64,000 bases of DNA. It comes from Sphingobacteriales bacterium. Lineage in GTDB: Bacteria; Bacteroidota; Bacteroidia; Chitinophagales; CAIOSU01. Positions 1-64,000 of this stretch are shown one piece after another; within the stretch, counting starts at the first letter, position 1, and each line of letters opens with the position of its first letter. The DNA is taken from positions 1 to 64,000 of the forward strand of contig JAIXOI010000049.1 of the NCBI GenBank assembly GCA_027486795.1. Direction: 5' to 3'. Below the pieces are notes generated by a model that did no database searches, was not told the origin of the DNA, and worked only from the letters and a program-made list of their open reading frames with translations. A program made the position numbers and the translations under genes.

Positions 1-51
1 ACGGCCGCACCTATCTTTACAAATGCGTACACCAAGCATGGTACACCAAAC

Positions 52-81
52 AAAAATCCCGATCACCTAAGGCAATCGGGA
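52..81 (-). terminator. Rho-independent terminator behind gyrB
   Basis: Read on the minus strand, a perfect 7-bp stem (TCCCGAT at 57-63 with ATCGGGA at 75-81, 11-base loop) is followed by a run of five U (the A run at 52-56). It lies about 46 bases past the gyrB stop. Nothing else is recognised in bases 1-127. Confidence 0.7.
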
Positions 82-127
82 CTCTATTTAATCCGTCAAC
101 TTATTCTAGGACGTTACATCGCATTAG

Positions 128-2092
<1,965 letters not shown>

Positions 2093-2119
2093 TTATTTCA
2101 CACTAATCCAAGTAATGCA

Positions 2120-2127
2120 CAAAGATA
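2120..2127 (-). promoter_or_regulatory. Putative -7 box of the gyrB promoter
   Basis: CAAAGATA on the plus strand reads TATCTTTG on the minus strand, matching the TAnnTTTG -7 element of Bacteroidota housekeeping promoters. It lies 40 bases upstream of the gyrB ATG. No clear -33 TTTG was found at the expected distance. Confidence 0.4.
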
Positions 2128-2174
2128 CGAAAATTAAGCTAGAGTGCCTTATTTGATGCGGATTAGAGTGATTT

Positions 2175-2194
2175 TTATCCACATGTTATCCACC
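2175..2194 (+). promoter_or_regulatory. Pair of DnaA-box-like 9-mers upstream of gyrB
   Basis: TTATCCACA at 2175-2183 is identical to the consensus high-affinity DnaA box, and TTATCCACC at 2186-2194 differs at the last base. Both face the same way and start 11 bases apart, about one helical turn. They lie about 95 bases upstream of gyrB, between it and the next gene. They may mediate DnaA control of gyrB or be part of a replication origin. Only two boxes are seen, so an origin is not established. Confidence 0.45.
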
Positions 2195-2263
2195 ACCAAA
2201 AATTGGGAGTAATGTGCCCAACCTTTTTGGCAGATAATGGGGCATTTTGCCGAATAAAGGGGA

Positions 2264-2818
2264 TTATTGCCTATTGAAAATTGCAGTGCACGTTTCTACA
2301 ACTCCCCTATAAAGTAGGGTGTATCGTAGGGTTAAAGTAGTGCCGTTTAATGTGCCTTCGCCTTCAATGGTGATTTTACCATCATCAAAAGTTTGAAAGG
2401 GCAAGCTTAGGCTGTCGCCATAAACAATTCCCATAGGGTAAAATGATGAAGAACAACAATCATTTGGAATAGGGACATAGATTTCTCTGAAGTCGGGCAT
2501 GTAAACCCTATCCCCACCACCAGGCTGAATTGTAATGTAATAATTATAACTGCTGTGGCCAAGGCAAGAGTCAATAACTTTGTAATAGCCTCTATATTTG
2601 GTCCAAGCAGTGCTTATCTCACAACTATCTCCTTCATACCCTGGGTTACAACTGCAGCTGCAGGTTTGGTTACCAGTATGGGTAACTTCTCCATATTGAC
2701 ACGGTATATCAGGACATATAAAATCCTCATTGTTATTATTCTCTTTAGTGCAAGAAACTAAAGACAATAACAATGCAATAACTAAGGTAGCAGCAGTGAA
2801 ATATATGGTGCGCATCAT
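2264..2818 (-). CDS. Small lipoprotein with EGF-like cysteine motif
   Basis: Unrecognised 184-residue exported protein. The N-terminus is a hydrophobic signal ending in LVSC, a good lipobox, so Cys23 would be the lipidated residue. After a polar linker with KENNNNED, residues 35-67 hold a cysteine-rich stretch (CSCSCNPGYEGDSCE) like one EGF repeat. The remainder looks like the beta-rich lipocalin-type lipoproteins common in this phylum. ATG codons at 2818 and 2815 are both possible starts. It is divergent from the DUF4468-like gene, so 2819-2990 probably holds two promoters. Function unknown. Confidence 0.75.
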   Translation of the reverse strand: MMRTIYFTAATLVIALLLSLVSCTKENNNNEDFICPDIPCQYGEVTHTGNQTCSCSCNPGYEGDSCEISTAWTKYRGYYKVIDSCLGHSSYNYYITIQPGGGDRVYMPDFREIYVPIPNDCCSSSFYPMGIVYGDSLSLPFQTFDDGKITIEGEGTLNGTTLTLRYTLLYRGVVETCTAIFNRQ

Positions 2819-2990
2819 AAAGGCTAATATACTAAACTATTTTTGAATGTAGAAAAGAGTTGTTGAAATTGAATTATGCATGTTTTTTTGATTAAACAAA
2901 GCACCAAGTTTAAACGGTCCAATACAAAAAAAATATACTTGCTGCATACGCCAACAAATACTATTTTTATCGCTTCCAAAACAACCTTTC

Positions 2991-3524
2991 ATGAAGCGTT
3001 TATTATCGTCTGTAGTAGCACTGATATTGTTTTTCGCCGTCAATGCCCAACCGCCGGTTCCTATTGAGGCAGGCACGGGCAGGGTAGTGTATACCGAAGT
3101 GGTAACCGTGGCCGGTGCCAGCCAAGCAGAGATATTTAAACGAGTAGACCATTGGTTCAATACCTTTTACAAAAACCCGGCTAGCATTATCCAAACTAAA
3201 GATACTGCTGCAGGTAAAATGGACGGCAAACACACCATTTACGTGTACAATGAGGTTAATGGCAAGAAAAACCAGTTTGGCCAAGTAAAGTATACCATTA
3301 CTATTGAGGCCAAAGAAGGCAAATACCGCTATAAAATTGATGAGATATACTTTTTTAAAGTACCTAAGTTGTATGTTGAAGAGTGGTTGGATGATAAAGC
3401 TGTGAACAAAGACGTGCAATATAGCTACTTGCAACAAGTACACGACTACATGACCGACCTTACCACCAAACTCAAAGAAACCCTAGCCAAACCTGCACCT
3501 GCCGCTGGCGGCGATGATTGGTAG
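2991..3524 (+). CDS. Exported DUF4468-like protein
   Basis: A 177-residue protein with a signal peptide (hydrophobic residues 4-18, cleavage near VNAQ). The body fits the DUF4468 pattern seen in Bacteroidota: a conserved beta strand GRVVYTEVV, an amphipathic helix around KRVDHWFNTFY, then strands ending in the FGQVKYTITIE and KYRYKIDEIYF segments. The C-terminal tail is rich in Ala and Pro. The family has no established biochemical function and is presumed periplasmic or envelope-associated. The gene is followed by an inverted pair of heptad arrays, with no convincing terminator. Confidence 0.75.
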   Translation: MKRLLSSVVALILFFAVNAQPPVPIEAGTGRVVYTEVVTVAGASQAEIFKRVDHWFNTFYKNPASIIQTKDTAAGKMDGKHTIYVYNEVNGKKNQFGQVKYTITIEAKEGKYRYKIDEIYFFKVPKLYVEEWLDDKAVNKDVQYSYLQQVHDYMTDLTTKLKETLAKPAPAAGGDDW

Positions 3525-3534
3525 GCTTGTTTAG

Positions 3535-3575
3535 CATCAAGTATCAAGTATCAAGTAGTGAGTATCAAGTACAAA
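3535..3575 (+). repeat. Heptad array, GTATCAA type, left arm
   Basis: Degenerate tandem 7-mers start 10 bases after the DUF4468-like stop: CATCAA (partial), GTATCAA, GTATCAA, GTAGTGA, GTATCAA, GTACAAA. The period is strict while the unit drifts. It is the inverted partner of the array at 3622-3691. Confidence 0.85.
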
Positions 3576-3621
3576 ATCTTTGGTTTTGTACTTTTACTAT
3601 TTGCCTAATTTTGAAGTTGTC

Positions 3622-3691
3622 TTAATACTTGCTACTTGATACTTAATACGTGATACTCAGTACTTGATACTTGATACTCAGTACTTGATAC
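3622..3691 (-). repeat. Heptad array, GTATCAA type, right arm (10 units)
   Basis: Ten consecutive 7-mers on the plus strand are variants of TTGATAC, the reverse complement of GTATCAA (TTAATAC, TTGCTAC, TTGATAC, GTGATAC, TCAGTAC and so on). With 3535-3575 it could fold into a long imperfect hairpin. The rest of the 355-base gap (3692-3879) shows nothing recognisable. Confidence 0.85.
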
Positions 3692-3879
3692 TATTTAATT
3701 AACCCAACCTTAAACCTTTCTTCTCATAGCCGTTACATATCATGTTTAGTTTTGTGAGCAATGATGGCAAATGTCCTTTTTGCTAACAATGCCCTAAATG
3801 GCTTTTATAGCCATACCCCAATTGCCACCCCCTTTACTTTTTCGGTTTCTTTTTTCTTCCTCCTCCAATCCCTTTACGT

Positions 3880-4698
3880 ATGACCAAACGTGTACTCGAC
3901 CTCGTAGTGCTATCCGATCTTCATTTGGGTACTTATGGCTGCAACGCCGTTGAATTGAACGACTACTTGCGCAGCATTGCCCCTAAAACCTTGGTACTTA
4001 ATGGCGATATCATCGACATTTGGGCATTCAGCAAGTCGTATTTCCCGAAAGAGCACATGGAAACCATCCAGCTTATTTTGGAAATGCTTACCAGTGGCGT
4101 AAAGGTTTACTACATAACTGGCAACCACGATGAATTGCTGCGCAAGTTCTCTGACTTTAAAATGGGCAACTTGGAGATAGTGGATAAAGTGGTATTGAAC
4201 TTGGATGGAAAACGCACTTGGATTTTCCATGGCGATGTATTTGACTTGAGCGTGAATACGGCTAAATGGATTGCCAAATTAGGTGGTAAGAGCTACGACT
4301 ATATTATCTTGCTAAACCGCTTTATAAACTTCGTGTTGCGCAAATTTGGCCGCGAGCGTATCTCATTATCAAAGCGTATCAAAAACAGCGTAAAACGGGC
4401 CGTAAAGTTTGTTGGCGATTATGAGATGATTGCCGCTAAGCATGCTATTGACCAAAAATACGACTACGTAGTGTGTGGCCACATTCACCAACCGCAAATT
4501 AAGGTTTACCGAAACGAGAAAGGCTCGGTTACATACCTTAACTCTGGCGACTGGATTGAGAACCTTACTAGCCTTGAATACAACGAAGGAGAGTGGCGCA
4601 TTTACTCCCATCTTGATGAATTGGTGCCCGATTTTAGAGAGGTACTGCTACCAACATTGCAGGTGGATAACTCTTTGCCACAAAATGTACTAGCTTAA
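3880..4698 (+). CDS. UDP-2,3-diacylglucosamine diphosphatase-like metallophosphoesterase
   Basis: Calcineurin-type phosphoesterase of the LpxH/LpxG-like group, which by family removes UMP from UDP-2,3-diacylglucosamine in lipid A synthesis at the cytoplasmic face of the membrane. All metal-binding blocks are present: SDLHLG at 12-17, NGDIID near 41-46, GNHDE at 81-85, HGD near 117 and GHIHQP near 199-204. The 272 residues exceed E. coli LpxH (about 240), and a basic insert around residues 150-180 may contact the membrane. There is no signal peptide. It precedes phoH by 46 bases and may share its transcript. The LpxH activity is inferred from family membership; related paralogues of unknown substrate exist. 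Confidence 0.8.
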   Translation: MTKRVLDLVVLSDLHLGTYGCNAVELNDYLRSIAPKTLVLNGDIIDIWAFSKSYFPKEHMETIQLILEMLTSGVKVYYITGNHDELLRKFSDFKMGNLEIVDKVVLNLDGKRTWIFHGDVFDLSVNTAKWIAKLGGKSYDYIILLNRFINFVLRKFGRERISLSKRIKNSVKRAVKFVGDYEMIAAKHAIDQKYDYVVCGHIHQPQIKVYRNEKGSVTYLNSGDWIENLTSLEYNEGEWRIYSHLDELVPDFREVLLPTLQVDNSLPQNVLA

Positions 4699-4744
4699 TT
4701 TTTAACTATTATCTTGTTATAAAACAACAGGATATACGACGCGT

Positions 4745-6082
4745 ATGGCAAAAACTAAGGCGGAGAAGAAAATATTCGTTCTCGACACATCAGTAATTAT
4801 ATATAATCATAATGCCCTAAGAACTTTTCAAGAACACGATGTGGTAATACCCATAAATGTGTTGGAAGAGTTGGATAACTTCAAAAAGGGCAATGACAAC
4901 AAGAACTTTGAAGCCCGCGAGTTTATCCGAGATTTGGATAGCTTGTCGCTGGATAAAAAAATTACTGAATGGACGCCAATTGACCCCGAGGGAAACCGTG
5001 GCAATTTTATGGTGGCTATGAACGGGCATAGCGCCGTTGATGCCGAGGAGGTGTTTGGAGAAGTAAAGCACGACCACAAAATATTGAATGTGGCCATGAG
5101 CATCCAAACCCTTAACCCTACTCGTAAGGTTATATTGGTTTCGAAAGACGTTAACCTACGACTTAAAGCCAAGGCCTTGAATCTCTTAGCCGAGGACTAT
5201 GAAACGGGCAAGGTAAAGAACGTGGAAAGCCTTTTTAAAGGCAAAAACACCCTGGATGATGTTGATCCGGTAATCATCAACCGAATATACAAAGATGGCA
5301 CCGTGCCTTACGAAGAGGTAATGGAAGATAAGCCAAGCGGTAACAGCTATTTTATATTGAAGAGCCCGAAAAGCTCTACCCTAGCTTACTTCAATCCGCA
5401 ATCGAACATGATGGAGCGGGTAGAGAAAAATGTGGTTTGCAAAATTAAGCCTCGTAATGCGGAGCAGGTTTTTGCCATGCATGCTATTCTCAACCCTGAG
5501 GTGCGCCTTGTTACCTTGCAAGGGGTGGCTGGCACTGGCAAAACCTTATTGGCCATTGCTGGTGCTTTGGAACAACAAAAGGATTTTAACCAAATTTATG
5601 TAGCCAGGCCCATTGTGCCGTTAAGCAACAAAGATATCGGTTTTCTGCCGGGCGACGCTATTTCGAAGGTAAACCCTTATATGGAGCCTATTTGGGATAA
5701 CTTAAAACTCATACAAAGTCAGTTTCGCGAAACAGAGCGGGCCTTTAAAAAGATAACTGAGCTGGTTGATACTGAGAAGATTGTGGTTACGCCATTGGCC
5801 TTTATCCGTGGTCGTAGTTTGTCCAATATTTTCTTTATCGTTGATGAGGCTCAAAACCTTACGCCACACGAAATCAAAACCATCATAACTCGTGCCGGCG
5901 AAGGCACCAAGATTATCTTCACCGGCGATATCTACCAAATAGATACGCCCTATCTCGATTCGCAAAGTAATGGGTTGTCATACCTTATCCATAAGTTTCG
6001 CGGGCAACCGTTGTATGCCCACGTTACCCTCGAAAAAGGCGAGCGCTCTGAGTTGGCCAACTTGGCGAATGATTTGCTGTAA
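4745..6082 (+). CDS. PIN domain plus PhoH-family ATPase
   Basis: A 445-residue two-domain protein. Residues 9-150 form a PIN ribonuclease-like domain (LDTSVIIYNHNAL at the start, acidic residues further on). Residues 240-445 form a PhoH-type P-loop ATPase with Walker A GVAGTGKT near 260-267 and Walker B IVDEAQN near 365-371, followed by the TGD sensor motif. Proteins of this PhoH2-like type are proposed RNA-unwinding nucleases; the precise role in Bacteroidota is not established. It follows the phosphoesterase gene on the same strand. A GTATCAA heptad array begins 2 bases after the stop codon, before a strong bidirectional terminator. Confidence 0.92.
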   Translation: MAKTKAEKKIFVLDTSVIIYNHNALRTFQEHDVVIPINVLEELDNFKKGNDNKNFEAREFIRDLDSLSLDKKITEWTPIDPEGNRGNFMVAMNGHSAVDAEEVFGEVKHDHKILNVAMSIQTLNPTRKVILVSKDVNLRLKAKALNLLAEDYETGKVKNVESLFKGKNTLDDVDPVIINRIYKDGTVPYEEVMEDKPSGNSYFILKSPKSSTLAYFNPQSNMMERVEKNVVCKIKPRNAEQVFAMHAILNPEVRLVTLQGVAGTGKTLLAIAGALEQQKDFNQIYVARPIVPLSNKDIGFLPGDAISKVNPYMEPIWDNLKLIQSQFRETERAFKKITELVDTEKIVVTPLAFIRGRSLSNIFFIVDEAQNLTPHEIKTIITRAGEGTKIIFTGDIYQIDTPYLDSQSNGLSYLIHKFRGQPLYAHVTLEKGERSELANLANDLL

Positions 6083-6084
6083 CA

Positions 6085-6119
6085 GTATCAAGTATCAAGT
6101 AGTGAGTATCGAGTAGCGA
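6085..6119 (+). repeat. Heptad array, GTATCAA type (left of terminator)
   Basis: Five units in register: GTATCAA, GTATCAA, GTAGTGA, GTATCGA, GTAGCGA. It starts 2 bases after the phoH stop and pairs, inverted, with 6193-6220 on the other side of the terminator. Confidence 0.85.
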
Positions 6120-6146
6120 ACAAGAGATATCAAAAATTTACAACTT

Positions 6147-6185
6147 AAAAAGAGAAGCCCCGCAATTTGCGGGGCTTCTCTTTTT
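6147..6185. terminator. Bidirectional terminator between phoH and an SprB-repeat gene
   Basis: A perfect 13-bp stem (6151-6163 with 6169-6181, loop AATTT) with a GC-rich core is flanked by A and T runs, so it works on both strands. It can end phoH (plus) and the SprB-repeat gene (minus), which converge here. Confidence 0.95.
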
Positions 6186-6192
6186 ATAAGTC

Positions 6193-6220
6193 TTGATACT
6201 TACTACTTGCTACTTGCTAC
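6193..6220 (-). repeat. Heptad array, GTATCAA type (right of terminator)
   Basis: Four units on the plus strand: TTGATAC, TTACTAC, TTGCTAC, TTGCTAC. It ends 3 bases before the stop codon of the minus-strand gene at 6224, mirroring the array after phoH. Confidence 0.8.
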
Positions 6221-6223
6221 TAA

Positions 6224-8782
6224 TTAGCGTATCAAAGTTATCGATCCAGTTTTTTGCTCTTCGGTGCCGTCTTGGTATACAATATTTACCATGTATACAT
6301 AGGTACCTTCAATGGCAGGGTCGCCATTGTGTTCTCCGTTCCAACCTGCACCAGTAACTTGGTTAGGGTTGTAATGCACTTGTGAGCCGAAGCGGTTGAA
6401 AATAAACACTTCCACATTGCTGGTTTTGTTCAACCAGAATTGGAAAATATCGTTGTTACCATCTCCATTTGGCGTAAACGCATTCGGTATAGCCACATAA
6501 GCGCTGCTATCCCTTACAAACGTTGAATCGTTGCCGCATGAGCCACCAGGAGCTAGCTCGACAATAGTAACGGTATCAATTTTCACACAGCCTTTTCCAT
6601 CAGTTACCACTACGCTGTAAGTACCCGCTTTTAGGTTGCTAGCATTTTGGCCAGTCGTAAAGTTTGACCAAAAGAAAGAATATGGTGCCGTGCCGCCAGT
6701 AACGGTTAGCGTAGCGGTGCCAGTTACATCAATAGCACAGTTTGCATCGGTACGTGCAATACTGGTTACAATAGAGTCGGCAGGGCCATTAACTGTGGCG
6801 CTGTTGGTTGCAGTACAACCATTGGCATCGGTTATGGTTACATTATAAGTGCCAGGTGCAGCGCCAAACAGTTCTTCCGAAGTACTGGCATCCGACCAAA
6901 CATACGTGTATGGCGATGTGCCGCCCAATACGCTCAAACCAATTGCCCCATCAGTTGATGATTGGCAGCTAGCATCGCGAACAGTGGTTGACGAGGCAAG
7001 CGCACTAGGTTCAGTTATTACATAGGTTCTAGTATCAAAGCAACCAACTGCATCGGTAATGGTTACAGTGTAAGTACCAGGGGCAAGGCCTGTTTGGTCT
7101 TGGGTAGCTGGTAGGCTATTGGTCCAGGCATAAGTGTAAGGGCTCTGCCCACCAGTTACGTCCATATCAATAGAACCATCGTTGGCACCGTTGCAATTAA
7201 CGTTTGATACGTTTAAGGTATTTACTATTACCGTCGTAGTAGGTTGTACCACGGCAGTAGCGGTAGCGGAACAACCATTAAAGTCGGTAACCGTAACTGT
7301 GTAGGTGCCAGCAGGAAGCAATACTGCGTTACTAGCATTTTGCGGTGGGGTAGTATTCCATAGGTAGCTAAAAGGTGCTTGTCCACCTGTTGGGGTAGCA
7401 ATTGCAGAACCATCGGTAGCACCACCGCACGATACGTTGGTAGGAGTGGTAGCAACGGTTAAAGCCGCAGGCGAACCAATGGTACCAGTAGCAGTTGTTT
7501 GGCAGCCAGCAGCATCAAATATGGTAACTGAATATGAACCAGCAGCCAAATTGCCAATTGAATCAACAGCAGGTAGGCCACCACTCCATTGGTAAGTGTA
7601 AGGTGGTACACCACCCGTTACGTTTGCCTCAACAGAGCCGTTTGAGTTGCCATTACACAAAACAGCAACCGTTGATACGGTAGCATTTAGGCTAAAGCTA
7701 GGATTTTCTTCAACTGTAACGGTAAAAGTACCCAAGTCGGCAACTGTTGCGCCGTCAACTACTACATAGTAGCGGCCAGCGGTACAAAGTGCTTTTGCAA
7801 TAACGGCAGGGCTTGAGCAAGTTCCGGCGCGGGTGCTGTCAACTGCGCATGAGCCATCCAATAGGTTCAACTGCACATTAAACGTGCCACCGCCTGTCGG
7901 GCAGTTTGCTGTTACGCGAATGGTAATACCCAATGGTGCAGTAGTAGTAAAGGTATAGAACACATCATTGCCTTGTGCACCAGCAAAGTTGTTTCCATAG
8001 CATTCGTTGCTATTAAAGTGACTAACGCTAACGCCAGAAGTGATAGCACCGAGGTCGATGGCTGAAGTAGAAGAGCATGCGGTACCCTTCGTATAACGCC
8101 AGAAAGTTCTGATCTCCGGGCGGTAAAAGTTGTTGGCACAGCCACTACCAGCCACAAAACCATGTGAGTATGTTTGGCAAGGTGGGCCTAGGCGGTAATT
8201 CAGGTTGCTCGCATATGGGTTTGCATCGCAAAGCAAATCATCACCTTCTGAGAATACACAACCAAATAGGTTCAAGCAACAAACGTTAGACTCGTAAGAG
8301 CAACGAGAACCGTTAGAGCCACAAGGGGTAAGACCAGAGATAATTGAGAAATCTTCTGGCACATCGTCTTCCCATGAGCGCTGGCGAATGTTTACAAACT
8401 GTGGCACAGTGGCAGCAGGGTAGGTATTCAAAAAGATAGTGGTGTCAAAATCATTGGTAATATCAGGGCCACCGCTGCTCATGGCCAAATTGGCAGTCAT
8501 ACAAAAACCACCTTGCCAAGGAAGACCGCTTACGTTGGCATTGTCTTGTGCAAAGAAGTTGAACGTAAGCTCATCCTCTTGAAGATTCGGGGCCAATTGG
8601 CTACAAAAACTACCACAGGCTATTGCAAAATCGGATGAATTGCTGCCCGAGTAGGCAACCCTAACCTCTCCAACCTTCACGCGCAACTGTATTGGGCCAT
8701 CGCTCAAGGTTTGTGAAAAAGCAGCACTGCTAAACAATAAGCTACAGAGAAAGAACAGTAATAAGTGGGTGGTATGTTTCAT
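6224..8782 (-). CDS. SprB-repeat surface protein with gliding-type C-terminal domain (5 repeats)
   Basis: Large secreted protein of 852 residues. A signal peptide (1-23) is followed by a cysteine-rich N-terminal region (24-230) shared with the two genes upstream, which opens with DGPIQLRVKVGEVR. A PPC-like beta domain follows at about 235-358 (GNDVFYTFTT, YYVVVDGAT). Five SprB repeats of about 75 residues span roughly 367-745, each with CNG..DGS, GG..PYTY.W, aGtYtVtitD..GC. Residues 762-852 are the CHU_C domain (IPNAFTPNGDGNND, FNRFG, GTYVYMV, GSITLIR), the export signal of type IX secretion. It is shorter than its paralogues in repeat number only. A role in adhesion or gliding is inferred from SprB-family proteins, not shown here. 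Confidence 0.9.
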   Translation of the reverse strand: MKHTTHLLLFFLCSLLFSSAAFSQTLSDGPIQLRVKVGEVRVAYSGSNSSDFAIACGSFCSQLAPNLQEDELTFNFFAQDNANVSGLPWQGGFCMTANLAMSSGGPDITNDFDTTIFLNTYPAATVPQFVNIRQRSWEDDVPEDFSIISGLTPCGSNGSRCSYESNVCCLNLFGCVFSEGDDLLCDANPYASNLNYRLGPPCQTYSHGFVAGSGCANNFYRPEIRTFWRYTKGTACSSTSAIDLGAITSGVSVSHFNSNECYGNNFAGAQGNDVFYTFTTTAPLGITIRVTANCPTGGGTFNVQLNLLDGSCAVDSTRAGTCSSPAVIAKALCTAGRYYVVVDGATVADLGTFTVTVEENPSFSLNATVSTVAVLCNGNSNGSVEANVTGGVPPYTYQWSGGLPAVDSIGNLAAGSYSVTIFDAAGCQTTATGTIGSPAALTVATTPTNVSCGGATDGSAIATPTGGQAPFSYLWNTTPPQNASNAVLLPAGTYTVTVTDFNGCSATATAVVQPTTTVIVNTLNVSNVNCNGANDGSIDMDVTGGQSPYTYAWTNSLPATQDQTGLAPGTYTVTITDAVGCFDTRTYVITEPSALASSTTVRDASCQSSTDGAIGLSVLGGTSPYTYVWSDASTSEELFGAAPGTYNVTITDANGCTATNSATVNGPADSIVTSIARTDANCAIDVTGTATLTVTGGTAPYSFFWSNFTTGQNASNLKAGTYSVVVTDGKGCVKIDTVTIVELAPGGSCGNDSTFVRDSSAYVAIPNAFTPNGDGNNDIFQFWLNKTSNVEVFIFNRFGSQVHYNPNQVTGAGWNGEHNGDPAIEGTYVYMVNIVYQDGTEEQKTGSITLIR

Positions 8783-8872
8783 AGTTAGGCGAGTTTGGGC
8801 TTATTTCTGACGAGTGAAGATACATCATTTTGTAAAAAATAAATAACGTGTCGACTTGTAATACCCTAAAAG

Positions 8873-8906
8873 AAAAAAACCTCGTGGTATACCACGAGGT
8901 TTTTTA
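8873..8906. terminator. Terminator behind the 10-repeat SprB-family gene
   Basis: A fully palindromic stem (ACCTCGTGGTATACCACGAGGT) flanked by A and T runs lies 19 bases downstream of the stop of the minus-strand gene at 8925. It separates the gene from the next paralogue. Confidence 0.95.
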
Positions 8907-8924
8907 TGTTCTGTATAGTATTTC

Positions 8925-11900
8925 TTATCGTATTAGGGTAATGCTACCCGTTGCTTGGCGTTTTTCGCCGTTGGCATACACCACATCTATAACATACACG
9001 TATGTTCCTTCTGGGGCTTCGTCGCCATTATGCGTTCCATCCCAACCCGGTGCCTCTGATATTTGGTTAGGGTTGTAGTATACCTGCGCACCCCAACGGT
9101 TGAATATCCTTACTTCGGTAACTTCTGCACCAAAAGTATAGAAACGGAAATCGTCGTTGTTTCCATCGCCATTAGGGCTGAAAATATTCGGCAAGGCTAC
9201 CCTGAAGTTATCGTTTACGAATACGGTTACACTTGTTGTAACACTGCAGCCGTTTGTATCCGCAGCAGTTACGGTATACAAGGTGGTTTCGGTTGAGCTG
9301 GCAATAGGGCTTAGACAATCAGTGCAGCTTAAGCCAGCTTGTGGGCTCCAAGCAATACTGCTTAGTGCAGTTGAGCTTGGGTTTAGCAATCCAATCAAGG
9401 TATCTTCCTCGCCCAATGTAATTTCAATATCCGAGTAGTTAAGGGTAAAGATATTGCCATCAACGATACTTACGGTAGCGGTAGAGGTAATGCAACCTTC
9501 GGCATCGCGCACCGATACCACATAAGCACCTTGTGCAAGGTTATTGAATACACTGTCAACTTGGTAAGCGGCGCCGTTTAATGAGTAGCTATATGGCGAT
9601 GAGCCGCCATTAACTGTTACCGTTAAGGTAGCATCACTGCCACCTGTGCAAGTTACCGCACCGGTAATAGTAGCATTAATAACCAAAGCAGGAGATTCGG
9701 TTACAATAGCCGTTATGGTTTCTGAGCAACCATTGGCATCAGTAACAGTTACCGTGTAAGTGCCACCAGGCAAGTTGTTAATATCTTCAGTGGTTGCTGC
9801 GGTGTTCCACAAGAAGCTGTATGGGGCAGTACCGCCATTGGCGGTTATATCCACAACACCATCGTTTGCACCGCTGCAAGTTACGTTTTGCACGCTAGCC
9901 ACGTTCAAGAATATAGGCGGTGTTTGGCCAACTACTGCAGTTGCCGTTGCCGAGCAACCATTAGCATCAGTCACGGTTACGGTGTAGGTTCCACCGGCAA
10001 TGTTCTGTTGGTCTTGTGTTGTTGGCAATCCACCGGTCCAAGCGTAAGTATAAGCACCTGTACCGCCAGTAACACCTATATCAATAGCTCCATTGTTTAC
10101 ATTGAAACAAGAGGCAGAAGTAACACTCAATACGGTAACAACCAATTCGGTAGGGGCAAACACTACAACATTGGTATCTTTTTGGCAACCGTTGCTATCT
10201 TGCACCCTAACCAAGTACGTGCCGCCAGCAAGGTTGGTAAAGCTACCGCTGCTTTGAAGCGTGCCTGCATTCAATGAATATTGGTAAGGTGGTGTGCCTG
10301 TGCTGCCTGTTGCAGTTATGGTACCAGTGCTATCACCAAAGCAGGCTACATCGGTATGTGTTGCCGATATGCCAATGGTATTATTATTTCCAATAGTGAA
10401 GGTGAAATTCTCTTCGCATAGGTTGACATCGCGAACGCTGAAGTTATAGGTACCTGCACCCAAGTTGCTAAAGGTACTATCGGTGCCGAATAGGCCGCCT
10501 GCAATAGCATATTTATATGGAGGTGTGGCACCTGTAGCGTTTATTACTATCTGGCCATCGTTTATTCCTTGGCAAGATGCATTTACTACTGTTGCAGTTG
10601 CAGATACAACCGTCGGGTTTACAATGGTTATATCGGTACTATCGATACAACCATTAAAATCACGCACATAGTAGCGGTAAGTGCCACCTGGCAGGTTGCT
10701 GAATGCAGCGTTGTTTACGAAGTTTACACCATCGTCAGAGAAATCATAAGGTGGTGTTCCACCAGCGGCAGATACCACTGCCACGCCATCGCTCAATCCG
10801 TTGCAACTTACATCAATACGGAACAATTGGCCAGCATTTAGAGCAAATGGTTGGGCAATAGTTGCAAAAGTTTGCGTTTGACAGCCGTTTAAATCTTCAA
10901 CATCAATAGTATAGTTGCCAGCCGGTAAGTTGTTGAATACATTACTAGGCTGCGGTGTTCCACCGTTTAGGGTGTATTGGTATGGCGCTGTGCCACCATT
11001 AGGTGTTATAGTTAGGCTACCGGTTGCAGTACCAAAGCAAAGCGCAGCACTGTTGTTGCTTACCTGTGCGCCAAGCACTTGTGGTTGGGTAATACTAAAG
11101 GTAGTATCTACGCGACATCCGAAATCGTCAATTATAACCAGCACATAAGTTCCAACCGATAAGTTGCTAAATGTGCCGCTGGTTACTAGTGAGCCACCGT
11201 TTAGTGAGAACTCGTATGGCGGGTTTCCGTTGCTAGGAGTTGAAGTAAAGGTACCATCACTCAGGCCATTACAGCTTACATTGGTAATAGCCACATTGGC
11301 CAAAATAGTTGAAGGTGGATTGGTTAAAGTAACATTGCCTACTGTATCGATGCAACCATTATCGTCGCGAACCAATACGGTGTAAGTTCCCGCAAACAAG
11401 TTATTGATTACGTTGCCGGTTTGGTAAGTGTTCCCGCTATCAGATGAGTATTCGTAAGGTGGAGTTCCGCCCGATACGGTTACCGCAATCCTGCCATCTG
11501 AGCTACCGTTACAAGTTGGGTCAACACCAGTAGCAGATGATACAAATGCTGGTGGTGTGCCTACGGTAATTGTTTTAGCCCTTTGGCAACCGTTTACGTC
11601 GGTTACAGTAATGTTGTACACGCCTGCTGTTAGGCCAGTTAGGCTAGATGTGGTTGGCAATGCACCTGGAGCCCATGTGTAAGTAAACGGAGAGAACCCT
11701 TGTGTGGTGGTTACGGTAGCTGTTCCGTCGGTGCTGCCAAAGCAGGTTACCGGGGTGCTTGCGGTGGTAAAATCAACATACACCGATGGGTTTTCTGCTA
11801 CAGAAAGCGTGAAAGTGCCTTGTGCCAGAGCGGTAGCTCCATCTACTACTATTGTATAAACGCCTGGTGTACAAATGGTAGTAGTTATTTGCGACTGTGC

Positions 11901-12788
11901 ACCACAAGAGTTGTCGTTAGAGTTGATGATAACGTTACAGTTGGCGTCCAACAAGTACAAGTAACTGTCAAATGTAGCCGCTGGGTTGCAAAGCGATATG
12001 GTAATACCGATAGGGTCGGTTACATTAATGTTGTAGAATACATCATTGCCTGGGCTGTTTGGCCATACGTTGCTATAGCACTGATTGCTATTGAAGTGGG
12101 TTACTGAACTTCCCACGCCAAAATCTCCAAGGGCAATAGCGTTTGAGCAACTGGTGCCCCTGGTGTAGCGCCAAAAAGACTGAATGCGCGGACGATACAC
12201 ATCGTTTGCACATGCGTTCGGTATCATTTGTATAAATCCGTGGTCGAAGGTTTGGCAAGGAGGGCCTAAACGATAGTTAAGCTGGGTTTGAAATGCGTTG
12301 GCAAAGCAAGGAAAATCATCTTCTTCCTGAACGATACCAAATGCACATGATACGTTGTTGCTATAAGTACAGCGGTTGCCCGAGCAGGTTGGGTCAACTT
12401 GATCCGACTCCCAAGCCTCTAACCTTAGGTCGAAACTTGCTGGCACGCCTACCCCTGGGTAAGTACTGTTTAGCATTACGTAATTAAAATCGGCAGAGTT
12501 GGTGCCTGTTGGCGATGGGTTGAAGTCAGAGGTAAGACAATTTCCGCCCTGCCAACCTTGAGCCAAAACGTCGTTGTTGGCGCGAGCCCAAACATAATAG
12601 GTCATCTCATCCGGGTCAGTCAAACCAAGCAATTGGTCGCTTGCGTCAAAAAAGGTACGCACTTCGCGCACCCTTACTTCCAATTGTATCGGTCCGTCGT
12701 TTACTATCTGGGCAGCAACATCTTTGCCGTTAATAAGGCAAATCAGAGTGATTACGAATGCAAAGAAAAGTTGGTTAAATCTTTTCAT
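8925..12788 (-). CDS. SprB-repeat surface protein with gliding-type C-terminal domain (10 repeats)
   Basis: Secreted protein of 1287 residues. The ATG at 12788 is preferred over the in-frame one at 12824, because a clean signal peptide (MKRFNQLFFAFVITL...AAQ) starts there. The N-terminal Cys-rich domain and PPC-like domain (YNINVTDPIGITISLCNPA, YTIVVDGAT) match the flanking paralogues. Ten SprB repeats cover about 340-1110. They include a subtype with PPYeYSlnGG..q.s..F.nL in place of the tryptophan-containing PYtY.W form. A further Ig/PKD-like domain at 1110-1195 (WSPQAGLSCTDC) precedes the CHU_C domain (1195-1287; LPNIFSPNGDGNND, GSITLIR). It is predicted to be a surface protein exported by type IX secretion. 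Terminators on both sides suggest its own transcript. Confidence 0.9.
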   Translation of the reverse strand: MKRFNQLFFAFVITLICLINGKDVAAQIVNDGPIQLEVRVREVRTFFDASDQLLGLTDPDEMTYYVWARANNDVLAQGWQGGNCLTSDFNPSPTGTNSADFNYVMLNSTYPGVGVPASFDLRLEAWESDQVDPTCSGNRCTYSNNVSCAFGIVQEEDDFPCFANAFQTQLNYRLGPPCQTFDHGFIQMIPNACANDVYRPRIQSFWRYTRGTSCSNAIALGDFGVGSSVTHFNSNQCYSNVWPNSPGNDVFYNINVTDPIGITISLCNPAATFDSYLYLLDANCNVIINSNDNSCGAQSQITTTICTPGVYTIVVDGATALAQGTFTLSVAENPSVYVDFTTASTPVTCFGSTDGTATVTTTQGFSPFTYTWAPGALPTTSSLTGLTAGVYNITVTDVNGCQRAKTITVGTPPAFVSSATGVDPTCNGSSDGRIAVTVSGGTPPYEYSSDSGNTYQTGNVINNLFAGTYTVLVRDDNGCIDTVGNVTLTNPPSTILANVAITNVSCNGLSDGTFTSTPSNGNPPYEFSLNGGSLVTSGTFSNLSVGTYVLVIIDDFGCRVDTTFSITQPQVLGAQVSNNSAALCFGTATGSLTITPNGGTAPYQYTLNGGTPQPSNVFNNLPAGNYTIDVEDLNGCQTQTFATIAQPFALNAGQLFRIDVSCNGLSDGVAVVSAAGGTPPYDFSDDGVNFVNNAAFSNLPGGTYRYYVRDFNGCIDSTDITIVNPTVVSATATVVNASCQGINDGQIVINATGATPPYKYAIAGGLFGTDSTFSNLGAGTYNFSVRDVNLCEENFTFTIGNNNTIGISATHTDVACFGDSTGTITATGSTGTPPYQYSLNAGTLQSSGSFTNLAGGTYLVRVQDSNGCQKDTNVVVFAPTELVVTVLSVTSASCFNVNNGAIDIGVTGGTGAYTYAWTGGLPTTQDQQNIAGGTYTVTVTDANGCSATATAVVGQTPPIFLNVASVQNVTCSGANDGVVDITANGGTAPYSFLWNTAATTEDINNLPGGTYTVTVTDANGCSETITAIVTESPALVINATITGAVTCTGGSDATLTVTVNGGSSPYSYSLNGAAYQVDSVFNNLAQGAYVVSVRDAEGCITSTATVSIVDGNIFTLNYSDIEITLGEEDTLIGLLNPSSTALSSIAWSPQAGLSCTDCLSPIASSTETTLYTVTAADTNGCSVTTSVTVFVNDNFRVALPNIFSPNGDGNNDDFRFYTFGAEVTEVRIFNRWGAQVYYNPNQISEAPGWDGTHNGDEAPEGTYVYVIDVVYANGEKRQATGSITLIR

Positions 12789-12901
12789 AAAATGGTTGAT
12801 TAGCAGGTTGTTGGGTTCAGGCACCTAAAATACGGTTTTTTAGATATTATAGGGTCATTTGTGGACAATATTTAACGCGAATATCAAACTTCAAATACAA
12901 C

Positions 12902-12931
12902 AAAGCCCCACAGCTTAGCTGCAGGGCTTTT
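12902..12931. terminator. Terminator behind the 11-repeat SprB-family gene
   Basis: Stem AAAGCCC (12902-12908) with GGGCTTT (12924-12930), continued by CAGC/GCTG inside. It lies 22 bases past the stop of the minus-strand gene at 12953. Confidence 0.85.
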
Positions 12932-12952
12932 GTTCTATTTGTTTAGTTTAGT

Positions 12953-15900
12953 TTAACGCAGCAACACTACTGTTCCGCTTTCGTTAAACTCAAAACCATC
13001 AAGGAACGTACCTTTCACGTAATAAAGGTAGGTTTCAGGGGTTAAAACGGTTCCTTTATAGGTGCCGTCCCAACCTTTTAATATATCGTTCGACTCGAAA
13101 ACTTTTTCACCCCAACGGTTGAAAACCTTTATTTCAATCTCGCCTGCTGAGCCAAAGTCGATAGGCGCCCAAACGTCATTTCGGCCATCTCCGTTTGGCG
13201 AGAATGCATTCGGGAAGAAAATCTCAAACTTGTTCTTAATCACCACTACAATTTGTTCCGTTGCAATACAGCCGTTGGTATCGGTAGCGGTTAGGGTATA
13301 AGTGGTCGTTTCAAGTGGCGAAGCCTGAGGGTTTTCACAATCGGTGCAACTCAAACCATCGGCCGGGCTCCAAGCGTATGATACTATTCCGGTTAGGCTA
13401 TTGTTTTCGGGCTGCAAAGCTACCTGTGCCCCGCGCGAGATAAACACATAAGGATCTTCGAAATACACTTCCCATGCCGCTGGCTGGCTAATGGTAAACG
13501 GCACTAGCACACGGCAATTGTTGGTGTCAAGAATAAGTGCCTCGTAATTGCCTGCATCCAATCCAATAAAGTTAGGCGATGGCTGAAAAACATTGTTTTG
13601 CACCGAGTAAATGTAGCCTGGCCTGCCACCAGTTGCGCTAAGGTATACGCTAGCGTCATTTCCATCAAAGCAATTAACATCAAATAGGCTGTCTACGTTT
13701 CCAACTAGCTGTGCTGGGCCAATTACGGTGGTGCTGGCGGTTACGCTACAGTTGTTTCCATCAACAATGGTCAACGAAATAGGACCTGGCCCCAAACCTG
13801 TAGCAGCTGCGCTTGTTTGTCCGTTGCTCCAGTTGTATACATAGTTGGGCACACCTCCTACCAATGTACTAGTGGCTATGGCATCTGCATCGCCAAAGCA
13901 AGTTATATCGGTGCTGCTTATTGCAAGGGTTAGCTCAAGCGGCTCATTAACCTGGTAGCTAAAGGTTGCAAAACATCCTTGCGCATCGGTAATGGTTAAA
14001 TCATATTGCCCACCCGATAGACCAGTTATGTTGTTGCTATTGCCCACTGCAGGGCTCCAAGTGTAGGTGTAAGGCACACTGCCTCCTGTTACATTTAGGG
14101 TGATTGAACCGTTAGCCTGTCCAAAACACGCCAAGTCTGATATAGATTCGTTGGCAACCAAAGCGCTGCTATTGGCAAGGGTAATAGTATCGCTGGTGGT
14201 ACATCCTTTGGTATCAGTTACCACCACGGTATAGGTGCCAGAGCCTACATTGCTAAGGTTTGGTGTAAGGGCACCGTTGCTCCAATTATAAGTATATGGC
14301 GGGGTGCCTCCGTTTACTAATAAATTGATGCTTCCATTTGTGGCACCTGGGCAGCCTGGGTTGGCACCAGTTAGTATGGTAGCCAATGGCGCGGGTTCCA
14401 GTATTGGTGTGCTTAAACTAGATATTTGGCAGTTTTGTGCGTCCGTTACACTCAATTGATATGAACCCGCAGGCAGGTTTATCAAGTCCTCAGTAGCAGT
14501 GCCGTTACTCCATAAATACACATAAGGTTGTGTGCCACCGGTTACATCTACACTTATGCTGCCATTGCTGTAACCATTGCAGCTAGCATCAACCGTGCTA
14601 GTGATGTTGGCTACCAAGGTGCTTGGTTGGGTAATAATTGTTGAGGTTGAGTCGGCACAACCATCTTGGTCGGTTACCGTTACCCCGTAAGGGCCTGCCG
14701 GTAAGTTGGTAGGGTTTTGACCAGTTGCCGCAGCATTAGACCATACATAAGTGTATATGCCTCCTCCGCCAACTACATCAAGCGTTATGGCTCCCGTGCT
14801 GTTGCCATTACAATCGGCATTGGTTACTGATGCTACATCTGCTTCGAGCCTAGCGTTGGTAAACAACACTGCAAAATCGAAGTAAAGGCAATTATTGGTG
14901 TCTGTTATCAGCACTCCGTATACCCCTTCTCCTAGATTGTTTAGGTCGCGCGTAGTATCGGCGGTAGTCCAAGAGTAGTTATAAGGGGCGGTGCCACCGG
15001 TTACATTCAGTTGGATACTGCCATTGGTTTGCCCAAAACATTGTGGGTTTTGCACCGTCCAAATGATGTTTAGTGGTGCTGGTTCATTCAACGTATGGGT
15101 AGTAGTTGTGGTGCAGTTTTGTGCATCGGTAACCGTTAGTGTATAAGTGCCAGCGGTAACATTCAGCAAGTTAGGGTTGGTGCGGCCGTTGCTCCACAGG
15201 TAGCTGTAAGGCGGGGTTCCACCATTGGTTATGGTGGTTATGATACCATCACTTCCGCCATTACAGCTCAAATTTAAGGTGTCAATTATTGAGGTAACCA
15301 ATAACGTTGGCTGGGTGATGTTATAGGTACTGGTAACAAAACAACTATCTTGGTCATACGCGGTTACCGTATATTGTCCAGGCGATAAGCTGGTTACATC
15401 TTCGGTAGTAGGCCCATGCGACCAATTGTATGTATAAGGCAAGTTGCCACCTGCCAGGGTTATATTCACATATCCATCGGCAGCACCAAAGCAGGTTACG
15501 TTCCTAATGGTATCGGTAGTTAATATAATCTGGGTGGTGGTGTTCACGGTTACCGAGTCTACATTTACGCAGCCGTTAAAGTCAATTACGTTTACGGTAT
15601 ACGTTCCGGCACCCAATGCCACAGCCGTTTGGGTGGTTTGCAACGGGAATGTAATCCAAAGATAAGTGTATGGCGGGGTGCCGCCGCTTGGTGTTACGGT
15701 AGCCGTTCCATCGGTGTATCCGCTGCATTGCACATTTGTAGAGCTTAAGCTCAGCAATAATGGCGTTGGCTCCGTAATGGTAACAGTATCGGCTATTTCA
15801 CAACCTTTAAAGTCAGTAATTTCAACATAGTAGGTACCTGGTCCTAAGCCGTAAACTGAGTCGGTAGTAGTGCCGCCTGTACCGCCTGTCCATTGATAGG

Positions 15901-17086
15901 TATATGGTGGGAAGCCACCAATAACATCCACTTTTGCCCAACCATCGTTCGATCCAAAACAAAGCGCATCGCGTTTGCTCATGGTACTTCTGAAGGTAAA
16001 GTTAGTATCTTCGGTAAGCACCAAGGTAAAGGTTCCTTGGGCCGCAGCGGTTGCGCCATCCACTACTAGGTAGTAAGTGCCTGGCAGGCACAAGTAGTAT
16101 GATACGGTTGATTGGCTGCCGCAGCCATTATCGTTTGATGCTTCAACGTTGCAGTTGGTATCGAGTAAGTATAAGTAGCTATCAAACTGCGCACCATTGA
16201 TGCCGCACAAACTTGCATTGATACCTATAGGACCATTTATTGTAAAGCTGTAAAATACATCGTTGCCAGGGCTCGGCGTAAAGTTGTTATTGTAGCAGCT
16301 ATTGTTGTTAAAGTGCGTGATGGTACTTCCTGAGGCCATAGTACCCAAATCAATAGCATCGGCGCAACCGTTTCCTCTGGTGTATCTGAAGAACGTTTCG
16401 ATACGAGGACGATAAAAATTGTTAGTGCACCCACCACCTGCTACATAGCCTTGGTCGTACCATAAACAAGGTGATATTAGTTGGTTGGTTGTAGAATCTA
16501 AGCGGTAGTTAAGTAAAGGTTGGAAAGGGTTTGCATCGCATCTTAAGTCATCTTCTTCGCTAAACAAGCAACCGAAAAGATTGACGCAACAAATGTTGGT
16601 TTCAAAAGTACAGCGTCCTCCAGTGCTTCCACATGCGGTGATGCCGCTAATAATGGCAAAATCGGTTGGTATATCATCTTCCCAAGCATCCAATCGTATT
16701 GAAACGTATTGCGGAACCGACGGAGTTAAGTAGGTATAGTTGTAAAGAACTGAGTTGTAATCAGGCGAAAAGTCAGGACCACCATTTAACATGGTTAAGT
16801 TTGCCTGGCGGCAGGTACCTCCTTGCCAAGTAAGCCCGCTTACATTGGCATTGTCGTTTGCCCAAACGTAAAAGGTTAGTTCGTCATCCTCAAAGTTTGA
16901 TAGGCCAAGTCCACCAATATTAAGGTTTAAATCAGAGGCACTGTTGCCATTGTACCTAATCCTAATATCGCGCAAGCGAACTTGCAATTGGATGGGACCA
17001 TCAACATAAGTTTGAGCAAATAGCCCTGTAACGTCAGCAGCAAATAAAAGGGCTACCAACATTAAAATAAAGTTAATACGTTTCAT
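12953..17086 (-). CDS. SprB-repeat surface protein with gliding-type C-terminal domain (11 repeats)
   Basis: Secreted protein of 1377 residues. The ATG at 17086 gives a normal signal peptide (MKRINFILMLVALLFAADV...FAQ), so the upstream ATG at 17104 is disfavoured. It has the same N-terminal architecture as its two downstream neighbours: DGPIQLQVRLRDIRIRYNG, DELTFYVWANDNANVSGL, YRPRIETFFRYTRG, then a PPC-like domain with YYLVVDGAT. Eleven SprB repeats run from about 367 to 1200. An Ig/PKD-like domain (WSPADGLSCTDC) and the CHU_C domain (about 1290-1377; FPNAFSPNGDGRND, FNRWGEKVF, GTVVLLR) close it. It is the first in transcription order of the three paralogues and the longest. Type IX export and surface location are inferred from CHU_C. 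Confidence 0.9.
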   Translation of the reverse strand: MKRINFILMLVALLFAADVTGLFAQTYVDGPIQLQVRLRDIRIRYNGNSASDLNLNIGGLGLSNFEDDELTFYVWANDNANVSGLTWQGGTCRQANLTMLNGGPDFSPDYNSVLYNYTYLTPSVPQYVSIRLDAWEDDIPTDFAIISGITACGSTGGRCTFETNICCVNLFGCLFSEEDDLRCDANPFQPLLNYRLDSTTNQLISPCLWYDQGYVAGGGCTNNFYRPRIETFFRYTRGNGCADAIDLGTMASGSTITHFNNNSCYNNNFTPSPGNDVFYSFTINGPIGINASLCGINGAQFDSYLYLLDTNCNVEASNDNGCGSQSTVSYYLCLPGTYYLVVDGATAAAQGTFTLVLTEDTNFTFRSTMSKRDALCFGSNDGWAKVDVIGGFPPYTYQWTGGTGGTTTDSVYGLGPGTYYVEITDFKGCEIADTVTITEPTPLLLSLSSTNVQCSGYTDGTATVTPSGGTPPYTYLWITFPLQTTQTAVALGAGTYTVNVIDFNGCVNVDSVTVNTTTQIILTTDTIRNVTCFGAADGYVNITLAGGNLPYTYNWSHGPTTEDVTSLSPGQYTVTAYDQDSCFVTSTYNITQPTLLVTSIIDTLNLSCNGGSDGIITTITNGGTPPYSYLWSNGRTNPNLLNVTAGTYTLTVTDAQNCTTTTTHTLNEPAPLNIIWTVQNPQCFGQTNGSIQLNVTGGTAPYNYSWTTADTTRDLNNLGEGVYGVLITDTNNCLYFDFAVLFTNARLEADVASVTNADCNGNSTGAITLDVVGGGGIYTYVWSNAAATGQNPTNLPAGPYGVTVTDQDGCADSTSTIITQPSTLVANITSTVDASCNGYSNGSISVDVTGGTQPYVYLWSNGTATEDLINLPAGSYQLSVTDAQNCQISSLSTPILEPAPLATILTGANPGCPGATNGSINLLVNGGTPPYTYNWSNGALTPNLSNVGSGTYTVVVTDTKGCTTSDTITLANSSALVANESISDLACFGQANGSITLNVTGGSVPYTYTWSPAVGNSNNITGLSGGQYDLTITDAQGCFATFSYQVNEPLELTLAISSTDITCFGDADAIATSTLVGGVPNYVYNWSNGQTSAAATGLGPGPISLTIVDGNNCSVTASTTVIGPAQLVGNVDSLFDVNCFDGNDASVYLSATGGRPGYIYSVQNNVFQPSPNFIGLDAGNYEALILDTNNCRVLVPFTISQPAAWEVYFEDPYVFISRGAQVALQPENNSLTGIVSYAWSPADGLSCTDCENPQASPLETTTYTLTATDTNGCIATEQIVVVIKNKFEIFFPNAFSPNGDGRNDVWAPIDFGSAGEIEIKVFNRWGEKVFESNDILKGWDGTYKGTVLTPETYLYYVKGTFLDGFEFNESGTVVLLR

Positions 17087-17226
17087 AGCAGGTTTTGTTG
17101 GCACTATATCTGAGTACTGTTCAAGTCTACGAAAATGTCGGGGGCAACAACATTTTTTAGATTTTGACTACCTAATTTGGAAGGTAAGATACAAAGATGT
17201 ATTGATTTTGCCAACAACATGGCATG

Positions 17227-19551
17227 TTAGATTTTTATTTTATACTGCAACACGAAGTTTAATGGGGCTTCCATGCGGGCCGGGCGGTAAGAAATTTCGC
17301 TATTTAATGCATTGTTAACAATCAAACTCAGCTTGCCGTATTTATTAAAGCTGTATCCCATGCGCAGGTTTAATAGTACGGCTCCGTGATCGTTTTGGGC
17401 GCGGTACTCTTTTAGCCCAGGTATGTAGGCTACAAAAATATCATCCACTTTTTCTACTTTGCCATAATAGCGAACATCAATACCCCAAATAAATTGCTTG
17501 TATTCAAGCTGGATATCGTTTTTAATGGAATGCCTCATTCGGTATCTAAGCATAGGTTGTAACACATCTTCAGAAGATGAGCCTATACTTTTAAACAACT
17601 TGCTCAAATAGCTACCGATGTTTTTCACATCTTCACCTTGGTTTAGGTCTACACCATAGGTGTATGTATAGCCACCTTGCCAGGTCACTAAAGTCTGTCC
17701 AATTTTCCCTTCGCCATAAACTGATGCCTCGAAACCTGCAATGCGCGCTCGGCTTACGTTGATGGATTTGAAACCGATGTAATCAATGGCCTCTGCTCCC
17801 TCTGGCAATACATCGGGCAAGTATACATCAAAGGTAAATTCGGTCATGTTCCAGTATTCCATCCAAAACAACGACAAATCGGCATAACCTAGGAATTTGC
17901 CAATTTTGAATCCTTGCTTGATACCGATTTCTGAATTCAAGCCATACTCTGGCTGAAGGTCGGGGTTCGGGAAAATGTTAATGCCTTCAAGACTTTCATT
18001 AACATATCTTTCGGCTATGCTAGGAAAGCGGAAACCTTGCCCAAAAGAGCCTCTCAGATAAGTTGTTTTGCCGGGTTGGTAGTTTATACCTGCCGAAACC
18101 ACTGGGCGGCCATTGCTAAACGCGGTATCGAGTTTAAAATATTCGTACCTAAATCCGGCAACAAGGTTTACTCTGCCAAGTTTTTGATCCATTTGGGCGT
18201 AAGAAGATACGTTGTAGCCGTTGTGGTTGCCCAAATCTTCGTCGGTCAGGTTAAAACGTTGGGCTTGCATGCCAGCAGTGGTGGTAAGGCCAATGCGATA
18301 TTTGCGCTGGAATTGGTACTCGGCTAAAAATTGGTCGGCAACAGGGTTGGCTGCTGTAAAGTATAGGTTTACGTGGTAATAGCGGAAACGAAGGGTATGC
18401 TTGTTGCCAAATTTATCGAAATAAGTAACCCAAGGGTCAATCATGATACTGCGCCTGCGCTGAGCACTTATGGTGCCGCGTTCTCGGTTTCCGTTGCTAC
18501 CAAAAGGAACGTATGCTCCTGTTGCGGTGCTGTTCCAGAAGAAATAATCGCCTTCTTGGCTGTCCATGAGGTTGGCCAAAATGCCATAGGATAGACCGGG
18601 TGCACTGTGCGGGCGATGACGATATTGCAGTGTAAGGCGCGAAAAGCCAGAGTCAAGAAGGCGGATAAAGCCAGTGGTTTTGTTGTAGTTTACACCAATA
18701 GATAGGTCATGGTCGCCAAAACGGTGCTTGGTACTGAACTGGCCTCCATAGCGCATGGGGTTGTTGGGGGCATCGGTCCACCAGGCATAGTCTTTGTTTC
18801 GTGGTTTTGCATATCCGTTGTAGTATATCAAGGCCTCTGTTTCTGGCTTGTCTTTTGCGTAACCGGTGCGTACGTTTACCACACCGTTCAGCGCCGAAGC
18901 ACCGTATAATGCCGATGCCGCCGATTTGGTTACTTCTACTTGGTCTACAATTTCCAGAGGCACAAAATTCCAACGTATCTCGCCGCGGTCAACGCTCAAA
19001 AGCGGTAAGTCGTTTATCAAAAGCAAAACCCTACTACCGGCACCAAATTGGTAACCGCTACCGCCGCGTATGGTTATTTGGTTATCGAACATGGTAACTC
19101 CAGCCACTTTATCAATAGCTTCTGATAGGGTAACACTGTTCGTATTGGTTATCAAATCTTTTTTGAGTACTTCTATACTTACAGTTTCTTCTACCAACCT
19201 GCGTTCGGTTTTGGTACCGCTCACCGTTACTACGTTTAGCTCCTCAGCACCTCCTAGCATCCGTATATCAAGGGTTACGGTTTCGCCTGCTTTAGTGCGT
19301 ACTTCTTTGCTGGTTGGCTTAAAACCGATAAAGCTAAACTGAACTTGAAAGTTTCCGGGTGCTACCTCTAGCGAGAATTTACCGTCAAGATCAGTAGCTG
19401 TTCCTGTTGAGTCGTTTACCATTACAGTTACCCCAGGTAGGGTTTCTTTGGTCTTTGAATCGTACACGGTACCTTGTATTATTGCCGTTTGGGCAAAAAC
19501 TAAAGAAGGTAAAAGGCACAATAGCAGAGTGAAAAGGTAAGCCTGTTTCAC
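17227..19551 (-). CDS. TonB-dependent outer membrane receptor with CarboxypepD_reg domain
   Basis: Outer membrane transporter of 774 residues, powered by TonB. Signal peptide 1-20; carboxypeptidase-regulatory-like beta domain about 24-105 (IIQGTVYDSKTKETLPGVTV, GTATDLDGKFSL); plug about 115-225 (QITIRGGSGYQFGAGSRVLL, VEVTKSAASALYGASALNGV); 22-stranded barrel to the C-terminus. It is shorter than SusC-type receptors (about 1000 residues) and no SusD gene is adjacent, so it is not a classical polysaccharide utilisation pair. The substrate cannot be read from the sequence; siderophore, cobalamin or another metal complex are all possible. It lies upstream of the SprB-family genes, 140 bases away, with its own promoter box. 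Confidence 0.92.
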   Translation of the reverse strand: MKQAYLFTLLLCLLPSLVFAQTAIIQGTVYDSKTKETLPGVTVMVNDSTGTATDLDGKFSLEVAPGNFQVQFSFIGFKPTSKEVRTKAGETVTLDIRMLGGAEELNVVTVSGTKTERRLVEETVSIEVLKKDLITNTNSVTLSEAIDKVAGVTMFDNQITIRGGSGYQFGAGSRVLLLINDLPLLSVDRGEIRWNFVPLEIVDQVEVTKSAASALYGASALNGVVNVRTGYAKDKPETEALIYYNGYAKPRNKDYAWWTDAPNNPMRYGGQFSTKHRFGDHDLSIGVNYNKTTGFIRLLDSGFSRLTLQYRHRPHSAPGLSYGILANLMDSQEGDYFFWNSTATGAYVPFGSNGNRERGTISAQRRRSIMIDPWVTYFDKFGNKHTLRFRYYHVNLYFTAANPVADQFLAEYQFQRKYRIGLTTTAGMQAQRFNLTDEDLGNHNGYNVSSYAQMDQKLGRVNLVAGFRYEYFKLDTAFSNGRPVVSAGINYQPGKTTYLRGSFGQGFRFPSIAERYVNESLEGINIFPNPDLQPEYGLNSEIGIKQGFKIGKFLGYADLSLFWMEYWNMTEFTFDVYLPDVLPEGAEAIDYIGFKSINVSRARIAGFEASVYGEGKIGQTLVTWQGGYTYTYGVDLNQGEDVKNIGSYLSKLFKSIGSSSEDVLQPMLRYRMRHSIKNDIQLEYKQFIWGIDVRYYGKVEKVDDIFVAYIPGLKEYRAQNDHGAVLLNLRMGYSFNKYGKLSLIVNNALNSEISYRPARMEAPLNFVLQYKIKI

Positions 19552-19614
19552 GGTTTAGGTTTTAGTTAGGCCCTTTGAAAAAGGGTGGAAATTTTTTCCG
19601 GTTGCGAAATTACT

Positions 19615-19622
19615 CAAACTTA
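19615..19622 (-). promoter_or_regulatory. Putative -7 box of the TonB receptor promoter
   Basis: CAAACTTA on the plus strand reads TAAGTTTG on the minus strand, matching TAnnTTTG, 63 bases upstream of the receptor ATG. The -33 element is not obvious. The rest of 19552-19827 shows nothing recognisable. Confidence 0.4.
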
Positions 19623-19827
19623 AAGCACTATTAAAACGAAACAGGGTAACATTGGTTGCTTGTGGTGCGAAGTTTCTATTCAAACTATTGATACAATTAA
19701 CTAATAGAAACTTTTAGTGTGTTGAAAGTTTCTTCGTTGGCGCTATTTCGATAGCTTAATGACGCTAAGAGGAGGGAAATATTGTATACGTGCTCGGTCA
19801 ATTTTAAATTTCAAGCCGTAATTTTCT

Positions 19828-21363
19828 TTATTCTTGCTTTACTGGTTCGGCTAGCAGTCTCCAGTCCCATCTGTTTTTACCATTTCTTACTCTTAATGCT
19901 ACTCCAAACTTTTCTTTTGTGGTTTGGTATAAAACAGGCGAGTACCACATTTCGGCAATTACTCTTTCTGGGGTTATATCGAGTATGCCATACCCATGCT
20001 GAATAAAATCGGTAAAAACGTGGTGTGGGTTGGTGCTCATGCTTATTTTACGCACCAGTTCGGCTGCTGGCTTGGGTGCACCTTGTTCATCAAAGTTGCC
20101 ACGGCTAATGCTTGTGGTAAGTATTTCAACGCCCACTGAGCCTTGGCCTGTGAGTCGCTTATATTTCTTTCGGTTGTGTGGCTCCGGCGCAAGGTTCATG
20201 GCAAAAGTCATGTGCATATCGCCGCTAACAACTACCAGATTGTTTATTTGGCTATCGACAAAGTACTGAAGCAAAGCTGAGCGCTCCTCGTCATATCCGT
20301 CAAAGCTACTGGTATCGAAAAAAGTACCATCGCCAGGTAAGCCCAAAAATTTGGGTATGCCTTTGCTGTACCAGCCACCTACCATTTTTTGGCTGCCTAT
20401 AAATTTCCATGTGGCTGTAGAACTTAAAACGGCTTGTTTTAGCCATTCCAGTTGCTGCTTGCCCAGAAAGGTACGGTCGGTGCCTTCCTTTACTTCGTAG
20501 CTGTCCATATCCAGCATAAACAAATCGAATAACCCCCCGAACGAGAACTGCCTATATATTCGGTAAGGTTCTTCGAGGGTAACTTCGCGTATGGGCAAGT
20601 ATTCAAAAAAGGCTTGTTTGGCTTGTTTATCTATTTCGGGGTGCCTTACTTCAATATCGTGGTTGTCCCAAATGGCTACCCAAGTTTGCTGCTGGCGAGC
20701 AAATCTTAGGTCGGGGTCAGTAAGGTAATAGCGGTGGCGCTCTCTGAAAGTTGCCAAATCATTAGGTGCCAGCGGATAGGGCAAAGGCACACGCAATTGT
20801 TCTTCTTTGTCCACAAAATCGTAGATGTAGTCGCCAAGGTGCACCAGCAAATCAATATCGTCTCTTTCGCCTAGCCTACGGTAGGCATTAAAAAAACCGG
20901 AGTATATGCTGCTGCAGCTTAAACTTGCAAACCTAAAATGCGCAGCGCCAGTGGCAGGTGCCGTTTTGGCACGGCCAGTAGCGGAGTAGTTTCCATCGGG
21001 CGAAATAAAGCGGTAATAGTATTTGGTGCCGGGTTGTAAATTATCCGCATCAACTTTTACCGTCCAGTCTTTGGTGCTGGTAGCTTCGGTTGCGCCGCTA
21101 TTTACAATATTGTTGAACAAAGGGTCGAGGGCCATTTCCCATTTTACAGCTATGCTATTTTGGTTTTGGGCAGGGCTTATGCGGGTCCAAATAATCACCC
21201 GATCAGTAAGAGGGTCGCCCGATGCTACGCCAAACAAAAACGGCGCATGGGCGGTGTCATGATACATATTGGCCGCCAAAGTAGTGGTAGACGGCAATTC
21301 GTTTTGCGCCACTACCGGCCATGCTAGTAGTACCCAAAACGATATGGCAAGCCAAGTTTTCAA
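19828..21363 (-). CDS. PhoD-type alkaline phosphatase/phosphodiesterase
   Basis: Exported metallophosphatase of the PhoD family (511 residues), which hydrolyses phosphate mono- or diesters. Signal peptide 1-20 (WLAISFWVLLAWPVVAQ). An N-terminal fibronectin-like domain (about 40-140: GVASGDPLTDRVIIWTRISP, YYYRFISPDGNYS) is followed by the catalytic domain with HLGDYIYDF, WDNHDIE and SGDMHMTF as metal ligands. Its start codon overlaps the stop of the upstream gene by four bases (ATGA), so the two are translationally coupled. The C-terminus shows no type IX sorting domain, which suggests a periplasmic location. Regulation by phosphate is plausible, but no Pho box was identified. Confidence 0.9.
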   Translation of the reverse strand: MKTWLAISFWVLLAWPVVAQNELPSTTTLAANMYHDTAHAPFLFGVASGDPLTDRVIIWTRISPAQNQNSIAVKWEMALDPLFNNIVNSGATEATSTKDWTVKVDADNLQPGTKYYYRFISPDGNYSATGRAKTAPATGAAHFRFASLSCSSIYSGFFNAYRRLGERDDIDLLVHLGDYIYDFVDKEEQLRVPLPYPLAPNDLATFRERHRYYLTDPDLRFARQQQTWVAIWDNHDIEVRHPEIDKQAKQAFFEYLPIREVTLEEPYRIYRQFSFGGLFDLFMLDMDSYEVKEGTDRTFLGKQQLEWLKQAVLSSTATWKFIGSQKMVGGWYSKGIPKFLGLPGDGTFFDTSSFDGYDEERSALLQYFVDSQINNLVVVSGDMHMTFAMNLAPEPHNRKKYKRLTGQGSVGVEILTTSISRGNFDEQGAPKPAAELVRKISMSTNPHHVFTDFIQHGYGILDITPERVIAEMWYSPVLYQTTKEKFGVALRVRNGKNRWDWRLLAEPVKQE

Positions 21364-22097
21364 TCTTCGCGGTGCTTAAAGTAAATTTCGTCTATAAACA
21401 GCTTTTCGCGTTCTACAATATACTCTACCATTTTATCCTTTGTTTTATCATTATATTGGCTAAACAAGCCAAGGCCTTTTTGCATAATGTTTAGGCCCAT
21501 TTTTATACCGTCAATCTCGTCTTTGGTGTAAAGCTTGGTTTTGCTCTCCATTTTTTTGATTACGTCTTGCATAATCTCAACGGTTTTAGAGAGCAAGCGG
21601 GTATCGGCCATGGAGCGGAATAGGCGGCCCACATCTAAGGCAAACGAATCGAGCTGGTGGCGGGGCAATTTGCTAAGGCAGTGTATAAACTGGTCGTCGG
21701 TGAGCGGCACACTAAACCCTGCATCTTTTGCGGCGCGTGCCATAGTATGCTCAAAATTCTTGGCCGCTGTAAATGCCTCCAAAGAAACAATACCTGTTTT
21801 TAGGGCAGCTGGCAACATGGTGCCAAACTTAAATATAGCTGCAGTAAGGTTTCCCAAAATACCCCATACCTTGGCTGGTTGGTGTATGTAGCTTTGCAAA
21901 TGGGCAAATGCCGCATCTAGTTCATGCCGTCTAGCTGGTTCTGGGTAAATGCTTTCCAAAAAAAACTCCCTGATGTCGTCTACCATTTGCTCCGTAATCC
22001 CTTCTGGCAATGGCTTAAACCCGGTAAGCTTTGTGTAGTTGTACCTATCGGCAATTATGAATCGGTATTTATCAATTAGGTGGTCTTCAAGTTTCAT
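21360..22097 (-). CDS. Helical protein of unknown function upstream of phoD
   Basis: I do not recognise this 245-residue protein. It has no signal peptide and no strong membrane segment; a moderately hydrophobic stretch lies at about 80-110 (VWGILGNLTAAIFKFGTMLP). It is predicted mostly helical, with a lysine-rich C-terminal third (IKKMESKTKLYTKDEIDGIKM). Its stop overlaps the phoD start by four bases, and the acyl-CoA synthetase gene ends 66 bases upstream of its own start. Context suggests an operon with one or both, perhaps in lipid or phosphate metabolism, but no function can be assigned. Confidence 0.8.
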   Translation of the reverse strand: MKLEDHLIDKYRFIIADRYNYTKLTGFKPLPEGITEQMVDDIREFFLESIYPEPARRHELDAAFAHLQSYIHQPAKVWGILGNLTAAIFKFGTMLPAALKTGIVSLEAFTAAKNFEHTMARAAKDAGFSVPLTDDQFIHCLSKLPRHQLDSFALDVGRLFRSMADTRLLSKTVEIMQDVIKKMESKTKLYTKDEIDGIKMGLNIMQKGLGLFSQYNDKTKDKMVEYIVEREKLFIDEIYFKHRED

Positions 22098-22163
22098 AAT
22101 CCCTGTATAACAAATAGCCGTTAAAATGCGCTTTCTCTAATTTGAGTGTATAACACTCGAAGT

Positions 22164-23933
22164 TCAATTTACGTTGTAAATTTCCGCTATTTCTTTACTG
22201 TATTTCTCAATTACCACTTTCCGTTTCACTTTCATGGTTGGGGTCAACTCTCCGCCATCAATCGACCATTCGTTGGGCATCAGTTTAAAGCGTTTTACTT
22301 GCTCTACGTGGCTAAAGTCTTTGTTAAACCCTTCTATCTCGTCTTTAAATAGTTTGTAAATGGCAGGGTCTTTAAGTAATTCTTCGTTACTCTTGTTAGT
22401 GTCCAAATTTTGGCGCTTTGCCCAATCAATTACCGAAGGGAAGTTGGCAATAACTAAAGCTGATACGAACTTTTCATTTTCGCCAATTACCATTATCTGC
22501 TCAATGTAAGGGCTCTCCTTCAATTTGTTTTCAATAACCTGTGGCGCAACATATTTGCCACCGCTGGTTTTAAACAGTTCTTTTATTCTATCGGTAATTT
22601 TCAAGTACTTGCCATCAACAAACTCACCTACGTCGCCAGTGTGCAACCATCCATCTCTAATGGTTTCGGCAGTTATGTCGGGGCGCTTATAATAGCCCAT
22701 CATAATATTCGGTCCGCGAGCCAATATTTCTTTGGTTGTTGGGTCAAGTTTTACTTCAACACCGGGTATCACTTGGCCTACGGTGCCCAAACAAAACTCG
22801 CCATCTTCAAACCTATCAACGGTAAGTACTGGTGAGGTTTCGGTTTGCCCATATCCTTGCCTTACGCGGATACCCGCAGCGCCAAATACCTTTGCCAAGC
22901 GAGTTTGCAGTGCTGCTGCACCAGTAACTATACCCACTAGCTCGCCACCTAATGCAGCTTGCCACTTGGTAAAAATTAATTTGCGGGCAATGGCCAGTTG
23001 CAAATTGTAAAATAAGCCATTATTGCCCCTGTCATCATATTTCAAACCTAGGTTGAGTGCCCAGAAAAACAATGTTTTCTTGAAGCCAGTAAGGCCATGG
23101 CCAGTGGATACTATTTTGTCGTAAACCTTCTCCAATAGGCGAGGTACGGTGGTAAAGAAATGCGGTTTTACTTCTTTCAAGTTGTCAGCAATGGTCTCCA
23201 TGCTTTCGGCATAGTAAATTGACGAGCCTTTGTAGAAATAAGTGTAAGTAACGGTGCGCTCAAAAATGTGGCACAGCGGTAAAAAGCTTAAAGCCCTGTG
23301 TTCGTTGCTAAGCGGCAAAGTACCACAAACGCCCAAAACATTGCTCACAATATTGTTGTGCGATAACATAACCCCTTTGGGTACACCGGTTGTGCCCGAT
23401 GTGTAAATAATGGTTGCCAGTTCGTCGGCTTTTACGTTGGCTGCGCGTGCATCAACGGCAGCCTGGTTGCTGTTATCGTCAAGCGCCAAAAAGTCGTTGT
23501 AGTGTTTGGCGCCGGGCACCACATCAAAGCTGTATATTTCTTGCAATGAAGGCACCTCGCCACTAATTTCCTTTACCTTTTTGTACAAACCGTGGTCTGA
23601 TACGAAGGCTAGTTTTACTTCCGCATCGTTGAATATGAATTTGTATTCGCCCTCGCTTATGGTAGGGTATACCGGAACGGTTACCGCACCAATTCCCAAA
23701 ATACCAAGGTCAACAAAATTCCACTCTGGGCGGTTGTTGGCTACTAAGGCAATTTTGTCTCCGGGCTGTATACCTAGTTTCAACAATACACGGCTCACTT
23801 TTGCCGCATTGTCTAATACATCTTGGGTGCTATATTTTTTCCAAGCACCGTTTATTTTAGCTGCTATAGCATCGGGCTGGCTATAATGTTTTAATTGGTA
23901 TGGCAGTAGGTCAATCAGGCGTTTAACTTCCAT
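22164..23933 (-). CDS. Long-chain acyl-CoA synthetase (AMP-binding)
   Basis: Adenylate-forming enzyme that activates fatty acids to acyl-CoA at the cytoplasmic membrane. The ATG at 23933 (MEVKRLIDLLPYQ) is the likely start, giving 589 residues; an in-frame ATG at 23963 lies between the start and the promoter box. The P-loop-like motif YTSGTTGVPKG (about residues 177-187), the GYGQTETSP motif (about 357) and GWLHTGDVGEF with the following TDRIKELFKTSGGKY hinge are all intact. The length and the helical C-terminal insert fit the FadD/AcsL15-type ligases of this phylum. It is the first gene of a minus-strand group with the helical unknown and phoD. A small hairpin (GAGTGT-ATA-ACACTC, 22144-22158) follows but lacks a U run. 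Confidence 0.93.
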   Translation of the reverse strand: MEVKRLIDLLPYQLKHYSQPDAIAAKINGAWKKYSTQDVLDNAAKVSRVLLKLGIQPGDKIALVANNRPEWNFVDLGILGIGAVTVPVYPTISEGEYKFIFNDAEVKLAFVSDHGLYKKVKEISGEVPSLQEIYSFDVVPGAKHYNDFLALDDNSNQAAVDARAANVKADELATIIYTSGTTGVPKGVMLSHNNIVSNVLGVCGTLPLSNEHRALSFLPLCHIFERTVTYTYFYKGSSIYYAESMETIADNLKEVKPHFFTTVPRLLEKVYDKIVSTGHGLTGFKKTLFFWALNLGLKYDDRGNNGLFYNLQLAIARKLIFTKWQAALGGELVGIVTGAAALQTRLAKVFGAAGIRVRQGYGQTETSPVLTVDRFEDGEFCLGTVGQVIPGVEVKLDPTTKEILARGPNIMMGYYKRPDITAETIRDGWLHTGDVGEFVDGKYLKITDRIKELFKTSGGKYVAPQVIENKLKESPYIEQIMVIGENEKFVSALVIANFPSVIDWAKRQNLDTNKSNEELLKDPAIYKLFKDEIEGFNKDFSHVEQVKRFKLMPNEWSIDGGELTPTMKVKRKVVIEKYSKEIAEIYNVN

Positions 23934-23960
23934 AGTTATAAGCGGGTTTTGTGCGAGCTT

Positions 23961-23968
23961 CAAAAATA
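23961..23968 (-). promoter_or_regulatory. Putative -7 box of the acyl-CoA synthetase promoter
   Basis: CAAAAATA reads TATTTTTG on the minus strand (TAnnTTTG), 27 bases upstream of the ATG at 23933. The gap 23934-24279 (346 bases) otherwise holds only two GAAGTAC heptads at 24194-24207. Confidence 0.4.
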
Positions 23969-24279
23969 GGGTATTTGACTGAAACGCGTATATTGTTTTC
24001 AGGTTCTATCTTGTTTATGAAATTTTTCGGTTACAATTGGTTGCATGGCGCTTTTTATTTTTGGTTTTTAAACGATTTCTGAATACGGTTGATTGGTGCC
24101 TTTAAAATGCATTTGGTCGTTATGGTTGATAGTGATTGTGATGCTCTTTTGGCGGTGAATGAATTGAATGGAGTGCAATAATTTGCGATTTTAGAAGTAC
24201 GAAGTACGATTGTGTTTTTCTGCCAATATTGGCAAGATTTCTGCTAAGCGCTTATATTAATGCTATTTTTACGAAGTAT

Positions 24280-25128
24280 ATGAATGTAATGAACCGAATA
24301 GTAACCTTTTGGGCAATATTTTCAGTGCTGGGGTGCTGCAATAGCCTTATTGCGCAAGAGGTAAGCAAGTTGCAATACATCTCTAACTGGACGACCTACA
24401 TTACCGAAACTGCAGAAGGCACCCCTGCCAAAGTAACCGTTGACTTGGGTTTGCAAACGGTAGCGCCCGCTAGTGGTTTTCAGTTTCAATGTTCCTTTTT
24501 GTTAAAGCTAAATAACCCAGACTCAACGAGATTGCACGACTTTAAAGACGAGGAAAACTTGAAACGGCTTGCTGATAGACTGGAGATAAGCATGGGATGG
24601 TCGAAGGGGGTTTATTATGCAACGGTAACTTCAAATGGGCTTCGCGATTATTATTTTTACATGCCCGACTCAACCAACTTCAGGAGCAAGTGCAAACGCG
24701 TTATGGATGACTTTCCGGGGTATACCTATGAGTTGCAAATTGAACACGACCCTTATTGGTTCAACTATTACAACGTGTTTCCAGATGAGTACACCATACA
24801 GATACAATATAACGAAAACAAAATGCACGAACTCTTGGAAATGGGCGATAGCTTAACCGAGCCGAGGGTATTGCAGCATTTTGCCAACTTCCCATCGGAA
24901 AGGGACAGAACCAGCTTCGAGGAGGACTTGATAAGAAGGGGATTTAAGATTGTGGGTACCGGCGAAAATGAAGGCGACCTGCCTTTCGGTATTCTATTCA
25001 GCCGAAAGCAGGAAATGGAGAAAGAGAAAATTGAAGAAATAACCTTGCAGTTGGTTGATTTATCGATGCAAAACGGCGGCTACTATGATGGTTGGATTTG
25101 CGACGCCGTGTTGCCAAAAAAGAAGTGA
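24280..25128 (+). CDS. Exported DUF695-RraB domain protein
   Basis: The ATG at 24280 (or 24289) is preferred over 24229 because a signal peptide begins there (MNRIVTFWAIFSVLGCCNSLIAQ). The protein, about 283 residues, then shows a DUF695-like domain (about 25-170: WTTYITETAEGTPAKVTVDL, followed by a DYYFYMPDS strand). A C-terminal RraB-like domain follows (about 185-280: ERDRTSFEEDLIRRGFKIVG, ending in GGYYDGWICDAV). RraB in E. coli is a cytosolic inhibitor of RNase E; a copy with a signal sequence cannot do that in the same way, so a different role is likely. The stop overlaps the next start in TGATG. Domain assignment is from pattern recognition and is moderately sure. Confidence 0.7.
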   Translation: MNVMNRIVTFWAIFSVLGCCNSLIAQEVSKLQYISNWTTYITETAEGTPAKVTVDLGLQTVAPASGFQFQCSFLLKLNNPDSTRLHDFKDEENLKRLADRLEISMGWSKGVYYATVTSNGLRDYYFYMPDSTNFRSKCKRVMDDFPGYTYELQIEHDPYWFNYYNVFPDEYTIQIQYNENKMHELLEMGDSLTEPRVLQHFANFPSERDRTSFEEDLIRRGFKIVGTGENEGDLPFGILFSRKQEMEKEKIEEITLQLVDLSMQNGGYYDGWICDAVLPKKK

Positions 25129-25700
25129 TGCAAGAACTTGCTGCCTACATACAAAATTTTTTCGCGGTAGCGCCCAACGAGTTGGATACCATTGCCAGTA
25201 AGTTTATTCCAGTTGAGATAGCCAAGAACGATTTTTTCTTGAAGCAAGGCCGATACTGTGATAGGTTGGCTTTTATTACTTCGGGCTTGATGCGTATATA
25301 CCGTGAGGTGGAAGGCAAGGAGGTAACCCAATGGATTTCTTCGCCAGGGTATTTTGTAACCGATTTGGCAAGCTTTGTTTTTCAGTTGCCCGGCCGATGG
25401 AACATTCAAGCTTTAACCGATTGTACGGTATACTCCATTGACAGGAATACTTACCTAAACCTTGGCAAAGAAATACCTAAGTGGCAAGAATTGGATAAAC
25501 TGTTTGTGGCCAAATGCTTTGTAATGTTGGAGGAGCGCATGTTTAGTCACCTGCACATGACAGCCGAAGAGCGTTTCCATCGTTTGCTTGCCGAAAGCCC
25601 CGAGCTGTTTAACCAAGTACCGCTGCAGTACCTTGCCAGTATGATTGGCATGACCCCCGAAACCCTTAGCCGTATGCGCAACAAGCAGCTAAAAGGATAA
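25128..25700 (+). CDS. Crp/Fnr-family transcriptional regulator
   Basis: A 190-residue regulator starting at the ATG that overlaps the previous stop (TGATG). Residues 15-115 form a cyclic-nucleotide-binding-like beta roll (FFLKQGRYCDRLAFITSGLM). The C-terminal part is a helix-turn-helix with VPLQYLASMIGMTPETLSRM, the recognition helix typical of the family. There are no cysteines of an Fe-S cluster type, so it is not an Fnr oxygen sensor. Regulators of this size in Bacteroidota often control the adjacent gene, here the FrnE-like oxidoreductase 75 bases downstream. The ligand is unknown. Confidence 0.88.
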   Translation: MQELAAYIQNFFAVAPNELDTIASKFIPVEIAKNDFFLKQGRYCDRLAFITSGLMRIYREVEGKEVTQWISSPGYFVTDLASFVFQLPGRWNIQALTDCTVYSIDRNTYLNLGKEIPKWQELDKLFVAKCFVMLEERMFSHLHMTAEERFHRLLAESPELFNQVPLQYLASMIGMTPETLSRMRNKQLKG

Positions 25701-25775
25701 TATCCGGGCTTTTGGGCACTACTTTGCGTGTTGCAGTGTTGTAACGTGGATTTTTTAAACAAGACCCCCATTAAA

Positions 25776-26480
25776 ATGAAAGTTGAGATTTGGTCGGATG
25801 TAGTTTGTCCGTTTTGTTATATAGGTAAGCGTAGGTTCGAAGCAGCTATGCAGCAGTTTGCTGGTGCCGACCAAATAGAAGTGGTTTGGCGTAGTTTTTT
25901 GTTGGATCCTGATTTGAAATCGGATGGGAAGACAACACCTTATGAATATTTGGCCGAGCGCAAGGGTATGAGTTTGGAGCAATCGAAGCAAATGCACCAG
26001 CAAGTAACCGATATGGCCAAAGAAGTGGGATTGGAGTATCATTATGAGAAAGCCATAGTTGCCAATAGCGTTGATGCTCACCGCTTGTTGCAATTAGCTA
26101 AACAACATAACTTGGGCGATGCCACTAAAGAGCTTTTAATGAAAGCCTACTTTATTGAAGGCAAGGACATAGACAGCCACGAAAACTTGCAGGCCATTGG
26201 TGCGCAAGTGGGCTTGGATGCCCAGCTGGTTGCCGATACTTTGTCCAGTGACCGATACTTGCCAGCAGTTGAAGCCGATGTGCTCGAAGCCCAGCAGATT
26301 GGGGTGCGTGGCGTGCCGTTTTTTGTGTTCGATAGAAAGTATGCTATATCGGGCGCGCAGCCTGCCGATGCTTTTTTGGGTGCCTTGCAAACCTCTTTTG
26401 CCGAATGGCAAAAAAACAACCCCGCTGCAGCCATGCAAGTGCAAGATGGGCCGAGCTGCGAGGTGAATGGGGATTGTTAG
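25776..26480 (+). CDS. FrnE-like DsbA-family oxidoreductase
   Basis: A 234-residue thioredoxin-fold protein without signal peptide, so cytosolic. The ATG at 25776 begins MKVEIWSDVVCPFCYIGK; the redox site CPFC is at residues 11-14, and the following helix insertion (about 55-160) is typical of the FrnE/2-hydroxychromene isomerase-like branch. The conserved cis-proline segment is GVRGVPFFVFDRKYAISGAQ. The C-terminal tail adds two further cysteines (SCEVNGDC), which some FrnE proteins use as a second redox pair. It follows the Crp-type regulator and may be under its control. Substrate unknown; stress-related disulfide exchange is the usual suggestion for the family. Confidence 0.9.
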   Translation: MKVEIWSDVVCPFCYIGKRRFEAAMQQFAGADQIEVVWRSFLLDPDLKSDGKTTPYEYLAERKGMSLEQSKQMHQQVTDMAKEVGLEYHYEKAIVANSVDAHRLLQLAKQHNLGDATKELLMKAYFIEGKDIDSHENLQAIGAQVGLDAQLVADTLSSDRYLPAVEADVLEAQQIGVRGVPFFVFDRKYAISGAQPADAFLGALQTSFAEWQKNNPAAAMQVQDGPSCEVNGDC

Positions 26481-26507
26481 AGATTGGTTCTCTCGTTTAC
26501 CTCCACA

Positions 26508-26651
26508 TTTGTCATTCCGACTTTTCTGGAGGAATCTTCTTGAGACAATGTAGTAGTATTGAATGCCAAGGTAATCACCGCTGGGTGAGTATTGGTTCTT
26601 GATGAGTTAGCCTTTGAAGCAAAAAGACCCCTCCCAAAATCGGGGTGACAG
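26508..26651. repeat. Inverted-repeat (REP/MITE-like) element, copy 1
   Basis: A 144-base element in the 305-base gap 26481-26785. The left end 26508-26541 (TTTGTCATTCCGAC..., then GGAGGAATCTTCTT) is the imperfect reverse complement of the right end 26621-26651 (...CCCTCCCAAAATCGGGGTGA). The interior shows no coding potential. A second element of the same length lies at 39706-39849. Confidence 0.7.
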
Positions 26652-26671
26652 GTGTTGTTTACTTTTGCCAT

Positions 26672-26699
26672 GGACTATGGACCGTCGACTATGGACCAT
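26672..26699 (+). repeat. Heptad array, GGACTAT type
   Basis: Four units in register: GGACTAT, GGACCGT, CGACTAT, GGACCAT. It lies immediately behind the inverted-repeat element and shares its unit type with 61725-61773. Confidence 0.75.
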
Positions 26700-26785
26700 C
26701 GAACAAAAAAACTTCTTGATATTTATCAAGCCGACGCCTTCCATTTAGCTCCAACTTTGCTATATCACTAAACGATATACAAGTC

Positions 26786-27238
26786 ATGGCAAAGCAGCCT
26801 AAAGAAATCAGCACCCGCATTGTAATCAATGCCCCAGCTAGCAAGGTTTGGCAAGTATTAACCGACTTTGCACAATACCCCAACTGGAATCCTTTTATCA
26901 AATCCATTACTGGAGAGGCGAAGGTGGGCAATACCATCGTGGCCCGCATTGAGCCGCCAGCGGCGCAAGGTATGACCTTTAAGCCAGTTGTATTGGCATT
27001 TACCCGGAATCAAGAATTTCGCTGGAAAGGCAAATTATTGATAAAGGGCCTGTTTGATGGCGAGCACATTTTTGAACTAACCGACAACGGTAACGGCACC
27101 ACCACCTTGGTTCAGCGGGAAGTGTTTACGGGCATATTAGTGCCCTTGTTTGCCAAAATGCTAGACAACAACACCCTTGAAGGCTTCAAGCAAATGAACG
27201 AAGCATTGAAGGCTAGGGTAGAGGGGGCTATGCAATAA
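26786..27238 (+). CDS. SRPBCC-family (START-like) protein
   Basis: A 150-residue single-domain protein of the SRPBCC/polyketide-cyclase-like fold. It has the family opening (ISTRIVINAPASKVWQVLTDF, then YPNWNPFIKSI), a mid-domain FRWKGKLLIKGLFDGEHIFEL segment and a long C-terminal helix (NTLEGFKQMNEALKARVEG). Such proteins bind hydrophobic ligands; this subgroup has no assigned substrate. There is no signal peptide. It appears monocistronic. The stop is followed by a short heptad array rather than a hairpin. Confidence 0.88.
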   Translation: MAKQPKEISTRIVINAPASKVWQVLTDFAQYPNWNPFIKSITGEAKVGNTIVARIEPPAAQGMTFKPVVLAFTRNQEFRWKGKLLIKGLFDGEHIFELTDNGNGTTTLVQREVFTGILVPLFAKMLDNNTLEGFKQMNEALKARVEGAMQ

Positions 27239-27277
27239 CTTTAGGCGCTCAGCTATTTCCGATTGCGTTTACTACAT

Positions 27278-27298
27278 TCGTACCTCGTAAATCGTAAA
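27278..27298 (+). repeat. Heptad array, TCGTAAA type
   Basis: Three units, TCGTACC, TCGTAAA, TCGTAAA, just upstream of the ATG at 27306. The same unit type recurs at 38523-38550 and 39904-39931. Confidence 0.65.
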
Positions 27299-27305
27299 TC
27301 AAAAA

Positions 27306-27359
27306 ATGGCTTCAGCATTTGCACATGCTATTGCGGCAGTGGCTGCGGGTAAAGCGGAA
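27306..27359 (+). pseudogene. Possible 5' remnant of a YdjM-like metal-dependent hydrolase gene
   Basis: An ATG opens with MASAFAHAIAAVAAGKA, which resembles the N-terminus of small membrane metal-dependent hydrolases (YdjM-like) found in this phylum. After about 17 codons the frame runs into the antisense of the glycosyltransferase gene whose stop is at 27369, and no further similarity is visible. It is therefore probably a gene start left by a deletion. The call rests on one short peptide and could be chance. Confidence 0.35.
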
Positions 27360-27368
27360 GCGTTAATC

Positions 27369-28412
27369 TTATATCCCAGCAACACCCAGCATACGTTGCA
27401 TGTGTTGCTCCAGCGTGAGGCCTTTTTGCATCAACACATCATCGGGTATATTGAAGGTCATGCCAAGGGCTTTTTCAATAGCTTTGGTCCATAGTTCAGG
27501 GTCGAGCGTTGGCACCACGAGACCTAGCTCAGTAGATAAAATTTCCTTAGCACCCGTTTTATTGCTCACTATAACAGGGCAGCCACAGGCCAAAGCCTCG
27601 GCTGCCACTTGGCCAAACGGCTCATATACGGCCGGGTGTACCAGCAAATCAGCAGCCCAATAGAGCTTTTTCATGTTGGTTTGGAAACCCAACGAAACCA
27701 CGTTGCTGGGTAAATCGGAGAGGGGAGTACCGGCTACCGCCAACTGTATCGGTTTGCCTGCAAGTTGCTTCATCACATCAAGCATTAGCGGTAAGCCTTT
27801 GCGGTTGTGGCTAGTGCTTACCAATACCAAGGTTTTCTTGTTGGGGTCAAGACCAAGCTGCTGTTTCAGCTCCTGCTTCGTTTGTATGGCATTGGGATTA
27901 AAATCATAAGGGTTGATTGGCGGAAAAAGCGTATGTATTTTGCTGCCATCAATGCCATACAGGGCTATCATTTCTTGCCTTACCATTTCGGAGCAGGCGA
28001 AAATGTGGGGTGTGCTATTAAATGCTTTTTGGTCGAGTTTATTGGTCATCCAATCAATAGGGCTATTCCATTTCTTGTCTAAAGCCTTTAGGTAGCCCTT
28101 GTGTGTGTTGGGTGCTATCAGCGCCTTTTGGCTATGGGTGCGTGCCAGTGAAAGCGAAAAATCGAACTGCATGGTGTCCATTATCTCATCAACCTTGCTG
28201 GCAAACACCCAAGGGCGTATGGGTTTGGGTGTCGAGCTCAAGTCAATTTTCATGATATCCACCTCTCGGGGTATATCAATGCCCAGCGCAATTTTCGAAG
28301 TAATCACCATCACCTTATCGCCACGGCCCAAAAAATACCGCATGTAATTGTACAAGCGTGTTTCCAAGCCACCTTTAAGGCCAAGGTTCATATGTATTAG
28401 GGCCACTTTCAT
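27369..28412 (-). CDS. Glycosyltransferase family 4 (GT-B fold)
   Basis: Retaining glycosyltransferase of 347 residues. The N-terminal acceptor domain starts MKVALIHMNLGLKGGLETRL, with the GGxE-type glycine-rich loop. The C-terminal donor domain shows ELKQQLGLDPNKKTLVLVST and the EX7E-bearing segment YEPFGQVAAEALACGCPVIV. The order and length resemble WaaG/RfaB-like enzymes of lipopolysaccharide or cell-surface glycan synthesis; the actual sugar donor and acceptor are unknown. It starts 3 bases after the stop of the exonuclease gene, so the two are cotranscribed. Confidence 0.9.
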   Translation of the reverse strand: MKVALIHMNLGLKGGLETRLYNYMRYFLGRGDKVMVITSKIALGIDIPREVDIMKIDLSSTPKPIRPWVFASKVDEIMDTMQFDFSLSLARTHSQKALIAPNTHKGYLKALDKKWNSPIDWMTNKLDQKAFNSTPHIFACSEMVRQEMIALYGIDGSKIHTLFPPINPYDFNPNAIQTKQELKQQLGLDPNKKTLVLVSTSHNRKGLPLMLDVMKQLAGKPIQLAVAGTPLSDLPSNVVSLGFQTNMKKLYWAADLLVHPAVYEPFGQVAAEALACGCPVIVSNKTGAKEILSTELGLVVPTLDPELWTKAIEKALGMTFNIPDDVLMQKGLTLEQHMQRMLGVAGI

Positions 28413-28415
28413 GGG

Positions 28416-29150
28416 TTACACAAAGTGTATGTCGGTGTCTTCAAGCGTTGGCAGGCCTTTATAGCGTAGCAGCAGTCGGGCTGCGGTAGCCACATCTTTT
28501 TCGCAATAAATGCGAATGCGGTCGAGGTTGTCTTCTTGCCAAAATACCCTTGCCACATCGCTGCCGTCAATATCATCCTTAGGGGTCGGTATGTCGAATA
28601 TCGCCGCCAACAATTTTAATGAAGTATAGCTTTTATAGTCGCCAAACTTCCAGTGTTGCATGGTATCAAAGTTCTTCAGTTCCCAAGGCTTTTTACCGGC
28701 AATATCCAGCAGGCCTGGCAATTCAATCCCGTTTACCAACATACGGCGGCAGCAGTAAGGTATATCAAACTCATTGATGTTGTGCCCCGAGAAAAAATGG
28801 TTGCCCACCTGGTTGAAATATTTGTTCAAGGTATCAGCAAAGGCTAGTAGCAGTTCTTTTTCGTCCCTGCTCGCAAAGGAGCGAATGCGCAAGGTTTGCC
28901 TACCGATATCAGGGTCTTTCTTGAAATAGCCCGCCGATATGCAGATTACTTTACCAAACTCGGCATAAATGCCCGCCCAAGTCTCGTAGCTTTCGGCTAC
29001 GGTAGCGCCTTTGTCCAAGTAGCCCATGCGGGCAGCCTTTTGCTCCCACATTTCTTGCATGGTTGGCGATAGCTCCGCAAAGGTTTTTACGCCTGGTACG
29101 GTTTCAATGTCAAACACCAAGGCATAATCGAGTATTACATTATCTAGCAT
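28416..29150 (-). CDS. PolB-like 3'-5' exonuclease
   Basis: DnaQ-fold exonuclease of the predicted PolB-exonuclease-related family, 244 residues from the ATG at 29150; the upstream ATG at 29177 gives an unlikely leader. ExoI motif FDIETVPG with Asp14 and Glu16, ExoII in SGHNINEFDIPYCCRRM, and ExoIII in YCEKDVATAARLLLRY supply the four acidic metal ligands. There is no polymerase domain, so it would act as a stand-alone nuclease, possibly in repair. It shares a transcript with the GT4 gene, a pairing with no obvious functional logic. Confidence 0.88.
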   Translation of the reverse strand: MLDNVILDYALVFDIETVPGVKTFAELSPTMQEMWEQKAARMGYLDKGATVAESYETWAGIYAEFGKVICISAGYFKKDPDIGRQTLRIRSFASRDEKELLLAFADTLNKYFNQVGNHFFSGHNINEFDIPYCCRRMLVNGIELPGLLDIAGKKPWELKNFDTMQHWKFGDYKSYTSLKLLAAIFDIPTPKDDIDGSDVARVFWQEDNLDRIRIYCEKDVATAARLLLRYKGLPTLEDTDIHFV

Positions 29151-29170
29151 GGGGGTAAAATTAGCGATTA

Positions 29171-29201
29171 GACACAAGTATCAAGACACAAGACACAAGA
29201 C
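29171..29201 (+). repeat. Heptad array, GACACAA type
   Basis: Units GACACAA, GTATCAA, GACACAA, GACACAA, GAC. It mixes two unit types in one array. Two TTGATAC-type units on the other strand follow at 29225-29238, close behind the methyltransferase stop (29244, minus). Confidence 0.75.
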
Positions 29202-29243
29202 TTTTTTGTCTCGATATATTTTATTCAATACTTGATACTAACG

Positions 29244-29828
29244 CTATCTCCTTTCCAACTCCACCCACAACTCATTGCCCGCGCGGGGCGGTATGGAGTT
29301 GTAGCAAGCTTCGAAATGATGAAAATGGAAGTAAGGTTCAAAATAAGTACGGTACTCATCATCGCTGCCGCCAAATGGCGGACCCTCTTTTGCGAAAGTG
29401 GTGTTGAACAATACGCCCACCAGTTTGCCGCCCGGTGCCAATAGTTCGTGCATTTTTTGTGCATAAGCTGCCCTAAGGCTTGGGTCGATGGCGCAAAAGA
29501 AGGTTTGTTCCAAAATCAAATCGTAAGTGGATTGGTGCTCAAAAAAGTCCTCGCAAATGAGTTGATTGTGTGGAAAGTTGGGGTTTCTAGCGGCAAAAGC
29601 ATTCAATGGTGGTTGGCTCCAATCTAATAAAACCGTTTTTTTAAAGCCTGTTGCTGCCAAATACTCTGCTTCATAGCCGTTGCCGCCTCCGGGTATTAGT
29701 ATGCGTAATGCTTTGTTTTTCAGTGTATCTATGTACGCTTTTAACGGATTGGAAGGCTGCCCCAAATCCCAACCTGTTTGGCCGTTATCATATCTATGTG
29801 TCCACATTTCTGAACTTAGTTCTGGCAT
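29244..29828 (-). CDS. TPMT-family SAM-dependent methyltransferase
   Basis: A 194-residue class I methyltransferase of the thiopurine S-methyltransferase type. It has the N-terminal signature MWTHRYDNGQTGWDLGQPS, the SAM-binding motif ILIPGGGNGYEAEYL, the acidic motif VLLDWSQPPL and the later YDLILEQTFFCAIDP. Bacterial members methylate chalcogen compounds or small thiols; the substrate here is unknown. No signal peptide. It is divergent from the coiled-coil gene at 29910, with a likely promoter box at 29893. Confidence 0.88.
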   Translation of the reverse strand: MPELSSEMWTHRYDNGQTGWDLGQPSNPLKAYIDTLKNKALRILIPGGGNGYEAEYLAATGFKKTVLLDWSQPPLNAFAARNPNFPHNQLICEDFFEHQSTYDLILEQTFFCAIDPSLRAAYAQKMHELLAPGGKLVGVLFNTTFAKEGPPFGGSDDEYRTYFEPYFHFHHFEACYNSIPPRAGNELWVELERR

Positions 29829-29892
29829 GGTAGTTGATTAACAATGTGCAGGTTATCCCAATATTGGGTAAAGAAACTGTATTTTTACTTTA

Positions 29893-29900
29893 CAAAACTA
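29893..29900 (-). promoter_or_regulatory. Putative -7 box of the methyltransferase promoter
   Basis: CAAAACTA reads TAGTTTTG on the minus strand (TAnnTTTG), 64 bases upstream of the methyltransferase ATG. Confidence 0.35.
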
Positions 29901-29909
29901 ACATAAGCT

Positions 29910-30854
29910 ATGAGCACCGATGTAAATAAACCCAAAAGCGAAGGCAGTAGCAAGAAAGGAATATACATATTCTTGATTCTGGCACTTATACTACTCAATG
30001 TATTCTTTGTGTACAACAACATGAACATGAAGACAGAGAATGCCGAGCTTGAAACGCACAATACTGAAGTGCAAACTAGCTTGGATGAAGCGGAGAACAG
30101 TTTAGCTCTGAAAATTCAAGAGTTGGAAACTTTGGCTGGCGACAACCAAGAACTACTGGCCCAAGTAGAAGTATATAAGCAAGAGTTGGAGACTATTCGC
30201 CAAGAGCGCGATAAGTTTAAGAAAAGTGCCGACTATAATTCGGGACAGAAAAAGAAGTTGGATGCTAAAGTAAAAGAATTGGAGCAGAGCCTTTTGGCGC
30301 TGGGCAATACCATCGATTCGTTGAAAGCAAACAACGAGTATCTCTCTCGCAAAACCGATTCTTTGGGTACTAGCCTAGTAGCTAGCAAAGAAGAGAACCA
30401 AGCGCTTAAAAGCGACTTGACCGTGAAGAACAAAAAAGTTGAACTAGGCTCGTTGTTGAAACCTGATAACGTAATGATATCGGGCGTGCGCTATAAAGGC
30501 AACGGCAAAGAGATAGAAACGACCAGTGCTAAAAAATCAGAGAAATTGCGTTTTTGTTTCAATATCCCTGAAAACTTAGTGGCCGACCCAGGTGAAAAAA
30601 CCCTGTTGTTGCGCGTTATTAGCCCTGGTGGCTCTACTATTGCAGTAGCGGCAGAAGGTAGCGGTATGTTTGTATTGGCCGAAACCGGTGAGCAAAAGCA
30701 GTATACCAAAAAGGTAACTTTCCCGTACGAGCAAACTAAAAAGAACATGTGTATATACTGGCAGCAGACAGGCACATACGCTGCTGGCAACTATACAGCA
30801 GTGTTTTATCAAAATGGTTACGAAGTTGCTTCGGTGCCTTTTGAGTTGCAATAA
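29910..30854 (+). CDS. Membrane-anchored coiled-coil protein of unknown function
   Basis: A 314-residue protein I recognise only by architecture. A short charged cytoplasmic N-terminus (1-16) precedes one transmembrane helix (about 18-38, GIYIFLILALILLNVFFVYN) and a long heptad-rich coiled coil (about 40-180). The C-terminal beta-rich domain (about 190-314) has the strands MISGVRYKGNGKEIETTSA and NYTAVFYQNGYEVASVPFEL. The topology places coil and domain in the periplasm. The arrangement suggests a spacer or scaffold between inner membrane and envelope. It is monocistronic, ending at a strong terminator. Confidence 0.8.
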   Translation: MSTDVNKPKSEGSSKKGIYIFLILALILLNVFFVYNNMNMKTENAELETHNTEVQTSLDEAENSLALKIQELETLAGDNQELLAQVEVYKQELETIRQERDKFKKSADYNSGQKKKLDAKVKELEQSLLALGNTIDSLKANNEYLSRKTDSLGTSLVASKEENQALKSDLTVKNKKVELGSLLKPDNVMISGVRYKGNGKEIETTSAKKSEKLRFCFNIPENLVADPGEKTLLLRVISPGGSTIAVAAEGSGMFVLAETGEQKQYTKKVTFPYEQTKKNMCIYWQQTGTYAAGNYTAVFYQNGYEVASVPFELQ

Positions 30855-30876
30855 GCCACTATCCAAAATATATATC

Positions 30877-30908
30877 AAAGCCCCGCTTGCATTTCAGGTA
30901 GGGCTTTT
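30877..30908. terminator. Terminator between the coiled-coil gene and the flavin reductase gene
   Basis: Stem AAAGCCC (30877-30883) with GGGCTTT (30901-30907) and a run of T. It ends the plus-strand gene. The minus-strand flavin reductase stop lies inside it, so it can serve both. Confidence 0.8.
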
Positions 30909-31562
30909 TTGTTTCAGTGCACTGGGTGGCGTGCCCGGGCGTGCATAGGCCATCCTTTCCAATGGCCGCACTTCGTTGTATCCATCAAGCCCCGAAATTG
31001 CCACGATGTCAGCTTTGTTTAGGTTCACAAACCCATCAGGGCCAACAAGCTTAGGGGCTATTTGTATTTCTATTACTTTGCCAATAATAATAATGGTACC
31101 GTTGCTTTTCACGGGCAACTCTTCCGACAATTCCAGCCCTATTCTGATATCGCTTTCAGCCACGTACGGGGCAGGGTGCAATTCGCTGTGCAAGGGCGTT
31201 AAACCCGCTTCGTTGAACTCTGATAAGCTGGCCGGGTAATTGGCCGATGTTTGGTGCGCTTTACCGAAAAAGTGCTGTTGTATAGCATTAATGGTAAAGT
31301 ATTGAGTTTCTTTAATATTGTTGTAAGTATGCCTAGGCACGGTTATGGGCCTTACCACTATACCCAGATAGGCAGGGTTGGCGCCAATATGCATTACCGA
31401 GCTAAAAATAGCCAGATTATTTTGGCCTTCGGCATCGCAAGAGCCTACAAGGTTGGCGCTTTTATATCCCGATATGCTGTTTATGAGGTTTCTACGGTAT
31501 TCCCGTTCCATCTTTTCTATTCCCGCATCCTGCCATTGCAGCATTTCTATTGCCGTTGCCAT
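30894..31562 (-). CDS. Flavin reductase-like FMN-binding protein
   Basis: A 222-residue split-beta-barrel protein of the flavin reductase/HpaC-like family. Recognisable segments are YRRNLINSISGYKSANLVGS, the FMN-contacting NLAIFSSVMHIGANPAYLGI, the MPRHTYNNI-like RHTYNNIKETQYFTINAI and the C-terminal IAPKLVGPDGFVNLNKADIVAISG. It would bind FMN and could reduce flavin with NAD(P)H. The longer Bacteroidota subgroup to which it belongs has no proven substrate. No partner monooxygenase lies nearby. It converges with the coiled-coil gene. Confidence 0.85.
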   Translation of the reverse strand: MATAIEMLQWQDAGIEKMEREYRRNLINSISGYKSANLVGSCDAEGQNNLAIFSSVMHIGANPAYLGIVVRPITVPRHTYNNIKETQYFTINAIQQHFFGKAHQTSANYPASLSEFNEAGLTPLHSELHPAPYVAESDIRIGLELSEELPVKSNGTIIIIGKVIEIQIAPKLVGPDGFVNLNKADIVAISGLDGYNEVRPLERMAYARPGTPPSALKQKSPT

Positions 31563-31696
31563 TTGTTGATTTTTTTACCTAACAAGTATTAGGCAACCAA
31601 TGTTTTGGCGCTAAAAACATTTGATTTTAAAGCAATTATGAAATTGCTGCACTTGGCCTATTAACTAGGGCCATATTTTGTGTTATCTTCAAATTT

Positions 31697-33163
31697 GTGT
31701 TGCCACTTCGCCATATATTTTTGCTATTGGGCATTTTTGCCATTACCCTAGCTATACGCTGGCCCAACTTGGGCAGGCCTATGAGCAAGCACCATGAGTT
31801 TTGCACGGCCACCGCCCTCAGGGTGCTCACCGTTTGGCATCAAGAAAGTATAGGCAGTAAAGGTTACAACCCTGCTACCAACTTTGCCGGGGCGGCCAAC
31901 AAATACATCAACAACCACGCATCGGGCAGCGGGCAAATGGTCGATGCGGAGGGTAATTACTACTACGTAAGCCACCCGCCTCTGGCCTATTACTTGCCCT
32001 ACGCTGTTTTTAGTGCTTTGCACATTGAGCCCGATGTGCTGCCGTTGCAATACTTCAATTTGTTTGTTAACCTGCTTTGTGGCTTGGGCATTTATCTGCT
32101 CGCTAGAAAGTTGCTACCCGACAGCAATTGGGTAGGCTTGTTGGCTGCCACTATTTATTGGTTTACCCCAGCCGTGCTTTGGTTTCAGAGTAACGTGTAC
32201 ATGAGCGATATGATGGCGCAACCATTTTACATTGCTGCCTTTTTGCTGGCTTTGTATCTACTAGAAAAGCCAAAAGCCATTACCGCCATTGGGTTGGCAA
32301 TTGTGTGCTTTTTGGGTACTTACACCACTTGGTTTGGTATGCTGGTGGCGGGAAGCTTTGGGCTGTATTTTGTTTTTAGGGCATTCAGTAGGCCCAAGTA
32401 TTTTTGGGTGGTTGGCTTATTGATGCTATCTCAGGTTGCGGCTTTGGGTTTGATGGCGTGGCAATATAGCCAAATAGCGGGTTGGGATGCCTACCTAGCC
32501 GAGTTGGGGCATCGGTTTGGGGTGAGGGGTTTAAACATGCATCAAAGTATATTTAGCTCCGCCTTGCCCATCGCTTTGAACTACCTAGCCAATTATGGAT
32601 TTTTATTATTGTTGGCTTCTTTGCTATTGATTAACTGGCACGGCATTGCAAATGTCAATACACTGCGGTTGGCCAATTTAGCCTTGTTGCCTATTATACT
32701 CTTGCACCTGTTGCTTCCCGAATATTCAGGACACGATTTCACGGTCTTATATTTGGCAGTGCCCCTATCCTTATGGGTACCTATGCAGCTAGTTTCGATT
32801 GGCAGTAAGTGGCTTTGGCTAATCGGGTGGTTCGCTATTGTTTCGTGTCCGGTATTGTTTGTGGTCGTTAATCCTTATGGAGACCATAGCTATAACAACG
32901 ACCTTTACAGCGCCGAATTGGACGATGCCCAAATGTTTATAAATGAACCTGACGATGCAGTATTGTTTATGATAGGTGGTATTCCATCTCCTCAAACATT
33001 ATGGTACGCCAAGCGGAATGTAAAAAGGGTATTGAATGAAGCAGAAGCTATTGGTTTTTTAAGAAGCAGAGCAATAAATTCAGGTGTATTATTTGAATGG
33101 CCGCCACGGTGTGATGAATTCCAAAAGACTAAAACCATATATTTGCAACCTAACGAACCGTAA
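31697..33163 (+). CDS. Polytopic membrane glycosyltransferase (GT39/ArnT-like)
   Basis: A 488-residue membrane protein with about ten hydrophobic helices. It starts at GTG (31697), since no suitable ATG lies near the first membrane segment (HIFLLLGIFAITLAIRWPNL); TTG at 31700 is the alternative. The first loop carries the pattern of GT-C enzymes (RWPNLGRPMSKHHEFCTATA), and a VSHPPLAYYLPYAVFSAL motif follows in the way seen in dolichyl-phosphate-mannose/ArnT-type transferases. The C-terminal 70 residues are soluble. It would transfer a sugar from a polyprenyl phosphate donor at the periplasmic face. The acceptor is unknown. It ends 6 bases before the oxygenase gene. Confidence 0.78.
   Translation: MLPLRHIFLLLGIFAITLAIRWPNLGRPMSKHHEFCTATALRVLTVWHQESIGSKGYNPATNFAGAANKYINNHASGSGQMVDAEGNYYYVSHPPLAYYLPYAVFSALHIEPDVLPLQYFNLFVNLLCGLGIYLLARKLLPDSNWVGLLAATIYWFTPAVLWFQSNVYMSDMMAQPFYIAAFLLALYLLEKPKAITAIGLAIVCFLGTYTTWFGMLVAGSFGLYFVFRAFSRPKYFWVVGLLMLSQVAALGLMAWQYSQIAGWDAYLAELGHRFGVRGLNMHQSIFSSALPIALNYLANYGFLLLLASLLLINWHGIANVNTLRLANLALLPIILLHLLLPEYSGHDFTVLYLAVPLSLWVPMQLVSIGSKWLWLIGWFAIVSCPVLFVVVNPYGDHSYNNDLYSAELDDAQMFINEPDDAVLFMIGGIPSPQTLWYAKRNVKRVLNEAEAIGFLRSRAINSGVLFEWPPRCDEFQKTKTIYLQPNEP
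33138..33145 (+). promoter_or_regulatory. Putative internal -7 box for the 2OG oxygenase gene
   Basis: TATATTTG matches TAnnTTTG and lies inside the last codons of the membrane glycosyltransferase gene, 24 bases before the oxygenase ATG. It would allow separate expression of the oxygenase. Confidence 0.35.
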
Positions 33164-33169
33164 CCTAAC

Positions 33170-34129
33170 ATGAGCACAACATACAACATCCCCACTGTCG
33201 ATTTATCTCATTATACGCAAGGTAGCCCTGAACAAAAGGCTGCATTTGTTGCTGCACTTGGCGAGGCGTTTGTGAATACCGGTTTTGTGAAGGTAAAGAA
33301 CCACGGCATACCTGAAAGCCTGATTGGCGACTTCTATAAAGCGGTTGAGGCGTTTTTTGCCCTACCCAGCGAAGTGAAGCATGGCTACGAAGTACCCGGC
33401 CTTGGTGGCCAGCGGGGCTATACCTCCATTGGAAAGGAACATGCCAAGCACAGCAATGTGGGCGATTTGAAGGAGTTTTGGCAGATAGGCCAAACCGTAA
33501 CCGACAACGACCCTATTAAAGCCCAATACCCCGATAACGTAGCCGTAACGGAACGCCCTGAGTTTTTGGCCATAGGCAACCAGTTGTACAGTAGCTTTGA
33601 AGTGGCTGGCAACCACCTAATGAAGGCCATTTCGGTATACTTGGGTTTGGATGAAGGCCATTTTGATAAAGACTTGCACAATGGTAACAGCATTCTGAGG
33701 GCGATACATTACCCACCTATTACCAGCGATCCAAAATCGGCTATACGCGCCGAGCAACACGAGGATATTAACCTGATTACCCTTTTGGTAGGCGCCTCTG
33801 CCGATGGCTTGCAATTGCTTACTAAAGAAAACGATTGGTTGGCTATTGTGGCTGGCCCTGGCGAAATAGTGGTAAACGTGGGCGATATGCTACAGCGCTA
33901 CACCAACAACGTACTGAAGAGCACCACTCACCGGGTAGTAAACCCACCTCGCGAACTGTGGCACTTACCGCGCTTGAGCATTCCATTCTTTTTGCACCCG
34001 CGCAGCGATATGAGCTTGGCCGTGTTGCCTAGTTGTGTAACTGCCGAAAACCCACAGCACTATGACGATATTACCGCTGGCGAATACCTGCACGAGCGGT
34101 TGGTAGAGATTGGTTTAATTAAAAAATAA
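33170..34129 (+). CDS. Isopenicillin-N-synthase-like 2OG-Fe(II) oxygenase
   Basis: Non-heme iron dioxygenase of 319 residues. The N-terminal DIOX_N domain (NIPTVDLSHYTQG to about 130) precedes the double-stranded beta helix. The Fe(II) triad is intact: His197 and Asp199 in QHEDINLITLL, and His254 in STTHRVVNPP. Arg268 and Ser270 (RLS) would bind the 2-oxoglutarate carboxylate. The family hydroxylates or desaturates small molecules; the substrate is not predictable, and there is no biosynthetic cluster around it. It is followed by a strong bidirectional terminator. Confidence 0.92.
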   Translation: MSTTYNIPTVDLSHYTQGSPEQKAAFVAALGEAFVNTGFVKVKNHGIPESLIGDFYKAVEAFFALPSEVKHGYEVPGLGGQRGYTSIGKEHAKHSNVGDLKEFWQIGQTVTDNDPIKAQYPDNVAVTERPEFLAIGNQLYSSFEVAGNHLMKAISVYLGLDEGHFDKDLHNGNSILRAIHYPPITSDPKSAIRAEQHEDINLITLLVGASADGLQLLTKENDWLAIVAGPGEIVVNVGDMLQRYTNNVLKSTTHRVVNPPRELWHLPRLSIPFFLHPRSDMSLAVLPSCVTAENPQHYDDITAGEYLHERLVEIGLIKK

Positions 34130-34144
34130 AGGATAGTAAACTAT

Positions 34145-34183
34145 AAAAAACGCCGCCTCGTTTTAAACGAGACGGCGTTTTTG
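34145..34183. terminator. Bidirectional terminator between the oxygenase and yceI-like genes
   Basis: Stem CGCCG-C-CTCGTTT paired with AAACGAG-A-CGGCG (one mismatch), flanked by runs of A and T on both sides. It ends the converging genes at 34129 and 34209. Confidence 0.93.
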
Positions 34184-34208
34184 TTTTTATCGCAACAAGC
34201 TGCAGTAA

Positions 34209-34880
34209 TTACAAAGCGGCTTTGCTGGCTTTCAAACTTAATTTAATGCCAATTTCGTTGTTGATGGCATTGTCACCTAGCTTTTCAAAAAAGCTGGCAG
34301 AGTTAAATTTGATGTCGTACAAGGTACGGTCAAAGAAAAACTCGGCAGTGGCTTCTACTTTATCGTCGGCCAAAGTAACTTTTGCCGGGAAAGTTAGGTT
34401 TTTGGTAATTCCTTTGATGGTCAGGTTTCCGCTTATGTCGTGTGTAGCAGTGGTGTCGCCAGTTTTGGCAGTTGCACCAGTAATTTCAAAAGTAGCGGTT
34501 GGGTTTGTAGCAACACTAAAGAAATCGTCCGATTTCAAGTGGCCTAATAGCTTTGCATAGCCCTCAGTTCCTTTCAGGTCGGTGTTGTCAAGGCTATTCA
34601 TGTTGATGGTAAAATTACCACCCACCAAGTTTCCACCTTCAACTTTCAAAGTACCTTCGGATAGTTTAAGGGTACCTTCGTGGCCGCTACCAGTAATTTT
34701 TGAGCCTTTCCAAGTAAGCAAACTACCAGCGGTATCCACAGTGTAGTTAGATGCGCCAGCAACTTCGGTGGTTGCAGCAGCGTCGGTTACCTCAGCTTCA
34801 CTGCCTTCAGGGTTTCCGCCGCACGAAGCAAAGAACAATACAGAAAATGCAAACAGCGTTAATAATGTAAAACGTTTCAT
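34209..34880 (-). CDS. YceI-family lipoprotein
   Basis: A 223-residue lipoprotein with the signal MKRFTLLTLFAFSVLFFASC, where FASC-G is the lipobox. An acidic/Ala-rich linker (about 22-45) is followed by the YceI lipocalin-like domain: YTVDTAGSLLTWKGSKITGS, FTINMNSLDNTDLKGTEGY, the LLGHLKSDDFFSVATNPTAT strand and the C-terminal IGIKLSLKASKAAL. YceI proteins bind isoprenoid-like lipids in a beta barrel. This one would sit on an envelope membrane. The upstream region 34881-35172 holds its promoter and that of the metallopeptidase, with only the latter recognised. Confidence 0.92.
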   Translation of the reverse strand: MKRFTLLTLFAFSVLFFASCGGNPEGSEAEVTDAAATTEVAGASNYTVDTAGSLLTWKGSKITGSGHEGTLKLSEGTLKVEGGNLVGGNFTINMNSLDNTDLKGTEGYAKLLGHLKSDDFFSVATNPTATFEITGATAKTGDTTATHDISGNLTIKGITKNLTFPAKVTLADDKVEATAEFFFDRTLYDIKFNSASFFEKLGDNAINNEIGIKLSLKASKAAL

Positions 34881-35124
34881 GGTTTGTGGTTTTTTGATTA
34901 AAGATGATTGATAAACATATATGGATGGTATTAGTTCGGTAAAAGTAAAATAAATGTTGCAACATTAAAGCTGAGGTTGTTTCAAACTGCAATTATAGCA
35001 GCACAACTGACTTTTCAGCAGGTTTAAACATTTGGCTGCAAATTTGTTATTAAACCATAACTGCATTAATTGCGACAGGTTGACTAAAATAAAAGATTGC
35101 TCCGCGCGTCATTATCTTTAGCTT

Positions 35125-35132
35125 TATATTTG
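35125..35132 (+). promoter_or_regulatory. Putative -7 box of the metallopeptidase promoter
   Basis: TATATTTG matches TAnnTTTG, 40 bases upstream of the ATG at 35173. A TTG at 35097-35099 lies slightly too far upstream to be a clear -33 element. Confidence 0.4.
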
Positions 35133-35172
35133 CAATTACGGCAGGAACTTTAAACTAAAAAAAGTAACAGTT

Positions 35173-35865
35173 ATGTACTTAATCATTTTAATTGGCTCCA
35201 TAGTAGCGAGCTTAATTGCAGGGCAGGTGCTTAAAAGCCGATTTGCCAAATATGCTAAAATACCCCTTCAAACTGGTCTATCGGGCAAGGAAGTGGCAGA
35301 ACGTATGCTCCGTGAAAACAACATACACGATGTGCGGGTAGTAAGTGTGCCCGGAAGGCTTACCGACCACTACAACCCCATGGATCGCACCGTAAACCTT
35401 AGCCCAGAAGTTTATGAAGGTCGCAGCATTTCATCTGCAGCAGTGGCTGCGCATGAATGTGGACATGCCGTGCAGCATGCCCAAGGTTACGCGTGGCTCA
35501 AGTTTCGCTCGGCAATGGTGCCAGTGCAGCAGATGAGTGGCACCATTATCAACTTCGTGTTTATTGGGATGTTCTTTTTAGGTAACGTCATCTTCCATGC
35601 TATTCCGTTGGATATAGTGATGCTCACTATCGTTGCTTGTTATGCGGTGTTCTTCCTTTTCAGTTTGGTTACCTTACCTGTTGAGTTTGACGCTAGTAAC
35701 CGTGCTTTGATATGGTTAAAAACCAGCCGTGTAGCCACCGTAGAAGAAAAAGACCTAGCCTATGATGCCTTAAAGTGGGCCGCTACTACCTACGTGGTTG
35801 CTGCGCTATCTGCTCTGGCCATGCTGCTTTACTGGGTAATGCAGTATTTGGGCAGCAGAGACTAA
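35173..35865 (+). CDS. YugP-type membrane zinc metallopeptidase
   Basis: A 230-residue membrane protein of the Zn_peptidase_2 family. The N-terminal helix (2-19) is followed by a cytosolic or periplasmic catalytic part with HECGH at residues 94-98 (HExxH variant) and a downstream EFDASNRA motif, whose acidic residue is a likely third zinc ligand. Further helices lie at about 120-140, 143-165 and 200-222. The family is related to HtpX-like proteases, but its substrates are unknown. It is a single gene ended by a terminator. Confidence 0.9.
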   Translation: MYLIILIGSIVASLIAGQVLKSRFAKYAKIPLQTGLSGKEVAERMLRENNIHDVRVVSVPGRLTDHYNPMDRTVNLSPEVYEGRSISSAAVAAHECGHAVQHAQGYAWLKFRSAMVPVQQMSGTIINFVFIGMFFLGNVIFHAIPLDIVMLTIVACYAVFFLFSLVTLPVEFDASNRALIWLKTSRVATVEEKDLAYDALKWAATTYVVAALSALAMLLYWVMQYLGSRD

Positions 35866-35888
35866 GTGTCTTCCAAAATGTTATAAGG

Positions 35889-35925
35889 TGGGCATTTCCG
35901 TATGGAGATGCCCATTTTTATTTTG
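35889..35925 (+). terminator. Terminator behind the metallopeptidase gene
   Basis: Stem TGGGCAT-T-TCC with GGA-G-ATGCCCA (loop GTAT), followed by TTTTTATTTT. Confidence 0.9.
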
Positions 35926-35955
35926 TACCTAAACCTATTTATTTCGGCTGAAAAA

Positions 35956-38046
35956 CTAGACTGTAACTGGTGCTTTCTTTGTTCGAGATGATGCATTTCG
36001 GTCTGAGATACCAACAGGCTCCCTTCTCAACCACTCCGCATCCACCCTCCGGATGAATTTAGAGATGTGCTGTAGGTTGTATGGGCGGGTTTTCATTACG
36101 TCTTGCAGCGCCTCGCGGTGCAGCGGCTTCAAGTCAATGGCCAACTGTGCTGTAGCTAGTAACTTAAAGGCCTTAGTTTCCATTGGCAAGCCATTTCGTA
36201 ACCATTCGGCCACATCGTGGTCTACTTTCAGGTTGGTACTTTCCAATAGGTTAGGCTGCTCTGGTCCGGCGGCGTATAGGTGGCGGTAGTATTCTTTGGC
36301 ATCGTGCCACAGGGCTTCAAATCCTTCGGGCAAGGCTTTGCCATCCAATAGTTGCAGTGAGGTTTCAAATACACACTCCGTTACTTCCTTCCAATAGCAG
36401 AACGACGCCAAGCCCGCATATTTATAAAAGATGTTGTCGCCCAAGCCTTCTTCCTCCAGTAGCTTGTAGTTGGCTTCATTTTGATAGAAGGCAATGGCAT
36501 CCTCTTCGGTATCGAATAGCTCGCCTTTGGTTTCTTTTATAAAACCCTCCATAAAGTGGGTTAATCCCGGGTGGCGTTGCATGGCTTGGGTTACGGCATG
36601 CAGCCAATCCCAGCTGCTGATGCCGTTACGGTTCATAAAATCAACAATGGGCCTAAAGCGAGCGTGGTTCCAAAAGGCGCCTATTGCCACATGGTATTTG
36701 CGAGCCGTTAAGTAGTCGTCAAAGCTCATGGCTGCCGATGATACAATGATTTCCTCTACCTCGAACACTTTTTTGCCATGATATACGCCAAAGCTCTTAG
36801 GCAGTAGGCGGTATTTGGTGTTGTAGGCATATTGTTGGCGCGATGCGGCTGTTTCCATTTCAGAGCCTTTAAGCAGTATGGCCTGGAAATTATTGAGCCG
36901 CGAAGTGCCCAAATCAATCAGTTTGCGCAATGAGCCCATGTGCGACTCCAAGCTATCGCCCGGCAAACCCAGTATTAAGTCAGAGTTGGAGCGCATGCCG
37001 CGCGCGGTTATCTGGGTCTGTATTTCTTCGTAAGCTTCTAGCTGTATGTTGCTGCGCTTCACGTTCTCTAACACATCATGATCCAACGATTGCACAGCCA
37101 AGTACATCACAAGCGCCCCGTTTACCTTCTCCAACGACTGTATTACCCGCTCCGCTTGGTTTTTACCTGTAGTGGCGTTAATGATGAGCGGGTATTGGTA
37201 TTCCTTTTGTATTTCGCCAATGTAGGTCGATACCTCAATATCGCGCTCAAACATACCATAGTTGGGGTCGGCTATTACCAGTGTTTTCATGTGCGGTGCC
37301 ACTTGGTGCACCTTCTGGCCAATGTAGTATATCTCCTCCTTAATGCGCTCTAGGCTAAAGTAGCTCACCTTGGTGTACCACTTTACGCCCTGCACACAAA
37401 AGGTGCACGTAAACGGGCAGCCACGGTTGGTTTCGTATAACGGAAACAAGCTGTCCTCAAAAAACTCGTCCATGATGCCCGTTAGCCAAGGCGAAGGTAT
37501 TTCATCCAGGTTTTTAGACCTAGGCTTTAAGCTCGTGGCAATGTAAGTGCCTTTGTGGTTGTATACGGCCGAGTGTATGTCGCGTTGCAGCAGCTTTTCA
37601 ATGCTGTAGCCATCCTCTATAAACCACTGCACTAAGTCGGTGGCCATAAAGTCGCCCTCGCCAGTTACGTAAACATCCACGGCTGGCCGCTCCTTCACAA
37701 AGGCAATGCGGCGGTCATCTTCCAGCGGAAAGTTAGGTCCACCCATTACTACCAGGGCATTTGGGTTTAGTTGCTTCACCTTTTCGGCGTAGTAGTAGCT
37801 CAAGCTGCAGTTCCACATGTAGTTGGTCAGCATCAGCACATCGGGCACTTTTTGTGCTAGTGCTTCGTCCAGCTTGTTCGGGAAAGCGAAAATGCGCGAG
37901 TTTACCTGCGGTAGCCTTTCATCCATTACCGCCTTCATATAACCCACGCCCAAGGGCATAGAGTCGTTGTATGCGTTGCCGTGCAGCACATGCCGAAGGT
38001 CCGCCAAGTAGACGGTTAAAGGTTTTGAAGTAGTTTCAATCGCCAT
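35956..38046 (-). CDS. B12-binding domain radical SAM protein
   Basis: A 696-residue class B-like radical SAM enzyme. The N-terminal cobalamin-binding-like domain (about 10-175; VLMLTNYMWNCSLSYYYAEK, VVMGGPNFPLEDDR, VTGEGDFMATDLV) is followed by the radical SAM barrel with the cluster ligands Cys210, Cys214 and Cys217 in NRGCPFTCTFC. Next come the SAM-contact strands (LVIADPNYGMF, NSDLILGLPGDSLESHMGSL). A long C-terminal domain of about 250 residues is not recognised. Such enzymes methylate unactivated carbons or build rings, for example in lipid or cofactor pathways. The substrate here is unknown and no pathway genes adjoin. Confidence 0.9.
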   Translation of the reverse strand: MAIETTSKPLTVYLADLRHVLHGNAYNDSMPLGVGYMKAVMDERLPQVNSRIFAFPNKLDEALAQKVPDVLMLTNYMWNCSLSYYYAEKVKQLNPNALVVMGGPNFPLEDDRRIAFVKERPAVDVYVTGEGDFMATDLVQWFIEDGYSIEKLLQRDIHSAVYNHKGTYIATSLKPRSKNLDEIPSPWLTGIMDEFFEDSLFPLYETNRGCPFTCTFCVQGVKWYTKVSYFSLERIKEEIYYIGQKVHQVAPHMKTLVIADPNYGMFERDIEVSTYIGEIQKEYQYPLIINATTGKNQAERVIQSLEKVNGALVMYLAVQSLDHDVLENVKRSNIQLEAYEEIQTQITARGMRSNSDLILGLPGDSLESHMGSLRKLIDLGTSRLNNFQAILLKGSEMETAASRQQYAYNTKYRLLPKSFGVYHGKKVFEVEEIIVSSAAMSFDDYLTARKYHVAIGAFWNHARFRPIVDFMNRNGISSWDWLHAVTQAMQRHPGLTHFMEGFIKETKGELFDTEEDAIAFYQNEANYKLLEEEGLGDNIFYKYAGLASFCYWKEVTECVFETSLQLLDGKALPEGFEALWHDAKEYYRHLYAAGPEQPNLLESTNLKVDHDVAEWLRNGLPMETKAFKLLATAQLAIDLKPLHREALQDVMKTRPYNLQHISKFIRRVDAEWLRREPVGISDRNASSRTKKAPVTV

Positions 38047-38280
38047 TTACAATGTTAAGATACAACGAGCAGGCGAGAGTAGCAAGATTGATATGGATAT
38101 CAGTGGTTATGGCAGGGTTTTGTCGTGTACTTTGGGCTAATTTTCACTTTGTTATTACGGCTGCTGTAGAAATTTAATTAATTGACAATCAATGTTTTAT
38201 AGCAAATTTTAGTTAAATTTTATTTATAATTTCCTCTGTCGCGAATCGCTTGGTATCTTGTATATGGCTGTTTTTTGATT

Positions 38281-38410
38281 TTGCTTTATCGCTGCGCTTT
38301 TATCTGCAAAAGAACCTTTTGACTTTAAAATGGCTAGTTCACATAACTCGCTCCCCTCTTCCGCATGGCCTTTCGCGCTTGGCAAGAGGAGGGGGTAGGG
38401 GGTGGTTAAC
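38281..38410. repeat. Probable dispersed intergenic repeat
   Basis: This part of the 515-base gap 38047-38561 contains CTCCCCTCTTCC and GGCAAGAGGAGGGG as inverted arms around a short spacer (about 38350-38393), followed by a G-rich GGTAGGGGGTGGTT. The composition differs from nearby noncoding DNA and resembles dispersed elements of other Bacteroidota. An 80-codon minus-strand frame (38224-38466) crosses it, but probably only reflects the repeat. The rest of the gap is AT-rich and featureless. Confidence 0.45.
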
Positions 38411-38522
38411 ACGCGATACGTAAAATTTATAAGCGTCTTGAGACGCCCAATCCAGTTCATCTTCATTGAAAAGCGAGGTAGACTAGGATTTATAAATTAC
38501 CATTTTCAACACCCTTAACCCA

Positions 38523-38550
38523 TCGTACCTTGTACATCGTACTTTGTACA
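38523..38550 (+). repeat. Heptad array, TCGTAAA type
   Basis: Units TCGTACC, TTGTACA, TCGTACT, TTGTACA in register, 12 bases upstream of the ATG at 38562. Confidence 0.7.
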
Positions 38551-38561
38551 TACTCCACCCC

Positions 38562-39614
38562 ATGCGACCCACAAAGCTAACCCACAGCCTACTTCAGGCT
38601 TTCCAATCGGTGCTCACCGATGAGCTGGCTGCCATTGCCTTTACCGAAGAAGAACTCGTTTGGCAGGCCAACCAACAATTGCCCAGCCATGAACGCATTA
38701 GCTACCGAACCTATCAGCGCTACAAGGCCGATATACTTTGTGTTGAGACACAAGACATAAGAAATGTCATCCTGAGTCTCGCCCAAGGCGAGAAAGGACA
38801 CAAGACACAAGACTTGCTCCAAGATGTTGATGGAGAGAACCAACATTTAGACACAGAAAACACCGAACTGGTGCGGCAAATGCACGTAACGCTTACCAGC
38901 GCTCTAATGAAGCAAAAGCTAGCGTTAGTGCGGGGTATTTACGAAGCAAAACCCAATTGGCGGCGCTATACTTGGATGCTGGAACGCAAGTTTCCCGATT
39001 TCAGGCTAAAACTACCGCCTGCGCTTGCCGCCACTTTGGTAAACGATAAAAAGGCGGATAGCTCGAAAGGCGAGGCTAAAAAAGAAAGGAAAGCACCTGA
39101 AACAGAAGCGGAAAAACAGCAGCGATACAAAGACTGGGCTGCGAAACAAGCCGCAGAAAAGGCACTCATTAAACCCCCTACGGTAGAGGAGAAATGGAAG
39201 AGTACGTATAATCAGCCCTGGAAACCCATGTTCTTTGGCGGTCAGGCCTATTTTAAGCTTAACGATATAAAGGAGATGGAGGAAGAAATGGAACGCGATG
39301 TGGCAGCAGGCTACGTAAACCCTTATGCCCACTTGGAGTATAGGCGCGAGCCGCTGCCGGATGGGGAAACGGGTTTTTACAAGACATTTGGCATGGGCGA
39401 AGAAAAGCTGCCCTTGCTGGTGTATATGCTCCGCGATGCCGATTCGCCAAAAATTGAAGAGCGGCAAGAACTATGGGAGAAGCAAGAGCACAGGCGCAAA
39501 AACATCATTCGCGCCGAGCAGGGCCTACCGCCCTTAGACCCACCAGAGTCGCTCGGTGACCATAATCACACCCGCCGCTGGTCGGGTAGTATTTTGGGCC
39601 ATTCGGGTGGGTAG
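38562..39614 (+). CDS. Unrecognised DNA-binding-like protein with a repeat inside its frame
   Basis: A 350-residue protein. The ATG at 38562 is preferred; an in-frame TTG at 38544 lies inside the upstream heptad array. The first 60 residues are helical and look like the N-terminus of phage terminase small-subunit-like proteins (RISYRTYQRYKADILC), and WRRYTWMLERKFPDFRL near 130-145 fits the same idea. The middle is Lys/Glu-rich. The C-terminal third (WKPMFFGGQAYFKLNDIKEM onward) is unrecognised. About residues 62-84 are encoded by GACACAA-type heptads and a REP-like hairpin at 38747-38813, a segment likely inserted without breaking the frame. No other phage genes are near. Confidence 0.65.
   Translation: MRPTKLTHSLLQAFQSVLTDELAAIAFTEEELVWQANQQLPSHERISYRTYQRYKADILCVETQDIRNVILSLAQGEKGHKTQDLLQDVDGENQHLDTENTELVRQMHVTLTSALMKQKLALVRGIYEAKPNWRRYTWMLERKFPDFRLKLPPALAATLVNDKKADSSKGEAKKERKAPETEAEKQQRYKDWAAKQAAEKALIKPPTVEEKWKSTYNQPWKPMFFGGQAYFKLNDIKEMEEEMERDVAAGYVNPYAHLEYRREPLPDGETGFYKTFGMGEEKLPLLVYMLRDADSPKIEERQELWEKQEHRRKNIIRAEQGLPPLDPPESLGDHNHTRRWSGSILGHSGG
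38747..38813 (+). repeat. Composite heptad array plus REP-like hairpin inside a gene
   Basis: GACACAA, GACATAA (38747-38760), then GTCATCCTGAG and the hairpin TCTCGCC-CAA-GGCGAGA, then GACACAA, GACACAA, GAC (38797-38813). The same unit occurs at 29171-29201 and the same hairpin arms at 44903-44919. The reading frame stays open through it. Confidence 0.8.
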
Positions 39615-39617
39615 TTG

Positions 39618-39680
39618 GTTGCGGGTTGTGAGTTACGAGTTACGAGTTGCGAGTTTCGGGTTGCGAGTTGCGGGTTGGTG
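39618..39680 (+). repeat. Heptad array, GTTGCGA type
   Basis: Eight full units in register plus a trailing partial: GTTGCGG, GTTGTGA, GTTACGA, GTTACGA, GTTGCGA, GTTTCGG, GTTGCGA, GTTGCGG. It starts 4 bases after the stop codon of the upstream gene. Confidence 0.9.
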
Positions 39681-39705
39681 AGCCGTAATATGTAAGCACA
39701 AGACA

Positions 39706-39849
39706 TTTGTCACCCCGATTTTGGGAGGGGCCTTCCAGCGTCAAAGCCAAAACCGCCAAGCACCGCCACCCACCCAACGGTGAAAGCTTCGGTAATTGGA
39801 CATTGGCACTTCGTCGCAAGAAGATCCCTCCCAAAATCGGGATGACAAA
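39706..39849. repeat. Inverted-repeat (REP/MITE-like) element, copy 2
   Basis: The left end 39706-39735 (TTTGTCACCCCGATTTTGGG...) and right end 39818-39849 (...CCAAAATCGGGATGACAAA) are near-perfect inverted repeats, giving a 144-base element with a noncoding interior. It occupies most of the 401-base gap 39615-40015. Confidence 0.8.
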
Positions 39850-39903
39850 CGGGGTAGGCCATGCCCTTCGACAAGCATAATGAGGCACCTTGCTTCCCTT
39901 CAT

Positions 39904-39931
39904 TCGTACCTCGTACATCGTAAATCGTAAA
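39904..39931 (+). repeat. Heptad array, TCGTAAA type
   Basis: Units TCGTACC, TCGTACA, TCGTAAA, TCGTAAA. Confidence 0.7.
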
Positions 39932-39941
39932 TAAAAAGGTC

Positions 39942-39969
39942 TTGATACTTGATACTCACATCTTGCTAC
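39942..39969 (-). repeat. Heptad array, GTATCAA type, upstream of pheT
   Basis: Units TTGATAC, TTGATAC, TCACATC, TTGCTAC on the plus strand. The TTG of the last unit (39963-39965) lies 22 bases before the pheT -7 box and may serve as its -33 element. Confidence 0.7.
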
Positions 39970-39987
39970 TATAAGCTACTAAAAACC

Positions 39988-39995
39988 TAACTTTG
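39988..39995 (+). promoter_or_regulatory. Putative -7 box of the pheT promoter
   Basis: TAACTTTG matches TAnnTTTG, 20 bases upstream of the pheT ATG, with TTG at 39963-39965 at a suitable -33 distance. The leader would be very short. Confidence 0.5.
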
Positions 39996-40015
39996 CACCA
40001 GAACACGCACTGCGC

Positions 40016-42442
40016 ATGAAAATATCATACAATTGGATAAAAGATTACTTGGATATCGACCTTCCGGCAGCGGAGGTGGGCCAAGTATTGACGGATATAG
40101 GCCTTGAGGTAGAACATATTGAGGAGCACAAAGGCCCAGGCAATGGGTTGGAAGGCTTGGTGGTGGGCCATGTAACCCACATTGAAAAGCACCCCGATGC
40201 AGATAAGCTTAGGGTAACTAAAGTGGATGTGGGCACGGGTACGTTGCTGAATATTGTTTGCGGCGCGCCCAACGTAGATGCGGGCCAGAAGGTAATTGTG
40301 GCCACTATTGGGGCTACTTTGCACCCCACTAGCGGCGAGGCGTTTACCATTAAACGCAGCAAAATACGCGGCGTGGAGAGCGAAGGCATGTTGTGTGCCG
40401 AAGACGAGATAGGTACAGGTGTGAGCCACGATGGCATTAAACTATTGCCTACCGATGCACCCATTGGCATGCCATTGAAAGACTACTGGAACGTTAAATC
40501 AGATTTTATATTTGAGATTGGCTTGACGCCCAACCGCGCCGATGCCATGGGGCATATTGGTGTTGCCCGCGATTTGCAGGCGGCCCTATCGTTCCGTTTA
40601 GGGCGCGATGTGAGCTACCACTTACCCCCGATACCTGCCTTTGATACCCCAGGCAACACGCCCATTTCCGTTGAGGTGCAAGACCCTATTGCTTGCCCAC
40701 GTTACACGGGCATTACCCTAGAGCATATAACCGTGGCCGAAAGCCCAGCTTGGTTGCAACAGCGTTTGCAATCGGTGGGTATACGCCCTATTAATAATGT
40801 GGTAGACGTAACCAACTACATTTTGTTGGAGTTTGCCCAACCGCTGCATGCTTTTGATGCCGATGCCATTGCTGGCAACAAAGTAATAGTGCGCACTTGG
40901 CCCGAGGGCACTGAGTTTGTAACCCTCGACGACCAAACCCGCAAGCTGCAAGCCGAAGATTTGGTGATAAGCAATGCCCAAGAGGGTATGTGCATAGCTG
41001 GGGTGTTTGGTGGTGCTAAATCGGGTGTGAAAGACAGTACTACCCGTATCTTTTTGGAGAGCGCGCATTTCCATCCCATCACCATTCGCAAAACGGCCAA
41101 CCGCCTCAATTTGCGCACCGATGCGGCTCAGAAATACGAGAAAGGCACCGACCCGAACATTACCGTTACGGCCCTTAAACGTGCCGTAAATTTATTGATT
41201 GAGTTGGCAGGTGCTAAAGTGGCATCGCCAATAGTGGATGTGTACCCCAACCCCGCGCAGCCGTTTAAGGTTACCCTAAAATATGCCAACTGCGATAGGC
41301 TCATTGGCCACCCGATACCGCCATTGGTAGTAAAGCAGATATTGCAAAAACTAGAAATAGTTATCGTTGGCGAAACTGCCGTTGCCTTGGCATTGGAAGT
41401 GCCCCCATTTAAAGTAGATGTTACTCGCGAGGCCGATATTATTGAGGAAGTATTGCGCATCTATGGTTTCAACAATATTCCGTTCCCGGCAAGTTTGCGC
41501 TTTAGCTTGAGCAACCAAGTGGGCGTAGATAAGGAGTTGGTGCAAAACACCTTGGCCAGTCAGTTGGCAGGTGGTGGTTTCCACGAGATAATGGTAAACC
41601 CGATTACCAACAGCCAATACATGCAGCAAAACGGCCTAGCCGACGATATGGTTACGTTGCTAAACAGCCTAAACATGGGCTTGGATGCCATGCGCACCAG
41701 CACGTTGTTTGGTGGCTTAGAGAGCATTGCCCATAACGTAAACCGCCGCAACCTCGATTTGAAGTTTTTTGAGTTTGGCAAAACCTACCACAAAACCGCC
41801 GATGGCAACTATACCGAGCCAGAGCATTTGTCGTTGTTTGTTACGGGCCAAGCCAACGGCGAAAGCTGGAAAGGTAAACAAACCCCTAGCGATTTCTTTT
41901 TGCTGAAAAGTCAAGTGGAGCAGATATTGGAACGTATTGGTGAAAGTGGTTTTGAGCCAGAATATGCCGAAAGCCCCGTGTTGGAGTATGGATTGCAATA
42001 CCGGGCCGGACAAAAAGTGCTGGTAAGTTTTGGTAAGGTGAGCAAAAAGTTGCTAAAACAGTTCGATATAAAGCAAGATGTGTATTACGCCGACCTTAAT
42101 TGGACGCAGCTATTGCGCCGATTGAACGGACGCAAAACACAATACAAAGAGGTAAGTAAGTTTCCGGGAGTGCGCCGCGACTTAGCATTATTGCTTGACA
42201 AAGCCGTATCTTATGCCGAAATTGAAAAAATAGCGTTAAGAGAAGTTAAAAGAACTTTAAAATCGGTAAATTTATTCGATCGTTACGAAGATGCTAAGTT
42301 GGGCGATAACAAAAAGAGTTATGCCGTGAGCTTTGAGTTTCAAGACGAGGGAAAAACGCTTACCGACAAAGACGTTGACAAACTGGTAACGCGGTTGATT
42401 GAAATGTATAAAAATGAGTTGGGGGCCGACATCCGCCAATAG
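40016..42442 (+). CDS. pheT: Phenylalanyl-tRNA synthetase beta subunit
   Basis: Non-catalytic, tRNA-binding and editing subunit of the alpha2-beta2 PheRS, 808 residues (the family is usually about 790-810). Domains in order: tRNA-binding OB fold about 40-150 (GLVVGHVTHIEKHPDADKLR, ICGAPNVDAGQ-like VCGAPNVDAGQKV); B3/B4 editing domain about 210-390 (IRPINNVVDVTNYILLEFAQ); B5 about 410-480; synthetase-like core; and the C-terminal ferredoxin-fold anticodon-binding domain about 715-808 (SKFPGVRRDLALLLDKAVSY). pheS is not in the window, as is usual for genomes where the two genes are separate. Five bases separate it from the small coiled-coil gene. Confidence 0.97.
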   Translation: MKISYNWIKDYLDIDLPAAEVGQVLTDIGLEVEHIEEHKGPGNGLEGLVVGHVTHIEKHPDADKLRVTKVDVGTGTLLNIVCGAPNVDAGQKVIVATIGATLHPTSGEAFTIKRSKIRGVESEGMLCAEDEIGTGVSHDGIKLLPTDAPIGMPLKDYWNVKSDFIFEIGLTPNRADAMGHIGVARDLQAALSFRLGRDVSYHLPPIPAFDTPGNTPISVEVQDPIACPRYTGITLEHITVAESPAWLQQRLQSVGIRPINNVVDVTNYILLEFAQPLHAFDADAIAGNKVIVRTWPEGTEFVTLDDQTRKLQAEDLVISNAQEGMCIAGVFGGAKSGVKDSTTRIFLESAHFHPITIRKTANRLNLRTDAAQKYEKGTDPNITVTALKRAVNLLIELAGAKVASPIVDVYPNPAQPFKVTLKYANCDRLIGHPIPPLVVKQILQKLEIVIVGETAVALALEVPPFKVDVTREADIIEEVLRIYGFNNIPFPASLRFSLSNQVGVDKELVQNTLASQLAGGGFHEIMVNPITNSQYMQQNGLADDMVTLLNSLNMGLDAMRTSTLFGGLESIAHNVNRRNLDLKFFEFGKTYHKTADGNYTEPEHLSLFVTGQANGESWKGKQTPSDFFLLKSQVEQILERIGESGFEPEYAESPVLEYGLQYRAGQKVLVSFGKVSKKLLKQFDIKQDVYYADLNWTQLLRRLNGRKTQYKEVSKFPGVRRDLALLLDKAVSYAEIEKIALREVKRTLKSVNLFDRYEDAKLGDNKKSYAVSFEFQDEGKTLTDKDVDKLVTRLIEMYKNELGADIRQ

Positions 42443-42447
42443 TTGCT

Positions 42448-42741
42448 ATGGACCAGTATAATAATAAGCTTAATCAGATACAGAAAAAGGCGCAGCAGCT
42501 TGCTAGTGCCCATGTGGAGATTAAGGAGAAATATACCAGCCTAAAGCGAGAAAACGCCGAGTTGCTGAAATTGCTAAAAGAGCAAGGCCTTGAGCTGGAA
42601 GAAATGGAAAGTAAACTGAAGGTGCTAAAGGTAGCCAAGCAATTGGCTGCATCGCCTGATGATGATAAGAGTGATTTGAAAAAGAAGATTAACGAGTACA
42701 TTAAAGAGATTGACAAGTGCGTCGCTCTGCTGAATAATTAA
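42448..42741 (+). CDS. Small coiled-coil protein upstream of zapA
   Basis: A 97-residue protein that is nearly all coiled coil (about 5-65; leucine-rich heptads such as LLKLLKEQGLELEEMESKLK) with a charged C-terminal helix. No signal peptide or membrane segment. It lies 5 bases behind pheT and 15 before zapA, so it is probably cotranscribed with both. Size, coil and position recall ZapB, the coiled-coil partner of ZapA at the division ring in gammaproteobacteria, but there is no sequence-based identification. The family is conserved but unnamed in Bacteroidota as far as I can tell. Confidence 0.8.
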   Translation: MDQYNNKLNQIQKKAQQLASAHVEIKEKYTSLKRENAELLKLLKEQGLELEEMESKLKVLKVAKQLAASPDDDKSDLKKKINEYIKEIDKCVALLNN

Positions 42742-42756
42742 GTGTTGAGATAGAGA

Positions 42757-43053
42757 ATGAGCAGTGAGCTAATAAATATCAATGTAGTAATTGCCGATAG
42801 GCCTTACCCGCTTCGTGTAAAACCGGAGGAGGAAGAGCGCGTGCGCAATGCTGCCAAGGATATCAATAATAAAGTGAAACAGTTTCAAACCCAATATGCC
42901 GGCAAGGATAAGCAAGATTTCTTGGCCATGTCGGCGCTAATGTTTGCCGTAGAAGCGAGTTCTTTTCAGAACAAAACCGTGATAAACGACAGTGCATTTG
43001 GAGATAAGTTGGACGAACTGGATCAATTGCTCACCGCTACCCTCAAAGGCTAG
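42757..43053 (+). CDS. zapA: Cell division protein ZapA
   Basis: A 98-residue FtsZ-ring-associated protein that bundles FtsZ filaments in the cytosol. The N-terminal globular part (INVVIADRPYPLRVKPEEEE, then VRNAAKDINNKVKQF) has the ZapA pattern. The C-terminal half is a coiled-coil helix (FLAMSALMFAVEASSFQ and beyond). The length matches the family. It follows the small coiled-coil gene and precedes a candidate small RNA and rny. Confidence 0.92.
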   Translation: MSSELININVVIADRPYPLRVKPEEEERVRNAAKDINNKVKQFQTQYAGKDKQDFLAMSALMFAVEASSFQNKTVINDSAFGDKLDELDQLLTATLKG

Positions 43054-43090
43054 TTTTAGCCCCAATACTTCATTATAAACAAGCAGCACT

Positions 43091-43098
43091 TATATTTG
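43091..43098 (+). promoter_or_regulatory. Putative -7 box in the zapA-rny gap
   Basis: TATATTTG matches TAnnTTTG. It would start transcription near 43103-43106, at the first arm of the structured region, serving the candidate RNA and/or rny. No clear -33 TTTG is found. Confidence 0.4.
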
Positions 43099-43099
43099 C

Positions 43100-43195
43100 A
43101 TTACTGCCTATGCCCCTATTGTAGCCCAACTACTAGGTGCTAGGCCACGATGCTGTGAGAAGCCCCTCCGTATGAGAGGCATTATGTTCATTTAC
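43100..43195 (+). ncRNA. Candidate 6S-like (ssrS) RNA between zapA and rny
   Basis: The 158-base gap is strongly structured. TGCCT (43105-43109) can pair with AGGCA (43177-43181) as a closing stem. Inside, GCCTA/TAGGC (43106-43110 with 43141-43145, alternative to the closing stem) encloses GTAG-CCCAA-CTAC (43121-43133), and a second hairpin GCC-C-CTC/GAG-A-GGC lies at 43162-43180. The zapA-6S arrangement is known from E. coli, and I recall 6S-type annotations at this position in Bacteroidota. The identification rests on position and fold, not on a covariance match; the boundaries are approximate. Confidence 0.45.
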
Positions 43196-43211
43196 AAACT
43201 GAATTGCTGCA

Positions 43212-44807
43212 ATGGAAATTATTTTAACGGTTGTTGCTGCCCTCGTTTCGCTTGCTATTGGCGCAGGGGTTGGCATAAGCATCACCAAAGGAAAAGTGAA
43301 AGACCAGGAAAACCTGGCACAAAAGGAGGCTGAAAAGCTGATTAAAGAAGCCGAACGCGAAAAACAAAGGTTGATTGAAGACGCCAAGAAAGAAGGCGAA
43401 AGCATTAAGCGCGACCGGATGTTGGAAGCCAAAGAGAAGTTTTTGCAACTTAAAAGCGAGCACGAAAACGAGACTATTAACAAAGATCGTAAGCTGGAAG
43501 AGCGCGAACGCAACCTGAAACAAAAGGAGCAAAGCCTTGGCCAACAGCAGCAAAACCTCAAAAAGAAAGAGGACGAAACGGATGTGGTACGTCAAACATT
43601 GACCCGCCAAACAGAGTTGATTGGCATTAAGAAAGAAGAGATTGACAAAGAGCACACCCTGTTGGTGAAAAAGCTGGAGCAGATAGGCAAACTATCGGCC
43701 GAAGAGGCTACCCAACAGTTGATGGAAACTTTGAAAGACGAGGCCCGCAGCCGCTCCATGTCTTACATCAAAGAGATATTGGAAGAGGCAAAACTGAAGG
43801 CGAACAAAGAGGCCAAGAAGATTATCATACAAAGCATACAACGCACCGCTGCCGAGCACGCTATCGAAAACACGGTATCGGTATTTCAATTGAAATCGGA
43901 TGACCAAAAAGGCCAGATTATTGGTCGCGAGGGCCGCAATATACGTGCGCTGGAAGCAGCCACGGGTGTTGAGATTGTGGTGGATGACACCCCAGAGGCT
44001 ATTATTATCTCTGGTTACGACCCGGTTCGTAGGGAGATTGCCCGCCTATCGTTGCAACGTTTGGTTGCCGATGGACGCATACACCCAGCCCGTATTGAAG
44101 AAGTGGTAGCTAAAACCAAAAAGCAACTGGAAGAGCAGATTGTAGAAATTGGCGAACGTACCGTTATTGAGCTAGGCATACACGGCTTGCATCCTGAGTT
44201 GGTGCGCATGGTAGGCCGTATGCGTTTCCGTTCAAGTTACGGACAGAACCTATTGCAACATAGTAAAGAGGTGGCCAACCTTTGTGCCACTATGGCTGCC
44301 GAATTGGGCTTGAATGCCAAAGTAGCTAAACGCGCCGGATTGCTGCACGATATAGGCAAGGTGCCTGATGAGGAGAGCGAGTTGAGCCACGCCTTATTGG
44401 GTATGAAGCTTTGCGAAAAGTATGGCGAGCACGCCGCGATTGTAAACGCAGTAGGTGCCCACCACGATGAAGTAGAGATGACCTACATTATTTCGCCGAT
44501 CATTCAAGCTTGCGATGCTATTAGCGGTGCGCGCCCAGGTGCCCGCCGCGAAACCATGGAAAGCTACATTAAGCGTATTAAAGACCTAGAAGCCCTAGCC
44601 ATGACCTACGACGGCGTAGAGAAGGTTTTCGCCATACAAGCTGGCCGCGAGCTGCGCGTAATGGTAGAAAGCGACAAGGTTGCCGATGAGAAAGCCGACG
44701 AATTGGCGTTCCTCATCAGTGAGCGTATACAGAACGAAATGCAATACCCAGGCCAAGTAAAGGTTACGGTTATCCGTGAGCGCAGGTCTATTGGGTATGC
44801 TAAGTAG
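43212..44807 (+). CDS. rny: Ribonuclease Y
   Basis: Membrane-anchored endoribonuclease that initiates mRNA decay. The 531 residues match the family. N-terminal transmembrane helix (about 2-22, [20 protein letters not shown]); long charged coiled coil (25-200); KH RNA-binding domain about 210-275 ([20 protein letters not shown]); HD phosphohydrolase domain about 340-435 with catalytic His379-Asp380 in [11 protein letters not shown] conserved C-terminal domain follows. It ends directly in a GTATCAA heptad array, which shares the last base of the stop codon, then a terminator. Confidence 0.97.
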
Positions 44808-44834
44808 TATCAAGTAGCAAGTATCAAGTATCAA
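44807..44834 (+). repeat. Heptad array, GTATCAA type, at the rny stop
   Basis: Units GTATCAA, GTAGCAA, GTATCAA, GTATCAA. The first G is the last base of the rny TAG stop codon. Confidence 0.85.
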
Positions 44835-44842
44835 GACTTTTC

Positions 44843-44870
44843 AAAGGCATCGGGTTTCCGGTGCCTTTGT
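44843..44870 (+). terminator. Terminator behind rny
   Basis: Stem AAAGGCA-T-CGG with CCG-G-TGCCTTT (44843-44853 with 44858-44868), followed by a modest T-rich stretch. Confidence 0.75.
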
Positions 44871-44890
44871 TGTTAGTAGAACCCACAACA

Positions 44891-44935
44891 TTTGTCACCC
44901 CGTCTCGCCTGAGGCGAGATCACGAGGGGCCTTCC
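44891..44935 (+). repeat. REP-like element, one end only
   Basis: TTTGTCACCCCG, hairpin TCTCGCC-TGA-GGCGAGA (44903-44919), then GAGGGGCCTTCCAGCG. It shares its ends with the element at 39706 and its hairpin arms with 38747-38813. The remainder of the 624-base gap to 45431 is noncoding with TTAAC-rich motifs at about 45330-45372. Confidence 0.65.
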
Positions 44936-45371
44936 AGCGGGTAAGCTGGGCGGGTAAAATTCGGGTGAGGAGCTTACGTGTTATGTCAGCTCAAGGTAAA
45001 GTTAGGCACAGCTTATTGGAGCGCACAACTTTAACATTGCCTTAAACAATCGGCACTGTGGCTTGTTAATGGTGCTAGTATTTTCGGGCAGCGTAAAGTG
45101 CCTTTTGATAAGTTATTTAGCAAACCGATACGCTTTTAAGCCTACTTACGGCTAAGGTTGGTGCTAGACAATTTGCGCTATGGGTGTTAACAAAGTGTAA
45201 TCTGTTGTGGCAGCAGCGTGGCACAGGGTAGGCGCAGTGCAAGCCAAAGCAAGCAGTGGCAAGGGTTTTAAGGTTTTAAAAATAATTTGCGTTAGGCCGA
45301 AAATACTGTTGCGCAGTGTGTTAAATCGCCTTAACTTAACACGTTGCTAACTCAGGTTAAGATTAGCTTAA

Positions 45372-45390
45372 CACTATTAGTATAATAGTG
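45372..45390. promoter_or_regulatory. Perfect inverted repeat upstream of the giant gene
   Basis: CACTATTA (45372-45379) and TAATAGTG (45383-45390) are exact inverted repeats separated by 3 bases, 42 bases before the giant gene ATG. The motif CTTAAC recurs just upstream. An operator for a dimeric regulator is possible. Confidence 0.4.
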
Positions 45391-45401
45391 AGTGTTGCAA
45401 A

Positions 45402-45409
45402 TATTTTTG
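45402..45409 (+). promoter_or_regulatory. Putative -7 box of the giant gene promoter
   Basis: TATTTTTG matches TAnnTTTG, 22 bases before the ATG at 45432 and 11 bases behind the inverted repeat, which would overlap the spacer of the promoter. Confidence 0.4.
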
Positions 45410-45431
45410 GGGTTCATTTATAAGCGTTGGT

Positions 45432-48400
45432 ATGACAAGATTTGTAAAAATCAAGAATTCGTTAGTTTTTTTATTGGTTGTGTTAGCCACCTTGGTAGGC
45501 GGTTCGGCAAAGGCGGTCACTTACACGTGGGCTTTAGCAGGTGGAGGCTCTTGGGCCACCACTACCAACTGGACCCCTAACGGCACACCAGCTGCAGGCG
45601 ATGACGTTATTTTTAACGTAGCCGGAGCCGCTGCGGTAACCTCAGTGCCGACCATTTCGCTTAACAGCATTACAATAGGTGGTGCTGGTATAGTTACCTT
45701 GTCTGGCATTACAACAGCTAAGGTGGTTACCATTACTGGCAACGTAACAGTCAACAATGGTGGATTGGTAGCTGGAGGTTTGTTAAGTTATACTTTCGCA
45801 GCCGGCTCTTTTTACAACCATGCCCGGAATGGCGGAACCATACCAACGGCAACATGGAGCCCGACTTCAACCGTAAATGTTACAGGCATAACTACAACCC
45901 TACCTACCTTTGTAGCTGCCACCCTCGGCAACTTAACTTGGAATAATGCTGCGCAAACTGCTACTGCAACCGCACCCACGGTTGCTATTACTGTAGCTGG
46001 AGCGTTGAATGTGAATGCCGGAAATTTCTATTTGGGCACAGGGGCATTTACGGTGACCGGTAATACCACCATTGCTAACGGTGCAACATTGACTGTAGCA
46101 GGAGGCACTGGTGCTAAAGCTTTTAATGGCGATTTTATCAATAATGGTACATTTACAAACAGTGCCAACTTTGCAATATCTTTAGGTAGCAACTTTCAAA
46201 ACAACGGTACATTTACTGCAGGAAGCGGAGTTTATACTTTTACTACTACGGGCAGAACCATCAGCGGATCAAGCGCCACCACTTTCGGCAGTATAACGAT
46301 TAATACTCCAATTGTTATCACTAACAATAGCACAGCAGGCTTAACGGTATCTACAGCCTTATCCGGAACAGGCACACTTTTGCAGGGCACCAATGCACAA
46401 TTATTTATTAATGGCACTTCAGGTATTACTACTTTAACCTGTACCACCAATACCCCCAACACTGTTACTTATGGCGCTACCTCGATACAAACGGTCAAAG
46501 GAACCACTTACCACAACCTCGTTATCAATAAAGCAAGCAACGTAGCCACCGCGGCTACTGGTGTTGTTATCAATAACAGTTTCGCCATCAACTCCGGTAC
46601 GTTTGCCGATGGTGGATTTACGGTAACAGGTAACGCTGCAGCAACTTTTACCATGGCTGCTGGCGCCACTTACCAAACTACCCGAACTGCTGCCCCTTTT
46701 TTCCCGACGAATTTTACCACAACAAATACCAACTTAGACCCCGGTAGTACGTTCACTTATGCTGCCACCAGCTTCGCCCATACCCTGCCGCTGCTTTCCA
46801 CTTTACCCATTACGCAGTATCCTATATTGGGTATAGCGGGCAGTACCATCAAAACCTTGGCCGAACCTACAACCGTATATGGTTTAAATATTTCGGCTGC
46901 TACCCTTACCGATGGTGGCTTTCAAATTACCGCTAACGCAAGCGGGCCGGTTATCATGGCCAATAGTACTACCCTTAATTTGGGCTCAGCCACCACGGGC
47001 ACCACCTTCCCACTGAATGCGGTAACGGGTAATATTAACCTTAACGTAGGTAGCACAGTAAACTATCAATCAACCCAGCCGCAAACCATTGGTAGCGCGC
47101 CTGTTTATGGCAACCTTACCCTAACCAATGCAAGTACCAAAACCCTTAACGGCGGTACCATAGTAGCAGGCACGTTTTCTATGGGTGCAAGCACCCCTAC
47201 TTTTAATGCAAATGGCCAAACCCTTACCTTAAGGGGCTCGGCAACATACACTTCGGGTACTTTCACTGCCACAGCTACCAACTCTGAGGTGCGTATTGAA
47301 AACACTACCGGCAACACCTACAACTTCGGAACCACCATACCATTGATTAAGAAAGTAACCATGGCCAACTCTGGCGTGGCCACCCTTACCAATAGTATTG
47401 ACGTAGAAGAGTTTTTGATAAACACCAGCGCCAACCTTACAGTAAGCAGTTGCACCTTGGGCATTACTGGTACCTACAGCAATAGCGGCACCATTAGCTT
47501 GAACGGGGGCGTAACCTCGGTGCTAGCCATGAAAGGCACTACTGCCCAAAACCTTGCCATAGGCGGTTATACTAGCTCTTTGGTAGGCAATTTGGTAATA
47601 AACAACGCGGCAGGCGTAACCCTCGATTTGCCCATAAACGTTACTACTATTAGCCTCAACAATGGCTTGCTAAATACCACCAGTACCAACATACTACAAG
47701 TGAACGGGCTTACTGCTGCCAACATAGTAGGTGGCAATAGCACCAGTTATGTAAACGGCCCTATGCGCCGCTTGCTGCCTAATGGTGCCTCGGTAGTATC
47801 GTTTGTGTTTCCGGTGGGTAAAGGCGATTACAACCCTTTTACACTCAACAGCCCTACCACCAATGCAGCTACAGTAGTGGTGCAGGCAGAAGTAGTGGAT
47901 GCCGTTGCGGGCGGCACTGCGGCCACGGGCTTCAGCGCAGCGCCTACCCCGGCACGCTATTGGCAAGCATCGGCTAGCACCAGCCCGGCCAACCTTACGG
48001 CTATTGGCTCGGTGCGGTTACAAGATACCGACATGACCATCACTGCCGATAACGCTATTGGCCGTAGTGCGACCCTTACGGGTGCGTATAGCAACTTTGG
48101 CGGCGCAACCCCCAACAGCCCCGCTGCGGGCGACTTGACTACCAGCATTACCGTGCCTACTGCATTAGGTTTTTTCAAAATAGGCGAAAAAGGCAGCCTT
48201 TGTGGTACCTATACGGTGGGATCGGGTGTTGGCGATACCTTCCCTACCCTCACTGAAGCTATAACCGTATTGAACGGCAGCAACGTGACTTGTAACGTGT
48301 TTTTTGATCTTACCAGTAATTACACTGGTGCAGGAGAAACCTTCCCGATAGTAGTTAACCAGTTGAGCTATGTGGGTGGCCCTTGGACGGTAACCGTTCG

Positions 48401-51400
48401 CCCTCAAACAGGCGTAACCACCACCCGCACCATTGCCGGCGACCCGGGTACTGGCAATGCGTTGATAAACCTAAACGGCGCTGACAATTTTGTAATTGAT
48501 GGCGTACCGGGCGGCAGCACCGGCAGTAATGTAGTAGCCGATGGCCGCATATTGTTGCGCAACACCCGCACGGCAGCTACGGTTGGCCCTACCGTTTTGT
48601 TTGATAACGATGCTACCAACAATACCCTTAAATATTTGCAAATTGAGGGGCAAAATATAACCACAACCAGTGGTACCATAGTTTTTGGGGCTACTGCACC
48701 AGCTTTAGGCAATGAGGGTAACACTATTGCATATTGTGCTATTGGCAACCGTGCCGATGCGCCTGCTACGTTCCCTACCATTGCTATTTATTCGGTAGGT
48801 AATACCACCGCCAACCGCGGAAACGATAACATTAATATTACCAGCAACAATATTTTCAACTTCTGGAATGCTGGTGCGATTAGCCATGGTATATTGGTGG
48901 GCAACTACAACAGCACCTGGAACATTAGTGGTAACAGTTTTTACCAAACTGGAACCCGCCCCTCTACTACTACTGCTGCAAGAACCGCGATTTTTATCAA
49001 TACTGGCGCATCAGGCGGCGATGGATTTACAGTGGCTAATAATATTATTGGTGGAGCGCAAGCAGATGGCGGCGGAACTGCTTGGACCATTTCGGGCGCC
49101 AATACCCATACCTTTGCAGGTATTAGTTTAAATGTAAACAATGCAACAACTGCGGTGGCTAGTTCGGTAAGTGGCAACGTGGTGCGCAATTTCAACCATA
49201 ACTCTACTTCTACTACTTCATTAGCACCAGGTGTTTTCAGCGGTATTTATGTAGGTAGCAATGGCTACAATGTAAGTATTACCAACAACACCGTGGGCGA
49301 TACTACAGGTACGGGCAATATAACTATTACTCGCAGCGCCAGTGGCGGCGGTGTATACGGTATTTCAAATGCCGCTAACGGCTTTGTCACTATTACCGGC
49401 AACCGTGTAGGTTCGTTTACCATTACCCACAGTGCTACTACTACGCAGTTTAGCAGCTTTACGGGTATATATTTCGAAGGTGGCGGCAGTATAACCCTTA
49501 CCCGCGATATATCTAACAACGTGGTAGGTAGCCGCAACACGGCCAATAACATAAGCTTGGGCGCTAGTAGCCTAGCCAGCAGTGCCCAAAGCCTGTATGG
49601 CATAAGGGCAGGTACTACTGGTACAGGCAATGCTACTGTTGCCAACAACATTGTGGCCAACCTAACTAACAGCTATACTGGCACAGGTGCTACCAGCGTA
49701 ACCCACGGTATAGCTATTTTCCCAGGTTTGATGAACATAAGCGGCAATCAGGTTTATAACCTTTTATCAAGTGCGCCATCAACCGGCACGGGTGTGGCTG
49801 CATCACTAGGCGGTATTATCTTGAGCCAAACTAGCTACGCGGGCCATACAATTGCAAATAACATTATACACTCTTTGGAGAATACTTCTTCGGGAGCGGT
49901 GGTGCTTACTGGTATATTTTTGAATACTGGCACCAGCACTTTGAGCAACATCAATGCCAACTTTATCCACTCGCTAAATGTGGCCAGCAGTAGTACCAGT
50001 TCTATTTTGAACGGTATAGTATTGCAAGCAGGCAATCATATGCTTACCAACAACATGTTGCGTTTGGGCCTAAAAGCTTCCGATGGCTTGACTGGCGGAA
50101 CTGGTAACACCATATATGGCATAAATGAATTAGCTGGTATTAATTATTTATATCACAACTCTATTTATATTGGCGGTACAGGCGCAGCCACTACTAATAC
50201 TTTTGCCTTTTATAGTGCAGCAGCCTCCGGCGCCCGCAGTATCCTAAACAACATATTCTGGAACGCTCGCAGCAGCAGTAGCACTGGCCTGAACTTTGCC
50301 ATACGCATACAGTCAAACGCTGGCCTTACTAGCGACTACAACGATTTGTTTGCCAATGGTACCAATGGCAGGGTAGGCCAAGTTAATACTACTGCTTATA
50401 CCACCCTTGCCGATTGGCGCACAGGCACAGCAGAAGATGCTGCTAGCATAAGCGGCGATCCTATGTTTATAAACCCAACTGGTACGGCTGCATTGGTTGA
50501 CCTACACATACAAGCTCCCCCGGTAACTACCCAAATTGAAGGCACCGCAACCAATGCAGGTGTAGGATTTGACTACGACGGGCAAACCCGCAGTGCACTT
50601 ACCCCTGATGATATGGGTGCAGATGCCGGCGACTTTGAGCCGATAGATTTGACCGCACCCACCATTTCGTTTACTGATATAAGCGGTGTGTGCAACAGCG
50701 CCACCAGCCATACCTTTAGCGTAACCATTACCGATGCTTCGGGTGTAAATACTACTAGTGGCACTGCTCCGCGTGTGTATTACAAAAAGAGCGGCGATGC
50801 CAACGACCTTACCGGTTGGAAGTTTGTAGAATCTACCACTGGTAGTTCGCCGTTTAGTTTCACCATCGATTTTAGTGCGCTCAATGCCGGTAGTGTTTCG
50901 GCTGCCGATGTGCTACAATATTTTGTAGTAGCCCAAGACCAAGCACCTACTGGTGTCAACATAGGTATTGCCAACGGTACTTTTGCCGCAGCACCAGCCA
51001 GTGTGGCCCTTACTTCGGGTGCATTTGGCATTGGTGGTACTATTAAAACCTTCACCATATTGCCTTGTAGCGGCACCGTTACAGTAGGTACTACAGGCGC
51101 CAACTACCCATCATTGACCAACCCAGGCGGCTTGTTCGAGGCCATCAACGCCACCACCCTAACCGGTCCATTGGTAGCCAACATTACCACCGACCTTACT
51201 CTTGAGTCAGGCACTGTATCATTGAACCAATGGAGCGAGAGCGGTGTGGGCGGCTATACCGTAACCATACAGAGCAGTGCGGCAGCTCAAAGGTTGATTA
51301 CTTCTACTGCTGCCGCCACCACTGGTTTGATTCGTATTAATGGTGCCGACCGTGCTATCTTTAACGGTGGTACGGGTACCAATAGGTACTTGCTGTTCCG

Positions 51401-54400
51401 CAATACTATTACCAACAACGCAGGTGCCAGTACCTTTAGCTTCACCAACGATGCCAGCAACAACACTATCAACAACTGTATTATAGAAGGTGCTGCTATA
51501 AGCACTGCCAACGGAGTAATCAGCTTTGGTACTGGCGTAGCTACGGGTAATGACAACAACACCATTACCAATTGCGACATTAGCGACAACGGCACTACCC
51601 CGTACAATGCTATATACTCTGTGGGTACTGGTACTTTGGCCATTAATAACAGTGGCAACAACATTAATAACTGTAACATATCCGATTATCACCACCCAAG
51701 CGGCGTATCAACCGGTATTTTGCTAGGCACAGGTAACAATAGCTGGACGATACAAGACAACCACTTCTTCCAGACAGCTAGCCGCACGGCTGCAGCGGGT
51801 ATCCACTCGGCTATTAACATCAACAACAACGTGGCCAACCAAGGTGGGTATGTAATTACGGGCAACTTCATTGGTGGCAGTGCTGCCGATGGTAGTGGTA
51901 CTATGACGTATACCTCGACCCTTGCGGCACAGTATGCGCCTATTTATTTGGCATTTGTGCCTACGCTTCCAGCCTCTACGGTTACCAATAATATTGTTGA
52001 CAATATTTCGGTATCAACAATAAGCGCTTCTAGCGCTGGTCCAGGTATGTTTACTGGTATTTATCTTGGAGGAGCTGCAGCTCCTTCTTGGACTGTTACA
52101 GGCAACTTAATTGGCGATACAACCACTACAGGCTCAATTTCGGTTACCCTCGGTACTAATAGTGGTGGTTTTGTATATGGTATCAGGAGCGAGAGCACGG
52201 GCAACCCCAACATAAGCAACAACGCAGTTGCTGGTATTAGTGTAAACGCTACCGGATCAAATGCAAATGCTTCGTTGCATGGTATTAATTTCACTGCAGG
52301 TAGTGTTACCGTTAACAATAACCTAATTGGTAGTGCCTCCATTGCAAACAGCTTATTGGTAACTGCAACTGCTACTACCAACAATGGAAACATAATAGGC
52401 ATTTCGGGCACCTCATCGGGCGCGTACTCTGCCACGGTAAGCAACAACCGGGTAATGAATTTGCGCCACAGCAACGTTAGCACCACTACCCAAATTACGG
52501 GTATAGCTTGCTCCAATGGTGGACAGTACAGCATTACGGGCAATACCGTTAGAAGTATATCATCGCCGAGCGGCAACACTGGCAACGGCACCAGTTCATC
52601 GGTATTGGGTATTATGCTCAACACCGGCAACACATCGGCACAAACCGTTAGTCAAAACACGGTATATGATTTGGCCAATAACGGGTCAGCGGTAGCAACC
52701 GTAACAGGTATTTACGCTGCCCCAGGCAGTAGCGCCAGCAACGTTTTAAGCCGCAATTTGGTGCATAGTTTATTGCCTTCTAGTTCTACTAGTGCTTCGG
52801 CAGGTGTTGTGGGTATCTCCATCAACGGCCCGCTTACGGCCAGCAATAATATGATACGTTTGGGTATTGATGCAAGTGGCGCAAGCATAACCACTGCACA
52901 ACCCATAAACGGTATTTCGCTCAACAATACATCAGGCGCTACCAATGTATACTTCAATACGGTGTATATCGGCGGCAGTGGGGTAGGAACAGGCACTACT
53001 GGTACTACCGTAGCTTTCCGGAGGATATCAGTTTCGGGTACTCATAATTTCCGCAACAATATTTTTGTAAATGCTCGCTCAAACGCCTCAACGGGTAGCA
53101 AGCATTATGCATACTTGGTGGCTAACAACACAGGTGTTACTAGCGATTATAACCTATTCCATGCCCCAGGTACTGGAGGGGTGTTATTTAGCATCAACAA
53201 CGGCGTAAGCGATATAACCACCCTTGCAGGTTTGCAAATAGGCGGTGGCCAAAACGTGAACTCAGGTGTGGATGACCCGAATTTGGTAAACCCAACAGGA
53301 ACTACATCAACACTTGATTTGCACATAACTGGCATTACCGCTGCCGATGAGGCAGGTATTGCCATTGTGGGTATCTCTGTCGATTTTGATGGCGATGACC
53401 GTACCAACGTTTCTACTACCCCAACCGACATTGGTGCCGATGCAACTGATGCTACGCCTAAAGACATTGTGCCGCCAGCGGTAAGCGTTACCAGTGTTCC
53501 AACACAAGCACCTTGCGGTGGTACTTTAAGCGTTAATATTACTGCCACCGTAACCGATGCAACATCGGGCGTAAATACCACTACCTTCCCGCCAACCTTG
53601 TGGTGGCGCGAGAGCACTGGCACTTGGGCCAGCGTGGCTGCTACCAGCAATACTGGCAACGATTGGTTGTTTACCCTAAACCTAACTGGTGTTACGGCTG
53701 GCCAAACCTACCAGTACTATGCTGCTGCGCAAGACTTGGCCGCTACACCAAACGTAGGCTATAGCAACTACAGCGCTACCACACCGGTGCATGCAAATAC
53801 TACTGGCACTCCTTCAGTAACCAACACATCGCCAGCAAGCTTTACTATTGTTTCGGCTACGCCATTATCTGGTACCGTTACGGTAGGTAGTGGCGGTAAC
53901 TATACCTCTTTCAACGCCTTTAATTCTACAGGATTATTCTTTGACTTGATGAATCGCGGATTGAGCGGTAACTTGATAGTTAAGGTAATAAGTGATGTAA
54001 ACGAAAACGGCTTGTATAACGTGTTGGGCAGCATACCCGAATATTGTGGCAGCGGCTATAGCGTAACCATCAGGCCTGATTCGAATTTGGTGCGCACCAT
54101 ATCGCAATCTGCAGGGGGCAACCCGATGATCAACTTCCAAGGCTGCCAGCGCATCTACATTGATGGTAGCTTTGGCGGCTCAGGTAGGTATCTCACATTC
54201 GCAGGAAGGCAAAGTATGCCCACCTTCTACATAAACGGCAATACACAGAACGTGAGCATTGCTAATTGCACTATTGAGGGCAACAACCAGTTGACCAACT
54301 CCGTAGGGCCGGGCGTAATCAACTTTGCTGGTTTGCTGGGTTCGGGTACTTTAATCACCAACATTACCATTAACAACAACATTATCCGTAACCGGAGTGA

Positions 54401-57400
54401 CCTTGCGCAATCTATTGCCAACTCGCCTAACACGTTGATCAATATGGGTGGTTTGAGCGCAACCAGCTTACCGTTGAAATCGAATATTACTATCTCGAAC
54501 AACGAGATGTTCAATTTCCGTGAGAATGCTATTAACATACGACAGAACTCTAGCTTCAGCGGTATTGGAGACAACATTACCATTACAGGCAATAAAATCT
54601 ACGAGCCTATCAACTACAACTTGTATCAATATGTTATTTGGCTGGAGGGTGGCACTAGTAGTAAAGGGCATACCATAAGCAATAATATTATTGGTGGTAA
54701 TGCCTTACCTAGCCCCGGACTAACTGGCACTTGGAGCAACAATAAAGCAGATAGCGAAATATGGGCCATATACACGCTGAACGGCGGTACCAACATTAAT
54801 GATGGTGTTACCATAAGTGGCAATACCATTGGCAACATGAACTTGAATGGCTATGGTTATGGCAATTTTATAGGCATACGCAACGAGTTTGGCTATGCTA
54901 AGATTGAAAACAATACCATTAATGGTATTGCCAACTATGGCCATGGTGCTGCAGAGACCGATCCCAGTGCTTGTATTGGTATTTGGAACGGCGATGAAAA
55001 CGAAACCGAAATAGTAGGCAACGTAGTGTCCAACATCCGTGCCTTCTATGATGTTGCCTCAGGCTTTTTGCCATACCAGACGGTATTGGGCATTATGCAC
55101 GGCAGCAACTTTTATCTTAACGGTGCGAATTTTACCAACTTGCCTGGCGGTACAATAAAACTGAGTAACAACCAAGTGTTTAACCTAAGCTCTGGGAGCT
55201 TGAACGCAACTGTTGGCACTCCAGATGCACTTACTGGTATATTCTGTTTCCCAGCCAATGGTACAACGGGTAATGAAGTTAGTGGCAACCAAGTGTACAA
55301 CTTAAACTGCACAGAGGGCTGGACCAACAACGCAAATAATACCCGTATATACGGAATCGGTGTTGGCCTAGGTGGATATGGCGCTACTGCTACTGGAGTA
55401 GTAAGCAACAACAAGGTATATGATATGAGTAACAATTCGCGTGCGAATGCCCCTGAAGTAAATGGTATTGTAGCCGCGGGCGGCAACTGGACCTTGGCCA
55501 ACAACATGATAAGCATAACCAATAGCGACTACCCAAATGGTAGGCCACTTATTGTAGGCTTGCTTGATTGGATGAGGAGTGGTCGCACGGGTGCCTTCTA
55601 CAATAACTCGGTTTATATTGGCGGAACCGTAGTTGGCGGCAGTAACTCTAGCTATGCATACTGCCGTATACCGGATGCGCTTGCTAATGTAAATGGCGCA
55701 GCAGTTACTATACGCAACAACATCTTCTTTAATGATAGAACTGGTAATAGCACCAACAACATCGCTATTGGTAACCTTGGTACCCTCAATACGCCATCGG
55801 TAGGTTGGAATAGCGATTACAACTTCCTGGTAACTAGAAACACCGGTCAAGTTGGCCGTTGGATAGGTACTACTTCGGGAGACCGTACTTTGGCTGGCTG
55901 GCAAACCACAACTAGTGGCGATGCGAATAGCAAAACCGCTACCATTACTACCGGCACTTCGTCATCAACTGCTGCCAACCCAGCAGAGTTGTTCTTGAAT
56001 ACCGCCATTGGCGATTTACACGTATCCATTACTCCACCAAACGACCCTTGGCCATATAGCCACGTTCAAAATCAAGGCCAAACTTTAGCGGCCCTTACAG
56101 TAGATATTGACGGGGACAACAGGCCATTGGGAGCAGCATACGATATGGGTGCCGACGAGTTTACCGCTTGCGCCACGCCAGTGGTTACGGGTAACCCAAC
56201 TAGCCCTACCATATGCGCTGGTGCCAATACTAGCGTAAGCGTTACGGCAACTGGTTCTGGCGTAACTTACGCTTGGGAAGTGAACACCGGTAGTTCATGG
56301 GCAGTGGTAAGCACTGGTGGCGTATATAGCACTGCCACTACTGCTACATTAAACATTACAGCGGCGCCGGCTACTATGAACGGCTACCAATATCGCGGCA
56401 TTGCTACCAACTCTTGCGGTGCCGATACCAGCACAGTAGCTACCCTGACGGTGAACGCAGCACCTGTGGTAACTGCCTACAACCCTTCAGGCTTTAATAA
56501 CAGCATCTGTGCAGGTAGCAATACCTTATTTGGTGTTACAGCTACTGGCGGCAGCCTTACCTACCAATGGCAAACCTTCCCTAATGGGGGCAGTGCTTGG
56601 GCCAATGTGACCAATGCTGCACCTTACTCTGGTGTAACTAGCAACGAATTGAGCATCGGTAATACACCACAGAACTTGGATGGGTATCAATACCGCGTAA
56701 TTGTATCAGGTAGCTGTGCGCCGCCTGATACCTCGGATGTAGGCATACTTACCGTAACCGGCCCTGTAATTACCGCACAACCTAGCACTACTACTACCGT
56801 TTGCGACGGCGCTTCTACTACTATTAGTGCCACGGCTAACGTAAGCAACTACCAGTGGCAAGTAAGCACCAACGGCGGCGGTGCTTGGAGCAACCTGAGC
56901 AATGGGGCACCTTACAGCAATGTAACCACGGGTACGCTTACCATTAACCCAGCTAGCACTGCCCTTAACAATTACCAATACCGCGTAGTGGCTACCAACA
57001 CCTCGTGCAGCAATACAGTTAACTCCGATGCGAGCGTGCTTACTGTAAATGCTGCTCCTACGGCGGTTAGCGTTAGTGGCGGCGGTACTTTCTGTGGCAG
57101 CGCAACGCTTACGGCAACTGGCGGTACTGGCGGCACTATTTACTGGCAAAATACTACCACTGGTGGCACTAGCACAGCTACAGCATCTAGCTCGCAAAGT
57201 GTTACCAGCAGTGGCACTTATTACTTCCGTGCACAAGGGGTAAACGGCTGCTGGAGTACCCAGGGTAGCGCAACTATTACTATTTTGGCTGCACCAAATG
57301 CTTCAACTACTTGGACCGGTACTGTAGACTCTGATTGGTTTAAGTGGGATAACTGGACTAACTGTGTACCGGGCAGCATTACCGATGTAACTATACCTTC

Positions 57401-57881
57401 AGGTGCGCCTAACTACCCATCGGTATACGGCAGCAACCCAGTAGCTAATTCGGTAACTATCCAATCGGGTGCCACGCTTACCTTAAATGGTGGCCGTACT
57501 TTGTTAAACACAGACTATGTTAACAACCAAGGCACTTTGACCATGACTGCAGCCAGCACCATTCAATTGGGCGGCAACTGGACCAACACTGGCACCTTTA
57601 ACAGTGGCAACGGAACGGTGCAGTTTACAGGTGCTAGCAACAGTACCGTTAATGCAGGCGGAACCGGCACTACCCAGGCTTTCAACAACATACTGGTAAC
57701 CAAAACCGGTAGTGCTAAAGTAACCTTGGCTGCATCGGTAAAAACCAATGGCAACTTGCAGGTAAACACTGGTGAGTTTGAAGTGCCTGCCGGATTGCAG
57801 GCTTTGCCAACCAATGTTATAAACAACCCAAGCGGTACCATAAGGGTAAAAGGCACTGGGCAACTGCGCGTTGAGCCTTAA
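45432..57881 (+). CDS. Giant exported beta-helix protein with three tandem modules (4149 aa)
   Basis: Exported giant with signal peptide 1-28 (LVFLLVVLATLVGGSAKA). Residues about 30-920 are autotransporter-like strands (TITGNVTVNNGG type) ending in a SYVNGPMRR...FPVGKGDY segment near 770-800. Three modules follow at about 925-1880, 1882-2812 and 2814-3577. Each opens with TVTVGxxGxYxSL-like text, continues as Thr/Asn/Gly-rich right-handed beta-helix and closes with DxDGxxR...DxGAD. The first two also carry an Ig-like link (APTISF, PPAVSV). Three Ig-like domains (about 3580-3950, YQWQVSTNGGGAW) and a C-terminal strand domain with WDNWTN complete it. No type IX sorting domain is visible at the end, which is followed at once by a terminator. 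Surface or matrix role inferred only. Confidence 0.85.
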   Translation: MTRFVKIKNSLVFLLVVLATLVGGSAKAVTYTWALAGGGSWATTTNWTPNGTPAAGDDVIFNVAGAAAVTSVPTISLNSITIGGAGIVTLSGITTAKVVTITGNVTVNNGGLVAGGLLSYTFAAGSFYNHARNGGTIPTATWSPTSTVNVTGITTTLPTFVAATLGNLTWNNAAQTATATAPTVAITVAGALNVNAGNFYLGTGAFTVTGNTTIANGATLTVAGGTGAKAFNGDFINNGTFTNSANFAISLGSNFQNNGTFTAGSGVYTFTTTGRTISGSSATTFGSITINTPIVITNNSTAGLTVSTALSGTGTLLQGTNAQLFINGTSGITTLTCTTNTPNTVTYGATSIQTVKGTTYHNLVINKASNVATAATGVVINNSFAINSGTFADGGFTVTGNAAATFTMAAGATYQTTRTAAPFFPTNFTTTNTNLDPGSTFTYAATSFAHTLPLLSTLPITQYPILGIAGSTIKTLAEPTTVYGLNISAATLTDGGFQITANASGPVIMANSTTLNLGSATTGTTFPLNAVTGNINLNVGSTVNYQSTQPQTIGSAPVYGNLTLTNASTKTLNGGTIVAGTFSMGASTPTFNANGQTLTLRGSATYTSGTFTATATNSEVRIENTTGNTYNFGTTIPLIKKVTMANSGVATLTNSIDVEEFLINTSANLTVSSCTLGITGTYSNSGTISLNGGVTSVLAMKGTTAQNLAIGGYTSSLVGNLVINNAAGVTLDLPINVTTISLNNGLLNTTSTNILQVNGLTAANIVGGNSTSYVNGPMRRLLPNGASVVSFVFPVGKGDYNPFTLNSPTTNAATVVVQAEVVDAVAGGTAATGFSAAPTPARYWQASASTSPANLTAIGSVRLQDTDMTITADNAIGRSATLTGAYSNFGGATPNSPAAGDLTTSITVPTALGFFKIGEKGSLCGTYTVGSGVGDTFPTLTEAITVLNGSNVTCNVFFDLTSNYTGAGETFPIVVNQLSYVGGPWTVTVRPQTGVTTTRTIAGDPGTGNALINLNGADNFVIDGVPGGSTGSNVVADGRILLRNTRTAATVGPTVLFDNDATNNTLKYLQIEGQNITTTSGTIVFGATAPALGNEGNTIAYCAIGNRADAPATFPTIAIYSVGNTTANRGNDNINITSNNIFNFWNAGAISHGILVGNYNSTWNISGNSFYQTGTRPSTTTAARTAIFINTGASGGDGFTVANNIIGGAQADGGGTAWTISGANTHTFAGISLNVNNATTAVASSVSGNVVRNFNHNSTSTTSLAPGVFSGIYVGSNGYNVSITNNTVGDTTGTGNITITRSASGGGVYGISNAANGFVTITGNRVGSFTITHSATTTQFSSFTGIYFEGGGSITLTRDISNNVVGSRNTANNISLGASSLASSAQSLYGIRAGTTGTGNATVANNIVANLTNSYTGTGATSVTHGIAIFPGLMNISGNQVYNLLSSAPSTGTGVAASLGGIILSQTSYAGHTIANNIIHSLENTSSGAVVLTGIFLNTGTSTLSNINANFIHSLNVASSSTSSILNGIVLQAGNHMLTNNMLRLGLKASDGLTGGTGNTIYGINELAGINYLYHNSIYIGGTGAATTNTFAFYSAAASGARSILNNIFWNARSSSSTGLNFAIRIQSNAGLTSDYNDLFANGTNGRVGQVNTTAYTTLADWRTGTAEDAASISGDPMFINPTGTAALVDLHIQAPPVTTQIEGTATNAGVGFDYDGQTRSALTPDDMGADAGDFEPIDLTAPTISFTDISGVCNSATSHTFSVTITDASGVNTTSGTAPRVYYKKSGDANDLTGWKFVESTTGSSPFSFTIDFSALNAGSVSAADVLQYFVVAQDQAPTGVNIGIANGTFAAAPASVALTSGAFGIGGTIKTFTILPCSGTVTVGTTGANYPSLTNPGGLFEAINATTLTGPLVANITTDLTLESGTVSLNQWSESGVGGYTVTIQSSAAAQRLITSTAAATTGLIRINGADRAIFNGGTGTNRYLLFRNTITNNAGASTFSFTNDASNNTINNCIIEGAAISTANGVISFGTGVATGNDNNTITNCDISDNGTTPYNAIYSVGTGTLAINNSGNNINNCNISDYHHPSGVSTGILLGTGNNSWTIQDNHFFQTASRTAAAGIHSAININNNVANQGGYVITGNFIGGSAADGSGTMTYTSTLAAQYAPIYLAFVPTLPASTVTNNIVDNISVSTISASSAGPGMFTGIYLGGAAAPSWTVTGNLIGDTTTTGSISVTLGTNSGGFVYGIRSESTGNPNISNNAVAGISVNATGSNANASLHGINFTAGSVTVNNNLIGSASIANSLLVTATATTNNGNIIGISGTSSGAYSATVSNNRVMNLRHSNVSTTTQITGIACSNGGQYSITGNTVRSISSPSGNTGNGTSSSVLGIMLNTGNTSAQTVSQNTVYDLANNGSAVATVTGIYAAPGSSASNVLSRNLVHSLLPSSSTSASAGVVGISINGPLTASNNMIRLGIDASGASITTAQPINGISLNNTSGATNVYFNTVYIGGSGVGTGTTGTTVAFRRISVSGTHNFRNNIFVNARSNASTGSKHYAYLVANNTGVTSDYNLFHAPGTGGVLFSINNGVSDITTLAGLQIGGGQNVNSGVDDPNLVNPTGTTSTLDLHITGITAADEAGIAIVGISVDFDGDDRTNVSTTPTDIGADATDATPKDIVPPAVSVTSVPTQAPCGGTLSVNITATVTDATSGVNTTTFPPTLWWRESTGTWASVAATSNTGNDWLFTLNLTGVTAGQTYQYYAAAQDLAATPNVGYSNYSATTPVHANTTGTPSVTNTSPASFTIVSATPLSGTVTVGSGGNYTSFNAFNSTGLFFDLMNRGLSGNLIVKVISDVNENGLYNVLGSIPEYCGSGYSVTIRPDSNLVRTISQSAGGNPMINFQGCQRIYIDGSFGGSGRYLTFAGRQSMPTFYINGNTQNVSIANCTIEGNNQLTNSVGPGVINFAGLLGSGTLITNITINNNIIRNRSDLAQSIANSPNTLINMGGLSATSLPLKSNITISNNEMFNFRENAINIRQNSSFSGIGDNITITGNKIYEPINYNLYQYVIWLEGGTSSKGHTISNNIIGGNALPSPGLTGTWSNNKADSEIWAIYTLNGGTNINDGVTISGNTIGNMNLNGYGYGNFIGIRNEFGYAKIENNTINGIANYGHGAAETDPSACIGIWNGDENETEIVGNVVSNIRAFYDVASGFLPYQTVLGIMHGSNFYLNGANFTNLPGGTIKLSNNQVFNLSSGSLNATVGTPDALTGIFCFPANGTTGNEVSGNQVYNLNCTEGWTNNANNTRIYGIGVGLGGYGATATGVVSNNKVYDMSNNSRANAPEVNGIVAAGGNWTLANNMISITNSDYPNGRPLIVGLLDWMRSGRTGAFYNNSVYIGGTVVGGSNSSYAYCRIPDALANVNGAAVTIRNNIFFNDRTGNSTNNIAIGNLGTLNTPSVGWNSDYNFLVTRNTGQVGRWIGTTSGDRTLAGWQTTTSGDANSKTATITTGTSSSTAANPAELFLNTAIGDLHVSITPPNDPWPYSHVQNQGQTLAALTVDIDGDNRPLGAAYDMGADEFTACATPVVTGNPTSPTICAGANTSVSVTATGSGVTYAWEVNTGSSWAVVSTGGVYSTATTATLNITAAPATMNGYQYRGIATNSCGADTSTVATLTVNAAPVVTAYNPSGFNNSICAGSNTLFGVTATGGSLTYQWQTFPNGGSAWANVTNAAPYSGVTSNELSIGNTPQNLDGYQYRVIVSGSCAPPDTSDVGILTVTGPVITAQPSTTTTVCDGASTTISATANVSNYQWQVSTNGGGAWSNLSNGAPYSNVTTGTLTINPASTALNNYQYRVVATNTSCSNTVNSDASVLTVNAAPTAVSVSGGGTFCGSATLTATGGTGGTIYWQNTTTGGTSTATASSSQSVTSSGTYYFRAQGVNGCWSTQGSATITILAAPNASTTWTGTVDSDWFKWDNWTNCVPGSITDVTIPSGAPNYPSVYGSNPVANSVTIQSGATLTLNGGRTLLNTDYVNNQGTLTMTAASTIQLGGNWTNTGTFNSGNGTVQFTGASNSTVNAGGTGTTQAFNNILVTKTGSAKVTLAASVKTNGNLQVNTGEFEVPAGLQALPTNVINNPSGTIRVKGTGQLRVEP

Positions 57882-57914
57882 GGGCAAAGCAAGCGTTTTA
57901 ATATTTTATTCCGG

Positions 57915-57947
57915 AGGGGGCGCAAGTTATTGCGCCCCCTCTGTTTT
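57915..57947 (+). terminator. Terminator behind the giant gene
   Basis: An 11-bp perfect GC-rich stem (AGGGGGCGCAA with TTGCGCCCCCT) is followed by CTGTTTT, 33 bases past the stop. Confidence 0.93.
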
Positions 57948-58074
57948 AATATTTAGATATGGAAAATGGGGGGTTTGGAAATGTAATTGCAGGTAGGGGG
58001 AGGTTAAGTTTTACGTTCAACGATACTTCACATACACATAACGAAATAGTCGGCGTGGTTTCGGGGTTAAATTG

Positions 58075-58082
58075 TAACTTTG
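58075..58082 (+). promoter_or_regulatory. Putative -7 box of the lamin-tail protein promoter
   Basis: TAACTTTG matches TAnnTTTG, 21 bases before the ATG at 58104, with TTTC at 58059-58062 at a possible -33 position. Confidence 0.45.
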
Positions 58083-58103
58083 CATACTGATCGAAACTAA
58101 GCT

Positions 58104-61100
58104 ATGAGTTGTATACGATTGATATTGGTATTGTTGTGCTGCATCGTACTGGGTATTATGCCATTGCGGGCCCAGTTGTTTATCAATGAGGTATCTAACG
58201 GTCCCTCTGGCGCGCAAGAGTACGTTGAGCTGGTGGTAGTAGGTACGCCAGGTTGCACTGCTACCTGTGTTGACTTGCGTGGCTGGATATTGGATGATAA
58301 CAATGGATATTTTGCATCGGGTACTGGCACGGGCATAGCACAAGGCCATATGCGCTTTACTACCAGCAGCACTTGGCAGTGTGTACCCATCGGTACCATT
58401 ATCGTTATTTACAACGAATCGGATCGCAACCCATCTATTCCGGCCGATAACCTAACAGGGGCCAACTGCACTTATATATTGCCTGCTAGCAGTACTTTGT
58501 TCGAAAGGAATGTATCAACGCCAGTGGTAAGTGGCAGTCAAACTTATGGCGTACCGTATGCAGCTGGCGGTGCTTGGAGTACCCAAGGATTGAGTAATAC
58601 TGACGATAGCTACCAATTGCGCGACCCGAGCAACCTTACTGTTCCTTTTCATGCTGTTGGGTATGGCAACAATACTACAAACCCAATTATTTATTTTGCA
58701 GGTGGTGGCGGACAAAGTGTGTTTTCGATGGTGAATACCGTTGATGACGACCCACTGCTGCAAGCGAACTGGTTTAAAGGCACAACAGCAGCAAACCAAA
58801 CACCAGGCTTGCCAAATAATACTGCCAATGCCACTTGGATATCGGCAATGAATAATAATTGCTCGGCACCGGGAGTAACCGTTGATTTAGGCGCAGATGT
58901 GGCCGTTTGCCCAGGCGATAGTATTACCTTAACAGCAACCGTAAATATACCGGGAGGTGTTTTTGTTTGGAACGGTACACCCTTGGGTAGTGTAGATACT
59001 TTTAGATTTGCACCATCCTCAGCTGTTAATATAGTAGTAAGTTATAACGTGGCGGTAGGTTGCACCGATGCGGATACCGTTTTTGTGAATATTTTTGCTC
59101 CTCCTACGGGTGCTATTGCAGGCAACTTAAGTGTTTGTGCTGGTCAAAGCACTACGCTAACCGCAAGTGGCGGCAACGCTTTCAATTGGAGCACCACTGA
59201 GGTTACTCCTGCTATTACTGTTTCGCCAACTACCAATACGCAATACACCGTTACGGTAACTAATGCCGCTGGCTGTAGCGATACCGTATCGGCAACGGTA
59301 AACGTTAACAGTCTTCCGGTTGGCACCATAACTGGCGATACTATTATTTGCACCGGCACCAGTACTACGCTTACCGCAAGTGGTGGCACCACTAACGTGT
59401 GGAGCACTACTGAAACAACGGCAGCTATTACGGTAGCACCCACTACCAATACAACTTACACGGTAACCATAACCGACGGCAATGGTTGTGCCGACACGGT
59501 ATCGAGTACGGTAACTACTTTGGTTGCCGCGGGCGGAAATATAACTGGCAACACCACCATTTGCCGAGGCGATAGCACCAACCTTGCTGCCAGTGGTGGC
59601 GCAACTTATTTGTGGAGCACCACCGAAGTTAACCAGATTATTACTGTTGCACCTACAAGCAATACCAACTACAGCGTTACCGTTACCGACGGAAATGGTT
59701 GTTTGGATACCGTTGCAGTGTCAGTTACCGTTAACATACCTCCAACGGGCGCTATTGCGGGCAATTTAGGTATTTGCGCAGGCCAAAGCACCACGCTTAC
59801 CGCAAGTGGCGGCACTAGCTACGTTTGGAGCACCACTGAGGTTACTCCTGCTATTACGGTTTCGCCAACCACCAATACCCAATACACCGTTACCGTAACT
59901 AATGCATTGGGTTGTACCGATACGGTCTCGGCTACTGTAATCGTAAACAGCCTTCCAGTAGGTGCCATTACTGGTAATACTACTGTGTGCAGCGGCACTA
60001 ATACTACGCTTACTGCCAATGGGGGTACCAACTATGTATGGAGCACTACCGATGTAACGGCTGCTATAACGGTAGCACCAACTATTAACACTACCTACAC
60101 CGTAACTATTACTGATGGCAATGGCTGTGCCGACACGGTAGCGAGCACGGTGACTACTTTGGTGGCAGCTGGCGGAAGTATAACTGGCGATACCACCATT
60201 TGCAGTGGCGAGAGCACTAACCTTACGGCTAATGGGGGCACGAGCTATGTTTGGAGCACTACCGAAGTTACCCCGACCGTTACCGTTTCGCCTACTACCA
60301 ACACTACCTATAGGGTAACAGTAACAGATGGTAATGGTTGTTTAGATACGGTTTCTCAATTGGTAACCGTTACGCCAGCCCCAGTTGCCAATGCTGGTGC
60401 CGACGACGTGATTTGTGAGGGTGGCTCTGTGTTTTTAACCGCTTCGGGTGGTGGCACTTATCTTTGGAGCACAACCGAAACCACTGCTGCTATATCAGTA
60501 AGCCCGACTACTACCACCGATTATATAGTTACCGTTACTTTAAATGGTTGTAGCGATACGGATACCGTAACCATTACCGTTAACCCTAACAATATTATTC
60601 TGGCCGTTGACAACATTACCCCCGAGACCTGTAATTTGAGCAACGGACAAATCAACTTATTATCACCATCTAATTTTGTGACGTACACTTTGTTCCAGAA
60701 CGGCCAGGCCATTGATACGGTTTTGGGCGGAGGGGTATTTTTTGACTTGACTGCCGGCACGTACGACATTGTAGCGGCCGATAACAATGGTTGCCAGCGC
60801 AATATAGCCAATGTGGTTGTACCAAGTGTTGTCGCACCGCCGTTTACTGTTGAGGTGTTTTCGCCGCTATGTTTCGGTAACAACAACGGCAGCATTATAT
60901 TCACGGGTGCCAGCTCGCTTACCTACAGCATTAATGGCGGCGCTGCTCAAACTTCAGGCAGTTTTACTGGTTTGGTGGCCAATGATTATACCTTTACTAT
61001 CGCGGATAACGCCTCTGGTTGTGATACTGCCATAAGCATAACCTTAACCCAACCTGATGCGCTGGTGGCTAGTATATTGCCTGATAGTGTGAATATTCTT

Positions 61101-61583
61101 ACTGGCGATGCCGTTGATTTGGTGAGTACTACCATTGGTGGCACAGTGCCTTATACTTATTTGTGGGTTCCTGCTGCGGGTTTGGATTGCGATACTTGCC
61201 AAACAGTTTCAGCTTCACCTGTCGACTCTTTGAATGTGTACATACTTACCGTAGCCGACTCAAACGGCTGTATTGACACAGCTAGGGCGGTAGTTAGGGT
61301 AAGTAATGAGTTTATTATCACCGTTCCCTCAGGATTTACGCCCAATGGCGATGGTTGGAATGATTACCTACGTCCGCTGTCAAACGAACCTATCGATTTC
61401 AATTTGAGGGTGTATAACCGTTGGGGCGAGAAAATTTTTGAAGGTGACAATTTGCCTGGTTGGGATGGAACGTACAAGTACGAAGAGCAGCCAATAAGCA
61501 CCTATGTTTATGTTATAGAGTATACTCGTCTGCTTACTGGCAAAAAAGGATTCCTCACAGGCAGCATTACTTTGTTGCGGTAA
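58104..61583 (+). CDS. Lamin-tail/Ig-repeat surface protein with gliding-type C-terminal domain
   Basis: Secreted protein of 1159 residues. Signal peptide 1-24 (LLCCIVLGIMPLRAQ); lamin-tail-like domain about 25-150 (LFINEVSNGPSGAQEYVELV, LRGWILDDNNG). After a linker and one Ig-like domain come seven Ig/PKD-type repeats of about 71 residues (about 333-829; CxGxSTTLTASGG, WSTTE, ITVSPTTNTxYTVTVT). Repeats 1-3 and 4-6 are a duplicated block. Two SprB-like repeats (about 830-985) and another Ig domain precede the CHU_C domain (about 1072-1159; VPSGFTPNGDGWND, YNRWGEKIF, GSITLLR). The CHU_C domain predicts type IX export and surface attachment. Its ATG follows a good promoter box, so it is probably transcribed apart from the giant gene. 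Confidence 0.9.
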   Translation: MSCIRLILVLLCCIVLGIMPLRAQLFINEVSNGPSGAQEYVELVVVGTPGCTATCVDLRGWILDDNNGYFASGTGTGIAQGHMRFTTSSTWQCVPIGTIIVIYNESDRNPSIPADNLTGANCTYILPASSTLFERNVSTPVVSGSQTYGVPYAAGGAWSTQGLSNTDDSYQLRDPSNLTVPFHAVGYGNNTTNPIIYFAGGGGQSVFSMVNTVDDDPLLQANWFKGTTAANQTPGLPNNTANATWISAMNNNCSAPGVTVDLGADVAVCPGDSITLTATVNIPGGVFVWNGTPLGSVDTFRFAPSSAVNIVVSYNVAVGCTDADTVFVNIFAPPTGAIAGNLSVCAGQSTTLTASGGNAFNWSTTEVTPAITVSPTTNTQYTVTVTNAAGCSDTVSATVNVNSLPVGTITGDTIICTGTSTTLTASGGTTNVWSTTETTAAITVAPTTNTTYTVTITDGNGCADTVSSTVTTLVAAGGNITGNTTICRGDSTNLAASGGATYLWSTTEVNQIITVAPTSNTNYSVTVTDGNGCLDTVAVSVTVNIPPTGAIAGNLGICAGQSTTLTASGGTSYVWSTTEVTPAITVSPTTNTQYTVTVTNALGCTDTVSATVIVNSLPVGAITGNTTVCSGTNTTLTANGGTNYVWSTTDVTAAITVAPTINTTYTVTITDGNGCADTVASTVTTLVAAGGSITGDTTICSGESTNLTANGGTSYVWSTTEVTPTVTVSPTTNTTYRVTVTDGNGCLDTVSQLVTVTPAPVANAGADDVICEGGSVFLTASGGGTYLWSTTETTAAISVSPTTTTDYIVTVTLNGCSDTDTVTITVNPNNIILAVDNITPETCNLSNGQINLLSPSNFVTYTLFQNGQAIDTVLGGGVFFDLTAGTYDIVAADNNGCQRNIANVVVPSVVAPPFTVEVFSPLCFGNNNGSIIFTGASSLTYSINGGAAQTSGSFTGLVANDYTFTIADNASGCDTAISITLTQPDALVASILPDSVNILTGDAVDLVSTTIGGTVPYTYLWVPAAGLDCDTCQTVSASPVDSLNVYILTVADSNGCIDTARAVVRVSNEFIITVPSGFTPNGDGWNDYLRPLSNEPIDFNLRVYNRWGEKIFEGDNLPGWDGTYKYEEQPISTYVYVIEYTRLLTGKKGFLTGSITLLR

Positions 61584-61589
61584 ACTGTT

Positions 61590-61617
61590 GGTCCACGGAC
61601 CACAGACGACAGTCCGC
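61590..61617 (+). repeat. Heptad array, GGACCAC-like
   Basis: Units GGTCCAC, GGACCAC, AGACGAC, AGTCCGC, starting 6 bases after the stop codon. The gap to 61785 holds nothing else apart from the array at 61725. Confidence 0.55.
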
Positions 61618-61724
61618 AGATTTAATGGAAGGTAGCGTATTAGCTATACCGTTTGTAGAGCTACGAGCAATGTTACCTACACAAGCAAGCTAACGACGTT
61701 TATTTAGAAACAATTTTTGTTCAT

Positions 61725-61773
61725 GGACTATAGACTATGGACTGTCGACCATCGACTATGGACTGTGGACTGT
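61725..61773 (+). repeat. Heptad array, GGACTAT type (7 units)
   Basis: GGACTAT, AGACTAT, GGACTGT, CGACCAT, CGACTAT, GGACTGT, GGACTGT in perfect register, 12 bases before the stop of the minus-strand gene at 61786. Confidence 0.9.
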
Positions 61774-61785
61774 GGGACTAATCTA

Positions 61786-62034
61786 TTACTCAACCACCAC
61801 CTTGCGGCGCGTTTTGAACCAATATAGCAAGAATAGCACGCCGTAGAATAAGTAAGGCATCATCAAGAGGTACAAAATACCTTTATTCAACCCTACTGCT
61901 ACACGGCTACCTTCTTTAAGAGATGATTCGGCAGAGGCTTTGCACATGGGGCATTGGGCTATAGCACTTTCAGGCACCAACACCATTAGTGACACTAGCG
62001 CTAAGAATGTAATATAGGGTAAGTAGCGTTTCAT
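61786..62034 (-). CDS. Small membrane protein with CPMC motif, oxidase operon
   Basis: An 82-residue protein from the ATG at 62034, which overlaps the DUF420 stop by four bases (ATGA). Signal or first membrane helix 4-26 (YITFLALVSLMVLVPESAIA), then CPMC directly at the mature start (AQCPMCKASAES), a polar stretch and a second helix about 52-71. A CxxC pair at the periplasmic N-terminus next to SCO and oxidase genes suggests metal binding or thiol exchange in oxidase assembly; this is inference. It is the last gene of the operon. Confidence 0.8.
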   Translation of the reverse strand: MKRYLPYITFLALVSLMVLVPESAIAQCPMCKASAESSLKEGSRVAVGLNKGILYLLMMPYLFYGVLFLLYWFKTRRKVVVE

Positions 62035-62570
62035 ACGTAGTATGGGGCTATCAAGAAATATACAATGACACCTGTAATAGTAACGTAGAGCCATACAGGC
62101 AAGGTTATCTTAGCAATCTTCCGATGCTTTTCAATGTCGCCTGTAAGTGCCCTTAAAAAGGTAAATAAAATAAATGGCAACACCCCAGCTGCAAGTATTA
62201 CGTGTGTAATTAGGATAAAGTAGTAAACATACCGCAGCATTCCATCGCCGCCATAAGGGGTTGGTTTAGATAGCGTATGATAGGTAACGTATGATAGCAA
62301 GAATACGGTAGAAACAACAAAAGCTGACAGCATCATGGCTCGGTGGTAAGCTATTTGTTTGTTTTTGATAAAATACAAACCGGTAAGCAAAAGTACCGTG
62401 GCAATAGAATTAAGCACAGCATGGAACTTAGGGAAAAATTTCAAATCGATGCCTAATTCAATATCGGGCGGGTTGACATAGAATAGTATAATCACTAATA
62501 TAGGTACGAGTAAGGAAACGGCAATAATGACCCGTTTGTAAATTGATTCGTTGACAGCTTTGGTTTTCAT
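62031..62570 (-). CDS. DUF420 membrane protein
   Basis: A 179-residue membrane protein of the DUF420 family (YozB-like), with about five hydrophobic segments: 13-30, 49-67, 79-97, 118-140 and 158-176. Conserved features are FPKFHAVLNSIATVLLLTGL, the KNKQIAYHRAMMLSAFVVST segment and several histidines in membrane-proximal positions. The family is regularly found beside SCO and cytochrome oxidase genes and is thought to help assemble the oxidase; biochemical evidence is limited. It starts one base after the SCO stop. Confidence 0.93.
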   Translation of the reverse strand: MKTKAVNESIYKRVIIAVSLLVPILVIILFYVNPPDIELGIDLKFFPKFHAVLNSIATVLLLTGLYFIKNKQIAYHRAMMLSAFVVSTVFLLSYVTYHTLSKPTPYGGDGMLRYVYYFILITHVILAAGVLPFILFTFLRALTGDIEKHRKIAKITLPVWLYVTITGVIVYFLIAPYYV

Positions 62571-62571
62571 C

Positions 62572-63279
62572 TTATCTTTTCAGCGACTCGCGCATTTTCT
62601 TTTTGTCCTGATTGGCATTCACTATATCAAGAACAATCAAATCTTGGAATAGTTGCGCCACAGATGCCGAGTCAGTGCCATCGTAGTACCCGCGTATGAA
62701 ACCGTCCCTATCTAACAACACGAAGCGCTCACTATGCACAAAGGGCTCGGCAAGGGTGCTGTCTTTGGTCCCAGTTAAATCCATTGCTGGCAGCTTATAG
62801 AAGTTGATACAGATATCGTAAAGCGAATCTTTATTGCCTGTAACCACCCACCACATTTTTGGATTTACCCCGTTCAAATCGGCGAATGCTGCCAATACCG
62901 GCAACGAATCGATACTTGGGTTTACGGTATGCGATAATAAACGGATAGGAGAGTGGAACTTGGAAAAATTATGTTCTATGGAGTCTTGTAACAATTTCAT
63001 GTTACTAGTCATGCGAGGGCAAATGCCAGGGCAGGTAGTAAAGAAAAAATCGGCAATAACTATTTTGCCCGCTAGTGAATCTCGAGTAATGGTTTTGCCG
63101 TTGTGGGCTTTAAACTCAAAGTTTGGTATCGAAACTTGGCTAAGAGTTGGCAATAGCTTTAAAGGCGACGAAGTGGTCTTATGTAAGAAATAGAAGTAGA
63201 AGAAAAAAGATAATGGGACAACAAGTAACACCAATACCACTATGGACATTGTTTGATACCGAATCCCATTATTGCTCAT
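62572..63279 (-). CDS. SCO-family copper chaperone
   Basis: Membrane-anchored thioredoxin-like protein (235 residues) that delivers copper to the CuA site of cytochrome oxidase. N-terminal transmembrane helix about 11-32. The copper-binding CxxxC motif is Cys83-Cys87 in TTCPGICPRM, and the third ligand is His182 in EPFVHSERFVLLDRDG. Length and spacing agree with the family. It lies in the oxidase operon, 17 bases behind the subunit IV gene. The C-terminal tail is Lys-rich. Confidence 0.95.
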   Translation of the reverse strand: MSNNGIRYQTMSIVVLVLLVVPLSFFFYFYFLHKTTSSPLKLLPTLSQVSIPNFEFKAHNGKTITRDSLAGKIVIADFFFTTCPGICPRMTSNMKLLQDSIEHNFSKFHSPIRLLSHTVNPSIDSLPVLAAFADLNGVNPKMWWVVTGNKDSLYDICINFYKLPAMDLTGTKDSTLAEPFVHSERFVLLDRDGFIRGYYDGTDSASVAQLFQDLIVLDIVNANQDKKKMRESLKR

Positions 63280-63296
63280 TTCATTTTAGTTTATAC

Positions 63297-63629
63297 TTAG
63301 TTCCAGAACTCGCGCAACGCCAACCATGATTGGCCTTCCATCATGAATGCAATCAAAAACCAGATAAGGAAAAGGCAAGGAGCCAAAATGCTTATCATCA
63401 TAGCACGCATCTCGTAGCGCAAGTGCATAAACTCACCTACAATAAATACAGCTTTCACCGCACTCATCAGAATGAACAACAAGTTCAACACTCCACGACC
63501 CCAGCTTTCGGGCCAGTTAAGCGCAATTGCTACTTCGGCTATAGTAACTACACCCATTATAATAGTAGCAACCCATACGGCGCGTTTTTGTTTCTCGTAA
63601 GCGGCATTATCGTTATGTCCAGCAGCCAT
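63297..63629 (-). CDS. Cytochrome c oxidase subunit IV-family protein
   Basis: A 110-residue membrane protein with three hydrophobic segments (about 17-35, 43-62, 77-99) and the family pattern AVFIVGEFMHLRYEMRAMMI. This small subunit (caa3/COX4 type) sits beside subunit III and stabilises the oxidase; it has no catalytic role. Twelve bases separate its start from the subunit III stop. Confidence 0.92.
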   Translation of the reverse strand: MAAGHNDNAAYEKQKRAVWVATIIMGVVTIAEVAIALNWPESWGRGVLNLLFILMSAVKAVFIVGEFMHLRYEMRAMMISILAPCLFLIWFLIAFMMEGQSWLALREFWN

Positions 63630-63641
63630 TGTTGGTTGTTT

Positions 63642-64000
63642 TTATAGTAAGTAGAACGCTAGGAATACAAATACCCATACTAAGTCAACAAAGTGCCAAT
63701 AAAGGCCAACTTTCTCGACCATTTCGTAGTTACCACTGCGTTGGTAAACACCACGAGCACTTTGTATCCAAATCATGATGTTTAGCAACACACCAGTAGT
63801 TACGTGAAAACCGTGAAAACCAGTGATGAAGAAAAACAAGCAGCCAAACAAATAAGTACCAGTGTGCTTGGTAGCATTTTCAGGAATTACATTTCCTTTA
63901 TTGTCCTTGCCATCAGCAGGTAGGTTAAACTCCCCAGTTTCGTGATCATGTACTAGGTTTACGTAGCCCTTGAATACGTCAACGGTTTGACCATCTACCA
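63642..64000 (-). CDS. Cytochrome c oxidase subunit III, 5' end beyond the window
   Basis: Partial gene: the frame is open from the stop at 63642 to the window edge at 64000, about 118 codons, with no start seen. The visible part begins in a polar segment (VDVFKGYVNLVHDHETGEFN), continues with GTYLFGCLFFFITGFHGFHV, the hallmark subunit III motif with its histidines, and then three further membrane segments ending WHFVDLVWVFVFLAFYLL. The enzyme transfers electrons from cytochrome c to oxygen, and subunit III supports the proton-pumping core. The polar insert before the GFHGFHV helix looks longer than usual. It is the first visible gene of the oxidase/assembly operon. Confidence 0.93.
   Translation of the reverse strand, partial: VDGQTVDVFKGYVNLVHDHETGEFNLPADGKDNKGNVIPENATKHTGTYLFGCLFFFITGFHGFHVTTGVLLNIMIWIQSARGVYQRSGNYEMVEKVGLYWHFVDLVWVFVFLAFYLL

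Follow-up and report, generated by a model that had tools for sequence, protein, structure and literature searches.

We describe a nested composite repeat of a bacterial genus, in which a hairpin cassette is set inside an array of heptanucleotides and in register with it, and one copy of which lies within an open reading frame of the window (the whole 64,000-nucleotide stretch of Sphingobacteriales DNA analysed here). Comparison of the sequences of its copies suggests a reading to which we give an even chance: recombination would exchange hairpin cassettes among heptad arrays that act as shared platforms, and some cassettes would end up as protein linkers or tails.

The composite in the window gene

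The window composite, read directly from the sequence, spans positions 38745 to at least 38813 on the forward strand. Left-hand GACACAA-type heptads (GAGACACAAGACATAAGA, 38745-38762) are followed at 38766-38799 by a REP-like core (GTCATCCTGAG-TCTCGCC-CAA-GGCGAGA-AAGGAC) with an outer TCCT/AGGA stem, assigned from sequence and fold; its apical hairpin, TCTCGCC-CAA-GGCGAGA, occupies 38777-38793 according to match counts and fold. The right-hand heptads (GACACAAGACACAAGAC, 38797-38813, also from sequence and fold) contribute their first bases to the 3' arm of the stem. Immediately downstream (38814-38823, same strand) is TTGCTCCAAG, a variant of the motif TTGCTTCAA, which trails some GACACAA arrays; motifs of this type were found at 5 of 33 GACACAA array ends against a background of 0.8%. 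The sequence-only reading had placed a hairpin enclosed by GACACAA heptads inside an open frame, and both sequence and coordinates confirmed this. The roughly 22 residues that it expected the element to add came to 23 (38745-38813, residues 62-84, ETQDIRNVILSLAQGEKGHKTQD), in a frame that is open from the ATG at 38562.

Chance matches are few on this scale. The heptad 17-mer occurs three times in the window with up to two mismatches (0.01 expected) and the hairpin twice with up to one (0.00 expected); the bare 11-mer GTCATCCTGAG alone is not significant, with one occurrence in the window and 0.36 expected. Folded as DNA, the 67-nt composite reached -11 kcal/mol (z -5.75), which none of 200 shuffles equalled, and the 34-nt core, with its TCCT/AGGA and TCTCGCC/GGCGAGA stems, is an imperfect palindrome of the 20-40 bp that characterize REPs. 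Coding sites can be tolerated because the GACACAA array is free of stops in all six frames and the composite in four of them, and stop-free 7-base repeats can thereby provide raw material for protein linkers and tails.

The host gene (38562-39614, forward strand) encodes 350 residues, is under purifying selection overall and shows a weak resemblance to terminase small subunits (PHROG 4102, matched weakly by all five members of A1, best E 0.00081, and by the window protein at E 0.0093). The window protein found no match in Pfam at E up to 1 and nothing better than E 0.061 in the PDB. A phage and a plasmid origin of the gene were both considered and rejected, as the protein was without a match in 50,697 phage records and in 72,556 plasmid records. 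Seven genomes of the family were searched: all five that represent the genus (G000 to G004) matched the host gene, with long matches in G000, G002 and G004 and weaker, partial ones in G001 and G003, and the other two gave no match. A scan of named genome contigs placed the gene at three loci in two MAGs. In G003 the neighbouring radical-SAM gene and pheT are present, with the host gene missing between them. Upstream of pheT we also observed CTTGATA-type heptads in G000 and G004 and a complete GACACAA-hairpin composite in G003 (L044).

Compared with its syntenic orthologue in G004, the window gene has a dN/dS of 0.25 over its whole length and of 0.62 over residues 151-350, the latter on 10 changes; for the paralogues L021 and L022 the value is 0.21. 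The predicted structure of the window protein is of low confidence (mean pLDDT 51.5), with residues 65-97 below 50 and between helices. In the window gene the composite makes up the linker that joins a helical region at the N-terminus (residues 1-60) to another at about residues 94-150.

Recurrence in the genus and coupling of hairpins to heptads

Among the matches listed, composites of the same build were present in all five genus genomes, and the expectation that the window copy would have counterparts elsewhere was borne out by their recurrence through the genus, in genes and between genes. We scored a heptad as adjoining a hairpin core at 11 or more of 14 on at least one side, counting homologous copies in different genomes separately, for all 18 CCT/AGG and all 18 ACT/AGT cores found genus-wide and for 19 of the 20 GGGT/GGGC cores of G000 (C59 omitted). 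GACRCAA adjoined 12 of the 18 CCT/AGG cores (five on both sides) and AACYCGY none, the remaining six having no heptad. At the ACT/AGT cores AACYCGY adjoined 16 of 18 (10 on both sides) and GACRCAA five, with GACRCAA alone at L185 and L186. Any heptad was found at one of the 19 GGGT/GGGC cores, and at none when the threshold was 12 of 14. Random 35-mer flanks scored 2-3%, far below the association of heptads with hairpins seen here. Hairpin type follows heptad type, and the coupling is not absolute.

Copy number is modest, with 31 cores in G000 (control 0); the pattern allowed either of two letters at each of two stem bases, and in all 31 cores these bases pair (23 as C-G and eight as A-T). Most of the 36 genus cores (27) are clear of ORFs of at least 100 codons. 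Six lie over such an ORF on the same strand (L119, L175, L126, L125, L189 and L174) and three over one on the opposite strand only. The opposite-strand ORFs over four cores (L102, L119, L167 and L177) were assumed to be mechanical, and L174, in another frame of a 479-codon ORF of G002 and near its mechanical start, was read as lying in an upstream extension beyond the true start and left out of the gene families described below.

The heptad 17-mer, at up to one mismatch, has 167 overlapping matches in G000 (control 0). From the first 100 of these 167 placements, leaving out those on C53, we delimited at least 35 GACACAA arrays, spread over 31 stretches of the G000 genome. Four of the 35 fall within an ORF that extends at least 60 codons to each side. 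One is the window gene, of 356 codons if counted from its first start; the other three ORFs (201, 184 and 157 codons) are taken as mechanical, and the one of 184 codons lies opposite the Crp-like gene. Long GACACAA arrays stand at contig ends on C10, C12, C17 and C53 of G000; the assembly is therefore probably broken at these points, and the array counts may be underestimates. A second palindrome lay within the same heptads in 8 of 11 entries, a proportion that is biased, as some sites were entered on both strands and the loci came mostly from heptad searches; the other three entries represent two paralogue sites with single heptads.

A composite pattern so strict that neither the window copy nor the chorismate mutase copies fit it occurred in 3 of 298 genomes of the order, all three among the five of the genus, and in none of the 293 outside it. 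An exact 24-mer array was missing from all 58 order genomes outside the genus in which it was sought.

Two further sites in the window had been likened to the composite. The array at 29170-29201 (forward strand; period 7, by sequence and match counts) shares the same 17-mer, so that the match claimed for the unit at 29171-29201 extends to the heptads, but the hairpin is absent there. At 44903-44919 (forward strand, also by sequence and match counts) the apical arms TCTCGCC/GGCGAGA do recur, but the element that hosts them (GTCACCCCG...CGAGGGGCCTTCCAGCG or GTCACCCCG...CGAGGGGCC) is intergenic and of another family, with a further copy at L002.

Coding copies and the mosaic tract

Five gene families read the hairpin core in a single frame (NVI.S). 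Besides the window gene they comprise a Crp-like regulator, a DAHP synthase/chorismate mutase, MurC and a NUDIX-glyoxalase protein. In-frame presence in unrelated protein genes, the mark of Rickettsia palindromic elements, is thus found in five families; as four of the six composite frames are open, the agreement in frame is suggestive, not decisive. Crp-like tails were considered from all five genus genomes, the MurC composite from G000 and the NUDIX-glyoxalase composite from G002.

In the tail of the Crp-like regulator, which has a cNMP-binding domain, G000 and G003 carry the composite, G001 and G002 heptads only and G004 neither; L143 and L144 are Crp-like sites with heptads and without the hairpin. 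Identity of this gene to that of G000 is 94.5% in G004, 90.1% in G003, 81.0% in G001 and 76.0% in G002, and in the surroundings of pheT G003 and G004 are almost equally near G000; G000, G003 and G004 are therefore close to one another, and G001 and G002 fall outside their group. Judged from these sequences, a short account of the Crp-like gene may be that the heptads came first and the hairpin later, with a loss in G004. Deletion of the hairpin from complete composites could likewise leave copies with heptads only.

The tail of the DAHP synthase/chorismate mutase bears the composite in G003 and in G001, and in G000 it is shortened by a stop inside the hairpin. Its apical part is CGGAGCCG in G001 and TCTCG...CGAGA in G003 and G000. 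G001, which gene identity places as an outgroup, has a complete composite here, so the hairpin is not the younger part in every case. The copies on C501 of G003 and C28 of G000, which represent the C-terminus of this protein, match the window composite at 87-90% over 70 nt.

In MurC of G000, a composite of the AACYCGY type lies at about residues 270-290, where 19-20 residues are unmatched in all four listed alignments to solved MurCs (45 were matched). It is at this sister composite, and not in the window gene, that a gap of the predicted kind is seen. The composite of the G002 protein, which has 299 residues, falls at about residues 152-170, between a NUDIX domain (19-142) and a glyoxalase domain (177-291).

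At the window gene itself the predicted clean gap of about 22 residues was not found. The syntenic orthologue in G004 (L017) is 90% identical, is without the composite and encodes a protein 16 residues shorter; its entire linker is unrelated sequence and the window composite sits inside a paralogue-like tract, which is why a clean gap is missing. At 34 of 41 informative sites this mosaic tract (38735-38900, forward strand; gene positions 174-339) sides with a paralogue on C38 of G000 and not with the syntenic orthologue, compared with 7 of 327 sites elsewhere in the gene; none of 10000 permutations was as extreme. The sequence-only reading had named, as the finding that would speak against it, orthologues in which these residues are present and vary by normal substitution; the hairpin residues occurred in none of the four aligned homologues.

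GACACAA heptads begin at residue 62 or 60 in the paralogues L021 and L022 and in the G002 copy (L018); at the hairpin site L018 has heptads alone, and L021 and L022 carry a different palindrome at the same residue. No donor paralogue with an identical hairpin was found, and because L022 carries the other palindrome, an exchange of the hairpin during or after conversion is an assumption. Either the window copy or the paralogue may have been the donor of the tract. By eye, a second linker in L021 and L022 (about residues 150-190) contains AGTCCAC-type heptads and a CCTCGCC-CGA-GGCGAGG hairpin in frame, and in L021 also AATAACC-type heptads in frame.

Exchange between arrays, its alternatives and known repeats

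In the reading that we put at an even chance, heptad arrays would supply common homology between loci. Gene conversion or template switching would then exchange cassettes among arrays of like type, the cassette being either this REP-like core, with an apical part that changes, or CCTGCCTGCCGGCAGGCAGG. Such exchange would fit the shared junctions, the coupling of types, the relatives with heptads only, the second palindromes, the apical swap and the paralogue-like tract. Coding sites are not in one state throughout the related genomes: some are bare, and others have heptads alone, heptads together with a hairpin, or another apical part; as the site states differ in this way and hairpin type follows array type, an exchange route between homologous arrays is testable. 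More tentatively, and with somewhat less confidence than an even chance, we propose that the arrays might be recombination platforms genome-wide, on which type-matched cassettes would be swapped and linkers, inserts and tails rebuilt from intergenic repeats, even in MurC, which takes part in making the cell wall, and between the domains of the NUDIX-glyoxalase protein. If this were true, the composite may have helped to fuse the NUDIX and glyoxalase domains.

The main rival, which we consider possible but unlikely, has the composite moving as a single unit, with a Y1/RAYT transposase recognising the hairpin and acting in trans. Recurrent composites do have common junctions, Y1_Tnp matches are present in all five genomes (six in G000), G004 is without the composite at two coding sites, and the MurC composite coincides with a gap of 19-20 residues against solved MurCs. 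However, the GTCATNCTGAG core was found at none of the six G000 Y1_Tnp loci (about 1 kb of flank), three of which are flanked on both sides by different palindromes of their own; relatives have heptads without a hairpin at two sites, and the window gene offers no clean empty site. A RAYT as the mover of the window hairpin was accordingly set aside as unsupported, the core being missing near all six loci. The Y1_Tnp genes at L157, L158 and L160 have palindromes of other families on either side, like classical REP-transposase units. To the sequence-only reading the composite looked mobile, which suggested that heptads and hairpins can travel together: recurrence, association and absence from the syntenic orthologue agree with this, but transposition as one unit is not demonstrated, because two coding sites in relatives have heptads and lack the hairpin.

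A local origin appears improbable. Under it, slippage during replication would extend short seeds into heptad arrays at each place, hairpins would appear or be inserted independently, and the likeness between places would mostly reflect shared bias. The G000 arrays do range in length from 17 to 129 bases, but the non-heptad junctions AAAT|GTCATCC and AAG|GACACAA are common to unrelated loci, and these together with the type coupling call for common descent or exchange; the confinement of the exact 24-mer array, missing from all 58 genomes noted above, also argues against it. We think it very unlikely that the composite is a regulatory or RNA element with an incidental reading frame: as RNA it has a stable fold (-18.9 kcal/mol, z -5.26) and its stem bases co-vary, but Rfam gave no match at E up to 1 over 38300-39800, five gene families have one frame in common and G004 is without the composite at two sites. 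That an ordinary protein sequence resembles repeats by accident is scarcely credible, for all its open frame and whole-gene purifying selection, given the near-zero chance expectation for heptads and hairpin in the window and the DNA match to copies at another gene.

Bacterial interspersed mosaic elements also combine a palindrome with other motifs. They alternate REPs, whereas the composite described here is one hairpin within tandem heptads. Passages of PMC3733652 on intragenic REPs and Rickettsia palindromic elements describe palindromes that are mostly intergenic and are also found inside ORFs whose frame they preserve, contributing about 20-30 residues; they occur at ORF ends too, much as the composite does. 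In contrast to both, the present hairpin is enclosed by heptanucleotide arrays, and the type of array corresponds to the stem of the hairpin; the GTAG or CGTC tag of REP superfamilies is on neither strand of 38747-38813. REPs are also treated in a portion of PMC12306157. Short imperfect hairpins dispersed in one genome and the presence of Y1 transposases recall the REP/RAYT systems outlined in parts of PMC2817692, where RAYT genes are described as always flanked by two REPs; here, in contrast, the core adjoins none of the six G000 Y1_Tnp ORFs. Heptanucleotide direct repeats such as TAACTGA are reported in sections of PMC4679880 from Beggiatoaceae, Cyanobacteria and some Bacteroidetes, and they are similarly tandem 7-nt units, mostly intergenic; compared with the repeats in those sections, the units here are GACACAA and AACYCGY, have embedded hairpins and also occur in coding sequence. 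Among the titles and abstract openings listed for literature on palindromic elements in genes, Rickettsia, heptamer and heptanucleotide repeats, REP sequences and RAYT/Bacteroidetes, none dealt with such a composite, and the 10 papers listed of 47 that matched the string GTCATCCTGAG look unrelated by title. Intragenic palindromes and heptanucleotide repeats are already known; what is new is the nested, type-matched composite, whose strict pattern was seen only in the genus.

Further arrays in the window, with a period of 7 or 14 and other units, lie at 3536-3571, 3621-3692, 6192-6221, 26668-26702, 39618-39677 and 61723-61780, all outside ORFs of at least 100 codons. On C2 of G004 (L031/L036, about 244139-244189), the TCTCGCC hairpin and a CTGCCTGCCGGCA palindrome both lie inside GACACAA heptads.
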